A DNA stretch of 64,000 nt from Phlyctochytrium arcticum (taxonomy: Eukaryota > Chytridiomycota > Chytridiomycetes > Chytridiales > Chytridiaceae). The translations under genes and the position numbers were made by a program. The stretch covers positions 682,001 to 746,000 of the forward strand of contig JAHLKI010000002.1 in NCBI GenBank assembly GCA_025602905.1. The letters are read 5' to 3'. The notes under the pieces are model-generated. The model saw only the letters and a program-made list of their open reading frames with translations. It had not been told where the DNA came from and made no database searches. Of this stretch, positions 1 through 64,000 are shown piece by piece; the stretch's first letter is position 1; every line of letters starts with the position of its first letter.

Positions 1-213
1 ACAAAGTCAAAGTACTTACACTCGTAAACCGCTTGCGCGCGCAGCGCATGCCCAGAAGAATTTACAGCCGGCGCGCACAGCTAAACGAGTCAGACTACTC
101 CGAGACTAACTGGTCCCACTTCCACTTCGGCTTCACTTTGTTGAACGCGATACGGACTCTGAAATGGACTAGAGACAAGGCAAGTTAGTCATGTGTGTGA
201 GGGACACCGTTTA

Positions 214-1126
214 TTACCCATTCAAGCTCGTCAAATCCGACTTTGACCCCTCCAGGACCAGGTCCAGATGGTCTTGCTCCTCGTCGCGGCGCACCAGTAA
301 AAATCTAGCCCCTTGCCGATACGTAATGCAGGTCAGTTTTCGTTCCAACAGCTTGTGGGGCGGGCCCGGGGGGATGTTGCCCTTGACGTGGTAAACAAAT
401 GCGTTTTCGGGAGAGTGGGATAATCGTTTCCAATTTAAACGTCTTGGGTTGAATAGCTTCCTCAAAGCCTTCCTTTCGGCATCAAATTGTGACCGCTGAA
501 TGGCGGCAAGCAAAGCTTGTTCTATGTCGGACCCTCTGAAAGGAGAGATGAGGATGGCAAATACACGACCATCGGTTTCATAAACTACTCAACTCACATT
601 TGAAATGTTTGCCGCTCTCTGAATGTTGTGCGTGTTTTGGTTGATGCACTTGCGCCTGTACCACCACGCTTTGAGTTCTTGGCGCCAACTGCCCCTCTTC
701 CATGCCAATTTCAGGTAAGACTCTGCTCTCTTAACCGCTCCAAGTCTTTGACAGCTAGGCCTCCACGGGAACCAGAGTCCCAATCTGTCCACAGATCAAC
801 AACCGAGGAGATCTCTTTGCTCATCAGATACTGGCCGTCGGGCACGGCTGGGGGCGGGTGTGGCCTGAGCGGTGGGGGTGGTCTGCTGCTGCAGGTACTG
901 TGTTGACATTTGTTGGATTTGGGTCATGAATTTGGTCACTTGCTGGGAGGTTTGCTGCCCGACCGTAATCTGCCCGTAATCTGCCCGTAATCTGCTGGCC
1001 AAGTTGGTTAAGTTGGGGAATCGCTGGCTGCTTCACGTCGGCCAACGCCTCTATCATCTTGCTGCTTGGATGTTCTGAGTCGCGGGTGTCAAAGTAGTGA
1101 TCAACTGGGGTGTCAACTCCGCTCAT
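214..1126 (-). pseudogene. Decayed GCR1_C-like DNA-binding domain gene
   Basis: Reading the minus strand from about 1126 gives a Gln/Thr/Pro-rich stretch (about 1000-800), then Val-Val-Asp-Leu-Trp-x-x-Trp with a following Val-Lys-Asp-Leu-Glu (about 795-735), then Trp-Arg and Trp-Trp-Tyr-Arg-Arg-Lys (about 690-650). That order of Trp and Arg/Lys motifs matches the fungal GCR1_C domain, found in transcription-factor-like and often transposon-linked proteins. The pieces lie in different frames: the frame changes at an 11-bp tandem repeat (964-996), again near 810 and again near 730. A further minus-strand ORF (214-513) may be a downstream exon or an unrelated fragment. The frame changes make a working protein unlikely unless unseen introns repair them. 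The domain call rests on motif spacing only. Confidence 0.45.
964..996. repeat. 11-bp tandem repeat, three copies
   Basis: The unit CGTAATCTGCC occurs at 964-974 and 975-985, with a one-base variant at 986-996. It lies inside the GCR1_C-like gene. The two extra units add 22 nt, which is not a multiple of three, and the plausible reading frame changes exactly here. Confidence 0.9.
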
Positions 1127-1293
1127 TAAACTGTATTAGGACGAAATGAAAGCGCGGGTCCGGCCCGTTCGGACAGATGGTCGGCGTTTGAAAGTGTCAT
1201 CACAATTGTTTTTGCCTCCAAAAAGGCCAAAAATTCCAGCAAAACCCGATATACCCATATAGACATTTACCCAAAACCAACAAGAACATTACA

Positions 1294-3352
1294 ATGTCAC
1301 CCAAAACCCAAATCTACCGAATCCTCACCAAGAAACACAACCTAACCCTCAAAACCGATGCCCTCAAATACCTCCTCTCCCAACTTTCCGATATCCCCTC
1401 CGAATCCCTCGACGAGACCTTAGAATACATTGCCCACTCCTATGTCCAAAAGCAAGATACACATAAACTCCTGGTGGATCAGGCCTCGTTGGAGATTGTC
1501 ATGGACTCGATTTTTCGAAAATCGGCGTTGAATGAGGCGATTGGAGGTGCGGAGGGGGCGGTGAGTGTGGAGGATTTGGGGGTTTATTTGGATGTGGTGG
1601 ATGTGTTTACTGTGCCGCAGGTTAGGTGGAGGGCGGAAGGCAAACAGTTTTCATTGTGAGTCTGTCTTGTGCCTTTAAGAAAGGACTCTTTTTTTCTCAT
1701 TCGAACATTTGCAAAGAGTCAAGGAGAAACCCAGTCTCCTCTCCTCATCCAATGCCAAATCCCTCGCTCTTCGGGATCGCTACGACCTCCTTTACCAACG
1801 GATTCTCCGGCACGATGCATTCCGCCCGTCCACATTTACGCAGACCTCGGATCGGTTTACCGTACGTTTTTCTACTCAGAACTTTTGATGGTTGAAGCTG
1901 ATGAAGTGGGTTAGATTACACATATTAAGAACCTCCAGGGGGCCAAACCGGGTGGATACCTGCTGTTTGGCATGCTGACGGTCATTGAGGAGGGCAAATG
2001 GCATTTGGAAGACACGGATGGGGTCATTGAACTGGATTTACGCGGAAAGGTAAGGCTGGGTCGGACTCGTATAGGGGATTTTTGGGAACTGAACTCTCTG
2101 TGTGAAAATAGATTGATAAAGGCATGGGCCTGTTTTGTCAAAACTGTTTTGTTCTGATAGAAGGACTGTACACTGAAGATCGAATCTTGCGTGTTCGAAC
2201 AGTGGGCATGCCCGTCCCCGAACCCCGTTCAAAAACCCTGTAAGTACTCTCTTTATCCTACACTTCACCGCCATCGCCTAAAATCCCCGTAGATCAGCCT
2301 ACGGCCACAACGTAGATTTCTTTGGTGGAAAACCGGCCGTGGACGATACCATCGTCCTCCAAAACATTGAAACAAACATGACGGATGTCATGATGGTCGT
2401 TCTATCCGACGTTCATCTCGACCAGCCTCGGGTGATTCTCAACCTCCGACTCCTTTTTCAAGGGTTTTCTCGACCGGGGGCCATCAAACCCTTGGCGTTT
2501 ATCTTGATGGGCAATTTCATGTCTACTCCTTATTTATTCGATTCAACGAGTTTGGAGACGTACACGCGTAAGGCCTTTCCCCGCCATTCCTCCTGCCCAA
2601 TCGATCAGTGAACTGACTCTCTCGATAACATTTTAGAATGCTTTAATACCTTATCCGACCTCCTCTCAGAATTCAAAGACTTGGCCAAAACTTCCACGTT
2701 TATATTCATTCCTGGACCGTCGGACCCCTGGAACGGTAAAACGGTGCCGAGACCACCTATCCCGGTCGGCCTGACTGGAAAGTTGGTCCAGAAATGCCCC
2801 GGCGTGAAATTTATGAGTAACCCCTGTCGGTGCGTTCATCATTCCGTTATATTTTTTTGAGATGCCCAGGGAATGTTGATGTTTGGATTTTCTAGGATAA
2901 AATACTGTACACTCGAAATGATGTTTTTCAGAGAAGATTTAGCCAAAACCCTTCGGAGGGGTGCTATCCTCCCACCTTTAGAAATCGACGCTGACACCAA
3001 CACCGATATCCCTCTCGAACGGCATTTAGTCTCGACCCTCATTGACCAATCCCATCTCTGCCCGCTCCCCTCAACGACCCGTCCTGTTTATTGGGGATTT
3101 GACCATGCCCTCCGAATATACCCCAACCCGCATCTCGTAAGTCTCTCGCTGCACACCCATACTTTGGATGATTGTTTTATTGATCTTTTTTTTTTGGCGT
3201 AGTTGGTTCTGGCGGATAAATACCATGGGTACCAAGTCGAATATGAGGGAGTGACGGCTGCCAACCCGGGGAGTTTTGTGAAGGATGGTGGGTTTGGCGT
3301 GTTTTGGCCGGCCGGAAGGGTGTGGCAGACTAGTCGGGTGGGACCTTTGTAG
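1294..3352 (+). CDS. DPB2: DNA polymerase epsilon subunit B (DPB2/POLE2)
   Basis: Second-largest subunit of the replicative leading-strand polymerase epsilon, nuclear, tethering the catalytic subunit to the CMG helicase. The first exon (1294-1655) encodes the N-terminal helical Dpoe2NT domain. Later exons hold the OB-fold region, including a PGGYLLFG-like stretch, and the inactive calcineurin-like phosphoesterase fold: VLSDVHLDQP, ILMGNF and FIFIPGPSDPW are typical B-subunit motifs. About eight exons can be chained with short introns; the first is 1656-1716, in phase. The final exon ends at TAG 3350-3352 after the HGYQVEYEGV and NPGSF motifs that close the family. The start is the first ATG of the Dpoe2NT domain. 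Length and domain order are normal. Confidence 0.9.
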
Positions 3353-3976
3353 ATTGTGTGTTTTGTATTTACACTATTATTTTTTGGGTAATTTAAAGTG
3401 TGTGTCAGTGCGTGGGAATATTTTTGGTTTTTGGTTTTCAATGTCATTCACATGGGGGGGTTTTTTTACGAGGGGAGTTGTGTTTTTCCTCTCTTTTTCC
3501 TTGCCTCAACATAAATACCCTCTTTTTTTCCTTCGGGGATGAAGGGGGCGTTGGCATGCACTCTCTACTGCAAGGAAGGATTGGCTTGGATGTCGTCGAC
3601 GAACTGTACCTTCACATGGGGGTAAATTCGCATCGTTCGCCGCAACATCGTTGGTTTGAATATGATAGCAGTGTTCTCCCTCTCCCATGGGGGTTTTTCC
3701 TCAACTCTGTATTTCAGTTTTTGAGCGGATGTGTGGGAATTGGTTCATATTTATTTTAAAAAATATTTAGATCCTCATTCATCAACAACCGTTGGAAAAC
3801 CCTTCCCACCCACACGCCCTCACTTGCAACATCCTGCATAATGCTTTTTTTTGCCACGATCGACCGTCTCGCCTCAGTGAACGACCCGATGAAAGACTAT
3901 AGAAAAAAAAGGACTCCTGGAAATATAAAGTCGTTTAGAAAAAGGCTACATTGGGAGAGCCTATATATACCTTGGT
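3353..3976. other. Intergenic, AT- and homopolymer-rich
   Basis: This stretch separates two convergent genes (DPB2 + and the ISG12-like gene -). It holds T-rich and G-rich runs and no ORF resembling a protein. It probably contains both 3' UTRs. Confidence 0.6.
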
Positions 3977-4501
3977 TTAAGTTTCTTTAGATGTGTTCGG
4001 TTTGTGGTCCGGGTGATATCGGCAAGTTCGTACGTGATGCCGCCCAATACAATCACACTTTTGCCCATCCAGAACTCTTCTACTACTACTTGGATCAGAT
4101 TCGGCTGATGATTCCTCCTTTTTAGCTGATGATTCCTTTTTCTTGCTAGCCTTATTACGAGCCGCGGCGGCAGCTCCTCCTGTAACGACTCCCCCCACAC
4201 CAGCAGCAGCAGCCGTAAGCGTAGTTGAGAGACCTACAGCGCCGGCACTTTGTAAAGTAGCGCACAGACTACCAGTTGCGACGGCTCCACCATATGTACT
4301 CATGAGTGCTGCAGCAGGAGTCCCAGCGACAATCCCGGCCGCGCCAAACCCTGCAGCTGAAATAGCCGCCGTTGCAAGCACCGGTGCAGCTACGACTCCA
4401 ACCACCACAGCTCCAATAATCAATGCAGGGCTATACCATGGCCCATCTTCTGCTTTTCGAGTCGGACTACCAGTTGCGACGGCTCCACCATATGTACCCA
4501 T
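3977..4501 (-). CDS. ISG12/IFI6-IFI27-like small membrane protein
   Basis: The protein has a Gly/Ala-rich hydrophobic core: ALIIGAVVVGVVAAPV, then GFGAAGIVAG, ATLQSAGAVGLS and a final GVGGVV segment. This is the layout of the interferon-alpha-inducible 6/27 (ISG12) family, whose animal members sit in mitochondrial or nuclear membranes; homologues occur in fungi without a known role. The core is followed by a Lys/Ser/Glu-rich tail and a Cys/His-containing C-terminus. The open frame runs upstream of 4501 to about 4651 but without an ATG. I chose the ATG at 4501; an upstream intron could move the start. A block of DNA within the gene is duplicated in frame (see repeat), so the segment ending TYGGAVATGS occurs twice. 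The family call is fairly secure, the 5' end is not. Confidence 0.6.
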   Translation of the reverse strand: MGTYGGAVATGSPTRKAEDGPWYSPALIIGAVVVGVVAAPVLATAAISAAGFGAAGIVAGTPAAALMSTYGGAVATGSLCATLQSAGAVGLSTTLTAAAAGVGGVVTGGAAAAARNKASKKKESSAKKEESSAESDPSSSRRVLDGQKCDCIGRHHVRTCRYHPDHKPNTSKET

Positions 4502-4522
4502 GAGTGCTGCAGCAGGAGTCCC
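4267..4522. repeat. In-frame internal duplication in the ISG12-like gene
   Basis: Segments 4267-4324 and 4465-4522 (58 bp each) differ by one base by eye. Their offset is 198 bp, exactly 66 codons, so the reading frame is kept and a stretch of the hydrophobic domain is repeated. Confidence 0.85.
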
Positions 4523-4659
4523 GGCAGCAATATCCCGGCCGTACCAAATAAAATGAAACGATCGAGTACTCGATGTGTGAGGACCGTTGTCTCCGGGGCA
4601 ATGGCTGCCAATGGGAGTCTTTGCACGTGTGATCCTGGATGACCTTGTCAAAAAAAAAA

Positions 4660-5470
4660 CCCAACCCCACGTTTGGAAGCAGCCGTCCTTAATTAGGGGT
4701 GGCCAGATCCAAAACGGGAATAAATGCTATGACGCGGTGAGTTATCATGCGTCTCGATTTACTACCGGTATGGCTGGTAGTAGTGTTTTGGGGGAGTAAG
4801 ACGGTGACTGCGCTGTCCTCTCGTAGGAGTAAGAAGAGAGATGTGCTAAGCTCTCGATTGAGTCTGGCAATGGATTCCTGCTTTCCTGGGGGATCCTTCT
4901 TCTCCGTACCCGGGGCTGTACCCTCCAATGACTCAGTCGACGCTGTGAGCACGCACTAAATTAAAAAAGTGCAAAACCACACCACGCAGGAGACCACGCG
5001 ATGTAAAGGTAGTCGGGTAAAGAGTATAGCCGAGAGTGGGCGGGAACAGAAGCTCCGGAGTCCGGTGACCGGTCCGCAACAAAAGAACGCCCGCAAAGTT
5101 CGCAAACGCAAATAAAAAAAGTCACGCGCGGCTGGCTGGCTGAGTGCTTTGGCTTTTTGGGTGGATCTCGTGGGGATCTATATCATCGTGGGTTTTAAAA
5201 GATTCGTAAGAGGAGCAGCTTTGTGCGTTTATGCTTGAGCGCGTTATGCTAGAGCGTTATGCTTGAGCGTTAGGCTTTGGTGATGGGTGATGGGTGATGG
5301 GTGAGGATGGCATGAATTGGAGGGGAAGGAGAAGGCATATAGTTTGAGACGGTTGTTTCCGGTAGTTCCGGATTCGAGCAAAAAACGGAAACACACGCGC
5401 AATTGCCCCCATTCGCGGCGCTGAGCTTTCTTCATGAGGGGACACACCTCTCCTTCCTTCTTTTAGTAAA
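4660..5470. other. Intergenic, upstream of the aquaglyceroporin gene
   Basis: No convincing gene. A short minisatellite of TGATGGG units lies at about 5280-5303, just after GCGTTATGCT-type repeats (about 5239-5270). The right part must hold the aquaglyceroporin promoter. Confidence 0.5.
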
Positions 5471-5471
5471 C

Positions 5472-5478
5472 TATAAAA
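5472..5478 (+). promoter_or_regulatory. TATA box of the aquaglyceroporin gene
   Basis: TATAAAA lies about 35 bp upstream of the ATG at 5514. The 5' leader must be short or the box may be fortuitous. Confidence 0.45.
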
Positions 5479-5513
5479 GGGTTGCGTCTTGTTGACTTTG
5501 GCCATTCCCGAAA

Positions 5514-6461
5514 ATGTCCTTGAAGTCCCAGCAGCAGCAGCAGCAGCAGAGCATGAGCATCCACGACCGCAAATCCGTCGTCAGCCAAGACACTCTCGAC
5601 ACTCGCCGTCGTCCCCCATCTTCAACCTGGCGACAATGGACAGGCCACTGGATGCACATTCTCCGCCAAGAACGGGCAGAGTTCCTGGGGACCCTAGTCA
5701 TGCTCCTCTTTGGCGACGGCGTCGTCGCCCAAGTCGTCCTCCATGAAGGCAAAGGCGATTACCTCTCCATCAACTTGGCTTGGGGTTTCGGTGTCCTCTT
5801 TGGCATCTATGCCACCGGCGGCATTTCAGGCGCTCATCTCAACCCGGCAGTCACTTTGGCCAACGCCGTCTTTAACAAGTTTCCCTGGCGCAAAGTCCCT
5901 TCTTTTATGCTATCTCAAATCCTAGGTGCCTTTTGCGCTGCCGCTTTGGTTTATTTAAACTACCAACCCGCCATTGCCGCTTTCGACCCTTCCCTCACCA
6001 CCACCGGCCTCAAATCAACCGCAGGCATCTTTGCCACCTACCCGCAACCGTACCTCTCCACTGCCCAAGCCTTTTTCTGTGAATTCTTTGCTACTGCTTT
6101 GTTGATTGTCGGACTCTTTTCCATTGGCGAATCCCGATCCCCCGCCGCTCCCTCATCCCATGGCCCCCTCGCCTGTGGTTTCCTCGTCATGGCCATCGGT
6201 ATGGCGTTCGGTGCTCCCACCGGCTACGCCATGAACCCTGCTCGTGACTTTGGTCCTCGTCTGTTTACTTTAGTGGTAGGCTACGGCACCGCTCCCTTTA
6301 CCGTCTCCAATTACTACTTTTGGATTCCCATTGTGGGTCCTCTTCTCGGTTGCATTGCTGGCGGTCTCGCCTACTCTTGCCTTCTCTCGTTCCCACCACC
6401 ACCCCCTAAATCCCTCGTCATTTGTGATCTCGACGCTGAGACTTGTCATCCTCTTCCTTAG
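5514..6461 (+). CDS. Aquaglyceroporin (MIP family channel)
   Basis: Plasma-membrane channel for glycerol, water or similar small solutes; in fungi these export glycerol during osmotic adaptation. The 315-residue protein has a poly-Gln N-terminus, six hydrophobic segments and both half-helix motifs: HLNPAV at about residues 108-113 and NPARD at 241-245. The Asp after the second NPA motif and the AFGAPTGYAMNPARD context mark the glycerol-conducting GlpF/Fps1 branch rather than strict water channels. Length is close to the core family, without the long regulatory extensions of yeast Fps1. It is intronless, unlike nearly all its neighbours. The start is the ATG before the Gln run; an internal Met at about residue 14 is possible. 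Confidence 0.9.
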   Translation: MSLKSQQQQQQQSMSIHDRKSVVSQDTLDTRRRPPSSTWRQWTGHWMHILRQERAEFLGTLVMLLFGDGVVAQVVLHEGKGDYLSINLAWGFGVLFGIYATGGISGAHLNPAVTLANAVFNKFPWRKVPSFMLSQILGAFCAAALVYLNYQPAIAAFDPSLTTTGLKSTAGIFATYPQPYLSTAQAFFCEFFATALLIVGLFSIGESRSPAAPSSHGPLACGFLVMAIGMAFGAPTGYAMNPARDFGPRLFTLVVGYGTAPFTVSNYYFWIPIVGPLLGCIAGGLAYSCLLSFPPPPPKSLVICDLDAETCHPLP

Positions 6462-6594
6462 AAAAACCCTCTTACTTTCCTTTCACCTTCTCACCTCATA
6501 CTCATCCTCCCTATAACTACTAACCCCCTACTCTACTCTACTCTCTCTATGTACATCTACCTACTATTACTACTACTACTACTTTTATATACCG

Positions 6595-6815
6595 TAATGC
6601 GCCCTGGCCCAGGCATTTTTCCAAAGGAAAAATGGATGGGCGCGGAATGATCCCGAGCGACAGCGAGGGCGAATGATTTTGCAAAGCAAAATCGAGTGCG
6701 AGCGACAGCGAGCAGGACGCCGAGCGAAGCGAGGCAATTCTTGGCCCAGACATTTTTTTCCAGAGTTCCGAGGAGCGAAGCGAGGGCGAGGGCAAGATGT
6801 CTGGGCGAGGAACGA
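6595..6815. repeat. Hairpin-rich repeat with GAGCGAAGCGAGG motifs
   Basis: Three inverted repeats are packed here: 9-bp arms around an AAA loop at 6614-6634, 8-bp arms GATTTTGC/GCAAAATC with an AAA loop at about 6673-6691, and 9-bp arms CCCAGACAT/ATGTCTGGG at 6745-6753 and 6797-6805. GAGCGAAGCGAGG-like motifs recur between them. It lies 3' of the aquaglyceroporin gene and left of the direct repeat at about 6911. It could be a MITE-like element or a structured 3' region. Confidence 0.6.
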
Positions 6816-6910
6816 TTTTATCCCATGCGGGGTTTCACACATGGTGCAACAAAGCATGCGGTTATAATCCTCGGATGGTTTTGCTGAATGAGGTGAGGGA
6901 TGGCTACGCT

Positions 6911-6992
6911 AAGTAATTTTCGCCATGTGACAATATATATTCCCACCTCTCATATCAAAATCATTCGTCAAACCACCAATCCAACTTGATTT
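6911..6992. repeat. Left copy of a dispersed direct repeat
   Basis: It shares AAGTAATTT, CGCCATGTGAC, TATTCCCACCTCTCA, AAATCATTCG, TCAAACCA and CAATCCAACTTG, in order, with 14181-14281. Small indels separate the blocks. The two copies bracket the RCC1-like and Fanzor genes. Confidence 0.8.
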
Positions 6993-7295
6993 ACAGAACA
7001 TAGCGCTGTGTGATGGCTTTCGGTGATCGGTTTCGTCTTCATCGTTGAAGGAAATTATGGATACTTCCTGGTCGAAAGAGGCCAAATTTCCACAGCCTAC
7101 CGAGAAAGGGTCAGGTCCTTGGGCCCATCTTAACGCACAGCGAAAGAATAGAATATCGATACAGCATACTCGATCGAGAGTCAAGGGGTATATATACATG
7201 GTGCTCAAGATGTGAGGGTAATGGCACAGTCATGCACTTCAAGTCGGAGATGTTGGAGAACAAGATCGATCTGTCGAAGCAAGCATAATCGCGGC

Positions 7296-8429
7296 ATGCC
7301 TCTGTATGCGTTCGGGTCAAACTCTTATGGGCAGCTGGGGACCGGGAACAAGGAGGATGGTCATAAACCAAGTCAAAGCATCTTGCCACAATCTTTCCTG
7401 GATTCGACACCGCGCGTTATGACTGGGGGAGCCAATCACTCGCTCATTGTCTCTGCGGATGGGATGGTTTTCACCTGTGGCCGCAACGATAAAGGACAAC
7501 TGGGCCTTGAAGGTCCTGCCCGCGAGTCTTTCTGTGAAGTTGTGCTGGACTCGAGCGTTCCGAGAGAAGCTTGCGAAGCAAGCTGTGGGTGGGATCATTC
7601 ACTCGTTACAGACAGCGACGGCAAAGTGTTTGGCTTTGGATCCAACGAATTCGGGCAGCTTGGGCTCGGAATGAGCAAATATGTTATTTTTAATCGCCCT
7701 CATACAGTATCTGTACCGGGCCCGGTCAGAAAGTGTGCTGCTGGTCTGCGACACTCTGTTTTGCTGTTGAACGATGGATCAGTTTGGGGAATGGGATTGG
7801 AACGCTTTGGCCAGCTTGGGTTTGGGTCAGACGATGGAGTGAGATCTACATAATATAAACCGCTTCGGCTGCCTTTACCACCATGTACAGATATTGCCGC
7901 TGGAGAGCATCATACACTTGGCCTTACGAGATCAGGGACTATCATTGGGATGGGCCGCAACCGCCACGGACCGCTCCTCCCGGCCACACCTAGCAAGGAG
8001 GTACGGGTGCCCGTCGAGGTCCGCAGTGCGGATGAGCAGCAAGTTTTATGGCAGATAGCATGCGGTTGGAGCTTCTCTGTCTGTATCAGCGTCAATGGCA
8101 AACTGGAAATGTGGGGCCGGGACGATCACCATCAGACGGCTGGCTCAAGTCTCTCAGAGGTGCATGAGGTCTCTTGTGGCAGCGAGCATGTTCTCTGTCT
8201 AACGACTGCCAGCGCTTGCCTTGCCTGGGGCTGGAACGAGCATGGCAACTGTGGAGTGGGCCACTGCAACGATGTTACGAGTCCACAAACGGTTGTGTCT
8301 TCAGGCGTAACCAAGATTGGATGCGGATACGGACATTCACTTTTATACATTTCACCACCACCAATAATAGACAAGGCGGGAGTACACAACATGAGTTGCA
8401 AGTTTCAATTGGTTTATCATTATTATTAG
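7296..8429 (+). CDS. RCC1-repeat (beta-propeller) protein, possibly broken
   Basis: The protein shows successive RCC1 blades: AFGSNSYGQLG, GGANHSLIVSADG, TCGRNDKGQLG, CGWDHSLVTDSDG, GFGSNEFGQLG, AAGLRHSVLLLNDG, then AAGEHHTLGLTRSG, CGWSFSVCISVNG and CGYGHSLLYIS. About seven blades make one propeller, as in SERGEF/ATS1-type proteins; which small GTPase or other partner it binds cannot be seen. The start is the ATG at 7296, directly before the first blade. An in-frame TAA at 7851-7853 interrupts it, although the same frame continues with blade-like sequence on both sides. Either an intron removes the stop (GTGAGA at 7839 to AG at 7907 is in phase but would delete conserved residues) or the gene carries a nonsense mutation. 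Confidence 0.7.
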
Positions 8430-9273
8430 GAAAGACAATATGATGGAAATGTGTGATGGAAAATTGCCAAGTCATTTCACCGACCATCCAAAGGAGCGGG
8501 CCGACTCCAGCTTGGCACCCGTTTTCCAGCACTGGGTTGATTCTGCTTATCCCGGACGACACGCCTGCATTATCGCATGACTATCCTTTGCCGAAGCAAA
8601 AGTCACCTTGCGGACGGTGCTTTTTAAAGGGTAAGGTTTCTTCCTTATCAGAAAAGAAGAAAAGAAGCAGCAGAGGCGGGGGAACCTTTTTTTTTTGAAA
8701 CCTGACGTTCCTTAACCGAAAAAATGAATTTCACGTTGGGAAAATTTCAAGGACCCCGCCCATACAAGCTGAGGCACACCGGCAGTATGCAATAAAGCTT
8801 TCGAATTTTGTTGAAGTTCCAACGTAGGTTCCATGATCCAAGAAATCTTTGGAATTCACCAGAAGGGCGTGAGTAGATTAAGTGAGGAATCCCGGGAATA
8901 CCCGTAAAATCTTTGATTCTTTAAAAACGCTATATGTACCTGGATATGAAGCATCTGGGGGTTAAAAGATTTGTATGATCTCTAACCATTATATATATCT
9001 TGACATGTGCAAAATGGCGAACAAGGAACTATCATGATGTGCCAAAGTTAAAAAGATGCATGCAAATACCTGCTGAATAACGAGCAAAACCTTTTTAGTT
9101 CACGAAAGTTCACAGATTGATCTAAGCGTTGGAATTCATAACATACGCTGTATTTTGCCGTATCATTTCCCATTCTCTGACCAAAAAAATAAACCCAGAG
9201 CACCTCACTCGCGAAGACAGCACGCGTGCGCGTTTGGCAAGCCCCCCGTTTCCCATCGCTCTCGACTCCTCTT
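8430..9273. other. Intergenic between the RCC1-like gene and the Fanzor promoter
   Basis: No protein-like ORF. It presumably holds the 3' UTR of the RCC1-like gene and, if the Fanzor gene belongs to a mobile element, its left end. I found no terminal inverted repeat by eye. Confidence 0.5.
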
Positions 9274-9274
9274 G

Positions 9275-9302
9275 GAAACTTCCCGAACGTTCCCCGACGT
9301 TC
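9275..9302 (+). promoter_or_regulatory. Heat-shock element array
   Basis: Six alternating GAA/TTC pentamer cores sit at exact 5-bp spacing: GAA 9275, TTC 9280, GAA 9285, TTC 9290, a GA-containing degenerate unit at 9295 and TTC 9300. This is the classical binding site for trimeric HSF. It lies about 90 bp upstream of a TATA box and about 230 bp upstream of the proposed Fanzor start. Confidence 0.75.
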
Positions 9303-9305
9303 CAG

Positions 9306-9310
9306 CCAAT
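9306..9310 (+). promoter_or_regulatory. CCAAT box
   Basis: CCAAT follows the heat-shock array directly and lies about 80 bp upstream of the TATA box, the usual place for an NF-Y/HAP-bound element. Confidence 0.45.
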
Positions 9311-9390
9311 CAAACAAGGCCGCGAGCAGATGGCGTGCGATGAATTTTTTTTTTCCGAATAGCGACGTCCCGCGCCTCAGCGCTTGGCGG

Positions 9391-9397
9391 TATAAAA
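9391..9397 (+). promoter_or_regulatory. TATA box of the Fanzor gene
   Basis: TATAAAA in a GC-rich context, 135-141 bp upstream of the first in-frame ATG (9532). Three upstream ATGs in other frames (9428, 9485 and 9499) follow it, so the leader would carry short uORFs. Confidence 0.6.
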
Positions 9398-9531
9398 AGA
9401 CCTCTGTTGAGCCGCCCGCCCCAGAACATGCCGACATCCACGACATCCACGACATTCACGACAACCACCCACTGAAAAACAGAAATGCAGTGTCCTCATG
9501 GGAAACCGTGGGGGGCACTGTTTCGTCGCGG

Positions 9532-12500
9532 ATGGCGCTCGCCAATTCAATCATAGCACCACGGGGGGGGGGGGCCGCAACGCCAACGGGAGGCACCTCC
9601 TGCTCGACTTCGTCTGGTAAGGGGGTGTGGATGGTGGTCTATGCATGTTAAACACACGACTCACCTGCAATTTCCTTCTCATTCTCAGAGCCAGGTCCAT
9701 CATTCAATCCCAAGAATGCCAAACGTATCCCACGCCCTTCTCAGCCAGGCAGAAAGTCCAAACGCCCTCGACCTCGCACACCTTCTCCACGCACACCCTC
9801 TCCACCTCCTTCGGCGTCGTCTCGACCTCAAGAACCGTTGTTGTCCTCGTCTCCAATGCGAGAAAGAAGGAGAAGCTATCCAAGGACGCAGTAAGTTCAA
9901 CAAACCCAGACGGAAACGAGAGTCACTCACAACTAAACCGTTACTCCGTCATTACTAGGAAGACAAAAGAACCCTTGCGATTGCCACTTGCTCGACTCTA
10001 CCATTCAAAATATGACCGTCCATTACCGCTCTAACCAGAGGGAGTGTTTGCTGCACGGCAAGTCGTTGGCTGAACGAAAGGAGCTCAAACGCCAGATCAC
10101 AAGAATCAAGACCGGCGAGCCTGTACGATCGTCTACAGGCAGCGCCCATTCCAAGTCGTCGACTTCTCGCCCACTTCCAGGAGGTTAACCGACTCTTTCA
10201 GCTCCCTCACAACCATTGGATTTAAGCGTCACAGAGCGACCGCCGACAGTGGTAAACGAGACGGATCAGGTAGACGAGGAGCAGGAGGTTCAGGAAGACC
10301 AAATGGGGGAGAATGAGGAGCAGCAGGAACAGGAGGAATCAAACGCAAAGTCGAAATTCAGCGTGAAGTTGGGACTCACAAAAACAGTCAAGTCGGATGC
10401 AATGGGCGAACGCATCGTGGACGCCGTTCTGAGGTGAGATTTTCTTTGGAGTCTGTGGAGGATTGCCCGAACTTCTGCTCAATTGTGACGTCTGAATAGG
10501 TTCAACGAAATCACCTACCATGGTCTCAAACTACTCTCCGTATACACCATCATGTTGGGGAAGACGCTTCCACCCTTCGACCGTCCGGATGGGAAAAGAC
10601 TCATTCGACAGTGTTTCTACGCTGTTTCGGTGACGACGAGACAAACCGTACCGGCGACACCGGTGGATCCTCGCCTCCAAAAGAGCCTTCGATGAGTACC
10701 GAAAACAGCTTCCCGAACAGGATCGTAAATGGCCTTCCAGAGAAGCGTTGAATCAGTCTTTGACCTACCACACCACCACCGTCATGGCTGACATTCGTCG
10801 TCACATCGTCGTTCACCTGGTGAGCCGAATCACAAAATACGCCAGGATCAAGCTCACCCACATTCTTGGATCATCCCCTTCCAACGTCTCCTTGGATCCC
10901 CGCGACGTAAAGGAGCTTGCTCAGCGATTAACCAAGCGCCTTGTCTACAATGAGAAGCAAGCCTGGGTAATCGCCAAAAACAAGAATGAAGACCCTCCCC
11001 CAATTCCTGCTTGGGCGAGACCTTCTGATGTGTACGACATTCTCAGGCTTCCAACGAGCCCCCAACGCAAGTCTGATCAACACCTCTTCAGCCTTCTGTC
11101 CACTCACAAGGAACTTGCGACTGCTGTTTCCCAGGTCTTCGACTCTGTGGTCCATCGCGTCGAAGGCAGCGGTGGTCTTCCGATTTGCTCCAGCAAAGCC
11201 CGCGACTAATATAACGAAACGGGAACAGAAAACCCATGGCTGAAACGTTACTATCCCCTGCATCGTTTCCTTCTGCGAGAAATGGAAGAACTGAACGGGA
11301 CAGTAGACAACAACATTGGCGGCGATGGTTCAGAGGAACCCATACGGATTGCGGAATCCGCTCCTCGCATTCATCACGCTTGGGCTCGGCGGAAGGTGAC
11401 AAAAATATGTGGACGACACCCCGAAGTCTTCGTTTCCCGCCGTTCAAGACGGCGCGCCACAATGGCGTTGTTGAAGGCAGTGACCAACCGGCTGACCTTG
11501 GAAGCCAACAGTGAAGGTAAAGTATTGCGAATCGCCATTATGAAGTGCGTTCGGTAGGACTCATCAGAATCAAACAGGCTCGAGTCGAGGGAATAGAAGC
11601 TGCAAACGCAGAGGAATATTGCCTGAATCCATCATGACGGAGGTAAAGACAAAGGCAGCAAAAACAATCCGAAAACTGGAAGGGAGCTTTTGCTTGAAAG
11701 GGACCGGAAAGCCCACTGGCCAGGACCGTTCCCGCCTGTGGACGTTATTGCCACAACCTTCTCTTCGCCGCCGCCACATGCTCTTGGACACCACAACCCT
11801 GGTAGAACTCTACAAAATTATCGACTGTCGACGGGCCCTCGAATACGAAACGGCCAGACTAGCCGCCCGGAAAAAAATTTGGGCTCAAGTTTTTCATCTC
11901 GAACGTGTGAAGGGCGTGGACTTTTCTGAAAGGTAATTGTTCGCCGTTTCTGTGGAAGTGTTGTTGGCCGATACTGATAGAGTTTACGTGCAGACCATTG
12001 CAAGGGAAGAGACGCGAGTTCACGAATATCATCAGCACCGACGGGGAGGCCTGTTCCTTTATTTGTCGTCGACCGAAGGCTGGAGCAACTGGAAAAGCGG
12101 ATCCTCCATCCCCAAGATCGGTTTGTTTTGACGAAGAAGTGGTTTTCCGATCTATCGACCCGGGTGAGTCGGATGTTATTTCCGGATATATTCCGAGAAT
12201 GACCTTTGACCCGAACGACCGTCACCGTCTGTCACCATCTCAACCGGATATCGACCAACAACGGATGCCTGCCACTAGTTCGCCGCACCAACAACGGAAG
12301 GAAAAGGCAAAAATGGGCAAGGAAACAACGTTTGGCATGTCCGGAAAGGAGTGGCGGCACCTGGCCGGACACAACTTCACAGACCAGTGGCGAGACGCCT
12401 GGAAGAAGGAGGTTGCCGCCGTGGCGGGTGTATAAATTTCCACACTTACTTCCAGTATCACCACACCCAAGACGGCCATCCTTCAAACGAATCTCACACA

Positions 12501-13230
12501 TCTGCAAACAACGTTTCGTTCCGTCGACTTTTTGACCACGTACCATTCGAAAGAGCACCGCTGGAATTTTTTTAAATACCGGCAATCCCAAAAGGCGTTG
12601 AGCGAAGTTGTCAGACGGGTTAAAGGCGATGACTTACAAAGGGACAAATCCAGGGTTATTGTTGCGTTTGGCAATGGCAAATTTGGTGGTCGGAAAGGAA
12701 GGGAAGTAGACGAGCTCCCCTGAAGAAAATCAAAAATCATCTTTCCACATATGTCACTTTGGTGCTGATAGATGAATATCGTACCTCGCGAGCATGTTCA
12801 GGCTGTTTGAAGGAAGAATGCTGGCAGGATGACGAGAGCCAGACACCACCGCCTGTACCAAGTGTGACCGATGATCCAGATGATGTTGAAGAGCTGAGAT
12901 GGGAAGCCCTCGATGAAGACGACGACAACAATACAGCCAAGGATGACAAGCAGAAAGAATGGTAAGTCGGAAACACATGTCGCAAGGATTCCCAATTCTT
13001 CGACTGAAACACATCACAACAGGGACGTCGAACCGATGTATCGATATATTTACAAAGGGAGCCGTGAAGCGATCTATGCCGTACGACATTGCCAAAAATG
13101 CTACACGACATGGAACCGAGACACCAACGCCGCCCGAAACATTGCTTTTCTCTTCTGGTACCAAAGGCGATTCGGCGTGGGGAAGCGACCATTCCCCCTG
13201 CGTCGATCATCACCCCTTGTAACAAGCTGA
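9532..13230 (+). pseudogene. Fanzor (TnpB-like RNA-guided nuclease), one frame break
   Basis: Eukaryotic relative of IS605/IS607 TnpB; characterised Fanzors cut DNA guided by an omega-type RNA. Proposed exons: 9532-9616, 9689-9890, 9963-10183, 10235-10433, 10500-10610, 10684-11171, 11229-11516, 11578-11932, 11994-12386, 12456-12961, 13023-13230; all introns are GT-AG, 51-73 nt and phase-compatible. The N-terminus is Pro/Ser/Arg-rich, then an acidic Gln/Glu segment. Recognisable motifs: TLLPQPS (about 11745), STDG (about 12030), RuvC-I Asp in IDPG (12157-12159), AFGNGKF (about 12665), DEYRTS (Glu at 12774-12776, probably the displaced catalytic Glu of Fanzors), CSGC and CQKC zinc ligands, and RuvC-III NRDTNAARNI (Asp 13120-13122). 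The exons total 3056 nt; the frame breaks at a C4 run (12717-12720), where one extra base would give about 1018 residues. As read, the protein stops before the DEYRTS, zinc and RuvC-III parts, so this copy is inactive or the base is an assembly error. Confidence 0.85.
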
Positions 13231-13284
13231 CTGCGCATTCCCTTGTTAGTTTCAAGACGCGTCGCGCGACGCGTGCTGCGCAGT
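13230..13284 (+). ncRNA. Candidate guide-RNA 3' structure after the Fanzor ORF
   Basis: ACTGCGCA (13230-13237) pairs perfectly with TGCGCAGT (13277-13284). The loop contains an 18-bp perfect palindrome (13257-13274, ACGCGTCGC and its complement). The outer stem begins at the last base of the Fanzor stop codon. In TnpB and characterised Fanzor loci the guide RNA derives from the 3' end of the gene and its flank, so this is the natural place for it. The RNA itself is an inference. Confidence 0.45.
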
Positions 13285-13925
13285 GTCTGCCGTGTCTTTC
13301 CTTCATTTTACAAGTATATAGCCTACGGTAGTTTTCCCCTCCCCCGTAGCTTAACCGACAACCCCCACAGAATAGTACTAGTCAACTGTACTTTACACTG
13401 AACAAAGTTATACTTCACCAATGGGACATCGTCCCTGCTAATCCTGTTATACCCCTACTAGCTGGGATTGCCACGTGACGGCATCACACATTACTTACGG
13501 TAAGACGTTCGTTGTTTTGTCGCCGTTTGCTTTTACTGATCGTGTCTTCGATCCCACCAAATCTTTTGAACCTCTAACCGCTCACCCTGAAACCGTCATT
13601 TGTACATAAATCCTGTATGCCGTTTAATAGTAACAGACTCGAAAACGATTGCTACTTTTTGTTTGTCAAAACCGTCGCATAAGGACCCTAAGTAGATTGT
13701 CAGACAAGATAAAATCAGGCCTATAGTCATTCCGTCTCCCTCCGACTGCGACGAGCCTGCAAGAACGACCATCCTGCATTATACATCCCTGCATCATCCG
13801 TCCTCTGCTGCTGCTAGGCTGACTTGCAAAACCTCCGATTGGGGGCAGAAACGCGTCGAGTCACTTGCAAATAACGCGTCGTTACGGGTTGGCCGGGCAG
13901 ACTCGGGTGAGACTCGGACCCTCAA
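13285..13925. other. Region right of the Fanzor gene
   Basis: No ORF looks protein-like. It should contain the element's right end if there is one. I saw no terminal inverted repeat matching the region left of 9275. Confidence 0.45.
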
Positions 13926-13931
13926 CGGGTC

Positions 13932-13938
13932 TATAAAA
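13932..13938 (+). promoter_or_regulatory. TATA box before the orphan leader exon
   Basis: TATAAAA lies 83 bp upstream of the ATG at 14021, in a GC-rich context similar to the other TATA promoters in the window. Confidence 0.45.
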
Positions 13939-14020
13939 GGAGCAGCGGAGGGTAGCCCCATACTTTTACTGCATAACAAGCATTGCAACATTTACAACTA
14001 AGAGCAACTCATTACCAAGA

Positions 14021-14182
14021 ATGCTGATGACAACAGGCTGTCGACTGGCCGCCCGTAGCCGGACAATGGCGGCATCACACACGCTGGGTCTAGCCAAGAT
14101 GCAGCTTTACCTCGTTCCACGAGCAGCAACAGCTGGACTACATTCATCACGGCTTGTACGCAGCCATGATGAGAAGAAGTAA
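14021..14182 (+). CDS. Orphan first exon with mitochondrial-type presequence
   Basis: ATG 14021 opens 53 codons rich in Arg, Ala, Ser, Leu and Thr with almost no acidic residues until the end (CRLAARSRTMAASHTLG, then RAATAGLHSSRLVRS), which is the composition of a mitochondrial targeting peptide. The frame ends at a TAA that overlaps a perfect donor (GTAAGT at about 14179). I see no matching downstream exon before ABD1. The right-hand direct repeat starts right at the donor. It is either a truncated host gene, its body displaced by rearrangement, or a genuine micro-protein. It is not recognised. Confidence 0.4.
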   Translation: MLMTTGCRLAARSRTMAASHTLGLAKMQLYLVPRAATAGLHSSRLVRSHDEKK

Positions 14183-14281
14183 GTAATTTCGCCATGTGAC
14201 CATGTGACAAATATTCCCACCTCTCACATCGAAATCATTCGACCCAAATGTCAAACCAAATCAAACCACAATCCAACTTGT
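14181..14281. repeat. Right copy of the dispersed direct repeat
   Basis: Counterpart of 6911-6992, with the same ordered blocks (CGCCATGTGAC, TATTCCCACCTCTCA, TCAAACCA, CAATCCAACTTG). It is longer by small insertions, among them a second CATGTGAC and an ACCCAAATG stretch. It lies immediately upstream of ABD1. Confidence 0.8.
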
Positions 14282-14355
14282 TTAAAAGGTTGTTTTGTAA
14301 CTTTTGTGACAGAAGCCTTGTTCTCAAAATTCGAATCACGAACATTAGCAAAATC

Positions 14356-15808
14356 ATGACGGGAGGACAACAACAAGAGCAGCAGCAGCAGCGTCGGACG
14401 ACGGGTGGTGGCATTAGTGTACTTAACCTAGTCAACAATGAGGATTCGTCGAGTCAGAATGGGTGGGGTGACAAGAAGGAAATTCAAAAGACTAGTAAAG
14501 TAGTAGTCGAAGAGCAGTCAAGAAAGGAAGTTCCGAAACCATCATTATCGAAAGAAGAGAAAGTAGTACCCACGAAAGAAGATCAATCGATGAAACGACA
14601 GGATATACCAGCACTTCCCAACCCATCTTCAAAAGAAGAGAAACGAGAGAGTAAACCTGCGTCGAAAGAAGATCAACCGATGAAACGATTGTATACCGAT
14701 CAGGATATAGCTGCCGGACTCTCATGTGTGGATTTACCACCCCGGATGGAAGGGTTCGGGTCTTCCAATCGGTATCCCCAATCAAGAGGTGGTGGCCAGA
14801 ATCGAGGCAGAGGAAGGGATACTTACCACCCCTACGCCCGTCAAAATAATCGGGATGGCTCAACGAGAAGGGAAGGAAAAGACGAAGTAGCAGCCCACTA
14901 CAATGCCCGCCCGCAAGTCTCCCGCTCCGTTCGTCAATCCTCACCCATCCTCCACCTCAAAAATTTCAACAACTGGGTCAAATCCCTCCTCATCCATAAA
15001 TTTTCGCGAGAACCCTTCTCACCCCCTCACACTGTCCTCGACCTCTGTTGCGGCAAAGGCGGGGATTTACTCAAATGGTCTAAAGCGGGAATACAACATT
15101 TGGTTGGGGTTGATATTGCTGCTGTGTCGGTTGAACAGGCTAAAGGACGATATACTCAAGGCAGAGGACACGCTTTTTCTGCAGAGTTTATTGCTGCAGA
15201 TTGTTTTGGCGAGGATTGGACATCCCATCTTCCCACCAAACACTTTGATTTAGTCTCATGCCAATTCGCACTCCACTACGCTTTCGAATCCGAATCCCGG
15301 ACCCGGGCCGCCCTAAGCGGTATTGCATCCCTCCTTTCCCCAGGCGGAGTCTTTTTCGGTACAGTCCCCAACGCCCAATGGCTCATCTCCCGACTCCACC
15401 ACGCCCCAGGTTTGGACTTTGGCAACAATCTTCTAAAAATCCGGTTTGAACAGAAAAGTACGTGGCCGGTGTTTGGCCATAAATACTGGTTTGAGTTGGT
15501 TGATGCGATTGATGATTGTCCAGAGTATTTATTGCATTTTCCTACACTTGTCAGGTAAGCCTCACCTCACCACCCCCCTTCCTCCTTTTACCCACCCACT
15601 AACTCCGACTTTTAGTATGGCAAAAGAATATGGAATGGAATTAATCTACCGGAAACCGTTTCATCAGATTTTTAATGAGGAAAAAGAGGATCGGGAGAGT
15701 TTGGGGTTATTAAAGAGGATGAATGTATTGAATGAGGAGGGAACGATTGGAATGGATGAATGGGATATTGTGGGGTTGTATCTGGGGTTTGCGTTTCGGA
15801 AATTATAA
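14356..15808 (+). CDS. ABD1: mRNA cap guanine-N7 methyltransferase (ABD1/RNMT)
   Basis: Nuclear enzyme that adds the N7 methyl group to the mRNA cap, using S-adenosylmethionine. Exon 1 (14356-15554) has a long disordered, Gln- and Lys-rich N-terminus with an RG-rich patch, then the catalytic domain: HLKNFNNWVKSLLI, the SAM-binding VLDLCCGKGGDLLKW, VGVDIAAVSVEQA, and FDLVSCQFALHYAFE, all hallmark RNMT motifs. The intron is 15555-15615 (GTAAGC...TTTTAG). Exon 2 carries FHQIFNEE and the C-terminal WDIVGLYLGFAF. The frame opens upstream at 14248, but the ATG at 14356 is preferred because the upstream part overlaps the dispersed repeat. Confidence 0.92.
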
Positions 15809-16096
15809 CTTTTGGTGAATATGGGGGGTTTGGGTCTGTATCTGTTTTTGTAAAATGAGAAGATGGGATCTGACCACAGTTATATTCACTTTGCATGCTG
15901 CTTGTATGGATCTTTTTGCTCTATATTTTGGTAACCGTCATAAATACCCCTTTCAGATATGTTTGCAAAAACAATTCTTGTTCGTCGTCAGACCTATATA
16001 TACAAATTAAACACAACCCATTTTTTTTCCCGGGGTGCCGTTTGCTCCTCCTTTCGAAAAATCATGTTGTGGTTTTTCTTATCCCCAACATCCTCC

Positions 16097-16470
16097 TCAT
16101 GACGTTCCGTCTTCCTTCCTCCTCCGCTCATACACCTCCTTCAACCGCCGCCGCTCCTCCCTAACCCCCTCCAAATCTTTGGGCAATTTAAACAACTCTT
16201 CTTCGGGGACTCGAAAACTATTAATCGTTTCCACCTACTCACAAAATCAATAAACAATTTGTAAAAAGTGGGATAGGAGACGTTACGTGGCTGGCCCCGA
16301 AATACTGTTGGAGTTCGGGACGGTTGAAGAGGTAGAGGGTGCCGACTGGGAAGAAAATGTAGATTCCAAACTATGGGGATAAAGGGTTATTGGAGGTGTG
16401 ATAAGGGGAGGGGAGGAGGGGGTACCTTGAGGACTTCGGCACGGACAAAGTTTCGGGGGTGGAGTGTCAT
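16097..16470 (-). CDS. PET100: PET100 cytochrome c oxidase assembly chaperone
   Basis: Small inner-mitochondrial-membrane protein that helps Cox7/Cox8/Cox9 join complex IV. Three short exons on the minus strand, too short to stand out individually: 16470-16426 (MTLHPRNFVRAEVLK), 16370-16287 (FGIYIFFPVGTLYLFNRPE, the single membrane helix and family signature) and 16234-16097 (charged Arg/Glu-rich tail ending at TGA). Both introns are GT-AG and phase 0; the product is 88 residues, normal for PET100. The gene is tail-to-tail with ABD1. Confidence 0.82.
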
Positions 16471-16761
16471 TGGATTGATCTGTGTAGTTTTGTTTTGGGT
16501 GGAAGTTGAATTCTGAAGTCGTCGGTCGGAATTTGGAATTTTGGCCAAACTGTAGATGACTGTGCCGCAGATCACTTTGCAAGGTCATGACAAACACCAT
16601 CTTCCCAAAATTTGTCCTTGAATTCTCGCTCGAGGTTGAAAGGGCCTATAACATTTAAGAGGCCTTTTGCCTCTTTCTCAAGCACACTGCCATAGTGTGA
16701 GGGAGAGAAAATCCTCAAGACGGGGAGGGCTTCACCGACGACAAATCGATTACCAAGTGTG

Positions 16762-18475
16762 ATGGACTCGTCTCTACAAGAAAAGGCCTCGAAAGAGACT
16801 AGGAATCTGAAACTCAAAGTCGAACAACTAGAAAAAGTAAACGTTTTCTCTCATTCCCTTCCTGACACACAACACACAAATCTCACACACCCCAAAAATT
16901 CAAAAATTAGGAGAACGCCGCCCTCAAGAAATCCCTCTACGAGCTCTCCACCCGGTTCAACCACCTAGCCCACAAATCCGTGCCCTTCAGTCTCGATTCC
17001 GTAGATCTGATCACCCCGGCTCCAGTCATTGAGACGAGTAAACAGGGCGAAGAGTTTACGACGGCGAGTAGTAGAGAGTCGGGAACGTTTAAAGATGGGC
17101 GGCAGTTTGGGCTCAAGTTTGATCTAAAGGTTTGAATTTATTGATTGGGCAAATGGGGGGTTGTTGTATTGAAATGTTGTTTAGGGACATTCGGGGGCGG
17201 TGTATGCGGTCGAGTTCTCGCCATGTGGAAAATTACTGGCTTCTGGGTCATTCGACAAGACGGTTCGGATCTGGGATGCCATGAGTACCCAAAAAGAGGT
17301 GCGCAAATCACCCCCACCCTTTACCTCTCCTTGCCCACTCACTCTATTTAACAGCTTTACTGTCTCAAAAACCATACATTGAACGTCTCGGACCTCTCCT
17401 GGTCGCGCGATTCGGCCGAGTTGTTGTCGGGTGGATACGACCAGTGCTGTAAAGTCTGGGATGCCGAGGGCGGCAAATTGGTGGGGAGTTATGCTATGGA
17501 TGGGTTTGTACAATGTGTCATGTTTAATCCTAGTGGTAAGCATTATGCAAATCAACATTTTTTTTGGGGCCGAATGCTTTGGTTGATATTTTCGTTTAGA
17601 TCGGAATATCTTTTTTAGCGGAACATCCCGTAACGCACTCTGCATGGTCGACCGTCGCCAACCCGATTCAGCCCACGTATTCCGAAACGATTCCATGGTC
17701 AATTCTCTGTAAGTCCCCCCTTTCCTCCCCATTACACCATCCTAACCCTTCTTTCTTAGCTACGTCTACCAAGACGGCCTCAGCGTCCTATCCGGCGACG
17801 CATCCGGGTACTTGAAAGTCTGGGACACGCGTACCGGAATATGCATCCAATCCACCCTCAACGAACCCTCCAAAAAACCTATTTCGCATGTCACGGTCTG
17901 TTACGGGGATACCGAGGACGAACCGCGGTATTTGACGGTCAACAGTTATGATAATGTGTTGCGAGTCTATGATCGTGGCTATGCGCCGCCCCTGAGCCCG
18001 CATCGCTTGATTCATGCGCTGAAGGGCTACAAGAATAAGAATTGGCCGATTAAATCGTCGTTTCATCGGTTGAAAGAGGGTAATTAACTTTTTCGTTCCT
18101 TCTTTATGTTTTTTGGAGACTAAACATTTCTGTAAAGGGAAATCAGTCAATAGAGGAACCCAAGATGAACCCTACGGCACCGGCAAATCCGACCCATCAC
18201 CCACAACCGACTCCCTCCTCCCCTCCTCCGACCAAACATCCTCTTCCAAATCCGAAACCAACATGCTCATCGCCACCGGCAGCGCCGACCCCTTCATCTA
18301 CGTCTACAGCGCCGGCACAGCTGAAGGCACCGGCGAATTGTTGCAGCGGATAGAAGGACACTCGGATCGGGTTTATGCCGTCAATTTTCATCCCACTGAA
18401 CCGATTCTTGCATCGTGCTCGGCGGATTTTTCGGTCAAGGTTTGGGTTTTGAATGGGAAAAAGAAGAAGTCGTAG
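16762..18475 (+). CDS. WD40-repeat protein with N-terminal coiled coil
   Basis: The N-terminus is a short coiled coil ([19 protein letters not shown] continuing into a second exon), followed by a linker and WD40 blades: [31 protein letters not shown], a blade ending [16 protein letters not shown] and, near the end, [30 protein letters not shown]. About seven exons with 50-70 nt introns can be chained; the stop is at 18473-18475 after a poly-Lys tail. A single seven-blade propeller is likely and would act as a scaffold. I cannot assign a specific orthologue. The start ATG at 16762 opens the coiled coil. Confidence 0.8.
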
Positions 18476-18986
18476 TGCGTGCGGTTTTTTTGTGTAGATT
18501 GTATGATGATTATATACCCCTCCTCTTTTTGTTCCTCCTAGACAATTTTTTTATTTATGTGATGTTTTTTACCCGTTACAAAGCGTATACGTTTTGACAT
18601 TGCAGTGGTGCAGCTTCAAACCCGTTTTTTTTTCATTTCCGAACAGTATTCGGTACCCCTAAAAAAGTATATACTTACATACATGCTCCTGGTCGGCATG
18701 AACATCACACTGCAACGGGATGAGAGTCCATTCCCCAACGCACCACAACCACATCACCAGAAACAAAAGGTCGAACAAGAATGCAAGGGTATGACCATCT
18801 ATTATTAACTTCTACTATAACAAAAAGGAAAAATAATGTACTAAAACTGATTGACAAGAATACGGAAAGGGTGTAGTATGTACAGCACGAAAATAAAGAA
18901 GGGAGAGAGACCAAAACAAAAGAAAAAGAAAAAATACACCGATGGAAGGAGAGAGGAGCAGTTGTTGTGTTGTAAAATTGAACAGA

Positions 18987-20592
<1,606 letters not shown>

Positions 20593-20983
20593 TCAGGTAA
20601 GCCGTCGTTCGTCGTTGCTCGTAAAAATGAAATGTAATGGGAGTGTTCCGGGAGGCCAATGGAAGTGAGGCAGGAAAAGTGTGGGGGGAGCGACCAAAAT
20701 CGCGAAACGATGGCGCTAGCACTGCGCCACGCCCCACAATCCGTGTGGGGAACGTGGCGCAGCCGGAATTTGTCAGAGCCGCTGCGTCACCCCGGGTGGC
20801 CCAGCCATGCAAACCCGCCCGCCAAAGTCTTCACATGCGGAGATCGCCGATCTGGCGGGAGATGCGTACTTTAGCCGCATTCGGCTTTTATTACATTTAT
20901 CTCAACTGGGTTTAATTGAGCTTTTGGGCTTCGTCTGAATCTGCGTCTGAATCTCCGCCTTTCCGTGGCAACATCACCAAAAG

Positions 20984-21487
20984 ATGTCGGCCAACAAGAG
21001 ACAAAAGATATCAAGTGGGCCCGAGCCGTCACTCACACCTCTAATTCTTCCAGAACTAGCACCAGCAATAACTCCCTCAAATCCACCGCAAAAAACCGTC
21101 CTCAAAAACTCACCATATCACTACTTTACCCTCACCTTTGGCAAACCACCTACCCGCCAATTCACCCTCCCCCAATTCCGCCAAGCCATCCATGCAGCCC
21201 TCAAAGATCTCTTTGGGATCGTTGGCTCATCGCATACCGTTGACATCCTGAAATTTGTAGAGTCCAAACAATGGGCTCTGATCCGGACTGGATACGAGTA
21301 TGTCGTCCATTCAAGTTTGACCCATGTGTCTATATGTACTGATAACGTTTATAGAAGTTTACCCGCCTTACGGATGGCATTGACGCTTATGACTTCGTAT
21401 AATGATTTACCGTGCGCATTTGAAGTTATGGCATCGTCGCCATATTTGTTTTCCTTGGCTGTTGATAGCCGTGACTGGACGGTGTAA
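20984..21487 (+). CDS. RPP14: Ribonuclease P/MRP protein subunit Rpp14
   Basis: Two exons. Exon 1 contains YHYFTLTF, FRQAIHAALKDLFGIVG and VDILKF, the signature of the POP5/RPP14 family that binds the specificity region of RNase P and MRP RNA in the nucleus for 5' tRNA processing. A GTATGT donor near 21300 and a TTTATAG acceptor near 21355 join it in phase to exon 2, SLPALRMALTLMTSY..., which ends at 21487. Length of about 145 residues fits the family. It is divergent from its upstream neighbour. Confidence 0.75.
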   Translation: MSANKRQKISSGPEPSLTPLILPELAPAITPSNPPQKTVLKNSPYHYFTLTFGKPPTRQFTLPQFRQAIHAALKDLFGIVGSSHTVDILKFVESKQWALIRTGYEYVVHSSLTHVSICTDNVYRSLPALRMALTLMTSYNDLPCAFEVMASSPYLFSLAVDSRDWTV

Positions 21488-21948
21488 ATGGATGCTTGCG
21501 GATGACTTCTATTTATCAAGATTGGTCAAAGACAGAGGACTTGCACCCCGAGATGCTGATATCTGGACTCAAGGTCAACTACCGGGATGGTCGTTATGTT
21601 CAGGTCGAGTCGGCGCCAGATCCTCCCTTGTGGATTCCGACAACCCGCTTCCCTTTGGTGAAAGACATGACTGTTTTGACACTTTGCCTCTGTCAGCCAA
21701 ACTGGTCAGGGTCAAACTGCCCCGTTTGCAAGATCTGGGGATTATGCCAGTTGAGATCCAGAACAGACGACGTGATAATATGACCAAACATATACCCCAA
21801 AAACAACCAAGCGACATGGCCCTACCTTTCCGCTCAAGTGGACAGGATAACATCAGTTCTTGGTAGCAGTTCAGAAATGTTCAATAGAGTAACGACATAA
21901 ATTATATAAACAAGTGTAGGTGGAATATTGGGTATATACATTTCCGAA
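21488..21948. other. Intergenic between RPP14 and JJJ1
   Basis: Two overlapping plus-strand ORFs (ends near 21783 and 21866) have moderately protein-like composition but no motif I recognise. They could be further exons or 3' UTR. The right part holds the JJJ1 3' end. Confidence 0.35.
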
Positions 21949-23755
21949 TCACCTCTTTCCCTTTCCCTTCTTTCCTCCCTCCGTAGCACCACCAGCAGCA
22001 GGTACAGGAACAGCATGCCCCGACCGCGCAATATGCTCAAACAATTTAGTCCGTGACGTAAACGGTTCCTCACACACTTGGCAAACCGTGGCCCCCGCAC
22101 TTTTTTCCTTGGCCAATGTAGCGGCTTTGCGGGATTCCCTTTGCGCGCGTTTTTCTTTAGCCGATAGCTTTTTGGTGGTGGGTTCAGTTGGTGGTGTATC
22201 GTTGGGTGGTTCTGGGGACTCAGGGGTGTCTGGGGAGAGGGTCAGGTCGGCAAAAGCTTGTGTTGGGACGGGATCTGTGGGATGGTCTTCAGAGACAAGA
22301 CCGAACCGGGCTTGTTTCCGTTTTGCCTTCTTTTTAGATGCTTTAGATTGTCGTATTGACCCCAATACATCTTCCTCATCGGATTCCTCATTGACAACTG
22401 GCTCATCCACTACTTCCTCTGTAACCTCCTGGTCAGCTGATTCAGTGGGAGGCGTGCTCGGACGGGATGCAGGGAGAGGTGACGTGGGAGCATCCACAAA
22501 TTCATCTAGATCCAGATCGGAATCGTTGAGGGAATCATTATCGTCAGCGTCGTCGTCAAATCCAAGAGTCCCATCCTCTTCCAAGAGTTCTTGGCGGAGA
22601 AGTTCGACATTTCGTTGATGCTTTTTTGATTTCTCGTGGTTTTCAAACTAGGTCAACAAGAGAGAGTAAGTAATGCGGTGATTGCGTTGGGCGAGAAGAA
22701 TACACACCTGCTTCTCACTCCGAAAGGCCTTTTCACAGGCTACACAAAACAGCTCTTCAATCTCTAGATCCTGCGCTGCCTCTACGACCGCGTCCCGTTC
22801 TCCTTCCGATACTTTGGCCCAGTCGGGTACGACATATTCCTCCGCCCGTTTGTCCCGCTCCTTCCTTCTCTCCTCTGCCCGACGCTTATTCTCCGCATCA
22901 GCCTTTTCTTTCGTCATGACTTCTTGCTTTTCCTTCCACAATTTATACCGCGGATCCCGTTTCCGGATAAATGCCGCCAAGTTACGAACTGCATCGTTGA
23001 ATTCGCGACGGGCCAAATCCCGGGCCCGCTTGTTATCCTTTTCCATTAATCGCCGCACCCGCCGATCAGGAGCATCCGACAGACGGTACTTGTCATGCCA
23101 GCGAAACGACTTTATACTCGAGAAATGAAGAAACTTGTTGTAAAAATCGCGGGGTTGGCCTTCATAGGCGTCATTCGTGTTGCCAAAGGGTGTCCGATCA
23201 TCCCACAACACATCTTCATCCTGCTCGAGTGCTTCCGAGTCCATACGTGCAGCCTCTTCCTCTTCCTCTTCGAGTCGCTTGAATAGATCTCGGTAGATGT
23301 TAAAGAAGCTCTTGCTGTTGCTATCACTGAATCCAGAGTAGCAGGATGTAGAGTAGTAGCGCATAAGGACATCCGCGGTTGTAATATCCATATGAGAAGT
23401 CGACCCTGCGGATCCCGTCGCACCGCCAATATCCGTATCCCCCCGTAATATAGCTTCCCGATGACTATCATACCTATAGAAATGCAAAAAATGATACATT
23501 CAGTCATTTGTTTATTCTGTGGAAAGAAGGCACTATAGAGTATGTCGTTTTCAAACCTGACCATGCACGTTCTTGTTCATCCGAAAGTACTTCATAGGCC
23601 TGTTGGACGTCGGCAAACTGAGAGGTGGCCTCTTCTACCCGGTCTCGATTCTTGTCGGGATGCAATTCTAGGGCCTTTTTTCGATAGGCCTTTTTGAGCT
23701 CGTCGGGGGTGGCCCGACGATCCACTCCCAGCAGATCGTAATGGCACGTTCGCAT
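21949..23755 (-). CDS. JJJ1: DnaJ/Hsp40 ribosome-biogenesis co-chaperone JJJ1/DNAJC21
   Basis: Cytosolic J-protein that, with Hsp70, recycles 60S shuttling factors. Exon 1 (from ATG 23755) is the J domain [31 protein letters not shown] with the HPD motif intact. The GTCAGG donor and CTATAG acceptor join Trp to [11 protein letters not shown]. Next come the DNAJC21 central region ([18 protein letters not shown]), a long charged coiled coil, a C2H2 finger [13 protein letters not shown]...[10 protein letters not shown] split by an intron, an acidic stretch and a last finger [23 protein letters not shown], then a Lys/Gly-rich end. Domain order matches the family from end to end. Confidence 0.9.
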
Positions 23756-23991
23756 CTTGGCATTAACGACTTTTGCTGTAGGTATTCGTCGACTTTTCGC
23801 TGTCGCAATGACTTGTTAGCGGAGCTGAGCTGCCCCACAAGTGCTGCGCAACTCTGCGGCACAGGTTTGCTGACAGCTGTCACAGAGGAATTTTGAATAG
23901 AGCGACCCAGGGTTTGAGTTTTATGGCTCTACTCTACTCTTGCTTTAGTCAAATCTTTGCTCTCAAACTAGATACATCTATCATGTCTATA

Positions 23992-25540
23992 TTATACTTC
24001 GGTAACTGTTGGGTTGTCTAACCCAAGTTTCTGCACAACAGAGTGCATTTCATCAGGGAGAGGAGCCGTAATTTCCAAATCTGCGCCTGCGCCAAACCAG
24101 TCTTTTACAATAATCGTCTTGAGATGTAGTTGTAGCGGAATGTGTTTGACGTCTTTAAAGATCCCCTGTACCTCTTGTGTTGATATCATAGGCTAGGTCA
24201 GACTGATAAGAACAGAAATGACTTACATAGAGCTTTTTACTGGAATCGCCGTACTTGTAATCTCCAATGATGGGAGACCCCATCTCGTCTGCGCAATGTA
24301 CACGCAACTGGTGTTTTCGTCCCGTTTCGGGAGACAATTCGACCAATGCGACTTGTTTCTTTATCCCCAAGACGTTGAAATGGGTTACGGCTTTGCGGAT
24401 GGGTGAATCGGTTGTGGAGTGGGTATCGAGGTCGTGCCATTCAATGGAAGTCATGCGTTCGTTGCCCGGCTGGCCTTTACGGACCAGACCCGTGACAATT
24501 GTGCCGCTTGTAGGAGGTGGAGGAGATGATGCATCGAGTTGGTTGGAATGGTAGGGTCCCGGATGAGTCAATGCCCAGTACTTTTTTATGATCCGTGGCG
24601 TGGACTTTGACACTGAGGATTCCGAGTCCTGTTCGGACTTAATCGGGTCATGTTCTGATAGCTGCGCAAACGCCTTTTGAAGCTTGCTTGCAGCGACTTT
24701 TGTACGGGCCAGAAGAAGCACGCCTGTCGTGAAGCGATCTAGTCGGTGGACCAATCGGGGTACTTCCCGGTGTTCGTACTGTAATGTCTCCAGGAGGGCA
24801 GCCAAATGGGTGTCCACCTTTGACCCGCCCTGCACAGCCAGATTATGTGGTTTGTTGATAGCAATGACATGAGCGTCCTTGTACAATACACGGGCCCGCA
24901 GTTGGTCCCCCCATTTGTCCATTTGGCCAACCCGTTCGCGTTCCAATTCCCTGCCGGCCAATTTCCGTCGTCTTTGCATCAGCACGACCACTGTATCTCC
25001 AGCATGAACAATTCCGTCAGGTGCGATATCGGCAAATCGGGCATGGGCGGACCCTTTGATGGAAACTTCATGATTGAGAATTTTGAGTCGCGCAATGTTT
25101 CGCCGGATTTGCAAATGTTTTGTCAACAACGCATCTAACCGAGTTTCGTGATCTTCGGGGGGTACAAGTATGGACTGCTGAACAACTTCAAACTTGGCCG
25201 GATCTTCCTGATCCTTGTCTGTCCCGCCCTCGACGGGTTCGGATGGGGCTACATCCTTGTTCTTGGGAGGAGCCAATTTAGCCCATCTGCGGGCGCTCGA
25301 TTTCGACATGGCCACTGGCGGATTATAGTCTCCAAAGGTTTTGTCGGTAGCGCCGGCATAGGCTCCATTATGCTTGGAATGGTGTTTGGACCGGAGAGCG
25401 GTTCGTCGATCGTGCTTGTAGCGGACTTGGTTGCATGTCGAAGCCTGAGTGCTGGGAAAGAGACAAAGGGTGGCAGCAAATAGGTTCTTTCTCCCGAGCT
25501 GGGCGATACAGCGCGCATTGTGCGCTGGTGAAGGAATCAT
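23992..25540 (-). CDS. RluA-type pseudouridine synthase, probably mitochondrial
   Basis: Exon 1 (25540-24227) begins with an Arg-rich, presequence-like leader; an S4-type RNA-binding segment (RLDALLTKHLQIRRNIARL...) comes next. The catalytic domain carries VIAINKPHNLAVQGG, the active-site LVHRLDRFTTGVLLLAR (catalytic Asp in HRLDR), KKYWAL and the closing SPETGRKHQLRVHCADEMGSPIIGDYKYG. A GTAAGT...CCTAG intron leads in phase to exon 2 (24192-23992), a C-terminal strand segment ending at 23992. It resembles RPUSD3/RPUSD4-like enzymes that modify mitochondrial rRNA or tRNA; the exact target site cannot be read from the sequence. The JJJ1 promoter lies between the two genes. Confidence 0.85.
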
Positions 25541-25649
25541 TGTGGGGTTTTGTCAAAGAGTTTCTGATTTCTGAAATTCAAAGCAGAATTCAAACTCTAC
25601 ACGCACAATGTTGGGCTATATGCCCATATCTACGGGTTTTCTCGAGCGC

Positions 25650-25735
25650 CAAAAAAAAAGAGAGGAAAAAGGGAGAGAAACAAGGGAGAAAAGAGAGAAG
25701 AGGAGAGGGAAAAGGGAGGAAGAAGGAGAGAGTTG
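25650..25735. repeat. Purine-rich (GA) tract
   Basis: Nearly pure A/G on the plus strand for about 85 bp, upstream of the divergent-facing side of the pseudouridine synthase gene. Low-complexity ORFs over it on both strands are spurious. Confidence 0.7.
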
Positions 25736-26460
25736 CAGGTCTCTCTGGGTCTCTTCTGTGTCGTTTTCTACTGCTGCTGGCGAGAGCCGGGCCGAGCCGA
25801 ACTGATGGATTTTGCAGTTCAAAATGGTGCATCTGGAGCGCAGCATGAACGGGGACGTGCAGTATTGATACAATCGAGACCATTACGCTGATAATACAAC
25901 AAAAATTCATTTTTATAGGAGGAAGGTATATACGAGTACGCCGGATGGTATAGTAGATCTCATACCTAGCCTTTGCCCCATGTCAAAAGGGTGCATATCC
26001 ATTTCGAAATCATTCGAAAATCACTCTGTAAATTCGCAATGATATGCACCTCTACGATATCCGGCTATATCCTGCTATGCCTGTGTTTGAAACTTCCACT
26101 AGCTGTATCGTCAATCAACGCAACGCGTAAGGGAAATGAGAACCTATTCGATAGAAGCAAGGCGAGGAGACATCAGTGCCTGAGTAGGAGAGCAAGTCTA
26201 CGGGTATGCCGGAATGCAGTAACAACCGGTAAATTGTCCACCATCGCGAAGGATCAAATTGGAACCTAGGATCTGAATAGCAGACAAGAAAGAAGCATTC
26301 AAATGCAGCGGACATGATGTAAATAACTAAATGCGAATGATCTTTTGGTCTGAATTTGTCCGAAGGATGGCGGTGACCCACATTAGCTGTACGCACCTAC
26401 AGGCTTGTAAACAGTGCTGAGGGTTTTAACCAATGACCATTTCCCCCGTCTTTTGCTTTT
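25736..26460. other. Intergenic, no gene seen
   Basis: Short ORFs only, none with conserved features. Confidence 0.5.
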
Positions 26461-26468
26461 GCGCATTA

Positions 26469-27850
26469 CGCTGTTGCTTGCTTTCATTTCTTTGCTCTTC
26501 CTATGATTTCCGTTCTTTGCTTCCTTGATTTCCCGTCCTTTTGTTGCAGCAATATGTCTTTTCCATTCCTTTTGTCTCTGTTTGTACTGCCCTTGTTTTA
26601 TGCCTTAATTTTTAAAGATATGCTGATTTTTTCATTCAATTCTGCTTTGTCCTTCCCATTCATTCATTTTTGTTCTTTCCGTGCTTCTTTTGAAATGCCT
26701 TGATTCTTTCGTTACTTTGTCTTGATCTTTCATGCATGTCTTCGTTTGATGATCTGTGATCTTTCATCCAGCTACGTTTCTTTGTCTAATGAAGATACCA
26801 ACAATATCATCAATTATTTCTACCGTATTTTATCTCATTTCTTCCGTTCTTGCTTTGATTTCGTTTGATTTTTTTGGAAGAAATGAGTCTTACGTTATTG
26901 CTTGCATTTCTCTGCTCTTTATTTGATTTTCGTTCTTTGCTTCCTTGATTTCCCGCCAATGTTCTCGACGCACGCGATTAGCGGATGAGTGACAACCCGT
27001 AGCTTGGGTGCCCTCTAGAACTCTGTTCGCGGTGGGCAACAGTCCGACCGGAGAGACATAAATGTATAGTACAAAGTAAGAAAAATAACCAATAAGCTAT
27101 ATGGGGATGGTGGGTGGGGAAAAAAGAATGGGTGAGAACAAGGCTGAACGCCCGATGGATGGACCGTGTGAAGAGTAGACCAACTGGCGAGTTTCCTTGG
27201 CTTGGAAGGGGACCCCGGTGGAAGAAAAGAGGCTGGGAGATTGGATATCGCGCTTGCGCAGTCAGCGCAGCGCGGGGTGTCATTAGGCCCGAAGAGGCCA
27301 AAGCGGAGGTCACGCGCGCCTGCATCGGCGGAGATCCTCAAAACCCTGTTACCGGATCATCCAAGCATCCTTACGGTATTTAATGTTGCAGCAATATTTC
27401 TTTTCTATTTCTTTTGTATCTGTTTGTTCTGCCCCTTTATTTTTATGCCTTAACTTTTCAAGATATGCTGAGTTTTTCTTTAAATTTCGCTCTATCCGTC
27501 CCATTCATTCATTTTTGTTCTTTCCGTGCTTCTTTTGAAACGTCTTGATTCTTTTGTTCACTATGTCTTGATCATTCATGCATGTCTTCGTTTTATGATC
27601 TGTGATCTTTCATTCCGTGGACTTGAGAGGGAGATAGAATCAGATCCAGCTATGTTTCTTTGTCTAATAAGATACCAACTTATTCCATCAATTATCTTCC
27701 AGTGATCTTTCATCCCGTTGACTTGAGAGGGAGATAGAATCAGATCCAGCTATGTTTCTTGGTCTAATGAAGATACCTACTTATGCCATCAAATATCTCT
27801 ATTTTATCTCATTTCTTCCTTGCTTGCTTTGATTTTTCCGCTTGATTTAT
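26469..27850. repeat. T-rich dispersed repeat, two copies, one interrupted
   Basis: A block starting at about 26469 (TTGCTTGC, GCTCTT, GTTCTTTGCTTCCTTGATTT, GTTGCAGCAATAT, TTTATGCCTTAA, AAGATATGCTGA, CATGCATGTCTTCG) recurs from about 26895 and resumes at about 27384. The second copy is split by about 425 bp of unrelated sequence. Inside the second copy a block containing GACTTGAGAGGGAGATAG and AGATCCAGCTATGTTTCTT is repeated in tandem (about 27610-27705 and 27708-27790). No coding function is seen. Confidence 0.75.
26959..27389. mobile_element. Probable insertion splitting a repeat copy
   Basis: Compared with the first copy, the second is interrupted after TTGATTTCCCGCC and resumes at GTTGCAGC. 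AATGTT occurs at both edges (26959-26964 and about 27383-27388), like a 6-bp target-site duplication. I see no terminal inverted repeats and no transposase; it could be a non-autonomous element. Confidence 0.4.
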
Positions 27851-28066
27851 TTCGTTTTTTATCTCATCTCTTCCTTTCATTGTTGGATTTTTCAAGAAAT
27901 GAGTCTTAGCGAGTCACATTTATGACTCTTTTTTTTGGATTAGTGGTGCATGCGTACTATATACACTTCGGGTTAAAACCCTCAGCATTTGACCTTTCTG
28001 TCTTGCTCACGAGGAGATCGTTCAGTATTTTAGTAGGGTGCTTTTGCTCAGTGAGAGGGTTCTGGG

Positions 28067-28667
28067 ATGGCAATCCAGCACTGCCGGTGGCGCAGTACAG
28101 CTGACCTGGCCGCTCTCGCAAACAAACATTTCGTCCTGCATGAAGATAGAGCGTCCAACCTCGCCCCCAAGGCAGCGCAGAGCGCTGACGCACCGGACAC
28201 TGGAACCCCCTCACCCCGCAAGACGACTGTTCCACTTTGGCCAGAGATGTTACGCAAAGAACCTGTAGGGGCCTCTGTCAATTATGAACTTTAGGTTGTC
28301 ATTGACTGACTTTTCAATTGATTTACTATACAGAACCAATTGGAAAAAGCGGGTTATTTATGTGCCAACCCTTTCCCCGTTCCGCCTGCCTTTTTGAACC
28401 ACCCTTTCACGGACGTCGCGGACCCCGCTCGTGTGCCACAGGACGAGGCGGACGAGGACGAAACAGATTCCGACAACGAAGACGACAGCGGATGGATGAA
28501 GTATGACCTTCCCCTTCCCTCCTCTCTCACCTTACACTCCCAAACCCTCCCCTCCCAATATTAGCTCCCGACGCGCCCACTCTGCGTTTTTCGCCAAGAT
28601 CCCGATAGTCCGACCTAATTATTTGAACATCAACCCAGACATCAACCAACTTTCAAGGGATTGTTAA
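28067..28667 (+). CDS. Unrecognised small protein, three exons
   Basis: ATG 28067 opens an exon containing ADLAALANKHFVLHEDR and PLWPEMLRKEP. A GTAGGG donor (about 28267) and a CTATACAG acceptor (about 28332) join to NQLEKAGYLCANPFPVPPAF and an acidic run ending SGWM. A GTATGA donor and an ATATTAG acceptor (about 28563) lead in phase to SRRAHSAFFAKIP and PNYLNINPDINQLSRD, stop at about 28667. Splice phases agree and the protein has conserved-looking aromatic and Pro positions, but I do not recognise the family. The 5' end is uncertain because the upstream region is repeat-rich. Confidence 0.45.
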
Positions 28668-28974
28668 TTTTGACATCCCCAAACAGTCTAACCCAAAAAC
28701 GCAGAGTGGGCGCAGTCCAGATCAGTGACCTTCTGTCCTTTATATATATATCGTCTATAGTGTCTATAATGTCTACCTAAGACATCCCCGAGACATTCAA
28801 AGATTCCCACGTTCTCACCCACAATACAGAAGGTATCACCGGCGATAAAATATTATATATTTCAAAGGTCGGCATGATTACGAAACCATTTTAACTTTAA
28901 ATGGATAAATGAATGTATTCTTGAAAGTCTTGAAAGTTGAAAGACCGCTTCGACATTTTTTCAAGCATTTCAAA

Positions 28975-29805
28975 ATGTCACTAGAAGATACCTCAGCCGA
29001 GAGAGCAGAGTCCCCCATGATTGGAGATGATTCTGAGCGCAAAGCTTTGAAGCGCAAGGATCGCTCTTCCAGTGACAAGAAAAAGAGTACCAAAAAGTCC
29101 TCAGAGAAGGGTTCAAAAGCGGAAGAATTAGTAGCAAGTCCCGAGGCTATCCCCGAGAAAAAGAAATCCAAGAAGAGCCCTAAGAAGACGGACGGAAAGA
29201 TCACAGAGTCAAAGCCAGCGGAGGCCGCTGAGGAAAAGTCTGATGAGTCGTCCAAAGTCGAATCCAAGACGCCTGAAGTTCTAGTAATTGCGGACGATTC
29301 TCAAACAGACGAAAAGTCAGAGCTCGAGAAGAAAGCCGAGCGAAAGGCCGCAAGAAAGGCGGCCAAGCGTGCCCTCAAGGCCAGCCAACAAGAGACTGCT
29401 ACTGATCCACCTGAGGAATCGCCAGTCATCAAAATTAGTAAATCCCAGAAGCGAAAGATTCGTGAATCAAAAAAGCGCCCACGAGGGTCGACGGATGAAC
29501 GGGAAGCATCAGAATCTGCCGTGCTCAAGACCTTAAATACCGTATCAAAGAATGCGAATGCCGATTCAGATTCAGATTCAGAGAATGATGCAAACGACCC
29601 CTCCGGAGACACTCCGTTGGCCAAGAAGCAAAAGATTCGCGCCGAAAAGAAAGCTCTCAAGAAGACGGCTTTGACTCGTTTGCGAGGTGATTCGGAAATG
29701 ATTCTGGACTCGAGCGACATGACTACAGTGACGAAGCCTAGTGCCAAAGAGAAGCGTCGACGTAATGCGGCCAACTATAAGCGACAACGACAAAAGTGGT
29801 TCTAG
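28975..29805 (+). CDS. Lys/Ser/Glu-rich, probably nuclear protein
   Basis: A single exon of 276 residues dominated by Lys, Ser, Glu and Ala with many KKxK clusters, for example EKKKSKKSPKK and RKAARKAAKRALK, an SDSDSDSEN acidic stretch and a basic C-terminus ending RNAANYKRQRQKWF. Composition suggests an intrinsically disordered nucleolar or chromatin-associated protein. No folded domain is visible and I do not assign a family. A further ATG lies 66 nt upstream in frame (28909); I chose the inner one because the extra residues look like translated leader. Confidence 0.6.
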   Translation: MSLEDTSAERAESPMIGDDSERKALKRKDRSSSDKKKSTKKSSEKGSKAEELVASPEAIPEKKKSKKSPKKTDGKITESKPAEAAEEKSDESSKVESKTPEVLVIADDSQTDEKSELEKKAERKAARKAAKRALKASQQETATDPPEESPVIKISKSQKRKIRESKKRPRGSTDEREASESAVLKTLNTVSKNANADSDSDSENDANDPSGDTPLAKKQKIRAEKKALKKTALTRLRGDSEMILDSSDMTTVTKPSAKEKRRRNAANYKRQRQKWF

Positions 29806-30019
29806 TCGATTTCCCCATCTCCCTCTTTCAATTTGACACCAATCTGCCATTCTGCATGCCTTATTTATTTACTTAATTATTGTTCCAAAATCTATTTCCT
29901 CGTGCCAATGGCACAAAACACGTCGCATGACTTGGTAGAAGTACAATGCCTATGGAAAGGGCAATAGTTATACGATGCAAAGGACGGTATATTTCCTCTA
30001 GCGAAGGATAGCACCATGT

Positions 30020-30975
30020 TCACTTCTTGTCGTCACCGCCCCCCATCAACAAGATCACCATAATGGGTAAGAGATAGTACCTAGTTCGGATAGTGAGTTT
30101 AGAATATGTTATGTTGAAGACTGAACACCATACCAGTATTTTTGAATGAATGACTTTTCCGGTGGTGGTTTTCCGTCTGGCGTGTTGTGATTCACAATCT
30201 CCTCAAGAACGGGCCTATAGACATAGTTAGGTCAAAGGAAAATCGTTATCATGCTCGGGTCTCGTGGCTACCTTGGCCCTGCTACGGCACGCTCTATCTG
30301 AACTTGCGTTCGGGGTGCTCGCCCAGCGCGCTGCACATGTCCGATTAGTGTGAATAAGCTGACTCTAGCATTCTTACTCACCCTACTAGAGCCATCGCAG
30401 TCGAACCCATTCACTTGGTAGTCAAAAGTCCAAACATCACCTGCATAATGCCTAAGTAAGAATGATACCGTACATTTCACAGAGATTGCAATTGCAACAA
30501 ACCTTCATCATTCAGATGCAAAGTTATGAGCTCAACAAATCCAGAAGCCTTTAGCAAACACTACGAAATTTCCGTCAGCCTTCTTCATGAGAGCAGCCTA
30601 TTACGGCCAGCCGATGCTTACTGCTGGGACGGTCTTGAATAGCTCCCCAGAAATACCAGGTCCGACCAATTTGACTTGATAAAGCACACTTTTGTCAGTG
30701 AGGCTCACATCGCTCACAAACTCAGATGTTGGAGAATCTGGTTCGTATTTCTGAGCACTCCTTTTGTTGGATGTGGGATCATAGTTGATTTGGCCTCGAC
30801 GGGTATATGTGTTGTCTTGAAGGCGGTGTAGGAGGTCAACCTATCAAAACAATCAAGATCCCGGTTGCCTGCGGCACGGATTCTTGCGAGATGAACTTAC
30901 CGTGATGGGTTCACAGGCTGCCTGGACAGCGAGCGCTACTAGAAGGAGCGCCTGTATAAGATTTATGCGATGCAT
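30020..30975 (-). CDS. EMC10: ER membrane protein complex subunit 10 (EMC10)
   Basis: Subunit of the ER membrane complex, which inserts tail-anchored and multipass proteins. About seven small exons on the minus strand: a signal peptide MHRINLIQALLLVALAVQAACEP, then VDLLHRLQD..., VSLTDKSVLYQVKLVGPGISGELFKTVPA, CLLKASGFVELITLHLNDE, GDVWTFDYQVNGFDCDG, a segment ending RAVAGPR, PVLEEIVNHNTPDGKPPPEKSFIQKYW and finally YYLLPIMVILLMGGGDD, one C-terminal membrane helix. All exon edges are GT-AG. The pattern of signal peptide, luminal beta domain and single TM is that of EMC10. Stop at 30020-30022. Confidence 0.82.
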
Positions 30976-31131
30976 CTTTGATAAATTCCGCCGCTTTGGC
31001 GTTGATTGAACGGTTGGTCAGGACTCAAATGTTGTGTTGCATGACTGTGCGAAAGCCTACTTCCATGGCAGCGAGATGGGTTCAAGTTGGCGAATTTTGG
31101 ACCAGCAAATCCCCAAAACCAAATTCACAGA

Positions 31132-32291
31132 ATGAAGCACGGCGTCAGGTTTTGGGACAAGAAGCTGGGCAGGACGGCAAAGCACCGGCGAGCACTCCTC
31201 CGGAATCTACTCTCTCAACTGGTGTACTATGAGCGGATACAGACGACAGTCGCAAAGGCAAAGTTTATGAAGAGAGCTGCCGACAAGGTTTGTTTATTGT
31301 CAGAATTCACCTAATGCCGCCTAGCTAAAATATGCTTTCCTATTTTGCAGTTGATAGATCTTGTCAAGAGTGGAGAGGAGAGCAATTTGAAGAAAGCCGA
31401 ATCGCTACTTTTTGTAAGGCCAAACCCCGGTTCATTTCCACTGGCGAGTCCCTGACTCCATCCCCCCAGGTCCCACATATAACCCTTTCGAAGCTACGAG
31501 GGCCCCTAGCTGCTAGATATGCAACACGGCATGGCGGTTACACCCGCATCTTGCTTAACGGATTTCGTGGGTTAGCCTCTGATCGCGCACCGCTCGCCGT
31601 CGTGGAGCTCGTAGATAATCCTCGGGATCTTATTCACGCCCTTGCTCGGCAGCATGTGCCTGCTACACGAAAACAACTCGATGACGTTCAGAAAAAGCTA
31701 TACCACCAGGAAGTCATTCACGTTCAGGACCCAGTGACCGGAAAGGATGCTACACTCGTGAACCTAGTCAGTCGCCATGACGTGAGTGGACGGGAAAAGA
31801 TAAAATTGATTCGTCAAGAGGCAGGAATCACCAAGATGCTGCGGAAAATGGAGCGAAGTTTACATTCATGGCCGTTAGCACGAGAAGCAGAGGCGGCCCA
31901 CATGAAGCGAGCGCAAACTGATCGGGAACGCAAACAGCAACCTATTCTGGAAAAGCTGCAAGCCCAGTTGGACGAGGCTACGGCAGACGGTGAAGGCCGT
32001 CTGGGCCGAGCATTCCGACGCTCTCTTAGAAACCACCGCTCATATGTTGGTGAAGATGGGGTTGTAAGGCGATTCACAACCGCTGCGGAGGAAGCGTTCG
32101 AGGGCTCGATGGCCCCAGCTGCTCCCAAGTTTGAGGTTGATACCGATGTGTCTTTGGCTGATGCTGCAAAGCTGATTGGGGAGGCTGAGGATGTACCAGG
32201 GTCATCGAAGGAGGAAAGCTCACCATCCGAACCACAAGTTGGCACGTTGGGCAAATTGTTTGGCAAGCTTGGTCTTGGCAGCAAAAACTAA
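31132..32291 (+). CDS. MRPL8: Mitochondrial large-subunit ribosomal protein bL17m
   Basis: Exon 1 (31132-31287) starts [39 protein letters not shown], the bL17 core that contacts 23S-type rRNA near the exit tunnel. Exon 2 (31351-31413) and exon 3 (31470-32291) follow with phase-0 introns; exon 3 begins with the end of the bL17 domain ([20 protein letters not shown]). A C-terminal extension of roughly 200 residues, basic and coiled-coil-like, is longer than bacterial L17, as usual in fungal mitoribosomes. The start is the ATG that matches the family N-terminus; an upstream frame lacks a better ATG. Confidence 0.85.
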
Positions 32292-32447
32292 ATTATAACA
32301 TACAAATTGCATCCCACCTCTGTAAATTACATCTCGCTGCTCACTCTAATATCATACTCACATCGCACCAAAGTGGAACTGTGCCGCATGTTTGGTCAGA
32401 TCTCTGGGCGAGGGGAACTCGAGCTGTATTTCCTGTGGTCCTCCATA

Positions 32448-35417
<2,970 letters not shown>

Positions 35418-35471
35418 AATGAAGAATATCTAGAGTTGACTGCATGTACAAAAAGACCAGAGAAACGAAAT

Positions 35472-37836
35472 CTATCTTTCAGGCTCTTCTCGCTTTGTCG
35501 CGGGCTGCTTGACTGGCTCGCGGTATTTCTTGGCCAAGTTCTTCCTTCCCAGGAGGTATTCATCGCTCAGTTTCTTCATGATGTTGAAGTAAGCTTCCTC
35601 CTTTTGCTCCTTTTCGCGCTTTTGGGCCCAACCGGGTCCCCAAACTTCTGACTGCGTAGGGAACAAAATCATCATGTCCAAGAGTGTTCTTTCCAAAGCA
35701 TCCCGGAAACCGTAGCTGTCCGTTGTTTTGCAGCTTGTCTTACACGATATGGAGAACTTGAGATTGTCTGTGTCAATAGCATAGTTCACCCCATATCCAT
35801 CTGGCATGACGCAACCAAACCCGCCGTAAAAGTACCGACCAGGGGACATGTTGCTTGTCGATAGACGGAAACTCATGGATTTGAGGTAGGCTGGATCTTG
35901 GAATAGTGTGGCCTTTTTAGCCTCTTCAGGGTTGGCGATTTGGCATCGGAGTCCAAGCATGTGGCGATCAATTCCACGTCCGAATGTGGCTTCTTTCATG
36001 TATGCGGATTGTGATTTGAGGGCTTTGCGGAAAAGCTCACGTTTGGTGTCATACAGAATATCATCATTATCGAATGCCTCGACGAAAGCCCATGTATCTT
36101 TAGTAAGACTGCGTCCAGTCTCAGTCCGTCCCCGGTTGAACAATCGCGTGGAGGCTGATTCGTAAACCGCAGTAGGTCCAGCAGCTGGTCCATTCCGAGG
36201 AGCCCGGCGCCATGCAAGTTGGAGTGCCAGCTGTACGTAGGCATCGGGGCTTGCCTTGGCTAAATCTTTGGGTTAAAGAAAATTTATTTTAGAAAATCAC
36301 CCATGCTGACTCACCAACTTCCTTCATATATCGGGATCCATAGATGTCAGTCTGAAGCAAACAGCTCTGAGTATCTCGAATCAAGGCACCCGCAGTTTTG
36401 CGTGCCGTTTTCATCAACGTTTCAACCTCCTCATCAACAACCCACTTCAGCTTCAAGGGCGTTGGCAGCCCTGGGCCGTCTGAGTTTGCGGGATCACAAG
36501 CAGGTTCACTGAGATACATGTCAACTACTCATTTCGTGAATCGCGCAACAATAGTGGCTTACTTTGAGACGATGTAGTCAAACACCTTCCCCGGCACGAC
36601 TGCGTCAGCGGGCGTGTGCTCCCCATTGACCCCTGCTCGCCCGTTGTTGAAAACTATGAGCTGGAGAGCTTTGTCAAACCAGCGGTTGTGGGCATCAAAG
36701 TTGTGGAATATTTGGTGATGTGACTTGTCAATGTTGTGGGGAGCAGATGTGTCATCGAGGCAGACGGCAAACAATGCCTCGTCGATTGTGTTGAGGTTTT
36801 CTTTGTTTTGGGGGTTGAGGGAATTCAATCGCTGATGAGCAGTTGCCCAGGTATCTCTATGTCCAGCTGTAAGAATGCCAATGGGTGGCTCTGCTGAGGT
36901 TTGCAGAGAATCCTGACCGACGGCGAACAACAATCTAAGTTTGTAGATCAGCAAATGTTTTACGGAAAAAGGATATTCTGATCAACCTTTCCAGTTCCCG
37001 AAGCGAAACCCTGGATCCATTTTCACGAATGACCTCTACTTTATAAATTTGGTCTTTGGTGATCACAATGATATGACGAGCGGTCGCTGGCCATGGTGTA
37101 CTAATCGTGTCTTTCCCGGCACCCGGGATTCGCGTTGCTCCAAATATGCATTTGTACTGGTGCATGTCCAGAGGAGTATCTTTCATGTATTCTGCTGGAA
37201 GTTGCTCCGTGTCAATCAAGTCTTTAAAATTCAACATGTTGGTAATTAGTCCGGCAGTTCGGTTGATTTGGAAGGTTGTGAGGACGCCCTTTGGGGGAGG
37301 CTTGCGAATCAACTCTCCTGGGTGTTTGGGATGGTCGTTGAAAGCACACCACCAATTCACATTGATCAGACTGGGTTCGCGCCACTCAAGATATCCCTTG
37401 TCGAGCCAAATCTGTTCCAGCCAAGATTCCTGCGAATGTCAAGTCAGTTGAAAGCTCAAACAATATAGCGGTAAGGGCACATCCGTACTTTTTGTGCTTT
37501 ATCATCGTCTTGTAGCCGGCGTTGCAACTCTTCGCCAAATCCGCCAGGCTGAGTAAATGCCTCTACCGCCGCCTTTGTCTTTTCGAATTCTTTGGGAGTC
37601 AAAAGTGGCTCGCAGCTGGCCAGATACTTTTCCTTGAGGTTCTCAAGCGTGGGAATGGGAAGTCGGGGGAGCTTTGACTGGTTGGCAAATGTCTTGGTTG
37701 GTGCAGTAGCGAAACACCGTCTGGGACTTGAACATTAAAATAGAACAAACATAACCACCACGAGACATCTCATAAAGCCGTATACATACCTGAAGCGGGT
37801 TTCCGTGCAGGCTCGTTGCAGCCGTGCCAACACCAT
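35472..37836 (-). CDS. Carnitine O-acetyltransferase
   Basis: Choline/carnitine acyltransferase moving acetyl units between CoA and carnitine for mitochondrial import. Exon 1 (MVLARLQRACTETRFR) looks like a presequence and joins to RCFATAPTK, followed by LPRLPIPTLENLKEKYL, WWCAFNDHP, the catalytic NGEHTPADA (His base) and, in the last exon, RTETGRSLT, FGRGIDRHMLGLRC, STSNMSPGRYFYGGFGCVMPDGYGVNY, the substrate-binding C-domain signature. About seven exons, stop at 35472. The C-terminus is Lys/Glu-rich and lacks an SKL/AKL-type peroxisomal signal, so mitochondrial location is inferred. Confidence 0.9.
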
Positions 37837-38249
37837 TGTGAAATGTCTGTTATAGATCGTCAATCTTTGGAGATTTTTGGGCACTTTTTGTTTGAGCGGA
37901 ATCTCAACTCTTAACCCTAACCTCATTCTATACACGTGACCGACGTTCTCACGGTCCGGCAGCGGTCTCCGGGCGGTCTCTCTCTCTCTCTGATGGGGTC
38001 GAACGATACCTTCCTTTTCCTCATAATCTTGGCTGTTGCGTTTATCGTGAATAGCATGGGAGTAATTCACTTGGCTCAATCCTGCCATTTACGAACTTTG
38101 CAGTCCTTGTACCGCGGAAATTGGCAGTAATTAGGGTGGATGACCTATGGCCCAGAAGCAAAAAGGACGGAGAGAAATCGGCAGATTAATGTTATAAGCA
38201 TATTTACAATTGTGGCAGTTCTAGGGGTTTCCTGATTTTGGGGGAATTA

Positions 38250-39257
38250 TCATTGAAATACAAAGGGGCATTTCCATCTCATCTCCTCTTCCGACCGCTG
38301 ATCCCATACCAGCTCCTTAATGGGAAGCCTTCCTTCCCTTTTCCAACTTGTTACAATGTCTTTTGTGGCCGGGGCGAGCAAATCCCGATGCATCACATCC
38401 CCATCTCCAAACACTCGTGCGCCGACAACCCCGTCCGCTAAATGTTGGGCGACAAAATGGATAAGCTCCTCTTGAGTATACTTGGAAGCGGCATAGTAGA
38501 CACCATCCCCTTCGCGAGCTCGCCCGGATGCCGCAAAGAAGTACTGAAGGGCCATGTTATCTTCTTCCGGCATGTGCTCGCCGGTTACCACAATGTGCAG
38601 GTTTTTCGATTGCGGCGACTCGGTCAAAATTTCGTGCAGCTTTGCATCAAGGGCTTCCAGGCAAGAGTGCGCTGCATCTCTAATATTGGCAGAAAAGATT
38701 GGGCGCATTTCGCGGAAAAAGCTTGTCAATTCACTATCTTTCAGGGTGCTCTGATCGTTCGCCGGGGAAGCCAGCAGGGTATCTATGAAGTCAATAGTCT
38801 TGTCGACTAACGTCAAATTTCGGGTTCGCTGCGTTTCCGTCAAACCATACTGATTCCCCTCGGAGCTGTCCATTGATTTGCGTACGGTAAGCGCCTTGTC
38901 CTTCAGGTTCTGCAAATCTGTCCTTGTAGCATCCACATCCGTCCGTGCCGCAATGATGGCATGTACGGTCAATGGTAAATGACACAGTGCCTTGAGATGA
39001 TGGAAGAGAGGCGCGGAGAAGGTGTACGAACGCTTTGAGAGATCTGCAAAGGATGTGCCAGCATCATTGGCGGAAGCGTCCTTGGGATTGGCATGAAACC
39101 ATAGAGTGAGTTCGGCACCTTGCAGAATGAGAACTGCGTTTTGTCGCCAGTCGATGGAACGCGACTTGAGCGCAGCATACGATGCAGTGAAACAGTTGTC
39201 GGATTCGAAAAGAGGATTGGACGTCGTACTACTGTCTGAAGAAAAGGTCGATCCCAT
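38250..39257 (-). CDS. Unrecognised conserved-looking protein
   Basis: A single exon of 335 residues starting at the ATG at 39257. The N-half contains RSIDWRQNAVLILQGAELTLWF and a helical region; the C-half has NLHIVVTGEHMPEEDNMALQYF, ASGRAREGDGVYYA and RVFGDGDVMHRDLLAPAT. Composition and length look like a genuine soluble helical protein. I recognise no family, signal peptide or membrane segment. It is transcribed away from the carnitine acetyltransferase gene's upstream side. Confidence 0.6.
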   Translation of the reverse strand: MGSTFSSDSSTTSNPLFESDNCFTASYAALKSRSIDWRQNAVLILQGAELTLWFHANPKDASANDAGTSFADLSKRSYTFSAPLFHHLKALCHLPLTVHAIIAARTDVDATRTDLQNLKDKALTVRKSMDSSEGNQYGLTETQRTRNLTLVDKTIDFIDTLLASPANDQSTLKDSELTSFFREMRPIFSANIRDAAHSCLEALDAKLHEILTESPQSKNLHIVVTGEHMPEEDNMALQYFFAASGRAREGDGVYYAASKYTQEELIHFVAQHLADGVVGARVFGDGDVMHRDLLAPATKDIVTSWKREGRLPIKELVWDQRSEEEMRWKCPFVFQ

Positions 39258-39699
39258 TTTGTCGCTCAAACCAGTTCAGATTTCTGGGCCGACTTCTGGG
39301 CGGAAAGCAGGGCGGAAAGTCGCTTACCCATGTGGCTGTACATTTAATAGATCGTAAGTTCAGCTTCTGAACTTCAGTCTGAACTTCCAGGCTCCTGAAC
39401 TTCTGAAGCCGGCGGAGCTTCACTGACAGCTTCCCAAATCTCCTCGCCCATCTCGAGCAGGTTGAAGCAGCATGGCAGAGTCGAACCGGTAAGTACACCC
39501 GTGTTAGTTGTGTTGTGGACTTGTTCGCACTTATGCTGACCCCCCATTCCTTTCTCCTATCAGATTTTGACGGCTACATGCCACATTCCGGAGTGCTTCA
39601 CCCTTCGTGAACGATCTTTCACTTCACCCGTCGTGAACGATTCTCACCGTCCGTGGATGGCATTCTTCACCATCTCCCGACGATACTCTACCTTCAACT

Positions 39700-40560
39700 G
39701 TCATTGAACGTTCTTTTTACCTTCACCGTTCATGAACGATCGCTTACCTGGACAAGCAAGATGAAAACACCCTGCTGTGGCAATCAGAAAAACTCGGTCT
39801 TCATCGCGGACGATAACCTTCCAAGTGCGGCAGTGGACTTGCACCAGTTCCTGACAATACTCTATCTTCCTGTCATGACTGTTCTTTTTACCTGCATAGT
39901 TCATGAACATTAGCTCACCAAGAAGACGCCCGTGCTGCCAGAACCAACTCAACTCTGTTTTCCTGGCGGCCGACTGCCTTCCCGGGTCAGCTACAGCGTT
40001 GCAAAACTTTGAAAACTTTGGACGACCAGTTCGTCCGTTTCAAGCCGGTCACCGGACAAAGTTATGGGTTTGGTCATCAAAGTTTCCATTCATCCTCCGC
40101 ATTCTTCTGGAAATACAACGAAGGAGGGATTGACTCGCCCCTCGGACACTTCAGAGTCATCCCGGCGAAAAGGAACAACTCCTATATCAACTACGTGAGT
40201 GCCATCAATGCATCGTAAGAAAAACTCGGTCTCCATCACGAGGCCCACCAAGAAGACGCCCGTGCTGCCACAACCAACTAAACTCTGTTTTCCTTGTGTC
40301 CGAATGCCTTCCCGCTTCAATTACAGCGTTGGAAAATTTCCTGACAACTTTGGGCAACCACAAGTTCGTCCATTTTAAGCCGGTAACCGGGAAAAGCTAC
40401 GGGTTTGCCCACTTTGAAAGTTTCAAAGCATCCTCTGAATTCTATTGGAAATACAACGAAGGAGGGATTGACCCGCCCCTGGACACGTCAGAGTCATCCC
40501 GGCGAAAAGGAACAACTCCTATATCAACTACGTGACTGCCATCAATGCATCGTAGCTTCT
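39700..40560 (+). pseudogene. Tandemly duplicated, decayed gene segments of unknown family
   Basis: Two related units (about 39910-40217 and 40240-40555) each encode a conserved stretch: FKPVTG-S-YGF, then FYWKYNEGGID in one copy and FFWKYNEGGID in the other. A third, more remote piece lies at about 39707-39900. The first unit stays open through VIPAKRNNSYINYV to TAA at about 40218. The second loses the frame after GGIDPPL because of a small deletion, although its DNA still matches. Neither has a clear ATG start. They look like leftovers of a locally amplified gene; the domain is not recognised. Confidence 0.5.
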
Positions 40561-40979
40561 CAGCTCTCACCAATATCTTCACCCAGCAGCAAACGCAGAT
40601 GGATCTCCCCCGCGATGGACGACGATACCTACACAGAAAGAATAGATCATGATACAGCACAAAAGCAAGCTGGTCAGCTTTGAAGCACAAGATGAGGGCC
40701 AAATCCAAAGTGTTGAGCTTGACACTCATTCCGTTTCAGTCGGCGGGGAGCACGCTGGCGTTATGCAGCATGGATTCACCGGCAAATTGACCAAGCACCA
40801 CGCAAAAAAATGCCGATGGCTGTGGAGTAGAGTGCCAGATTACTTCTCGGTTGTGTTTGTGTCAAGGAGTTTCATTCAGATGCGCCCGAAATCAGGATTA
40901 TTCCAGCCCCAAATCGCGATTAATCCTACCGTACTGCAACAAGTGCTCATCAGCGCTGCGAAAACATTGATTTCAAAAG

Positions 40980-41052
40980 GTCCCTGGTGGCCGAGTGGTT
41001 AAGCAAGGGCATCAGTGACGGGCGATGCCCGGTTCAATTCCCGCTCCTTGCG
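40980..41052 (+). tRNA. tRNA-Ser/Leu-like Pol III element, probably degenerate
   Basis: TGGCCGAGTGG (40988-40998) matches the A box and GGTTCAATTCC (41031-41041) the B box, at the spacing of a class I tRNA. The D-arm sequence resembles tRNA-Ser/Leu. The acceptor stem does not form: 5' GTCCCTG cannot pair with 3' TCCTTGC. Instead GGGCATC pairs with GATGCCC (7 bp) and GCAAGG with CCTTGC. No anticodon can be assigned. It is a tRNA pseudogene or a SINE head. Confidence 0.4.
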
Positions 41053-42315
41053 AAAACTTCTCGGTATATTCTGCAGCTTGCATATGTTTGCATATGTAAG
41101 CTGGAGAGTAATGCGCAGCTGTGACGGCAACTGCGGCCAGGCGCTCCCTAAGGGGTATCTGCGGCTGCCGTTTGACGGAGCGGGAGAGCTTCAGATAATT
41201 CCTTTTGCCATGCGTCCTTTTTTTTTACAAAGTCCTGGGATGCGCCGGCGCCGATGCGGATACTCTGAGATGCAGTCACATATAGATCTGGACGAAGTCA
41301 ATCTGATGCAGACAAAGGCGCTGGCCAACACGCGACGCGTATAATATCTAGATGAGCGAGTATATCGGGGCAATAAAGCCTCAAACTGACACATTCAGTC
41401 CATTGAACCGAGATGGGTGCGATATCCGATGTGTATGGAGGAAGTTCGATGAACAGTGGCTCGGGAGACGTTGGGATAGACACGCATGAGGAGCGTAACA
41501 GAAGAGGGCAGGAGGGAATGGAGAGTTTGGCATGGAGATTCGGGAACGTCGCTGTTAATTCGTCCACATGCTGTCTAGAGCAATAGTAAACATTCAAGAG
41601 GACCAGCCGCGGAAATACTGCGCATTACTGGTGCAGTCAAAAAATTGCTCAAGACTGTGGTGAAACTCACAAGGCGTAGAATTGCTGGATATAGTGCCGC
41701 GTGTACCTTTGCATATTTACTTTTTGACCGTTTCTTAACTTTCTTTCAACATGCATATGTACACTTAATTAACCTGCCCGATTGTCCAATTTTTGTAAAT
41801 CTCGCAGTCGTGTCCAACCTGCAAAACTATGTTGTGGATTCACAAAAGTTGCGCTTTTGTTGATATGGAAGTGTCCAGGGCTGGAGTTCTTGGGAAATTT
41901 TAGAATACAGACATGTGACTACATGCAAGAGTATGAGTGCACTCCATTCTGAGTCGACGATTGCTTGAACAAATTCGAGCGCTTATTTGTGCACGTTCAA
42001 GATCTTCTTTTACAGTAGTTAAATCCAGGACCAGGATCAGGCATTGACGAATCTAACGACTGAAGCCCAGGCTCCTCTGATTTTCCCATATTTCTGGTAT
42101 GGATCACAACATGCGCGGCGCCCTGGGTGACATCACGGTTGGCTATTTACAACTGTATTTTGAGTCATACGCTGTGGTCTCAGCATGCGGTCTCTCAGAA
42201 CCTCAAAGAGGGGAACCCCGCCAAGGAGTAAAGAAGTGGGGGTTATGCGGTCCCGGTTTTGGGTAATCGAACACGCCCAGGCCCATGATATAGTGTTTCC
42301 TTGCACTTGCAGACT
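41053..42315. other. Intergenic, no gene seen
   Basis: ORFs on both strands are short and without recognisable motifs. The right end carries the 3' side of the creC-like gene. Confidence 0.5.
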
Positions 42316-44670
42316 TTAAGTGGTCGGGACCGGCCGAGACCACACTTTTATTGTACCTATTGGAAAGGCTCGTTAAACGTTGTTTATTGCAAAGCTGCTA
42401 GCCGTACAGGCCTACCTTGTTTGTCCGCGGTGACAATAGCGTCATCTCGAAAGGATATGGCGCTTAATGGATCATTGTGAATGCTTTTGGACTATAGGAA
42501 TCCTGATTAATACTGATTATCCAAGTTGTAACAAAAGAAAGGGCCACAAACCATGAAGGGCTCGAGCACAGCCACCTCACTGCGTGATAAGACGGGATGC
42601 ACTACTGGTCTGTCCGGGCGTCGATCAAGCAAGTCTTGTCGCGAACGTCGCAAAGTTGAGGTTGACTATGTGCATCGGGAGTTGGCTTATTCCAATGATA
42701 GAAAGAAAGTAAAAATGGCATCCAACATACCATTTTGGGTCGATGTAACGTTGGAAGCGCAAAGTCCCAGAGGAAAATGCAGGTATCATCTTGCAGGCAC
42801 CAATGTCAAATCACACACTGTAAATTCGACCGTTATAATCACGCACCTCCCACACTGGCAAAGCGATAGCTGCGGTCAGTGCACAAATGGGGGTCGAAAG
42901 CCACGCTCGTCACCTGCAAATAAATTTCGGGTGAGTTGAACTCCCACACATTGGTTGCGAGCTCATGACTACGTACCCAAGAAGAATGGCCTAGGCAACG
43001 TGCTATTATCCCACGCCGAAACTGCCATATGGTGATAAGATCGTCTTGACCTCCAGTTAGGATATACTTTCCGTCAGGAGAAAACGTGACACAAGTGAAT
43101 CCGCCAAAATAACTGCGATAGGTATCAAGGAGCTTCTCATTTCGATGATCGATAACACGCAAGCAGCCGTCCATGGAGGCAATTGCGGCGTGTTGAATAT
43201 CGGGGGAAAAGGCAATTGCTAGCCCGCACATATCAGCTCCCAAACTCGGCATTTCACATCCTCTGATATGTTCTGCTCACCTGTGATTGCTTTCTTGCCC
43301 AACTGCCACCACGAACAGGGATTGGTCTTTGGGGTTTTCGGCGGCTTCGAGACAGAAAAAAGTCTGGAAAAAGGATCAGAGGCGGATCAGCGGAAGAGAA
43401 CTCGGTAAACTCAGAAGTACAGTTCATCATCTGAACCCGCGGGAGGCCCAAAAGTTGCTGCGGTAGCGTCGTCCTTATCCTTATCGAAAATAATGACACT
43501 ATTAAATATGTTAAACCAGGACGACATTGACCGGAGACGCGACGACCCCACCTTCCATCATCGAACCCCGCCAAAAAATAGTTTTCATCATTGGGTAGAC
43601 CTCGTGGCTAGGTGCTGCGCGATCAGTTGTTGCTCGTCGGCTATCATCTTTTATTCGTGCTTACTGGCATCCATTTTATACTTGTGACCGCTGCTTTGTG
43701 GATGGCACCCTGTGGAAAAAAACATCAACGCAAGTCCGTTGGACGGACAGGCTGGCGAACAAACCCCTTTGTTGATCCGTGCGAATTTCCCAGAAATCGG
43801 TGAATACCATAATATATCCCCAGTACTAAACCCTGACGTTCCATCAGCCGATGTTTTAACACGAGGGAATCAAAGTGAGCTGGCTTGCCTATGACGGTAT
43901 CGATGTTATCCTTTGTGAGCATGTTAATGTCAAAGCAGGTAACATTCGCGTCCCGAAAGTGTATATAAGAAAGGGGTTCCTGTCAATGTTGAAAGTTGTG
44001 ATGAGAGATTCAGCAGAAACCAGGAGCTGGAGATGTCTAACCTTTTGCTTGCAGGGGTAATCTGCCCATATGAAAGCTCGTCCAACGTTGAAAAGCATAT
44101 ATGTGGTTTCTGGCGGTCGGTAAGACAAAATTTTGGCCAGCTACGGGATCATGGAAGAGTATTTCAGCATGTTGCCTTTTCGTGAACATGTAACCGTTCA
44201 AATCTCATCTTTGTACCTGTTCATTCGCTACCACTTTTACAACAAAGCTAGAATTTGGCTTGGTGGTGGAACTTTTGGGCTTCTTGACCTTACTACTACT
44301 GCTAACTTTCTCTTTGTTTACAAATGAGAAACTGCCCTTTTCTATTGGAGAGGCCATTCAGTATGCAAATGTGAGAGCCGACCCGTAAAGGTTGTATACC
44401 ATCGCCAGTCACTGGTACTTCGACATATCGAGCTGGGGTGCTTGTTCCCACAGTTTCCGTGGGTAGGACGTCGGCACTGGCGGTTTTCGTTGTGACAAAG
44501 GATACTTGCGTGCCAACGAAAGACGCCGGGAGAATGTCCAGACGCAACTCATTACAAAGTGTAAAGAAGCCCTCTGGACTGCTGAAGTAGGTGACCTGTT
44601 CAGGCTGCTGCATTGCTATCGGAGTGTGGACGGTACCGCCGATTGGAGTTGGCACCTGCACAGTGCACAC
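42316..44670 (-). CDS. creC: CreC/WDR20-type WD40 protein
   Basis: Partner and activator of the CreB/USP12-46 deubiquitinase, linked in fungi to carbon catabolite control. About a dozen small exons chain on the minus strand: SSPEGFFTL (N-terminus, start ATG 44670 or the inner ATG near 44613), [202 protein letters not shown] and GTIKVWSRP, stop at 42316-42318. Each matches the CreC/WDR20 order. One junction (about 43830-43880) I could not resolve in phase. Confidence 0.82.
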
Positions 44671-44831
44671 CGTGGTTTGTTAATCCCCCCTCCAGTTGGA
44701 CCCCGACGGTATAGATCACTTGTCCAGTATTTGTTTGATTCGAGTGAACTCAAGAACTCAAGGTGAATTTTGTCGAGCTAAAATCTCCGCTGGATGCGCC
44801 GACTGTCTTTCGCGTCATCAAGAGTTACTGA

Positions 44832-46553
44832 ATGCTAAGGGAGGTTTGCGCTGCGACGCAAAGGCGTGGCCTTCGTCCGTACCAGCTTGCAAGAGGAGCA
44901 CGGCAGCTGGTTGTTGCGTCGGCAATCGTGCTCCCAACTTACGCTCAAACGGCAATCCGTGGGAATCGGCGAAAGGACCCTTGCTTGAACAGCAGCAATG
45001 CAGCCAAGTTCTCATCATCCGCACGATGTTGTGAGAAAAAGGCTGAATCACGACCTTTGGTTCCTGCTGCTGGAGGCCAGGGTCCGTCAGATCAGTTTCG
45101 GGAGTATGACCTCAAGGACAAGACTGGAAACACTCCGGGCGTATCTGCCGCTTTCATGTTCAAGCCTTTACCAGATACTTCTGAAGCTACAAACAATGTA
45201 ACATCAAGTCTCTTTGGAACTAAGGAAACCCTTCGCTTAAGGGCTATTGTGAGGATTGTTGCATCAGTGATACTGCGGGCTCCTGCTGAATCCTGGGTCC
45301 ACGCAGACATTCGATAAGGACGGCCAGATGTTGGAGCCATTTGAAGGAGAATACTCAAAAGTCCGAATCTGCGCCTTACACTCTCTACAGCCACGGGATC
45401 TACGGAAGGTTTGCCTTCGCCAGACTTGATTGTTTATCTTCGCCGGTACTCACACATCTACTCTTCAATCAGATGGACAACACATACTCGGAGCAGTTGC
45501 CCGTGATTCTCGTGCGAGAGTCAGCTATTCTGGTCAATCTTTTGCAGTACAAAGCACTGATTAAGGCAAATCTTGTCATTCTTGCGGAACCCATCGGCGC
45601 GAATAGTTATACGTCTCATTTTCTGAAAGAAATGTCTTTGAAGCTCAAATACAGCGACAGCGCTTACGAATTTCGGTGCGTGGCAATACCAAACACTTTC
45701 CACTCAAAAAGACTAGCCAAGTGACCTGGATACGCAGGGGCCTCGAAACAATACTTTTGCATGTCATAGCTGCTCTTCAAATTGAGTTGAATGAACTCGT
45801 GTCCCAGATTAACGCATCGCTGGAAAAGCTGAATCAACGCGTGGGCGAAGAAGAGCTGAAATCTCTGTTACTGGCTAGGCGTCACACCGATCAGTTTGCG
45901 TTCAAAATCAACGCCATCCGTAGTGTCTTTACGGACATTCTCAATCAGTAGGTTTTTGTTTATATTGCATATTCGAAGAAACCGGTCTAATATGCAAAAC
46001 TAGAGATGAAGACCTAGCTGCTATGTATTTGACAGACAAAGCTGCGGGAAAGCCACATGACATAGCCGATCACCTCGAAGCGGAGCTTTTGTTTGAACAT
46101 TACCTCAATTTGGCGGATGGTATGGGTTACAGATGACAGCATCCCTACTCCTTCATTAACTAACATGACTGGGTAGAAATCGCCAATTCCACCCATCAGT
46201 TATCTTCTAATATCTCCGCCACCCAAGCAATCACAAACATTGTTCTCGACTCCCGGCGGAATCAACTCATAGCCTTCGAGTAATGCTTCCGTTGTGACAT
46301 TAGAATTGCCCTATCTAATCGCATTTCCAGGGCGCGAGCGACTTTGGCGACAGTGGCGATTTCAGGAGGCGCACTAGTAGCAGGTCTGTTTGGCATGAAT
46401 TTGACCAGTGGTTTAGAGAGCGCCCCCTTCGTCTTTTGGATGGTGGCTGCGGCAGCGGTCACGGGAGGGTCTATTCTGTACAGAATAGCAGTTAGACGTA
46501 TGGATATTCTCATTTCTTCGTGGGGATTTAAGCGTAGAGGCAAAGATCACTGA
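44832..46553 (+). CDS. MRS2: MRS2-type mitochondrial magnesium channel
   Basis: CorA-superfamily Mg2+ channel of the inner mitochondrial membrane. The N-terminus is presequence-like (TQRRGLRPYQLARGARQL). Intron 1 (45249-45306) joins RLRAI to TFDKDGQMLEPF; next HSLQPRDLRK (family PRDLR motif), VILVRESAILVNLLQYKALIK, the coiled coil ELNELVSQINASLEKLNQRV and LAMYLTDK-like segment, NIVLDSRRNQLI, and finally the pore motif FGMN (canonical GMN) between two membrane helices, VAISGGALVAGL and APFVFWMVAAAAVTGG. The stop is TGA 46551-46553. The upstream interval (44671-44831) is a likely bidirectional promoter shared with creC. Confidence 0.9.
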
Positions 46554-46858
46554 AACCATAGCAACCTATATCCTTCCAAACATTTTTGATGTGTTCTTCA
46601 CTGTAACTGGTGTATCATATGTTTGCAGCCTCATTTTAAATCATGCCCTCCCAAATCTCTTACTACCGAGTAAAAAGTCTGGGCAAGTTGCAAGTGAAAG
46701 AGGTAGCAAAACTGGGGACAGAGTCGGCAGACGACTCCCTGGACAGGCTGGACGACGTCGACGCCAGGCGGAATTAGATCTGTGGCGCAGTCGTTGGACT
46801 CAGAAATTTGAGGTCAACATTTTGACAAAATCTCTATTATCAAGAGGGCAGAATCAAA

Positions 46859-48887
46859 ATGTTTCTGAACAAGGACTCCACAATAAAGTCGGCTATACAC
46901 CCAGTCAAAGAGTTTCAGGTGCGTGCTCATAAGCGTGTATTTGGTGGACAATTTTTGATATTTTGTTCTAGGCCATTATCCTTGCTGGTCGGCCGCGAGA
47001 CTGGGGAGGGTAAATACACTGTGATTGACTACTCAATATACCAGACTCAAGCTGACCGTCTCTTAGTCTTGACACATTAACAGATGACACTGATGCAAAG
47101 CGGACATCTAAGCTCCCCAAGGCTGCCTTGCCCATGGCGGGGAAACCAATGATACATTACCAGTTACAATGGCTGGAGGAAGCTCGCATTCAAGGTATAC
47201 CACCTGAAAACCTATGTCATTTTAGATGATTGACGCTCATCTTCACTAGATATTCTGGTCCTTTGCCCGCCTAATTCCCGCCAGGAGATCGCTATGCAAG
47301 TGGACAAGTATGAAGAGTTCAGCGATTTGCAAATCAAGGTGCAAGTTCAACAAGTGCCGCATGGAGAGGGGACAGCAGATGCGCTCCGTTCAGTCAAGGA
47401 CCATATTAAAGTAAAGTTTTCCTGCAGCAGATTTCTCTCGTTTTACGGTATTTGACAATGTACTAGCTGGACTTTATCGTGATGACTTGCGATGTCATTA
47501 CGGATCTACCTCCACATCATTTGATAGATTTGCATCGTATACATGGCCCCACAGTCACAGCGCTACTTTACGACTTTGGCAAACTGGAGTACATGGCTGA
47601 ACAGAAGGGCAGCAAGGATGGTATGCTTTGTTTATCCTCACGTACACAATCGACCATAACCTCATATGTCTGTCTGTAGAATATGCGCAGTTTATCGGGA
47701 TTGATGGAAGTAAAGGTCGATTGGTGTACGCAAAGGCACAAGAAGATGTTGGTGGTTTTATGAAGCTCCGAACATCGATGCTGCGGAAATTCCCAAATCT
47801 CCGTCTCTATACCAAGCTTCGCGATGCTCATGTGTACATATTCAAGCGATGGGTGATGGACATTCTGACGAGCAACAAAGGAATCTCTAGTATTCGGAAG
47901 GACTTGATCCACTATCTCATTCAGTGTCAATATAGTCGGAAAGCGCTGGAGAGGGAACGAATGGCCGAATGTACGTTGAATGACAGCGGGTGTTGTCGAA
48001 ACATCTGTTGATTCCATTTAGTGCTCGCGGCAAATCCAGATCCGCTGGAAGAAGCGCAATTGTTATCCACTACGAGCCACGAATTCAAGCAGCCTTGTAA
48101 GTATGTTTGCTGCTCTAGTTGCATCTGAAATTTAATGCTCGACATTAGCTCTAGATCATACCGATATGGTATCAGAGGAGACACTGCCACGCCCCAGTGT
48201 TGCTTCCGCTACAGAACCAAAAGGGTTGAGCGCATTGAACACCGAAGTGGTTTGCGCTGCGGTAATCGCCAGAGATTCGTTCTGCGCTCGAGCAAATACA
48301 GTGTGGGCGTATGGTGAATTAAACAAACAATTGGCCAAGAATTTGCCCGACAAGAACAACATGGGGAGCGGCGGTGACCTGCGAGCTAAGCAAACCCAGG
48401 TATGGTGTGCCTAAACTGAATTTTGTGCAGTATTAACGCACCCCCTTGCATAGATTGGTCCTGATTCCATGGTTGGCGAGTCCACACAGCTTGGAGATAG
48501 ATGTTCAATCCGTAGGTCCGTCATTGGAAAGCACTGTACCCTCGGCAAGAACATCAAAATTGTAAATTGCGTTATCATGGACTACGTCGTTCTAGAGGAC
48601 AAGTGAGCCAAATGCCGTCTTCGACTTTCTTCACCTACCTCCTCTGACTAATGTCAATCTAGCGTCAAGTTGGATGGCTGCATCATCAGCCAGCACGCGA
48701 AAATACTAGAAAAAGTTCAACTTAAGGACTGCGAGGTTGGCCCCAAGTATATCGTGGACAAAGAAAGTAAGCAACCACCGTCATTTTTTTTAAATCGCTG
48801 CTCAAATAAAAGTCTCTCTTTCAACTAGCTGTCGGGAAAGGGGAGCAGTTCACAGAGTCCCACTTTTTGGACATAAATAAAGCATAA
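46859..48887 (+). CDS. GCD1: Translation initiation factor eIF2B subunit gamma
   Basis: Part of the guanine-nucleotide exchange factor that recycles eIF2. Exon 1 (MFLNKDSTIKSAIHPVKEFQ) and exon 2 (AIILAG...) begin the nucleotidyltransferase-like fold; next SKLPKAALPMAGKPMIHYQLQWLEEA, DFIVMTCDVITDLPPHHLID, FKRWVMDIL, and in the last exons the left-handed beta-helix SMVGESTQLGDRCSIRRSVIG, IVNCVIMDYVVLEDN, LDGCIISQHAKI. The protein ends shortly after the beta-helix, at TAA 48885-48887. It lacks the W2 domain of the epsilon subunit, which makes it gamma. About ten exons. Confidence 0.85.
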
Positions 48888-49294
48888 CCGTATGAAATTC
48901 ACATGTAAATATTGACAACACGATTCACCGACTCATCAAGAAGCATCCTGAGACCCTGAGAAGCATCACCCTGTCTTGCCTGGCAAATACATCCAATCTC
49001 ATTATACCTGAAGCACATCGCGCAGCGCTTACTACTGAGATAGGGTTGAGCCCTAGCCGATCCTGCTCGGGGACAGTGGCAAGTCCATAGTTCCTTTCAC
49101 GTCACCTATAAGCATCCAAAGTGTCACTTCCTATACCGACACTATTGATCCCACTTGTTCCTGTCTTTCAGCCCTCAACTCTACTTATTTGTGCGTTTAT
49201 CGCCTGGGAGAACTTTCCGGATCTCTGTAATCTTATTCTGGACTCCAACACACGCGGTTTTTCAAATCACCGAGGACACTCACTCAACTACATC

Positions 49295-51507
49295 ATGGTA
49301 GAGACACGATCAGCAAAGGCGAAGAAGGAGGCCGGAGAGACCAAGAAACCTGAGGAGAAGAAGGTTGAGACTGTGCCTATGGAAGTCGAGAAAACCGCAG
49401 AAGAGCTGAAGGCCGAAAATGCGACGGCGGTTCTCCAAGGTATGAGTTCAGCGTTCGCGCAACTAATGTCTTATCTTTGCAGCACAATGAATAGAACCCT
49501 CGAAGATTAATCCCACCATTCTTAGATATTAAACAAAATCTTACCCTGCTTGAGCGCGCCGTCTCAGCACTTGAATCCCGGTTTACCACTCGCGCTCTAC
49601 GCGCGACGGCTTCCATCCGGAAACGCATCACACCTGAGATCTTGGTTCAAGCCATCAATGCGCATTTCCCCAAGAACTCTGCTGCTAAAACGGAACTTCT
49701 TGATTATGTGAACAAGGTGGGGGCAGATTCATTTTTGCGATGCACTTGCGTCACCTAATACCTTCCAGAACTCCAATACCATGCAGGTGGATGAGCCGGA
49801 AACAAAGGTCGACGCGAAGGATGGCAAAGACAGCCAGAAGGAATTTTTGCCGGAACACGAAGTTTATCTCAGCTACTTGGTATTAATTTACCTGCATGAT
49901 CAAAAAGACTACAAGCAGGTACATTCGCTGATGATGATGTTAACGACCTCATTTGTCTGACTTCCACTTTAGGGCGAGCAATTGGTCCGTTCTCTAGTCA
50001 CCAAGATCCAGGCCTACAATCGCCGTACACTAGACCAGATTACCGGACGGGTGTACTTTTATTTCTCGAGATTTTTCGAGATTTCAGGTCGCTTGGCCGA
50101 CGCGAGAGCGTAAGCCATGCTTGATTGTCGAGATATGCGGCTTCGATGCTGAGCGATGTTCTCTTAGTGAATTGCTGATGGCGCAGCGTACCGCCACCTT
50201 GCGCCATGATGACGATACGCAGGCGATGCTGATCAACTTACTTCTCCGGAGTTATTTGCATTACAACCTCTACGACCAGGCTGACAAACTGGTTTCCAAG
50301 ACTGTATTTCCAGAGACCGCGTCCAACAATCAAACTGCCCGCTTCCTCTATTATCTTGGTAACCTTCGAACTTATAGCGATACCTTAAAGCACCTACTAA
50401 TGTTATGTGATAGGCCGTATCAAGGCGATCCAGCTTGACTATACAGCATCTCATCAGCACCTTCTCCAGGCCGTTCGCAAAGCGCCACAAAACCCTACAA
50501 GTGCTGGATTCCAACAAGCGGTAATTTTTGCAGTACTATGCAAAATTTGAATGTGTCTCGCTGACTCCAAATTTAGGTCAACAAACTGGCAATCGTTGTT
50601 CAACTGTTGATGGGGGAAATCCCCGATCGATCGGTTTTCCGTCAGCCAACTTTGCGAAAGAGTTTAGCGCCGTACCTCCAAATCACCCAAGGTAAGAGAA
50701 TTGTTCGATTTTGGCGATCAATTTTTCTCATTGCTGGGACATATGCAGCTGTTCGTATCGGAGATCTGGGCAAATTTCAGGAGACGTTGGCTCAACACGG
50801 TGCGACGTTCCGGGCTGACAATGTCTTCACATTGATCCTGCGGTACGATGCAAATAGTATCAAGAAGAAACTTTGACCTAACCACCAATTATGCGTAGAT
50901 TGCGGCACAACGTCATCAAAACTGGTGTTCGCATGATCTCTCTGTCATACTCACGAATTTCTCTTCGTGACATTTGCCTCAAGTTGCAATTGGACAGTGA
51001 GGAAGATGCTGAATACATTGTGGCCAAGGTTAGCCCTTTAGATTGTACTTCACGCTACAAGATATTTATCCTGGCTGTAATAGGCTATCCGTGACGGAGT
51101 CATTGACGCCACCATCGATCATGAAAAGGGATATATGAAGTCAAAGGTATGCACTTTATCTGGCCGCTTTAATATCTCCAGTTCGCTATCTGACTCTTGT
51201 GATATAGGAAATTGTGGACATCTACTCGACAAATGAGCCGCAAAACGCATTCCATCAACGCATCAGTTTTTGCTTGAATTTGCACAACGAAAGTGTGAAG
51301 GTAAGCGAAAAAGAGTCAACTCCCGCCTTCTCTCTGCTGTTGCTCACGACAGTTTGCTAGGCTCTCCGCTTCCCTTTGAACGCTCATCGTAAAGAGTTGG
51401 CCAACGCAACTGCTCTGCGTGAAGAAGAGCGCAAACTGGCCAAAGAGATTGTTGATGGCGATATTGGTGAAGATGAGGATATGGGTGGTGGTGGTGAGGA
51501 TTGGTGA
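49295..51507 (+). CDS. RPN3: 26S proteasome lid subunit Rpn3 (PSMD3)
   Basis: PCI-domain scaffold of the 19S lid. A Lys/Glu-rich N-terminus (start ATG 49295) is followed by helical repeats: [108 protein letters not shown]; then the PCI winged-helix [42 protein letters not shown] and a C-terminal [27 protein letters not shown]. The end is acidic/Gly-rich ([13 protein letters not shown]), TGA at 51505-51507. About eleven exons, all introns short. Completely typical. Confidence 0.93.
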
Positions 51508-52079
51508 AAACACCACCAAGTAGCTTAGCTTTACAGATGTAATGATTGGCCCATACGTACAGTCGGGATTTTGTACAATTTCAGTCTTTTAAGATGTGAT
51601 CCAAAGTCTTAATTTATGCGTTCGGGGCAGTTAGGCCGCGATCGGCCCTAACATATTAGCCAGAAAGATGAGTCTGCTGGCATCTATCGGTCCTACTGGG
51701 CGTAATTCATTGGTGCAAGCACCTTGACTATGTCTGCAACGCCTTTAGAGAAGAGGGCTATCAAATTCTTTTCCGTGCCATGGTCCGCGGAGCCCACATC
51801 CATGCTAAAGGTCTCGTTCGCACAGCACCGGGGGATGAGTAGAGTAAATCAAGTTGAATACCCCAACCGTCTAGACGATGATGGTAATTGAATTGAAGCA
51901 GTGTCCCGAAGTAGAAGTGCAGAAAGCAGCAGTATATAATAGATGACATTTCTAAAGGGAAGGGAGTTGGGAAATGAAAGCTACAAGAGTAACAAGAGTA
52001 TAATAATTGTTTGGGGGATAATGAATGATAATGCCGTTGAAAAAAGGATGAGACTGAGGCGAAGGAGTCGTTGTCATAG
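51508..52079. other. Intergenic between RPN3 and the CEHG-repeat remnant
   Basis: RPN3 3' UTR on the left. An imperfect hairpin (TTAGGCCG...CGGCCCTAA) lies at about 51629-51649. No gene seen. Confidence 0.5.
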
Positions 52080-52990
52080 TCATCAAGCCTTTTTGGCCTC
52101 CCGCTCACGAAACCATCCCTGTACGACTGCAGGCTCCACCCTCACGTACCTCTCCTTGACCGCAATGGTAGGCGCAAGCAGCAGACGCGGCGAACGTTGT
52201 CCGTTTGGAGAGCAGATTGACGGTGACCAAGAATTTTTGACCATTCGCAGGTCAAGTGGTTCCATTCGTGACGTTCGTCGGTCTCGACAAAGACCATCAT
52301 ATCGCCGTGTCGGGACGTCTGGTGTCGCAGCATGCTCGCAAATGCGCGTATATGCCGATGGGGATAGTTGTGAGGTCCGCACTCGTCGACTGCGCGACGC
52401 GTCGTAAAGGCTTCAGCGATCCTGCGGCGATCAGAAGTTGGATTGAAGGCAGGGTTGCCGCTTCTCGTCCGTTTTCTTCTTGACGACGTAGAGGATACAG
52501 CCTGCGCGACGATAGGGGCTGCAGACCGCACATCCTGTCCGGTTGACGCCGTATTCGCAGATCTCACTTCCACCGCATTCGCGACATGTCAAACGTCTTC
52601 GCCCGTGCTCACAGATGCCTTTTCCACCACAGTTGCGGCATTCCGGCCGTCGTCGCCCGTATTTACATATAGACCCTCCAGCGCTGTCGCGGCACATTGT
52701 TTTCTGTTGCCCGTGCTCAAACATACCGGCTCCGCTGCAATCACGACATATATAAGGTTGTCGCCCGTGTTCACAGGATTTTCGCAAGACTTTCCCACTT
52801 CCATTTTTGTAGTGATCCTTTCAAATATGCGGGTGCGATTGCAGAACTTGGATTGTATCTCAACATTGCACCATCCAATGGCGGTCAATCGGGTCCCGTT
52901 GAAATTGGCGGTACGATCCAAAGACACCCGCAGGCTGATACGCGATGGCAAAACCGGTCTGGGCAAGAAACTGCCAAATGAAACCATTGG
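52080..52990 (-). pseudogene. CEHG zinc-repeat protein with nuclease-like tail, degenerate
   Basis: On the minus strand (about 52790-52510) five tandem modules of about 18 residues follow the pattern C-E-H-G-x-x-x-x-x-C-x-x-C-x-G: CEHGRQPYICRDC, FEHGQQKTMCRDS, CKYGRRRPECRNC, CEHGRRRLTCREC, CEYGVNRTGCAVC. Such Cys/His modules recur in proteins of oomycetes, algae and giant DNA viruses, often ahead of a nuclease-like domain. Downstream in another frame (about 52300-52220) lies VFVETDERHEW...CEW, resembling the nuclease-like VEVDE-x-x-H...CE core of those proteins. Module 2 has lost a Cys in both halves, and the repeats and tail are out of frame, as is the piece upstream (about 52985-52790). Either introns repair this or it is a remnant. 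Confidence 0.5.
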
Positions 52991-55515
52991 CGCGCGATGC
53001 GGTCATATCATCCAGAGATTACTCGATACACTGCCCATTAAAGCAACGGCGGTGGATGCTTCTGTTTTTCCAGGCCACACATCTGCTTGATTTTGTTATA
53101 TACGCTTGTCTAGGTCATGAGAATTGTAATGTTGCGCTCAGAAAATGATGTTGCTCATGATACCATATCCATCATGATCTACCATCCACCAATATATCCG
53201 ATTGCTTCGGGACATTGGGCACTTCAGGTAAATTCGACGAATTTCATCGATACATCGGGCACATAGTCACAAGACTTGCTGAGCCTTTTTTCAAAGCAGC
53301 GCAGCACAATTCCCACGTTTGACATTGAAATTTTGGCATTGCTAAAAACGTTGGGGACTTTGATTCACAGCAGATTACCGGGAAACTATTGTGGGGTTGC
53401 ATGAACATTCAAGTCCATTCTTACACGTGGGAAACGGGAAACCATCCTCCATGTTCTGCAAAGGGAACTCCTGGAGGCGTTCCATACCAGTTTTAAATTC
53501 AGCACCAACCGCAGCGACAAAAGTTCTGCAAACCAGTGTCCTGCCAATTGGGAAGTTATCAAAAAAGTGATTCATTTTCGCCTTTGACAGTATGCTATTG
53601 GGAAAACCCCAAAGGTCAAAATCTTTTGCGTGGATCGCGACGACCCAACTTCAAATTTGTCACATGTTCTAGTTTAAAACTCAAGAAAGCACTCAACCAG
53701 AGTATCCATTGGCCAGACAAAAAATTACATTTTATTGAAGAACGATGTCAGACCCAGAGTTACGTGCAAAATGAAAAGAAAATGTGTACTGGCAGAGAAG
53801 GGAATATTGATGACTAAAAGATCGAAATGTAAATGCAACAAAAAATGCACAGATCATGAAATCAAATTCATGCGTGGGAATGCGTAAGAGGAGTAGAAGC
53901 AACGAACTCATCATTTGAACCCTGGCTTGTGAAGGGTCGCGTCTAACGAAGATACCCGTCCAAGGTAGCTACAAAATGCCACCAAATTGACAATGTCAGT
54001 GTTTTGGAGCAAATCATCAAGAGGCGTCTCTTTGGGGTTTCAAAATGCAAATAATTAAGTCAAGACATCATATGGGATTTTTCATTTTCGTGTGCGCAGT
54101 ATGTCCTTCATTCATCAATAGAGCCGTAATGCCAGAGCCAGTACCGACCAGAGCTATATTCATTCAAAAGTGCAATTTCGCCCGTAAAATCAATGTCTTC
54201 CTTCGGGCATCACAGTTGCTCACATAAATAACCCGACTTTTTGGTACCTTGAATGCCGCGACAATAACTTTGTACACCTCCCACTGGAGCGCGTTTATTG
54301 AGTATGAAGCCAGCTCAGTCTGCGCACTCAACTCATCTCTATTTTAACGTTGCTCGGCAATTTTGAGCTGATATTGGTCACTGGCGAAGAGGGACGGAAT
54401 TTCAGGCTGGGGCATTGTAGAAAATGACGTGATTTGGCTCCTTCAGCGTCTCACTGAAGCGGAAATATTTCAACATTGTGGCAACACCGGTCTATCGCGG
54501 GACCGGCGACGCAATATCAGTCATATGTAAGAAGAAGCCTTGGGATTCATAGGGTAGATCCAGCCTTGACGCGCTTCGAGCGATAATGCGTTGAGGAATC
54601 GGTCGGCGCCACAGCGGGCGTAAGCGGCCCTGTCCGCTTCTTACAGGCAAACCTCTCTCAAACAAGTCAAATTTCGTCTTTGTTCTAGTGTTTTTTTTCA
54701 GCTTCGCACATTGATGACGAACGGCTTGCAGTGGGAAAAATTTGTAAACAGCGTCAATGTCAAAACACGTTGCGACCTCGGTGATTTCTTTTTACCATAG
54801 TAGATTTCTTTCGGTTTTACATTCCGTCAAATCAGAACCCAATGAATGTTAGTCTGATAAATCCAGAACAATAAGCGCCTTCCGCAGTGCGAATGTAGCA
54901 ATCCCACCGGGAAACTCTGCGGCGCAGCGCCGTTAACAATCACCCAAAGACGACCGGCAGTAGCTATTTACAAATTCATGTACCATTGCTCAGATGTGCG
55001 ACATTGACCGCTATTTATTTGGAACGAAGGGAAACGTCATGATGCCCATATCAGAAACTGGGCAACAATGTGGCTCTCGCATCATAATCTGCTGCGCAGT
55101 CCGTGTTTGCGGAACCTGAAACTCGCGGATTTGAGTTGCTACGAGCTACAGCAAGATGACTTCAATCCTGCAATGCGATGATTTCGGAATTTTCGGTAAT
55201 GAATGGAGGTGGAACCAGCCACGGAAACCCACGAATCAGCGCATGTCTCCGTAACACGGAGGTTTGGATACACTCGTGGGATTGAATGTCTTTTGGGGAT
55301 GCCATGTTATGCCCTTCCTTGGTTTTGCAAACGGTCATTCGTGACATGTTATCAAGTCATGTACCTCACGAAGGTTCCGTGTAGGTACGAGATAGGCCGT
55401 TTGTAGGATGAATGTCGTGGGCCAGATTGGGATTGATTTTCATTTTCAGGCCGATACAATGGACAGATAATTAAGAATTGCAACATTCTGGTACATAGTT
55501 GGACCTACTATGAAA

Positions 55516-55518
<3 letters not shown>
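52991..55518. other. Accessory intergenic region, no gene recognised
   Basis: Short ORFs only. None shows a domain, splice-phased exon chain or strong composition bias. It lies between two islands of unusual genes. Confidence 0.45.

Positions 55519-55552
<34 letters not shown>
55519..55552 (+). repeat. G34 homopolymer
   Basis: Thirty-four consecutive G residues. This could be a genuine mononucleotide tract or an assembly or short-read artefact. Confidence 0.9.
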
Positions 55553-55553
<1 letters not shown>

Positions 55554-57175
55554 GAATAATTGGGACAACAGTTGCATACCGGTATAATGATGATGTATGA
55601 ATTCTAAGTTCTTTTTACCTGGCGTTTTCCTGGCACTTCCAAATTCTTTTTTTTGCTGTCCCAATCCTTTCTCACTTTGAACCTGCCAAGTAACACCTAC
55701 TTTGGATATGACCTGCCTTATGGAACATGGATACACTATTTCAGCCGGAGGGAAAAGAATTACGGAAAATGCCTCCGCATACTATTTTTCTTCGACATTA
55801 TCTTACTTGTGTTTACTGCCTTTCCTCAGCTTCATGTCAAATGTTACGGACCCTGAACCCGTGACTGAACATTCCCACCAAATGTATCATATTTGAAAAC
55901 ATTTGATCTGGCCATTTCTTCCCCATTATTCCAAATTATTTCATCGGAGCATACATTTACAACTCTGCTATACACCCCAGCTGTATCATGTTTTCCCATC
56001 ATCTAAGTGGGTAACAACGTCGCCTCATTGTCGGGTTCTGGTAATAATTTCAAACATGAGGAGGTCAAAGGGGTTGGTAGGAAAAGGCTGGAAACTTTCA
56101 AGAGCAAACAAGACAATGCCAAAATGCCATAACACTGCTAAGATGTGCCCCCTCATTTTCTGGAGGTATCACCCTTCCGCACCAATTTCCTCAATCTGCA
56201 GAGTCTTTTCAGACTGACAGCCAGTGGCTTCGGAAATTCAAGCACAGTCACATAAAAGCAGGGTGTCAAACAGGGCGTGAAATCATTTCCATTATTCACT
56301 TTCTGACAGTTTTTTTCTACTGGGCCCCTGGTTCTCCGTGGTGAGCTATATAAACATCACCTTTCTTGGTTCACCCCTCTGGCAAAAACTACGCGTTTGC
56401 GCACTTCGCAAAGCCCAGAGTTACATTTCACATATGTGAGTACCAATATGTCGCAACTTCTGAGCTTTGACTAATAATCCTTTCTCATTTTGCACGGCAA
56501 AGCCAGAAGAACTAGACCAGAAGGTTACAAAACCCGAGCTTTCTCATTTTGCATGGCAAAGCCAGAAGAACTAGACCAGGAGGTTACAAAACCCGAGAAC
56601 AATGCAGACACAACCGGAAGAGGTCAGAGCAAGATCCGAGACGGGTTCGCAACTCATTCAGGAACGCCGATGTCAATTTGACAAAATGCTTTGAGAAGCA
56701 ATTAAAACAATTGAGAAGGACCCCACCACAACTGAAGCTCAAATCTTACGCATTTCTGCTGTCGCAACAAATCTTCTGGAAACAGTTGTGAAAGTGACCG
56801 AGATTCACGAGAGTGAGAATTCGGTCATGATATGATCTTACTGGTGGTGAATGCTTGTAATATGGTGCCGATTTAGACCTTTGTTTGTATACAGTTACCG
56901 TTTGTTTCAAGATGGATATATGCTGGTGACCCAATTACTCCTGCGAGTTGAGTTCCAGGACTGTTCGGTTGTGCATGTTCTGCACATAGTTGCAGTCTTC
57001 AATAATTTGGGAACCGAGAATTATGATTTTTCTTAAAAGTAACAGATGGGATACAAACGATGATGTGAGATGACCAGACTGATAGTAATTTTATGGTGGA
57101 GAGGGACAAGTATTGGGTCGGGCGGTTTTGAATGCCTTACAGAAAGACCAACGGAGGAGGGCGCCACCTTGTCGC
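55553..57175. other. Accessory region with a 59-bp tandem repeat
   Basis: Apart from the tandem repeat at 56481-56598 I see no gene. ORFs are short and lysine/serine-rich. Confidence 0.45.
56481..56598. repeat. 59-bp tandem duplication
   Basis: Units 56481-56539 and 56540-56598 differ at about three positions. Each contains TTTCTCATTTTGCA and GCCAGAAGAACTAGACCAG. Because 59 is not a multiple of three, the duplication shifts any reading frame across it. Confidence 0.9.
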
Positions 57176-58096
57176 CTACTGAGGCTGGTCTGGGGTTTCT
57201 TCTCCACTCCTCTCCGCCAGGAATTGTTTAACCATCTCAGTGGTCTTGGTACCTTCCCGTTTCTCCGCCACCCGACGCTTTCTGATCTCAGAAATGAGAT
57301 ACCGTGTTGGTTTGTATAGTACTCCTTTCACAGCGTTCCCCTCTGCATCGGGTAACCCTGCCGAATAAAGGGCATTGAACCCTTCCAGTCCCTTCATGTA
57401 CTCTACCTCCATTGCAATTATCTTTCGGTTGCTATATGTGTCGCTGTCTTTGGCACGTTCTGACTCTATCCAGTCCTTTAAGGGCACCTTCAGATCGGGT
57501 GAGGCATAGTTCCACTGCCTCACAGCCTGGAACCAATAACGGATGCGCGGAATGGGGGATTGTGGCCGATCAGTATTTCTTCGCTTGCGCTTTCTTGCTG
57601 GTGACGTTGGGTCTAACGGGGTATGGAGTGTACCATCATTGGATGATTGAGCCGGTGCGACGTACCCGGCCGGCGCCGTGCTCACCAAGTTTCGTAATGG
57701 AGCACAGACAGGGACATGATTAGACGGTTGAGTGGGCGCCAAGCTCCTGGAAGGCTCCGTCCTCGACAAGTTTCGAAACCCAGCATAGACGAGTGCCTGG
57801 ATCTCTTCAAGCTTTTCCATCATTACAGCGAGCTCATTTCGGATAGCCAGGTGCTCGTCCCTCACATCGTCTCTCATCCTCCTTAAATATAATTCCGTCC
57901 TCGGCCAATCCTCTGCCATAATATCATTGCTGTTTCCAGGAGATACCCTCTGCCCACCAGCGACTGCCCCTCCTCCCGAGAACAATTCTTGCGTCTGCGC
58001 TGCGGTCCTGCTTGCGGTCACAGCAATGGGGACGCTTCCACTAGCGACCGGTTGGTGCAGGGTAGTAGTGTTGTTGTCACTTTTATTCTGTTCCAT
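57176..58096 (-). CDS. GCR1_C-like DNA-binding protein, possibly transposon-linked
   Basis: A single exon of 306 residues from ATG 58096. The N-half is low-complexity (Thr/Ser/Gly/Pro) with a helix LAIRNELAVMMEKLEEIQALVYAG that could dimerise. The C-half has a basic cluster ARKRKRRNTDRP (probable nuclear localisation signal), then IRYWFQAVRQWNY...PLKDW...YSNRKIIAMEVEYMKG, spacing of Trp and Arg/Lys resembling the GCR1_C domain also suggested at 0.2-1.1 kb. Those domains occur in fungal activators and in captive transposon proteins. The open frame is intact, unlike the copy at the left end. Domain assignment is tentative. Confidence 0.5.
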   Translation of the reverse strand: MEQNKSDNNTTTLHQPVASGSVPIAVTASRTAAQTQELFSGGGAVAGGQRVSPGNSNDIMAEDWPRTELYLRRMRDDVRDEHLAIRNELAVMMEKLEEIQALVYAGFRNLSRTEPSRSLAPTQPSNHVPVCAPLRNLVSTAPAGYVAPAQSSNDGTLHTPLDPTSPARKRKRRNTDRPQSPIPRIRYWFQAVRQWNYASPDLKVPLKDWIESERAKDSDTYSNRKIIAMEVEYMKGLEGFNALYSAGLPDAEGNAVKGVLYKPTRYLISEIRKRRVAEKREGTKTTEMVKQFLAERSGEETPDQPQ

Positions 58097-58373
58097 ATTG
58101 TCAGAGCAGTTTGTAGTATGATTGAGGTGGGGTGGTTGAAGCGGACGCGAAACCTCGAGCGTTCAAGATGTAGATCGCGCGTTTGGTCGCGCGTTTCAAG
58201 TCGAACTTCTGCAATTTCGAATGTTCCATGTGGCTTGGCGTAGAATGCCCATTGGGCCAGCCATTGGTTGCTCACGTCACAGGCATTTTAGCTGAAGATC
58301 TGGCGCTCATTCAGCAGCAGTCCTCTGGCAGTCCTGTATATTAGAACAACCGAACCGGAAATTTGCAAATACT

Positions 58374-59998
58374 ATGGCTGCGGCATTTGGACGGCAGCGG
58401 CTGGGTCGAGGAATCACTCGGGTCACTGAAAATGTGTGGGAGCGAGGCCAGGGAAGCTGGGTATACAGCACGGAAGGAAAGAAGTTTTTGGATTTCACCA
58501 GCGGAATTGGAGTTACCAATCTGGGTAGGAGGCATCACCGGCAGATGCCAAAGAATGTAATCATTTTTACCAAAATTCATTCAGGACATTGCCACCCCAA
58601 AGTCACCCAAGCCGCTCAACGCCAGTGCGAGCAAATTGTCCATTCTCAGATCAACTCTGGGTACAACTTACCGCAGCTGCATTTGATGGAGAAGCTGCTA
58701 CCAGTCATGCCACATCAGTCATTGGATACCTTTCTGTGGGTCAACTCCGGCTCTGAGGCAGTGGAGTCTGCCGTGAAACTCGCTCGACATGCGACGAAAA
58801 AACAAAACATCATTGTCATGCAGGTATACGCGTGCCCTTTCAATTGCTTAATCGAAGAGGCTAACAAAGCAGTGGCTCATAACAAAAGGGCGGATTTCAT
58901 GGTCGCACCATTGGAACGATGTCGATGACCCGCAGCAAAACCATCTACGCCGCCGGGTTTGCTCCTCTGATGGTATGTTTTGGCTCCAACCCCGCACGTC
59001 TCAAGAACAGGCAGTCACATTGTTGATTCATAGCCGGGTGTTTTTACCACATCATTTCCATACGCTTACCACAGCCCGGGAAAATCACTCGATGAGGTCT
59101 GCGATAACTCCATTCGGGATTTGAAGCTCCTTCTCAAGCAACAAACTGCACCATCAGACACAGCGGCCATCGTTTTGGAGCCAGTTCTCGGGGAGGGAGG
59201 TTATGTCCCTGCACCAAAAGGTACTCACTGCGATTCGACAGGCAGTGCATCGTCTCATAACAAATTCAGCCTTCTTTGAGCATTTGCGAGATGTCTGCGA
59301 TAAGAACAACATTCTGCTGGTTGCGGACGAAGTTCAGTCTGGCTTTGGTCGCACTGGCAAATACTTTGCGATAGAGCATTCTGGCACGCGCCCAGATATT
59401 ATGATTATGGCCAAGGGAATTGCAAATGGCTTTCCACTGGCGGGTATTGTCAGCAGGAAAGAACTTATGGACACGCAGACTCCTGGGAGTATGGTGGGTT
59501 TGATGCCGTGCAACCTCACTTGAGCAGCCCGTTCATTGACCAACCGACTGATTAGGGTGGCACATATTCTGGTAACGCAGTTGCCTGTGCAGCGGGGGTC
59601 GCCTGCGCAGAGATCATGCAACATGAGAACATATTGGATAACGTGGTGGCCAGGTAGAGTTACCAGATGCATCATGGGCAGCCTTGTGTTGAAATTCGTT
59701 GTCTTCAAGAGGAAAGCAACTCCGAAGCGCATTGCAACATCTAAAGGACGACTCCACACTTGGCCGCGTTATCGGCGACGTGCGAGGCCCGGGCTTGATG
59801 ATTGGATTAGAGTTTCAAAAGGATGCTCCCCAGAACATCGCATCGAAGGTCCAGAAAGCATGCATTGACAACGGTCTGTTGATGCTAACCACTTCAGTTT
59901 TCGAAACGCTGCGTTTCATTCCTGCTCTGAACATTACGGAACAAGAAATGAAGACTGGAATCGATCTTTTCGAGAAGAGCTTGCGCCAAGTGGTTTAA
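58374..59998 (+). CDS. Class III PLP-dependent aminotransferase (GABA-transaminase type)
   Basis: Transfers an amino group from an omega-amino donor such as 4-aminobutyrate or beta-alanine to an oxo-acid. Motifs in order: NVWERGQGSWVYSTEGKKFLDFTSGIGVTNLG-HCHPKV (exon 1 to 2 join at about 58525-58585), FLWVNSGSEAVESAVKLARHAT, GGYHGRT-like junction at about 58900, VLEPVLGEGGYVPAP, LLVADEVQSGFGRTGKYFA with the PLP-contacting Asp, PDIMIMAKGIANGFPLAG with the PLP Lys, GGTYSGNAVACAA, and a C-terminal domain ending at TAA 59996-59998. Seven or so exons. Substrate specificity cannot be settled by eye. The N-terminus is short and Arg-containing, so mitochondrial location is possible. Confidence 0.85.
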
Positions 59999-60410
59999 AG
60001 CACTTATTGTCTTTAGAAAAGTTGGTTCGCATACAGAAGAAACAGTAAACAGTAGGCATCTCCTTCGCTATGCAGTAGCCCAATATATCCCAGTGCAGAT
60101 GAAACTGTCCAGATCGTTTCCTCAACAGCCTTAGGAGTGAAAGAGAGTTAAAGGTAGTAAAATTCATCCAAAGATTGATGAATTTGACATCCATGTTCTG
60201 ACATGACTTTGCCACCGTCCGACGTCGTTAACAGATTTTGAGTTGCGCTTTGCCAAACCCTCGGTCTTCGCAAAGTCTTCTTCAGATCAGAAAGACTTTC
60301 GCTACCCACTTTGAGGATCCCGATTGTGCCTTACTCTTTGTCGAACAGTCTTTGTTCAAGCTCGTCGTCCAATTGTGTAAAGTTGACCTGTCAAACCCAC
60401 GGTGATCGAA

Positions 60411-62524
60411 ATGACAGACGTTGTCCCCATTCCTCAATTTGCTTGTGAGTTGCCTTTCCTGCAAAATTATATGTGATGTATATTGACTAGAAATCCATCT
60501 GTAGACCGCAGCCAGGAAGGCTTGATCGTTGGGAAGGCCCACCCCGAGTACAAGCCAATAGAGGGATTTTCCAGGTATGCATGTTCAGGGAATAGCGACC
60601 GAGTACATCAGATTGACATTTTTCCTTGCAGCGACAATGTCAAGTTGTTTATTTATAGTCCGGAAGGTCGTTACCTTGCGTGGTTGATGCAGGACTGGTA
60701 GGCGAACCTTTGCAAGGTTGACTTCAGCATCTTTTCTAATCTTTAGCGTACAGCATCAAGATCTTCAATGCCAGCACTCAAACTCTTGTTCAAACGATAC
60801 CACAGGAGAATGTCATAGATATCAAGTTCTCAACTCGCGGAAACTATCTTTCGACATGGGAGCGATTCGTCAAGGGGCCTGATTCAGAGACTGACCCACA
60901 CAAAAATCTTTTGATTTGGGATGTTACCTCTGGCGCCCAACTTACGGGTTTCTGTCAAAAGAACCAATACAACTGGAACGTGGACTGGACAGAAGAAGAG
61001 ACCTACTGTGTTCGTCAAGTCTCCAACGAAATTCATTTCTTTGACCCCCAGCAATTTGAGAAGGGTCCCAGCAAGAAGTTGCGTGTGGAAGGAGTTGCCA
61101 GCTTCTCTTTGTCGCCCGGAAAGCGGACGATCGTCGCAGTTTTTGTTGCAGAAAAGAAAGGACAGCCAGGCTCCGTCAAGTTGTACGATGTCGCAAATTT
61201 CACTGCCCCACTTGCACAGAAGTCCTTTTTCCGAGCCGACACTGTGAATTTCCACTGGAACCGACTTGGGACCAACGTTTTGGTCTTCACACACACAGAC
61301 GTGGACAAAACTGGCAAATCATACTATGGAGAGACCAACCTGTACTATCTTTCTGTCACTGGTACCTTTGACTGTCGTGTAGATCTACCAAAGGCTGGTC
61401 CCGTTCATGACGTCGCGTGGAGTCCAAACTCCAAGGAGTTTGTTGTCGTCTACGGGACGATGCCTTCAAAGACCACTTTGTTCGACCACCGTGCCAACGC
61501 CATCTATGAGTTTGGCGAGGTTGCACGTAACTCCGTACGCTTCAATACTCACGGTCGCCTATTGTACATTGGTGGATTCGGCAATTTGGCTGGAGAGCTT
61601 GATATTTGGGATCGAAAAACTTTCAAGAAGTTGACGACCATCAGCGCTCCCAACTCGTCCAGCTGTGAATGGTGTCCCAACGGCAAACATATTATGACAA
61701 CTACTTTGTACCGGCGACTGAAAGTGGACAATGGTATCAAGATCTGGCATTACACAGGCGTTTTGGTGCACAAATTGGATTTGAAGGAATTGTATCAGGT
61801 ACGTGCTACCGAAAAAGAGAAAGGATCAAGAACTTATCGTATTTTGTAGGCCGAGTGGCGTGGCAGTCGTCCGGAGTTTTGGCCTGATATCCGCTCTCTG
61901 TCCCCTCCTCCTCCATCAGTGCTTCCTACACCGGCGGCATCCAAGCCTGCTGGGGTGTACCGCCCGCCAGGAGCGCGAGGTGCGCCTAGCAAAATGCTGG
62001 AAAGGCCGAGCGACGTCGGTGGCCGGGTTGTTTCATCTGGAATACCAGGCCAATTTCAGCAACGGCAACAGGAACAGAATGATGACAAAAATGTTTCAAA
62101 GGCCGCTTTGAAGAATAAGAAGAAGCGAGAGGCGAAAAAGAAGGTAATTTGAGGGCGGTCATATCATGAACAACATCAGATTACTGAACTTGTCTTTTTG
62201 TCAGGAGGAGACCAATGGAGCAACCAATGGATCACAGGAACTTGCACCACCTCCGTTCACCCCACTAAGCGGTGCCCATGCAGAAATTGAGAAAAAGATG
62301 AAGAACGTAAACAAAAAACTCAAGCAAATCGCCGAAATCAAAGCCAAGATCCAGGCGGGCGAGAAGGTGGAGCTTACTCAGGTCAAGAAATCTGAAGGGG
62401 AACCGGCTTTACGCGACGAGATGAAGGATCTCCGGAAGCAGGTAGGCATAGTGAATCATTCTATTATTTGGAGTATTCTAAATTTTGAACATTACAGCTG
62501 GACGCCCTACGATTGCAGGCATGA
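60411..62524 (+). CDS. Eukaryotic translation initiation factor eIF2A
   Basis: Monomeric WD-repeat initiation factor that can deliver Met-tRNAi under stress. The start ATG 60411 opens MTDVVPIPQFA; following exons give YRSQEGLIVG, NVKLFIYSPEGRYLAW, IKIFNASTQTLVQTIP, LSTWERFVKGPDSETDPHKNLLIWDV, PVHDVAWSPNSKEFVVVYGTMPSKTTLFD, NSVRFNTHGRLLYIGGFGNLAGELDIWD, CEWCPNGKHIMTTTL (all family-specific), then EWRGSRPEFWPD, a Pro-rich linker and a Lys-rich C-terminal helix EKKMKNVNKKLKQIAEIKAK. The last exon is tiny (LDALRLQA, TGA 62522-62524). Confidence 0.92.
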
Positions 62525-62774
62525 TTACCATACGACTGAGATGTACTCGGTTGCACCACGGACAGAAGCGATTGTTAGCCCCGTCAAGCAACGTATCCGA
62601 GTATACACTACCATAGCCTCCATATTTAGCTCAAACATATCTATTGTTGCCTTTAATTTTGAAAAAACAGCCCGTTACCCAGACCAATTGGCGCTTGATT
62701 GAGTAACAGATGGTCGTTTGTTTGTATTGTAAAATAAATATAGCGCGATATGTACAGTCCGGTTAACTTGACGT

Positions 62775-63352
62775 CTATGAGTTGAATTTCTCCTTGTGCC
62801 TGAACAATAGTGTATTAGCCTGCGGTCAACCGGGACCTTGCACTTGGAGACAGCGACGCACCCGCAAACAACACAATTGTAAAAGACGGTTTGACCTTCA
62901 TCAGCACCTCGTAATTGGGCAGTATGGAATACCATCTCGGGTGCATCACACTTGGGACATTTTTCTTTGATCTGTGAAATAGGAAGTTAGTTCCGTCTAT
63001 GAACGCTGGCTGCCGCATCCTCTCCAACGCACTGTTGCTCCGTCCCGCAAATGTTGCGTTCGGCGCTCCTCCTCCTCTTGTGCGTTTAGCACAGGTTTTG
63101 GCCGAACCGGGAATGCACCCGGCCCAGATCTTGTTACTATCTCAATCGACTCGAATGCTGGAATCTTTGCGTTAGCATAACAGCTTGTAATAGACCAAAA
63201 AAGACAAAGGAAATACCGTCTGCATCCACAACTCCACCACACACTCCGCAAGCTACAGTATCTTCTGCCCCGGACGGTGGATCAAGCAGGGCTCCACATT
63301 CGGGACAGAATATCAGGGAATGCTCTTGCGCATTCTTCTTATGTGGAGCCAT
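62775..63352 (-). CDS. RPA12: RNA polymerase I subunit RPA12
   Basis: Small Pol I subunit stimulating RNA cleavage and termination in the nucleolus. Exon 1 (from ATG 63352) has the N-terminal zinc ribbon CPECGALLDPP...CGVCGG. Exon 2 continues AFESIEIVTRS and a linker; exon 3 has the TFIIS-like ribbon KCPKCDAPEMVFHTAQLRGADEGQTVFYNCVVC with the catalytic Asp-Glu pair; a final exon adds GHKEKFNS and TAG (ends 62775). Introns are GT-AG and in phase. Convergent with eIF2A. Confidence 0.85.
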
Positions 63353-63517
63353 GGCTGCTGACCTTTTGACAATTTCGAGTGAATTGACAAATTTTTGTGA
63401 GCTCACAACAATTTTGATACTAAGCCACGGACCCCAACAATTTCACAGAGGAATTTCTCACACACCAAATCATTTTCATAAAAACGGATGTTATACATAT
63501 CGAAAAGACAAATATCT

Positions 63518-64000
63518 TCAATAAAAGTCCCGCAGTGTAATAATTTCGGTTTCGAGGCCACAGGAACTAGTAAGGTTCATGTCTAATGGGCTAATGGTCA
63601 ACGTCGGGCGATATGCGTCGCCAACTGGTTCCAGATTCTGTGGTTGGTGTCTGTCTTCCACGTTTCTGTGAACGTTGGCGTTTGATCCTGCCCTTGAAGG
63701 GAACAGCGAAGAGAATAAGGAAGTGGATGAAGGAATTAAAAATGGGTCAACTGCACTGGTGGGTCTTGACAGCGATGCGGAGGATGTTGAAGACGAAAGC
63801 GGATGGCGACCGCCTGCCCGGCGGCGTCGATCGCCGGACTCTTCATCAGTGAGTTTTCCTAAGGTTGGTGAATCCGATAATGTGGGATACTCGACCCCTT
63901 TCACGGCCGTTTCCAGCTTAACGTTCTTGTCTTCGAACTTGAATGCTTCGCCCCCTAGAGGATTAAACTCTGTATCTCTTGTCGCAAGCCAATCTTGAGA
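63518..64000 (-). CDS. 3' part of an unrecognised gene running off the window
   Basis: An open minus-strand frame runs without stop from the right edge to 63518. It contains DWLATRDTEFNPLGGEAFKFEDKNVKLETAV, then a Ser-rich disordered stretch with an RRRRAGGRHP basic patch, and ends LETEIITLRDFY. Composition suggests a real, mostly disordered C-terminal region. The overlapping plus-strand ORF (63675-63998) is its antisense shadow. No family assigned; the 5' end lies beyond the window. Confidence 0.5.
   Translation of the reverse strand, partial: SQDWLATRDTEFNPLGGEAFKFEDKNVKLETAVKGVEYPTLSDSPTLGKLTDEESGDRRRRAGGRHPLSSSTSSASLSRPTSAVDPFLIPSSTSLFSSLFPSRAGSNANVHRNVEDRHQPQNLEPVGDAYRPTLTISPLDMNLTSSCGLETEIITLRDFY

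Follow-up and report, generated by a model that had tools for sequence, protein, structure and literature searches.

The Fanzor Locus and Its Relatives in the Genome

The window, as we call the whole stretch of 64,000 nucleotides analysed here, corresponds to C2:682001-746000 in the genome of the chytrid Phlyctochytrium arcticum (31.5 Mb in 91 contigs). It carries an interrupted gene of the Fanzor family, followed here through its other copies, and an RCC1-repeat gene. The features, in window positions, are:

7000..13132, + strand: duplicated block, 98% identical on contig C13 (C13:390404-396516)
7152-8429: RCC1-repeat gene (PF00415), with an in-frame stop
9075..13495, + strand: remnant of the Fanzor1 element; 5' limit set only by the onset of similarity to the C56 copy, 3' limit by the terminus shared with other copies
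9485..9616, + strand: exon 1, start codon at 9485 as in other copies, one frame change inside
9617-9688, + strand: shared intron 1, GT-AG in the copies that cover it
9689..9890, + strand: exon 2, frame change near 9861
9891-9958, + strand: shared intron 2, GT-AG in the copies that cover it
9959..10433, + strand: exon 3, in-frame stop at 10186-10188
10434-10499, + strand: shared intron 3, GT-AG in the copies that cover it
10500..11516, + strand: exon 4, frame change within 10629-10693, in-frame stop at 11207-11209
11517-11577, + strand: shared intron 4, GT-AG, exactly absent from the C13:320k copy
11578..11932, + strand: exon 5, no inactivating lesion seen
11933-11993, + strand: shared intron 5, GT-AG, inside which the C7 copy begins
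11994..12961, + strand: exon 6, with RuvC-I DPG (12157-12165), glutamate (12774-12776) and first CxxC (12795-12806); in-frame stop at 12433-12435, frame change within 12644-12725
12962-13022, + strand: shared intron 6, GT-AG in the copies that cover it
13023..13217, + strand: exon 7 up to the LTR, with second CxxC (13090-13101) and RuvC-III RD (13117-13122)
13213..13217, no strand: left target duplication CCCCT, flanking the solo LTR
13218..13451, + strand (that of the query, there being no internal part to orient it): solo LTR of 234 bases in exon 7
13452..13456, no strand: right target duplication CCCCT, flanking the solo LTR
13452..13478, + strand: remainder of exon 7 past the LTR, with the C7 copy as reference; the family's own stop is at 13476-13478
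13484..13495, - strand: element 3' terminus, common to the C7 and C13:320k copies

A first-pass annotation of this DNA, made from the letters alone, had described 9532..13230 as a spliced Fanzor gene, suggested to be of the Fanzor1 group, quoting the stretches IDPG, CSGC/CQKC and NRDTNAARNI. The quoted stretches are present on the + strand: IDPG at 12154-12165, DEYRTSRACSGC at 12771-12806, CQKC at 13090-13101 and WNRDTNAARN at 13111-13140. Fanzors are described as separated from most TnpBs by DPG, a glutamate six residues before the first CxxC and an aspartate soon after the second (PMC10711439). The DPG of RuvC-I is present at 12157-12165 (also in the C28, C1, C7 and C6 pieces of the family), the catalytic glutamate is six residues ahead of the first CxxC within 12771-12806, and a second CxxC followed by RD completes the C4 zinc finger (PF07282). 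Bacterial TnpB shares the RuvC and the zinc ribbon (PF07282), whereas typical TnpB, according to the same source (PMC10711439), has a hydrophobic residue for the P of DPG and places the glutamate some 50 residues ahead of the zinc finger; the window family has DPG, the glutamate six residues before, and introns.

Profile searches pointed the same way. The Pfam TNB model PF07282 (cut-off 26.3 bits) gave 15 matches in this genome, 13 of them above the cut-off, among these the C7 copy (28.5 bits; 97% identical in DNA to the window locus), and the C-terminal pieces of the paralogues C28 (27.1 bits) and C1 (31.0 bits) also exceeded it. A check against this profile came out positive for the C7 copy and the paralogues, but the window exon 7 peptide alone scored 24.5 bits, slightly under the cut-off. 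A protein search with the C7 piece found 18 matching stretches in the genome, including the diverged paralogues C15 (64%), C6 (48%), C1 (37%) and C28 (35%). The C28 piece retrieved SpuFz1, the Spizellomyces Fanzor1 (8gkh), from the PDB with an E value of 5.1e-5, and a four-row profile of family pieces retrieved it at 4.8e-8, as the sole match up to E 1. The link to SpuFz1 runs via the paralogues, because the window family's own two pieces gave no PDB match, and none above cut-off in Pfam. The predicted structure of the C-terminal half (four rows) had a pLDDT of 31 and was set aside. Judged by DPG, the repositioned glutamate and the match to SpuFz1, the locus belongs to Fanzor and to the Fanzor1 group, as had been proposed. 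The fungal host is borne out too: the genome has six matches to PF08407 (chitin-synthase N-terminal) against none in 14 control genomes, which fits a fungus.

Some observations concern the relatives of the window family. A Cys/His-rich stretch that by eye resembles a small zinc-binding motif recurs N-terminally in the window family and in both the C1 and the C28 paralogue (window 9959-10130; L042 4216-4689, - strand; L043 2201-2827, + strand), the latter two being 50% identical over 44 residues. At another place (L001, C2:1678583-1681783; 1-1743, + strand) a single frame matches Copia-type RVT_2 (E 7.9e-35) and the TNB/OrfB zinc ribbon (E 1.9e-17), so that a retrotransposon pol frame continues into a Fanzor/TnpB C-terminus, which may be a chance insertion. 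Among IMG/VR viral contigs scanned with the C7 piece, two stretches fitted the pattern and neither was confirmed.

Copies of the Element and the Ancestral Gene

A DNA search with window 9300-13600 gave at least 46 matches (40 of 62 candidates were scored), ten of which come from the locus itself and from parts of four other copies. Three of these are 98% (C13:392k) and 97% (C56 and C7) identical to the window; C13:320k is 72-85% identical in its main blocks and 93% in a 40-base end piece. As they read in the assembly, all four are likewise truncated, interrupted or frame-broken. C13:392k breaks off at 13132 and carries two frame changes; C56, which ends at 11902, has an insert and one stop; C7 is without the 5' half and has one frame change; and C13:320k is split by a retrotransposon and has further breaks.

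The four share one reading frame and six introns, and the same six GT-AG introns are common to the window and to the other copies covering them. In this frame C56 reads open, apart from its single stop, between the start at 9485 and the break that C56 itself has in exon 5, and C13:392k has an open run of 899 residues spanning exon 2 to near 12643. The ancestral gene would have had seven exons and six short introns. Intron 11517-11577 is exactly absent from C13:320k; copies of this single mobile gene thus differ in whether they have it.

Lesions and Probable Loss of Constraint

Three in-frame stops and four frame changes interrupt the window copy (positions listed above), all missing from the two or three other copies covering each site; the stop at 10186 was judged on two copies because C13:320k aligns poorly there. 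The changes private to the window amount to 17 substitutions (9075-13217) and five length changes (9400-13217). Only three of the 17 substitutions are C to T, showing no clear bias of the kind left by RIP-type mutation.

These lesions are read from one assembly, and the gene might be intact in the organism, the stops and frame changes being assembly errors. Two of the four private frame changes are indeed one-base changes beside short runs. However, the three stops arise from substitutions, the other two frame changes are 4- and 5-base differences, an LTR with its target duplications is no sequencing error, and large events have broken the sister copies in this assembly as well. We consider such errors an improbable explanation, if the least improbable of the rivals.

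The distribution of differences over codon positions was examined in the six-intron frame. Between C13:392k and C13:320k, positions 1, 2 and 3 showed 94, 76 and 223 differences summed over 15 segments, a third-position excess in the old divergence between copies, such as would be left by a gene formerly under selection. Two short segments lack the excess (10629-10683, with 2/5/4; 11150-11229, with 0/1/0), and the disputed stretch 12644-12725 gave 6/0/12 between C7 and C13:320k. The window-private substitutions in codons fell 6/6/4, small numbers whose pattern matches what would be expected after constraint was lost. In 11150-11229 the window and C13:320k differ at one counted position in 80 bases, against 15-28% elsewhere, perhaps a gene-conversion tract.

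A Solo LTR Within Exon 7

The remaining matches of the DNA search, at least 36, cover only window 13212-13454, at 96-97%, two of them being the pair of LTRs within C13:320k. At the corresponding site C7 lacks an LTR. The insertion severs the last codons of the gene, whose own stop is beyond it, and since the solo LTR sits within the window Fanzor gene, the stop previously assigned at 13228-13230 is LTR sequence.

In C13:320k copies of this LTR flank an element whose open frame, of 1273 codons, matches models for reverse transcriptase, RNase H, integrase and chromodomain, that is, of the Ty3/Gypsy type:

L022 5037-8858, - strand: the chromodomain-bearing Ty3/Gypsy-type retrotransposon that sits within the Fanzor copy C13:320k, its 1273-codon frame unbroken

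One LTR family has struck two of the five compared Fanzor copies, those of the window and C13:320k.

Element Ends and a Possible 3' RNA

The element stops at one common position (13495) in the window, C7 and C13:320k, with different flanks in each, and the C15 relative has a similar element end. In C13:320k an exact inverted copy of the end, 13 bp long, lies at the 5' side (C13:320406). This 13-bp pattern occurs eight times in the genome, four of them at such ends; the reversed control occurs four times. We found neither a 5' terminal repeat nor the element's 5' terminus in the window, where the short matches at 7007-7015 and 8448-8458 seem fortuitous, and no target duplication was evident at the Fanzor element ends of the copies examined.

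The family stop codon is 17 bases before the 3' terminus, so that a guide scaffold like that described for SpuFz1 (PMC10432273) would overlap the coding end. Ghost loci in Spizellomyces (PMC10432273) offer a model in which the protein is dead and the 3' end still yields a guide RNA for an intact Fanzor1 acting in trans. The window copy has retained its terminus, and the C1 paralogue, 37% identical, has a conserved core that reads open with possible introns, one of them weak. Against this, the LTR is 44 bases from the terminus and would split the scaffold, and the three 3' ends that were folded are no more structured than shuffles (z of -0.37, -0.56 and -0.53). A present role of this kind would be quite unlikely for the window copy, and it is just as unlikely that the broken copies of the subfamily, the window included, serve as guide-RNA-only ghost loci used in trans in spite of a retrotransposon remnant beside the scaffold.

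The Ten-Intron Gene Model

The first-pass annotation had assembled eleven exons, separated by ten introns of 51-73 nt, into a single protein of about 1018 residues, giving no intron coordinates. We searched all GT-AG chains with introns of this size, up to 14 per chain, between the ATG at 9532 and the stop at 13228-13230, and no open chain with ten or fewer exists across 9532-13230. The minimum is eleven introns. The longest eleven-intron chain, of 1025 residues, retains one of the six shared introns (10434-10499) and excises 12661-12725, where part of the conserved FGNGKFGG stretch is encoded. Of 12 random sequences matched in dinucleotide composition, none could be opened with up to 14 introns; 9532-13230 therefore differs strongly from random sequence, as a gene broken recently would. 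The start at 9532 fares no better, since none of the three other copies spanning the site has an ATG there. Splicing as such stands, with real GT-AG introns, six of them common to the copies, but the ten introns do not, and the single long protein is interrupted by the three stops, the four frame changes and the solo LTR. An intact, spliced gene of about eleven exons encoding a working RNA-guided nuclease, which the catalytic and zinc residues, the six real introns and the failure to open random sequences might favour, is hardly credible and the least probable of the readings, as no chain of up to ten GT-AG introns of 51-73 nt is open, the best of eleven sacrifices conserved coding sequence along with five of the six shared introns, the disputed stretches are exonic in other copies (12644-12725, for example), the start is private to the window and the stop is within an LTR.

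Surroundings of the Locus

The duplicated block contains the RCC1-repeat gene and most of the Fanzor gene. The C13 copy of the RCC1-like gene has a frame-changing difference, and a third copy on C3, 87% identical, has neither the window stop nor the C13 frame difference. That the Fanzor gene is 'embedded between host genes' is also too simple, because its RCC1-like neighbour was duplicated with most of it on another contig and both RCC1 copies have a reading-frame lesion. Just left of the block, window 6911-6999 resembles by eye the start of an intron-like stretch (14178-14290) in the downstream gene, with a 14-base exact core, as if part of that gene had been copied across. Further left, 6604-6819 is a short repeat found many times over in the genome, with many of the matches falling in 6605-6757.

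A Probable Pseudogene of a Fanzor1 Mobile Element

With these alternatives weighed, the locus is very probably a pseudogene of a Fanzor1 mobile element, a genomic fossil and not a working nuclease. The ancestral gene, from what is known of the family, would have encoded a RuvC nuclease guided by RNA from the 3' end of its own element. On this reading copies spread in P. arcticum, and the five compared here have decayed. The window copy, sharing a duplicated block with the RCC1-like gene, has gained three stops, four frame changes and an LTR, and with these it should not make a full nuclease. Its place in the family, the copies, the lesions, the LTR and the 3' terminus are observed, whereas we infer both the past RNA-guided cutting and the loss of function at this locus. 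What had been taken for a usable nuclease is a mobile-element copy broken several times over.

The closest known system is SPu-1/SpuFz1 of Spizellomyces punctatus. It is alike in the RuvC/TNB half by profile (8gkh, E 4.8e-8), in DPG and the repositioned glutamate, and, as described in PMC3627910 and PMC10432273, in partial copies and Ty3 insertions among its loci, and it may also be alike in terminal inverted repeats. SpuFz1 differs in its single open frame of 633 residues and its 33-bp repeats, whereas the window family is split by six introns, extends further at the N-terminus and shows a 13-bp repeat on one copy, and the window copy is broken. The Fanzor1 elements of Mucorales (Rhizopus, Phycomyces, Mucor) are likewise fungal, in elements described without a transposase gene, but resemble MuDR with 9-bp target duplications (PMC3627910), of which none are evident in the window family. 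Fungal Fanzor1 elements have already been published (PMC3627910), as have ghost loci, partial copies and cases of Ty3 inserting into a Fanzor locus (PMC10432273). The window locus is a new yet ordinary Fanzor1 pseudogene.

The genome holds varied Fanzor loci, as the TNB matches indicate, and at least one may be intact. Where degraded copies abound, a long Fanzor protein can be assembled by bridging stops and frame changes with assumed introns. Surveys built on such bridged gene models would over-count working nucleases, and the locus matters chiefly as a correction.
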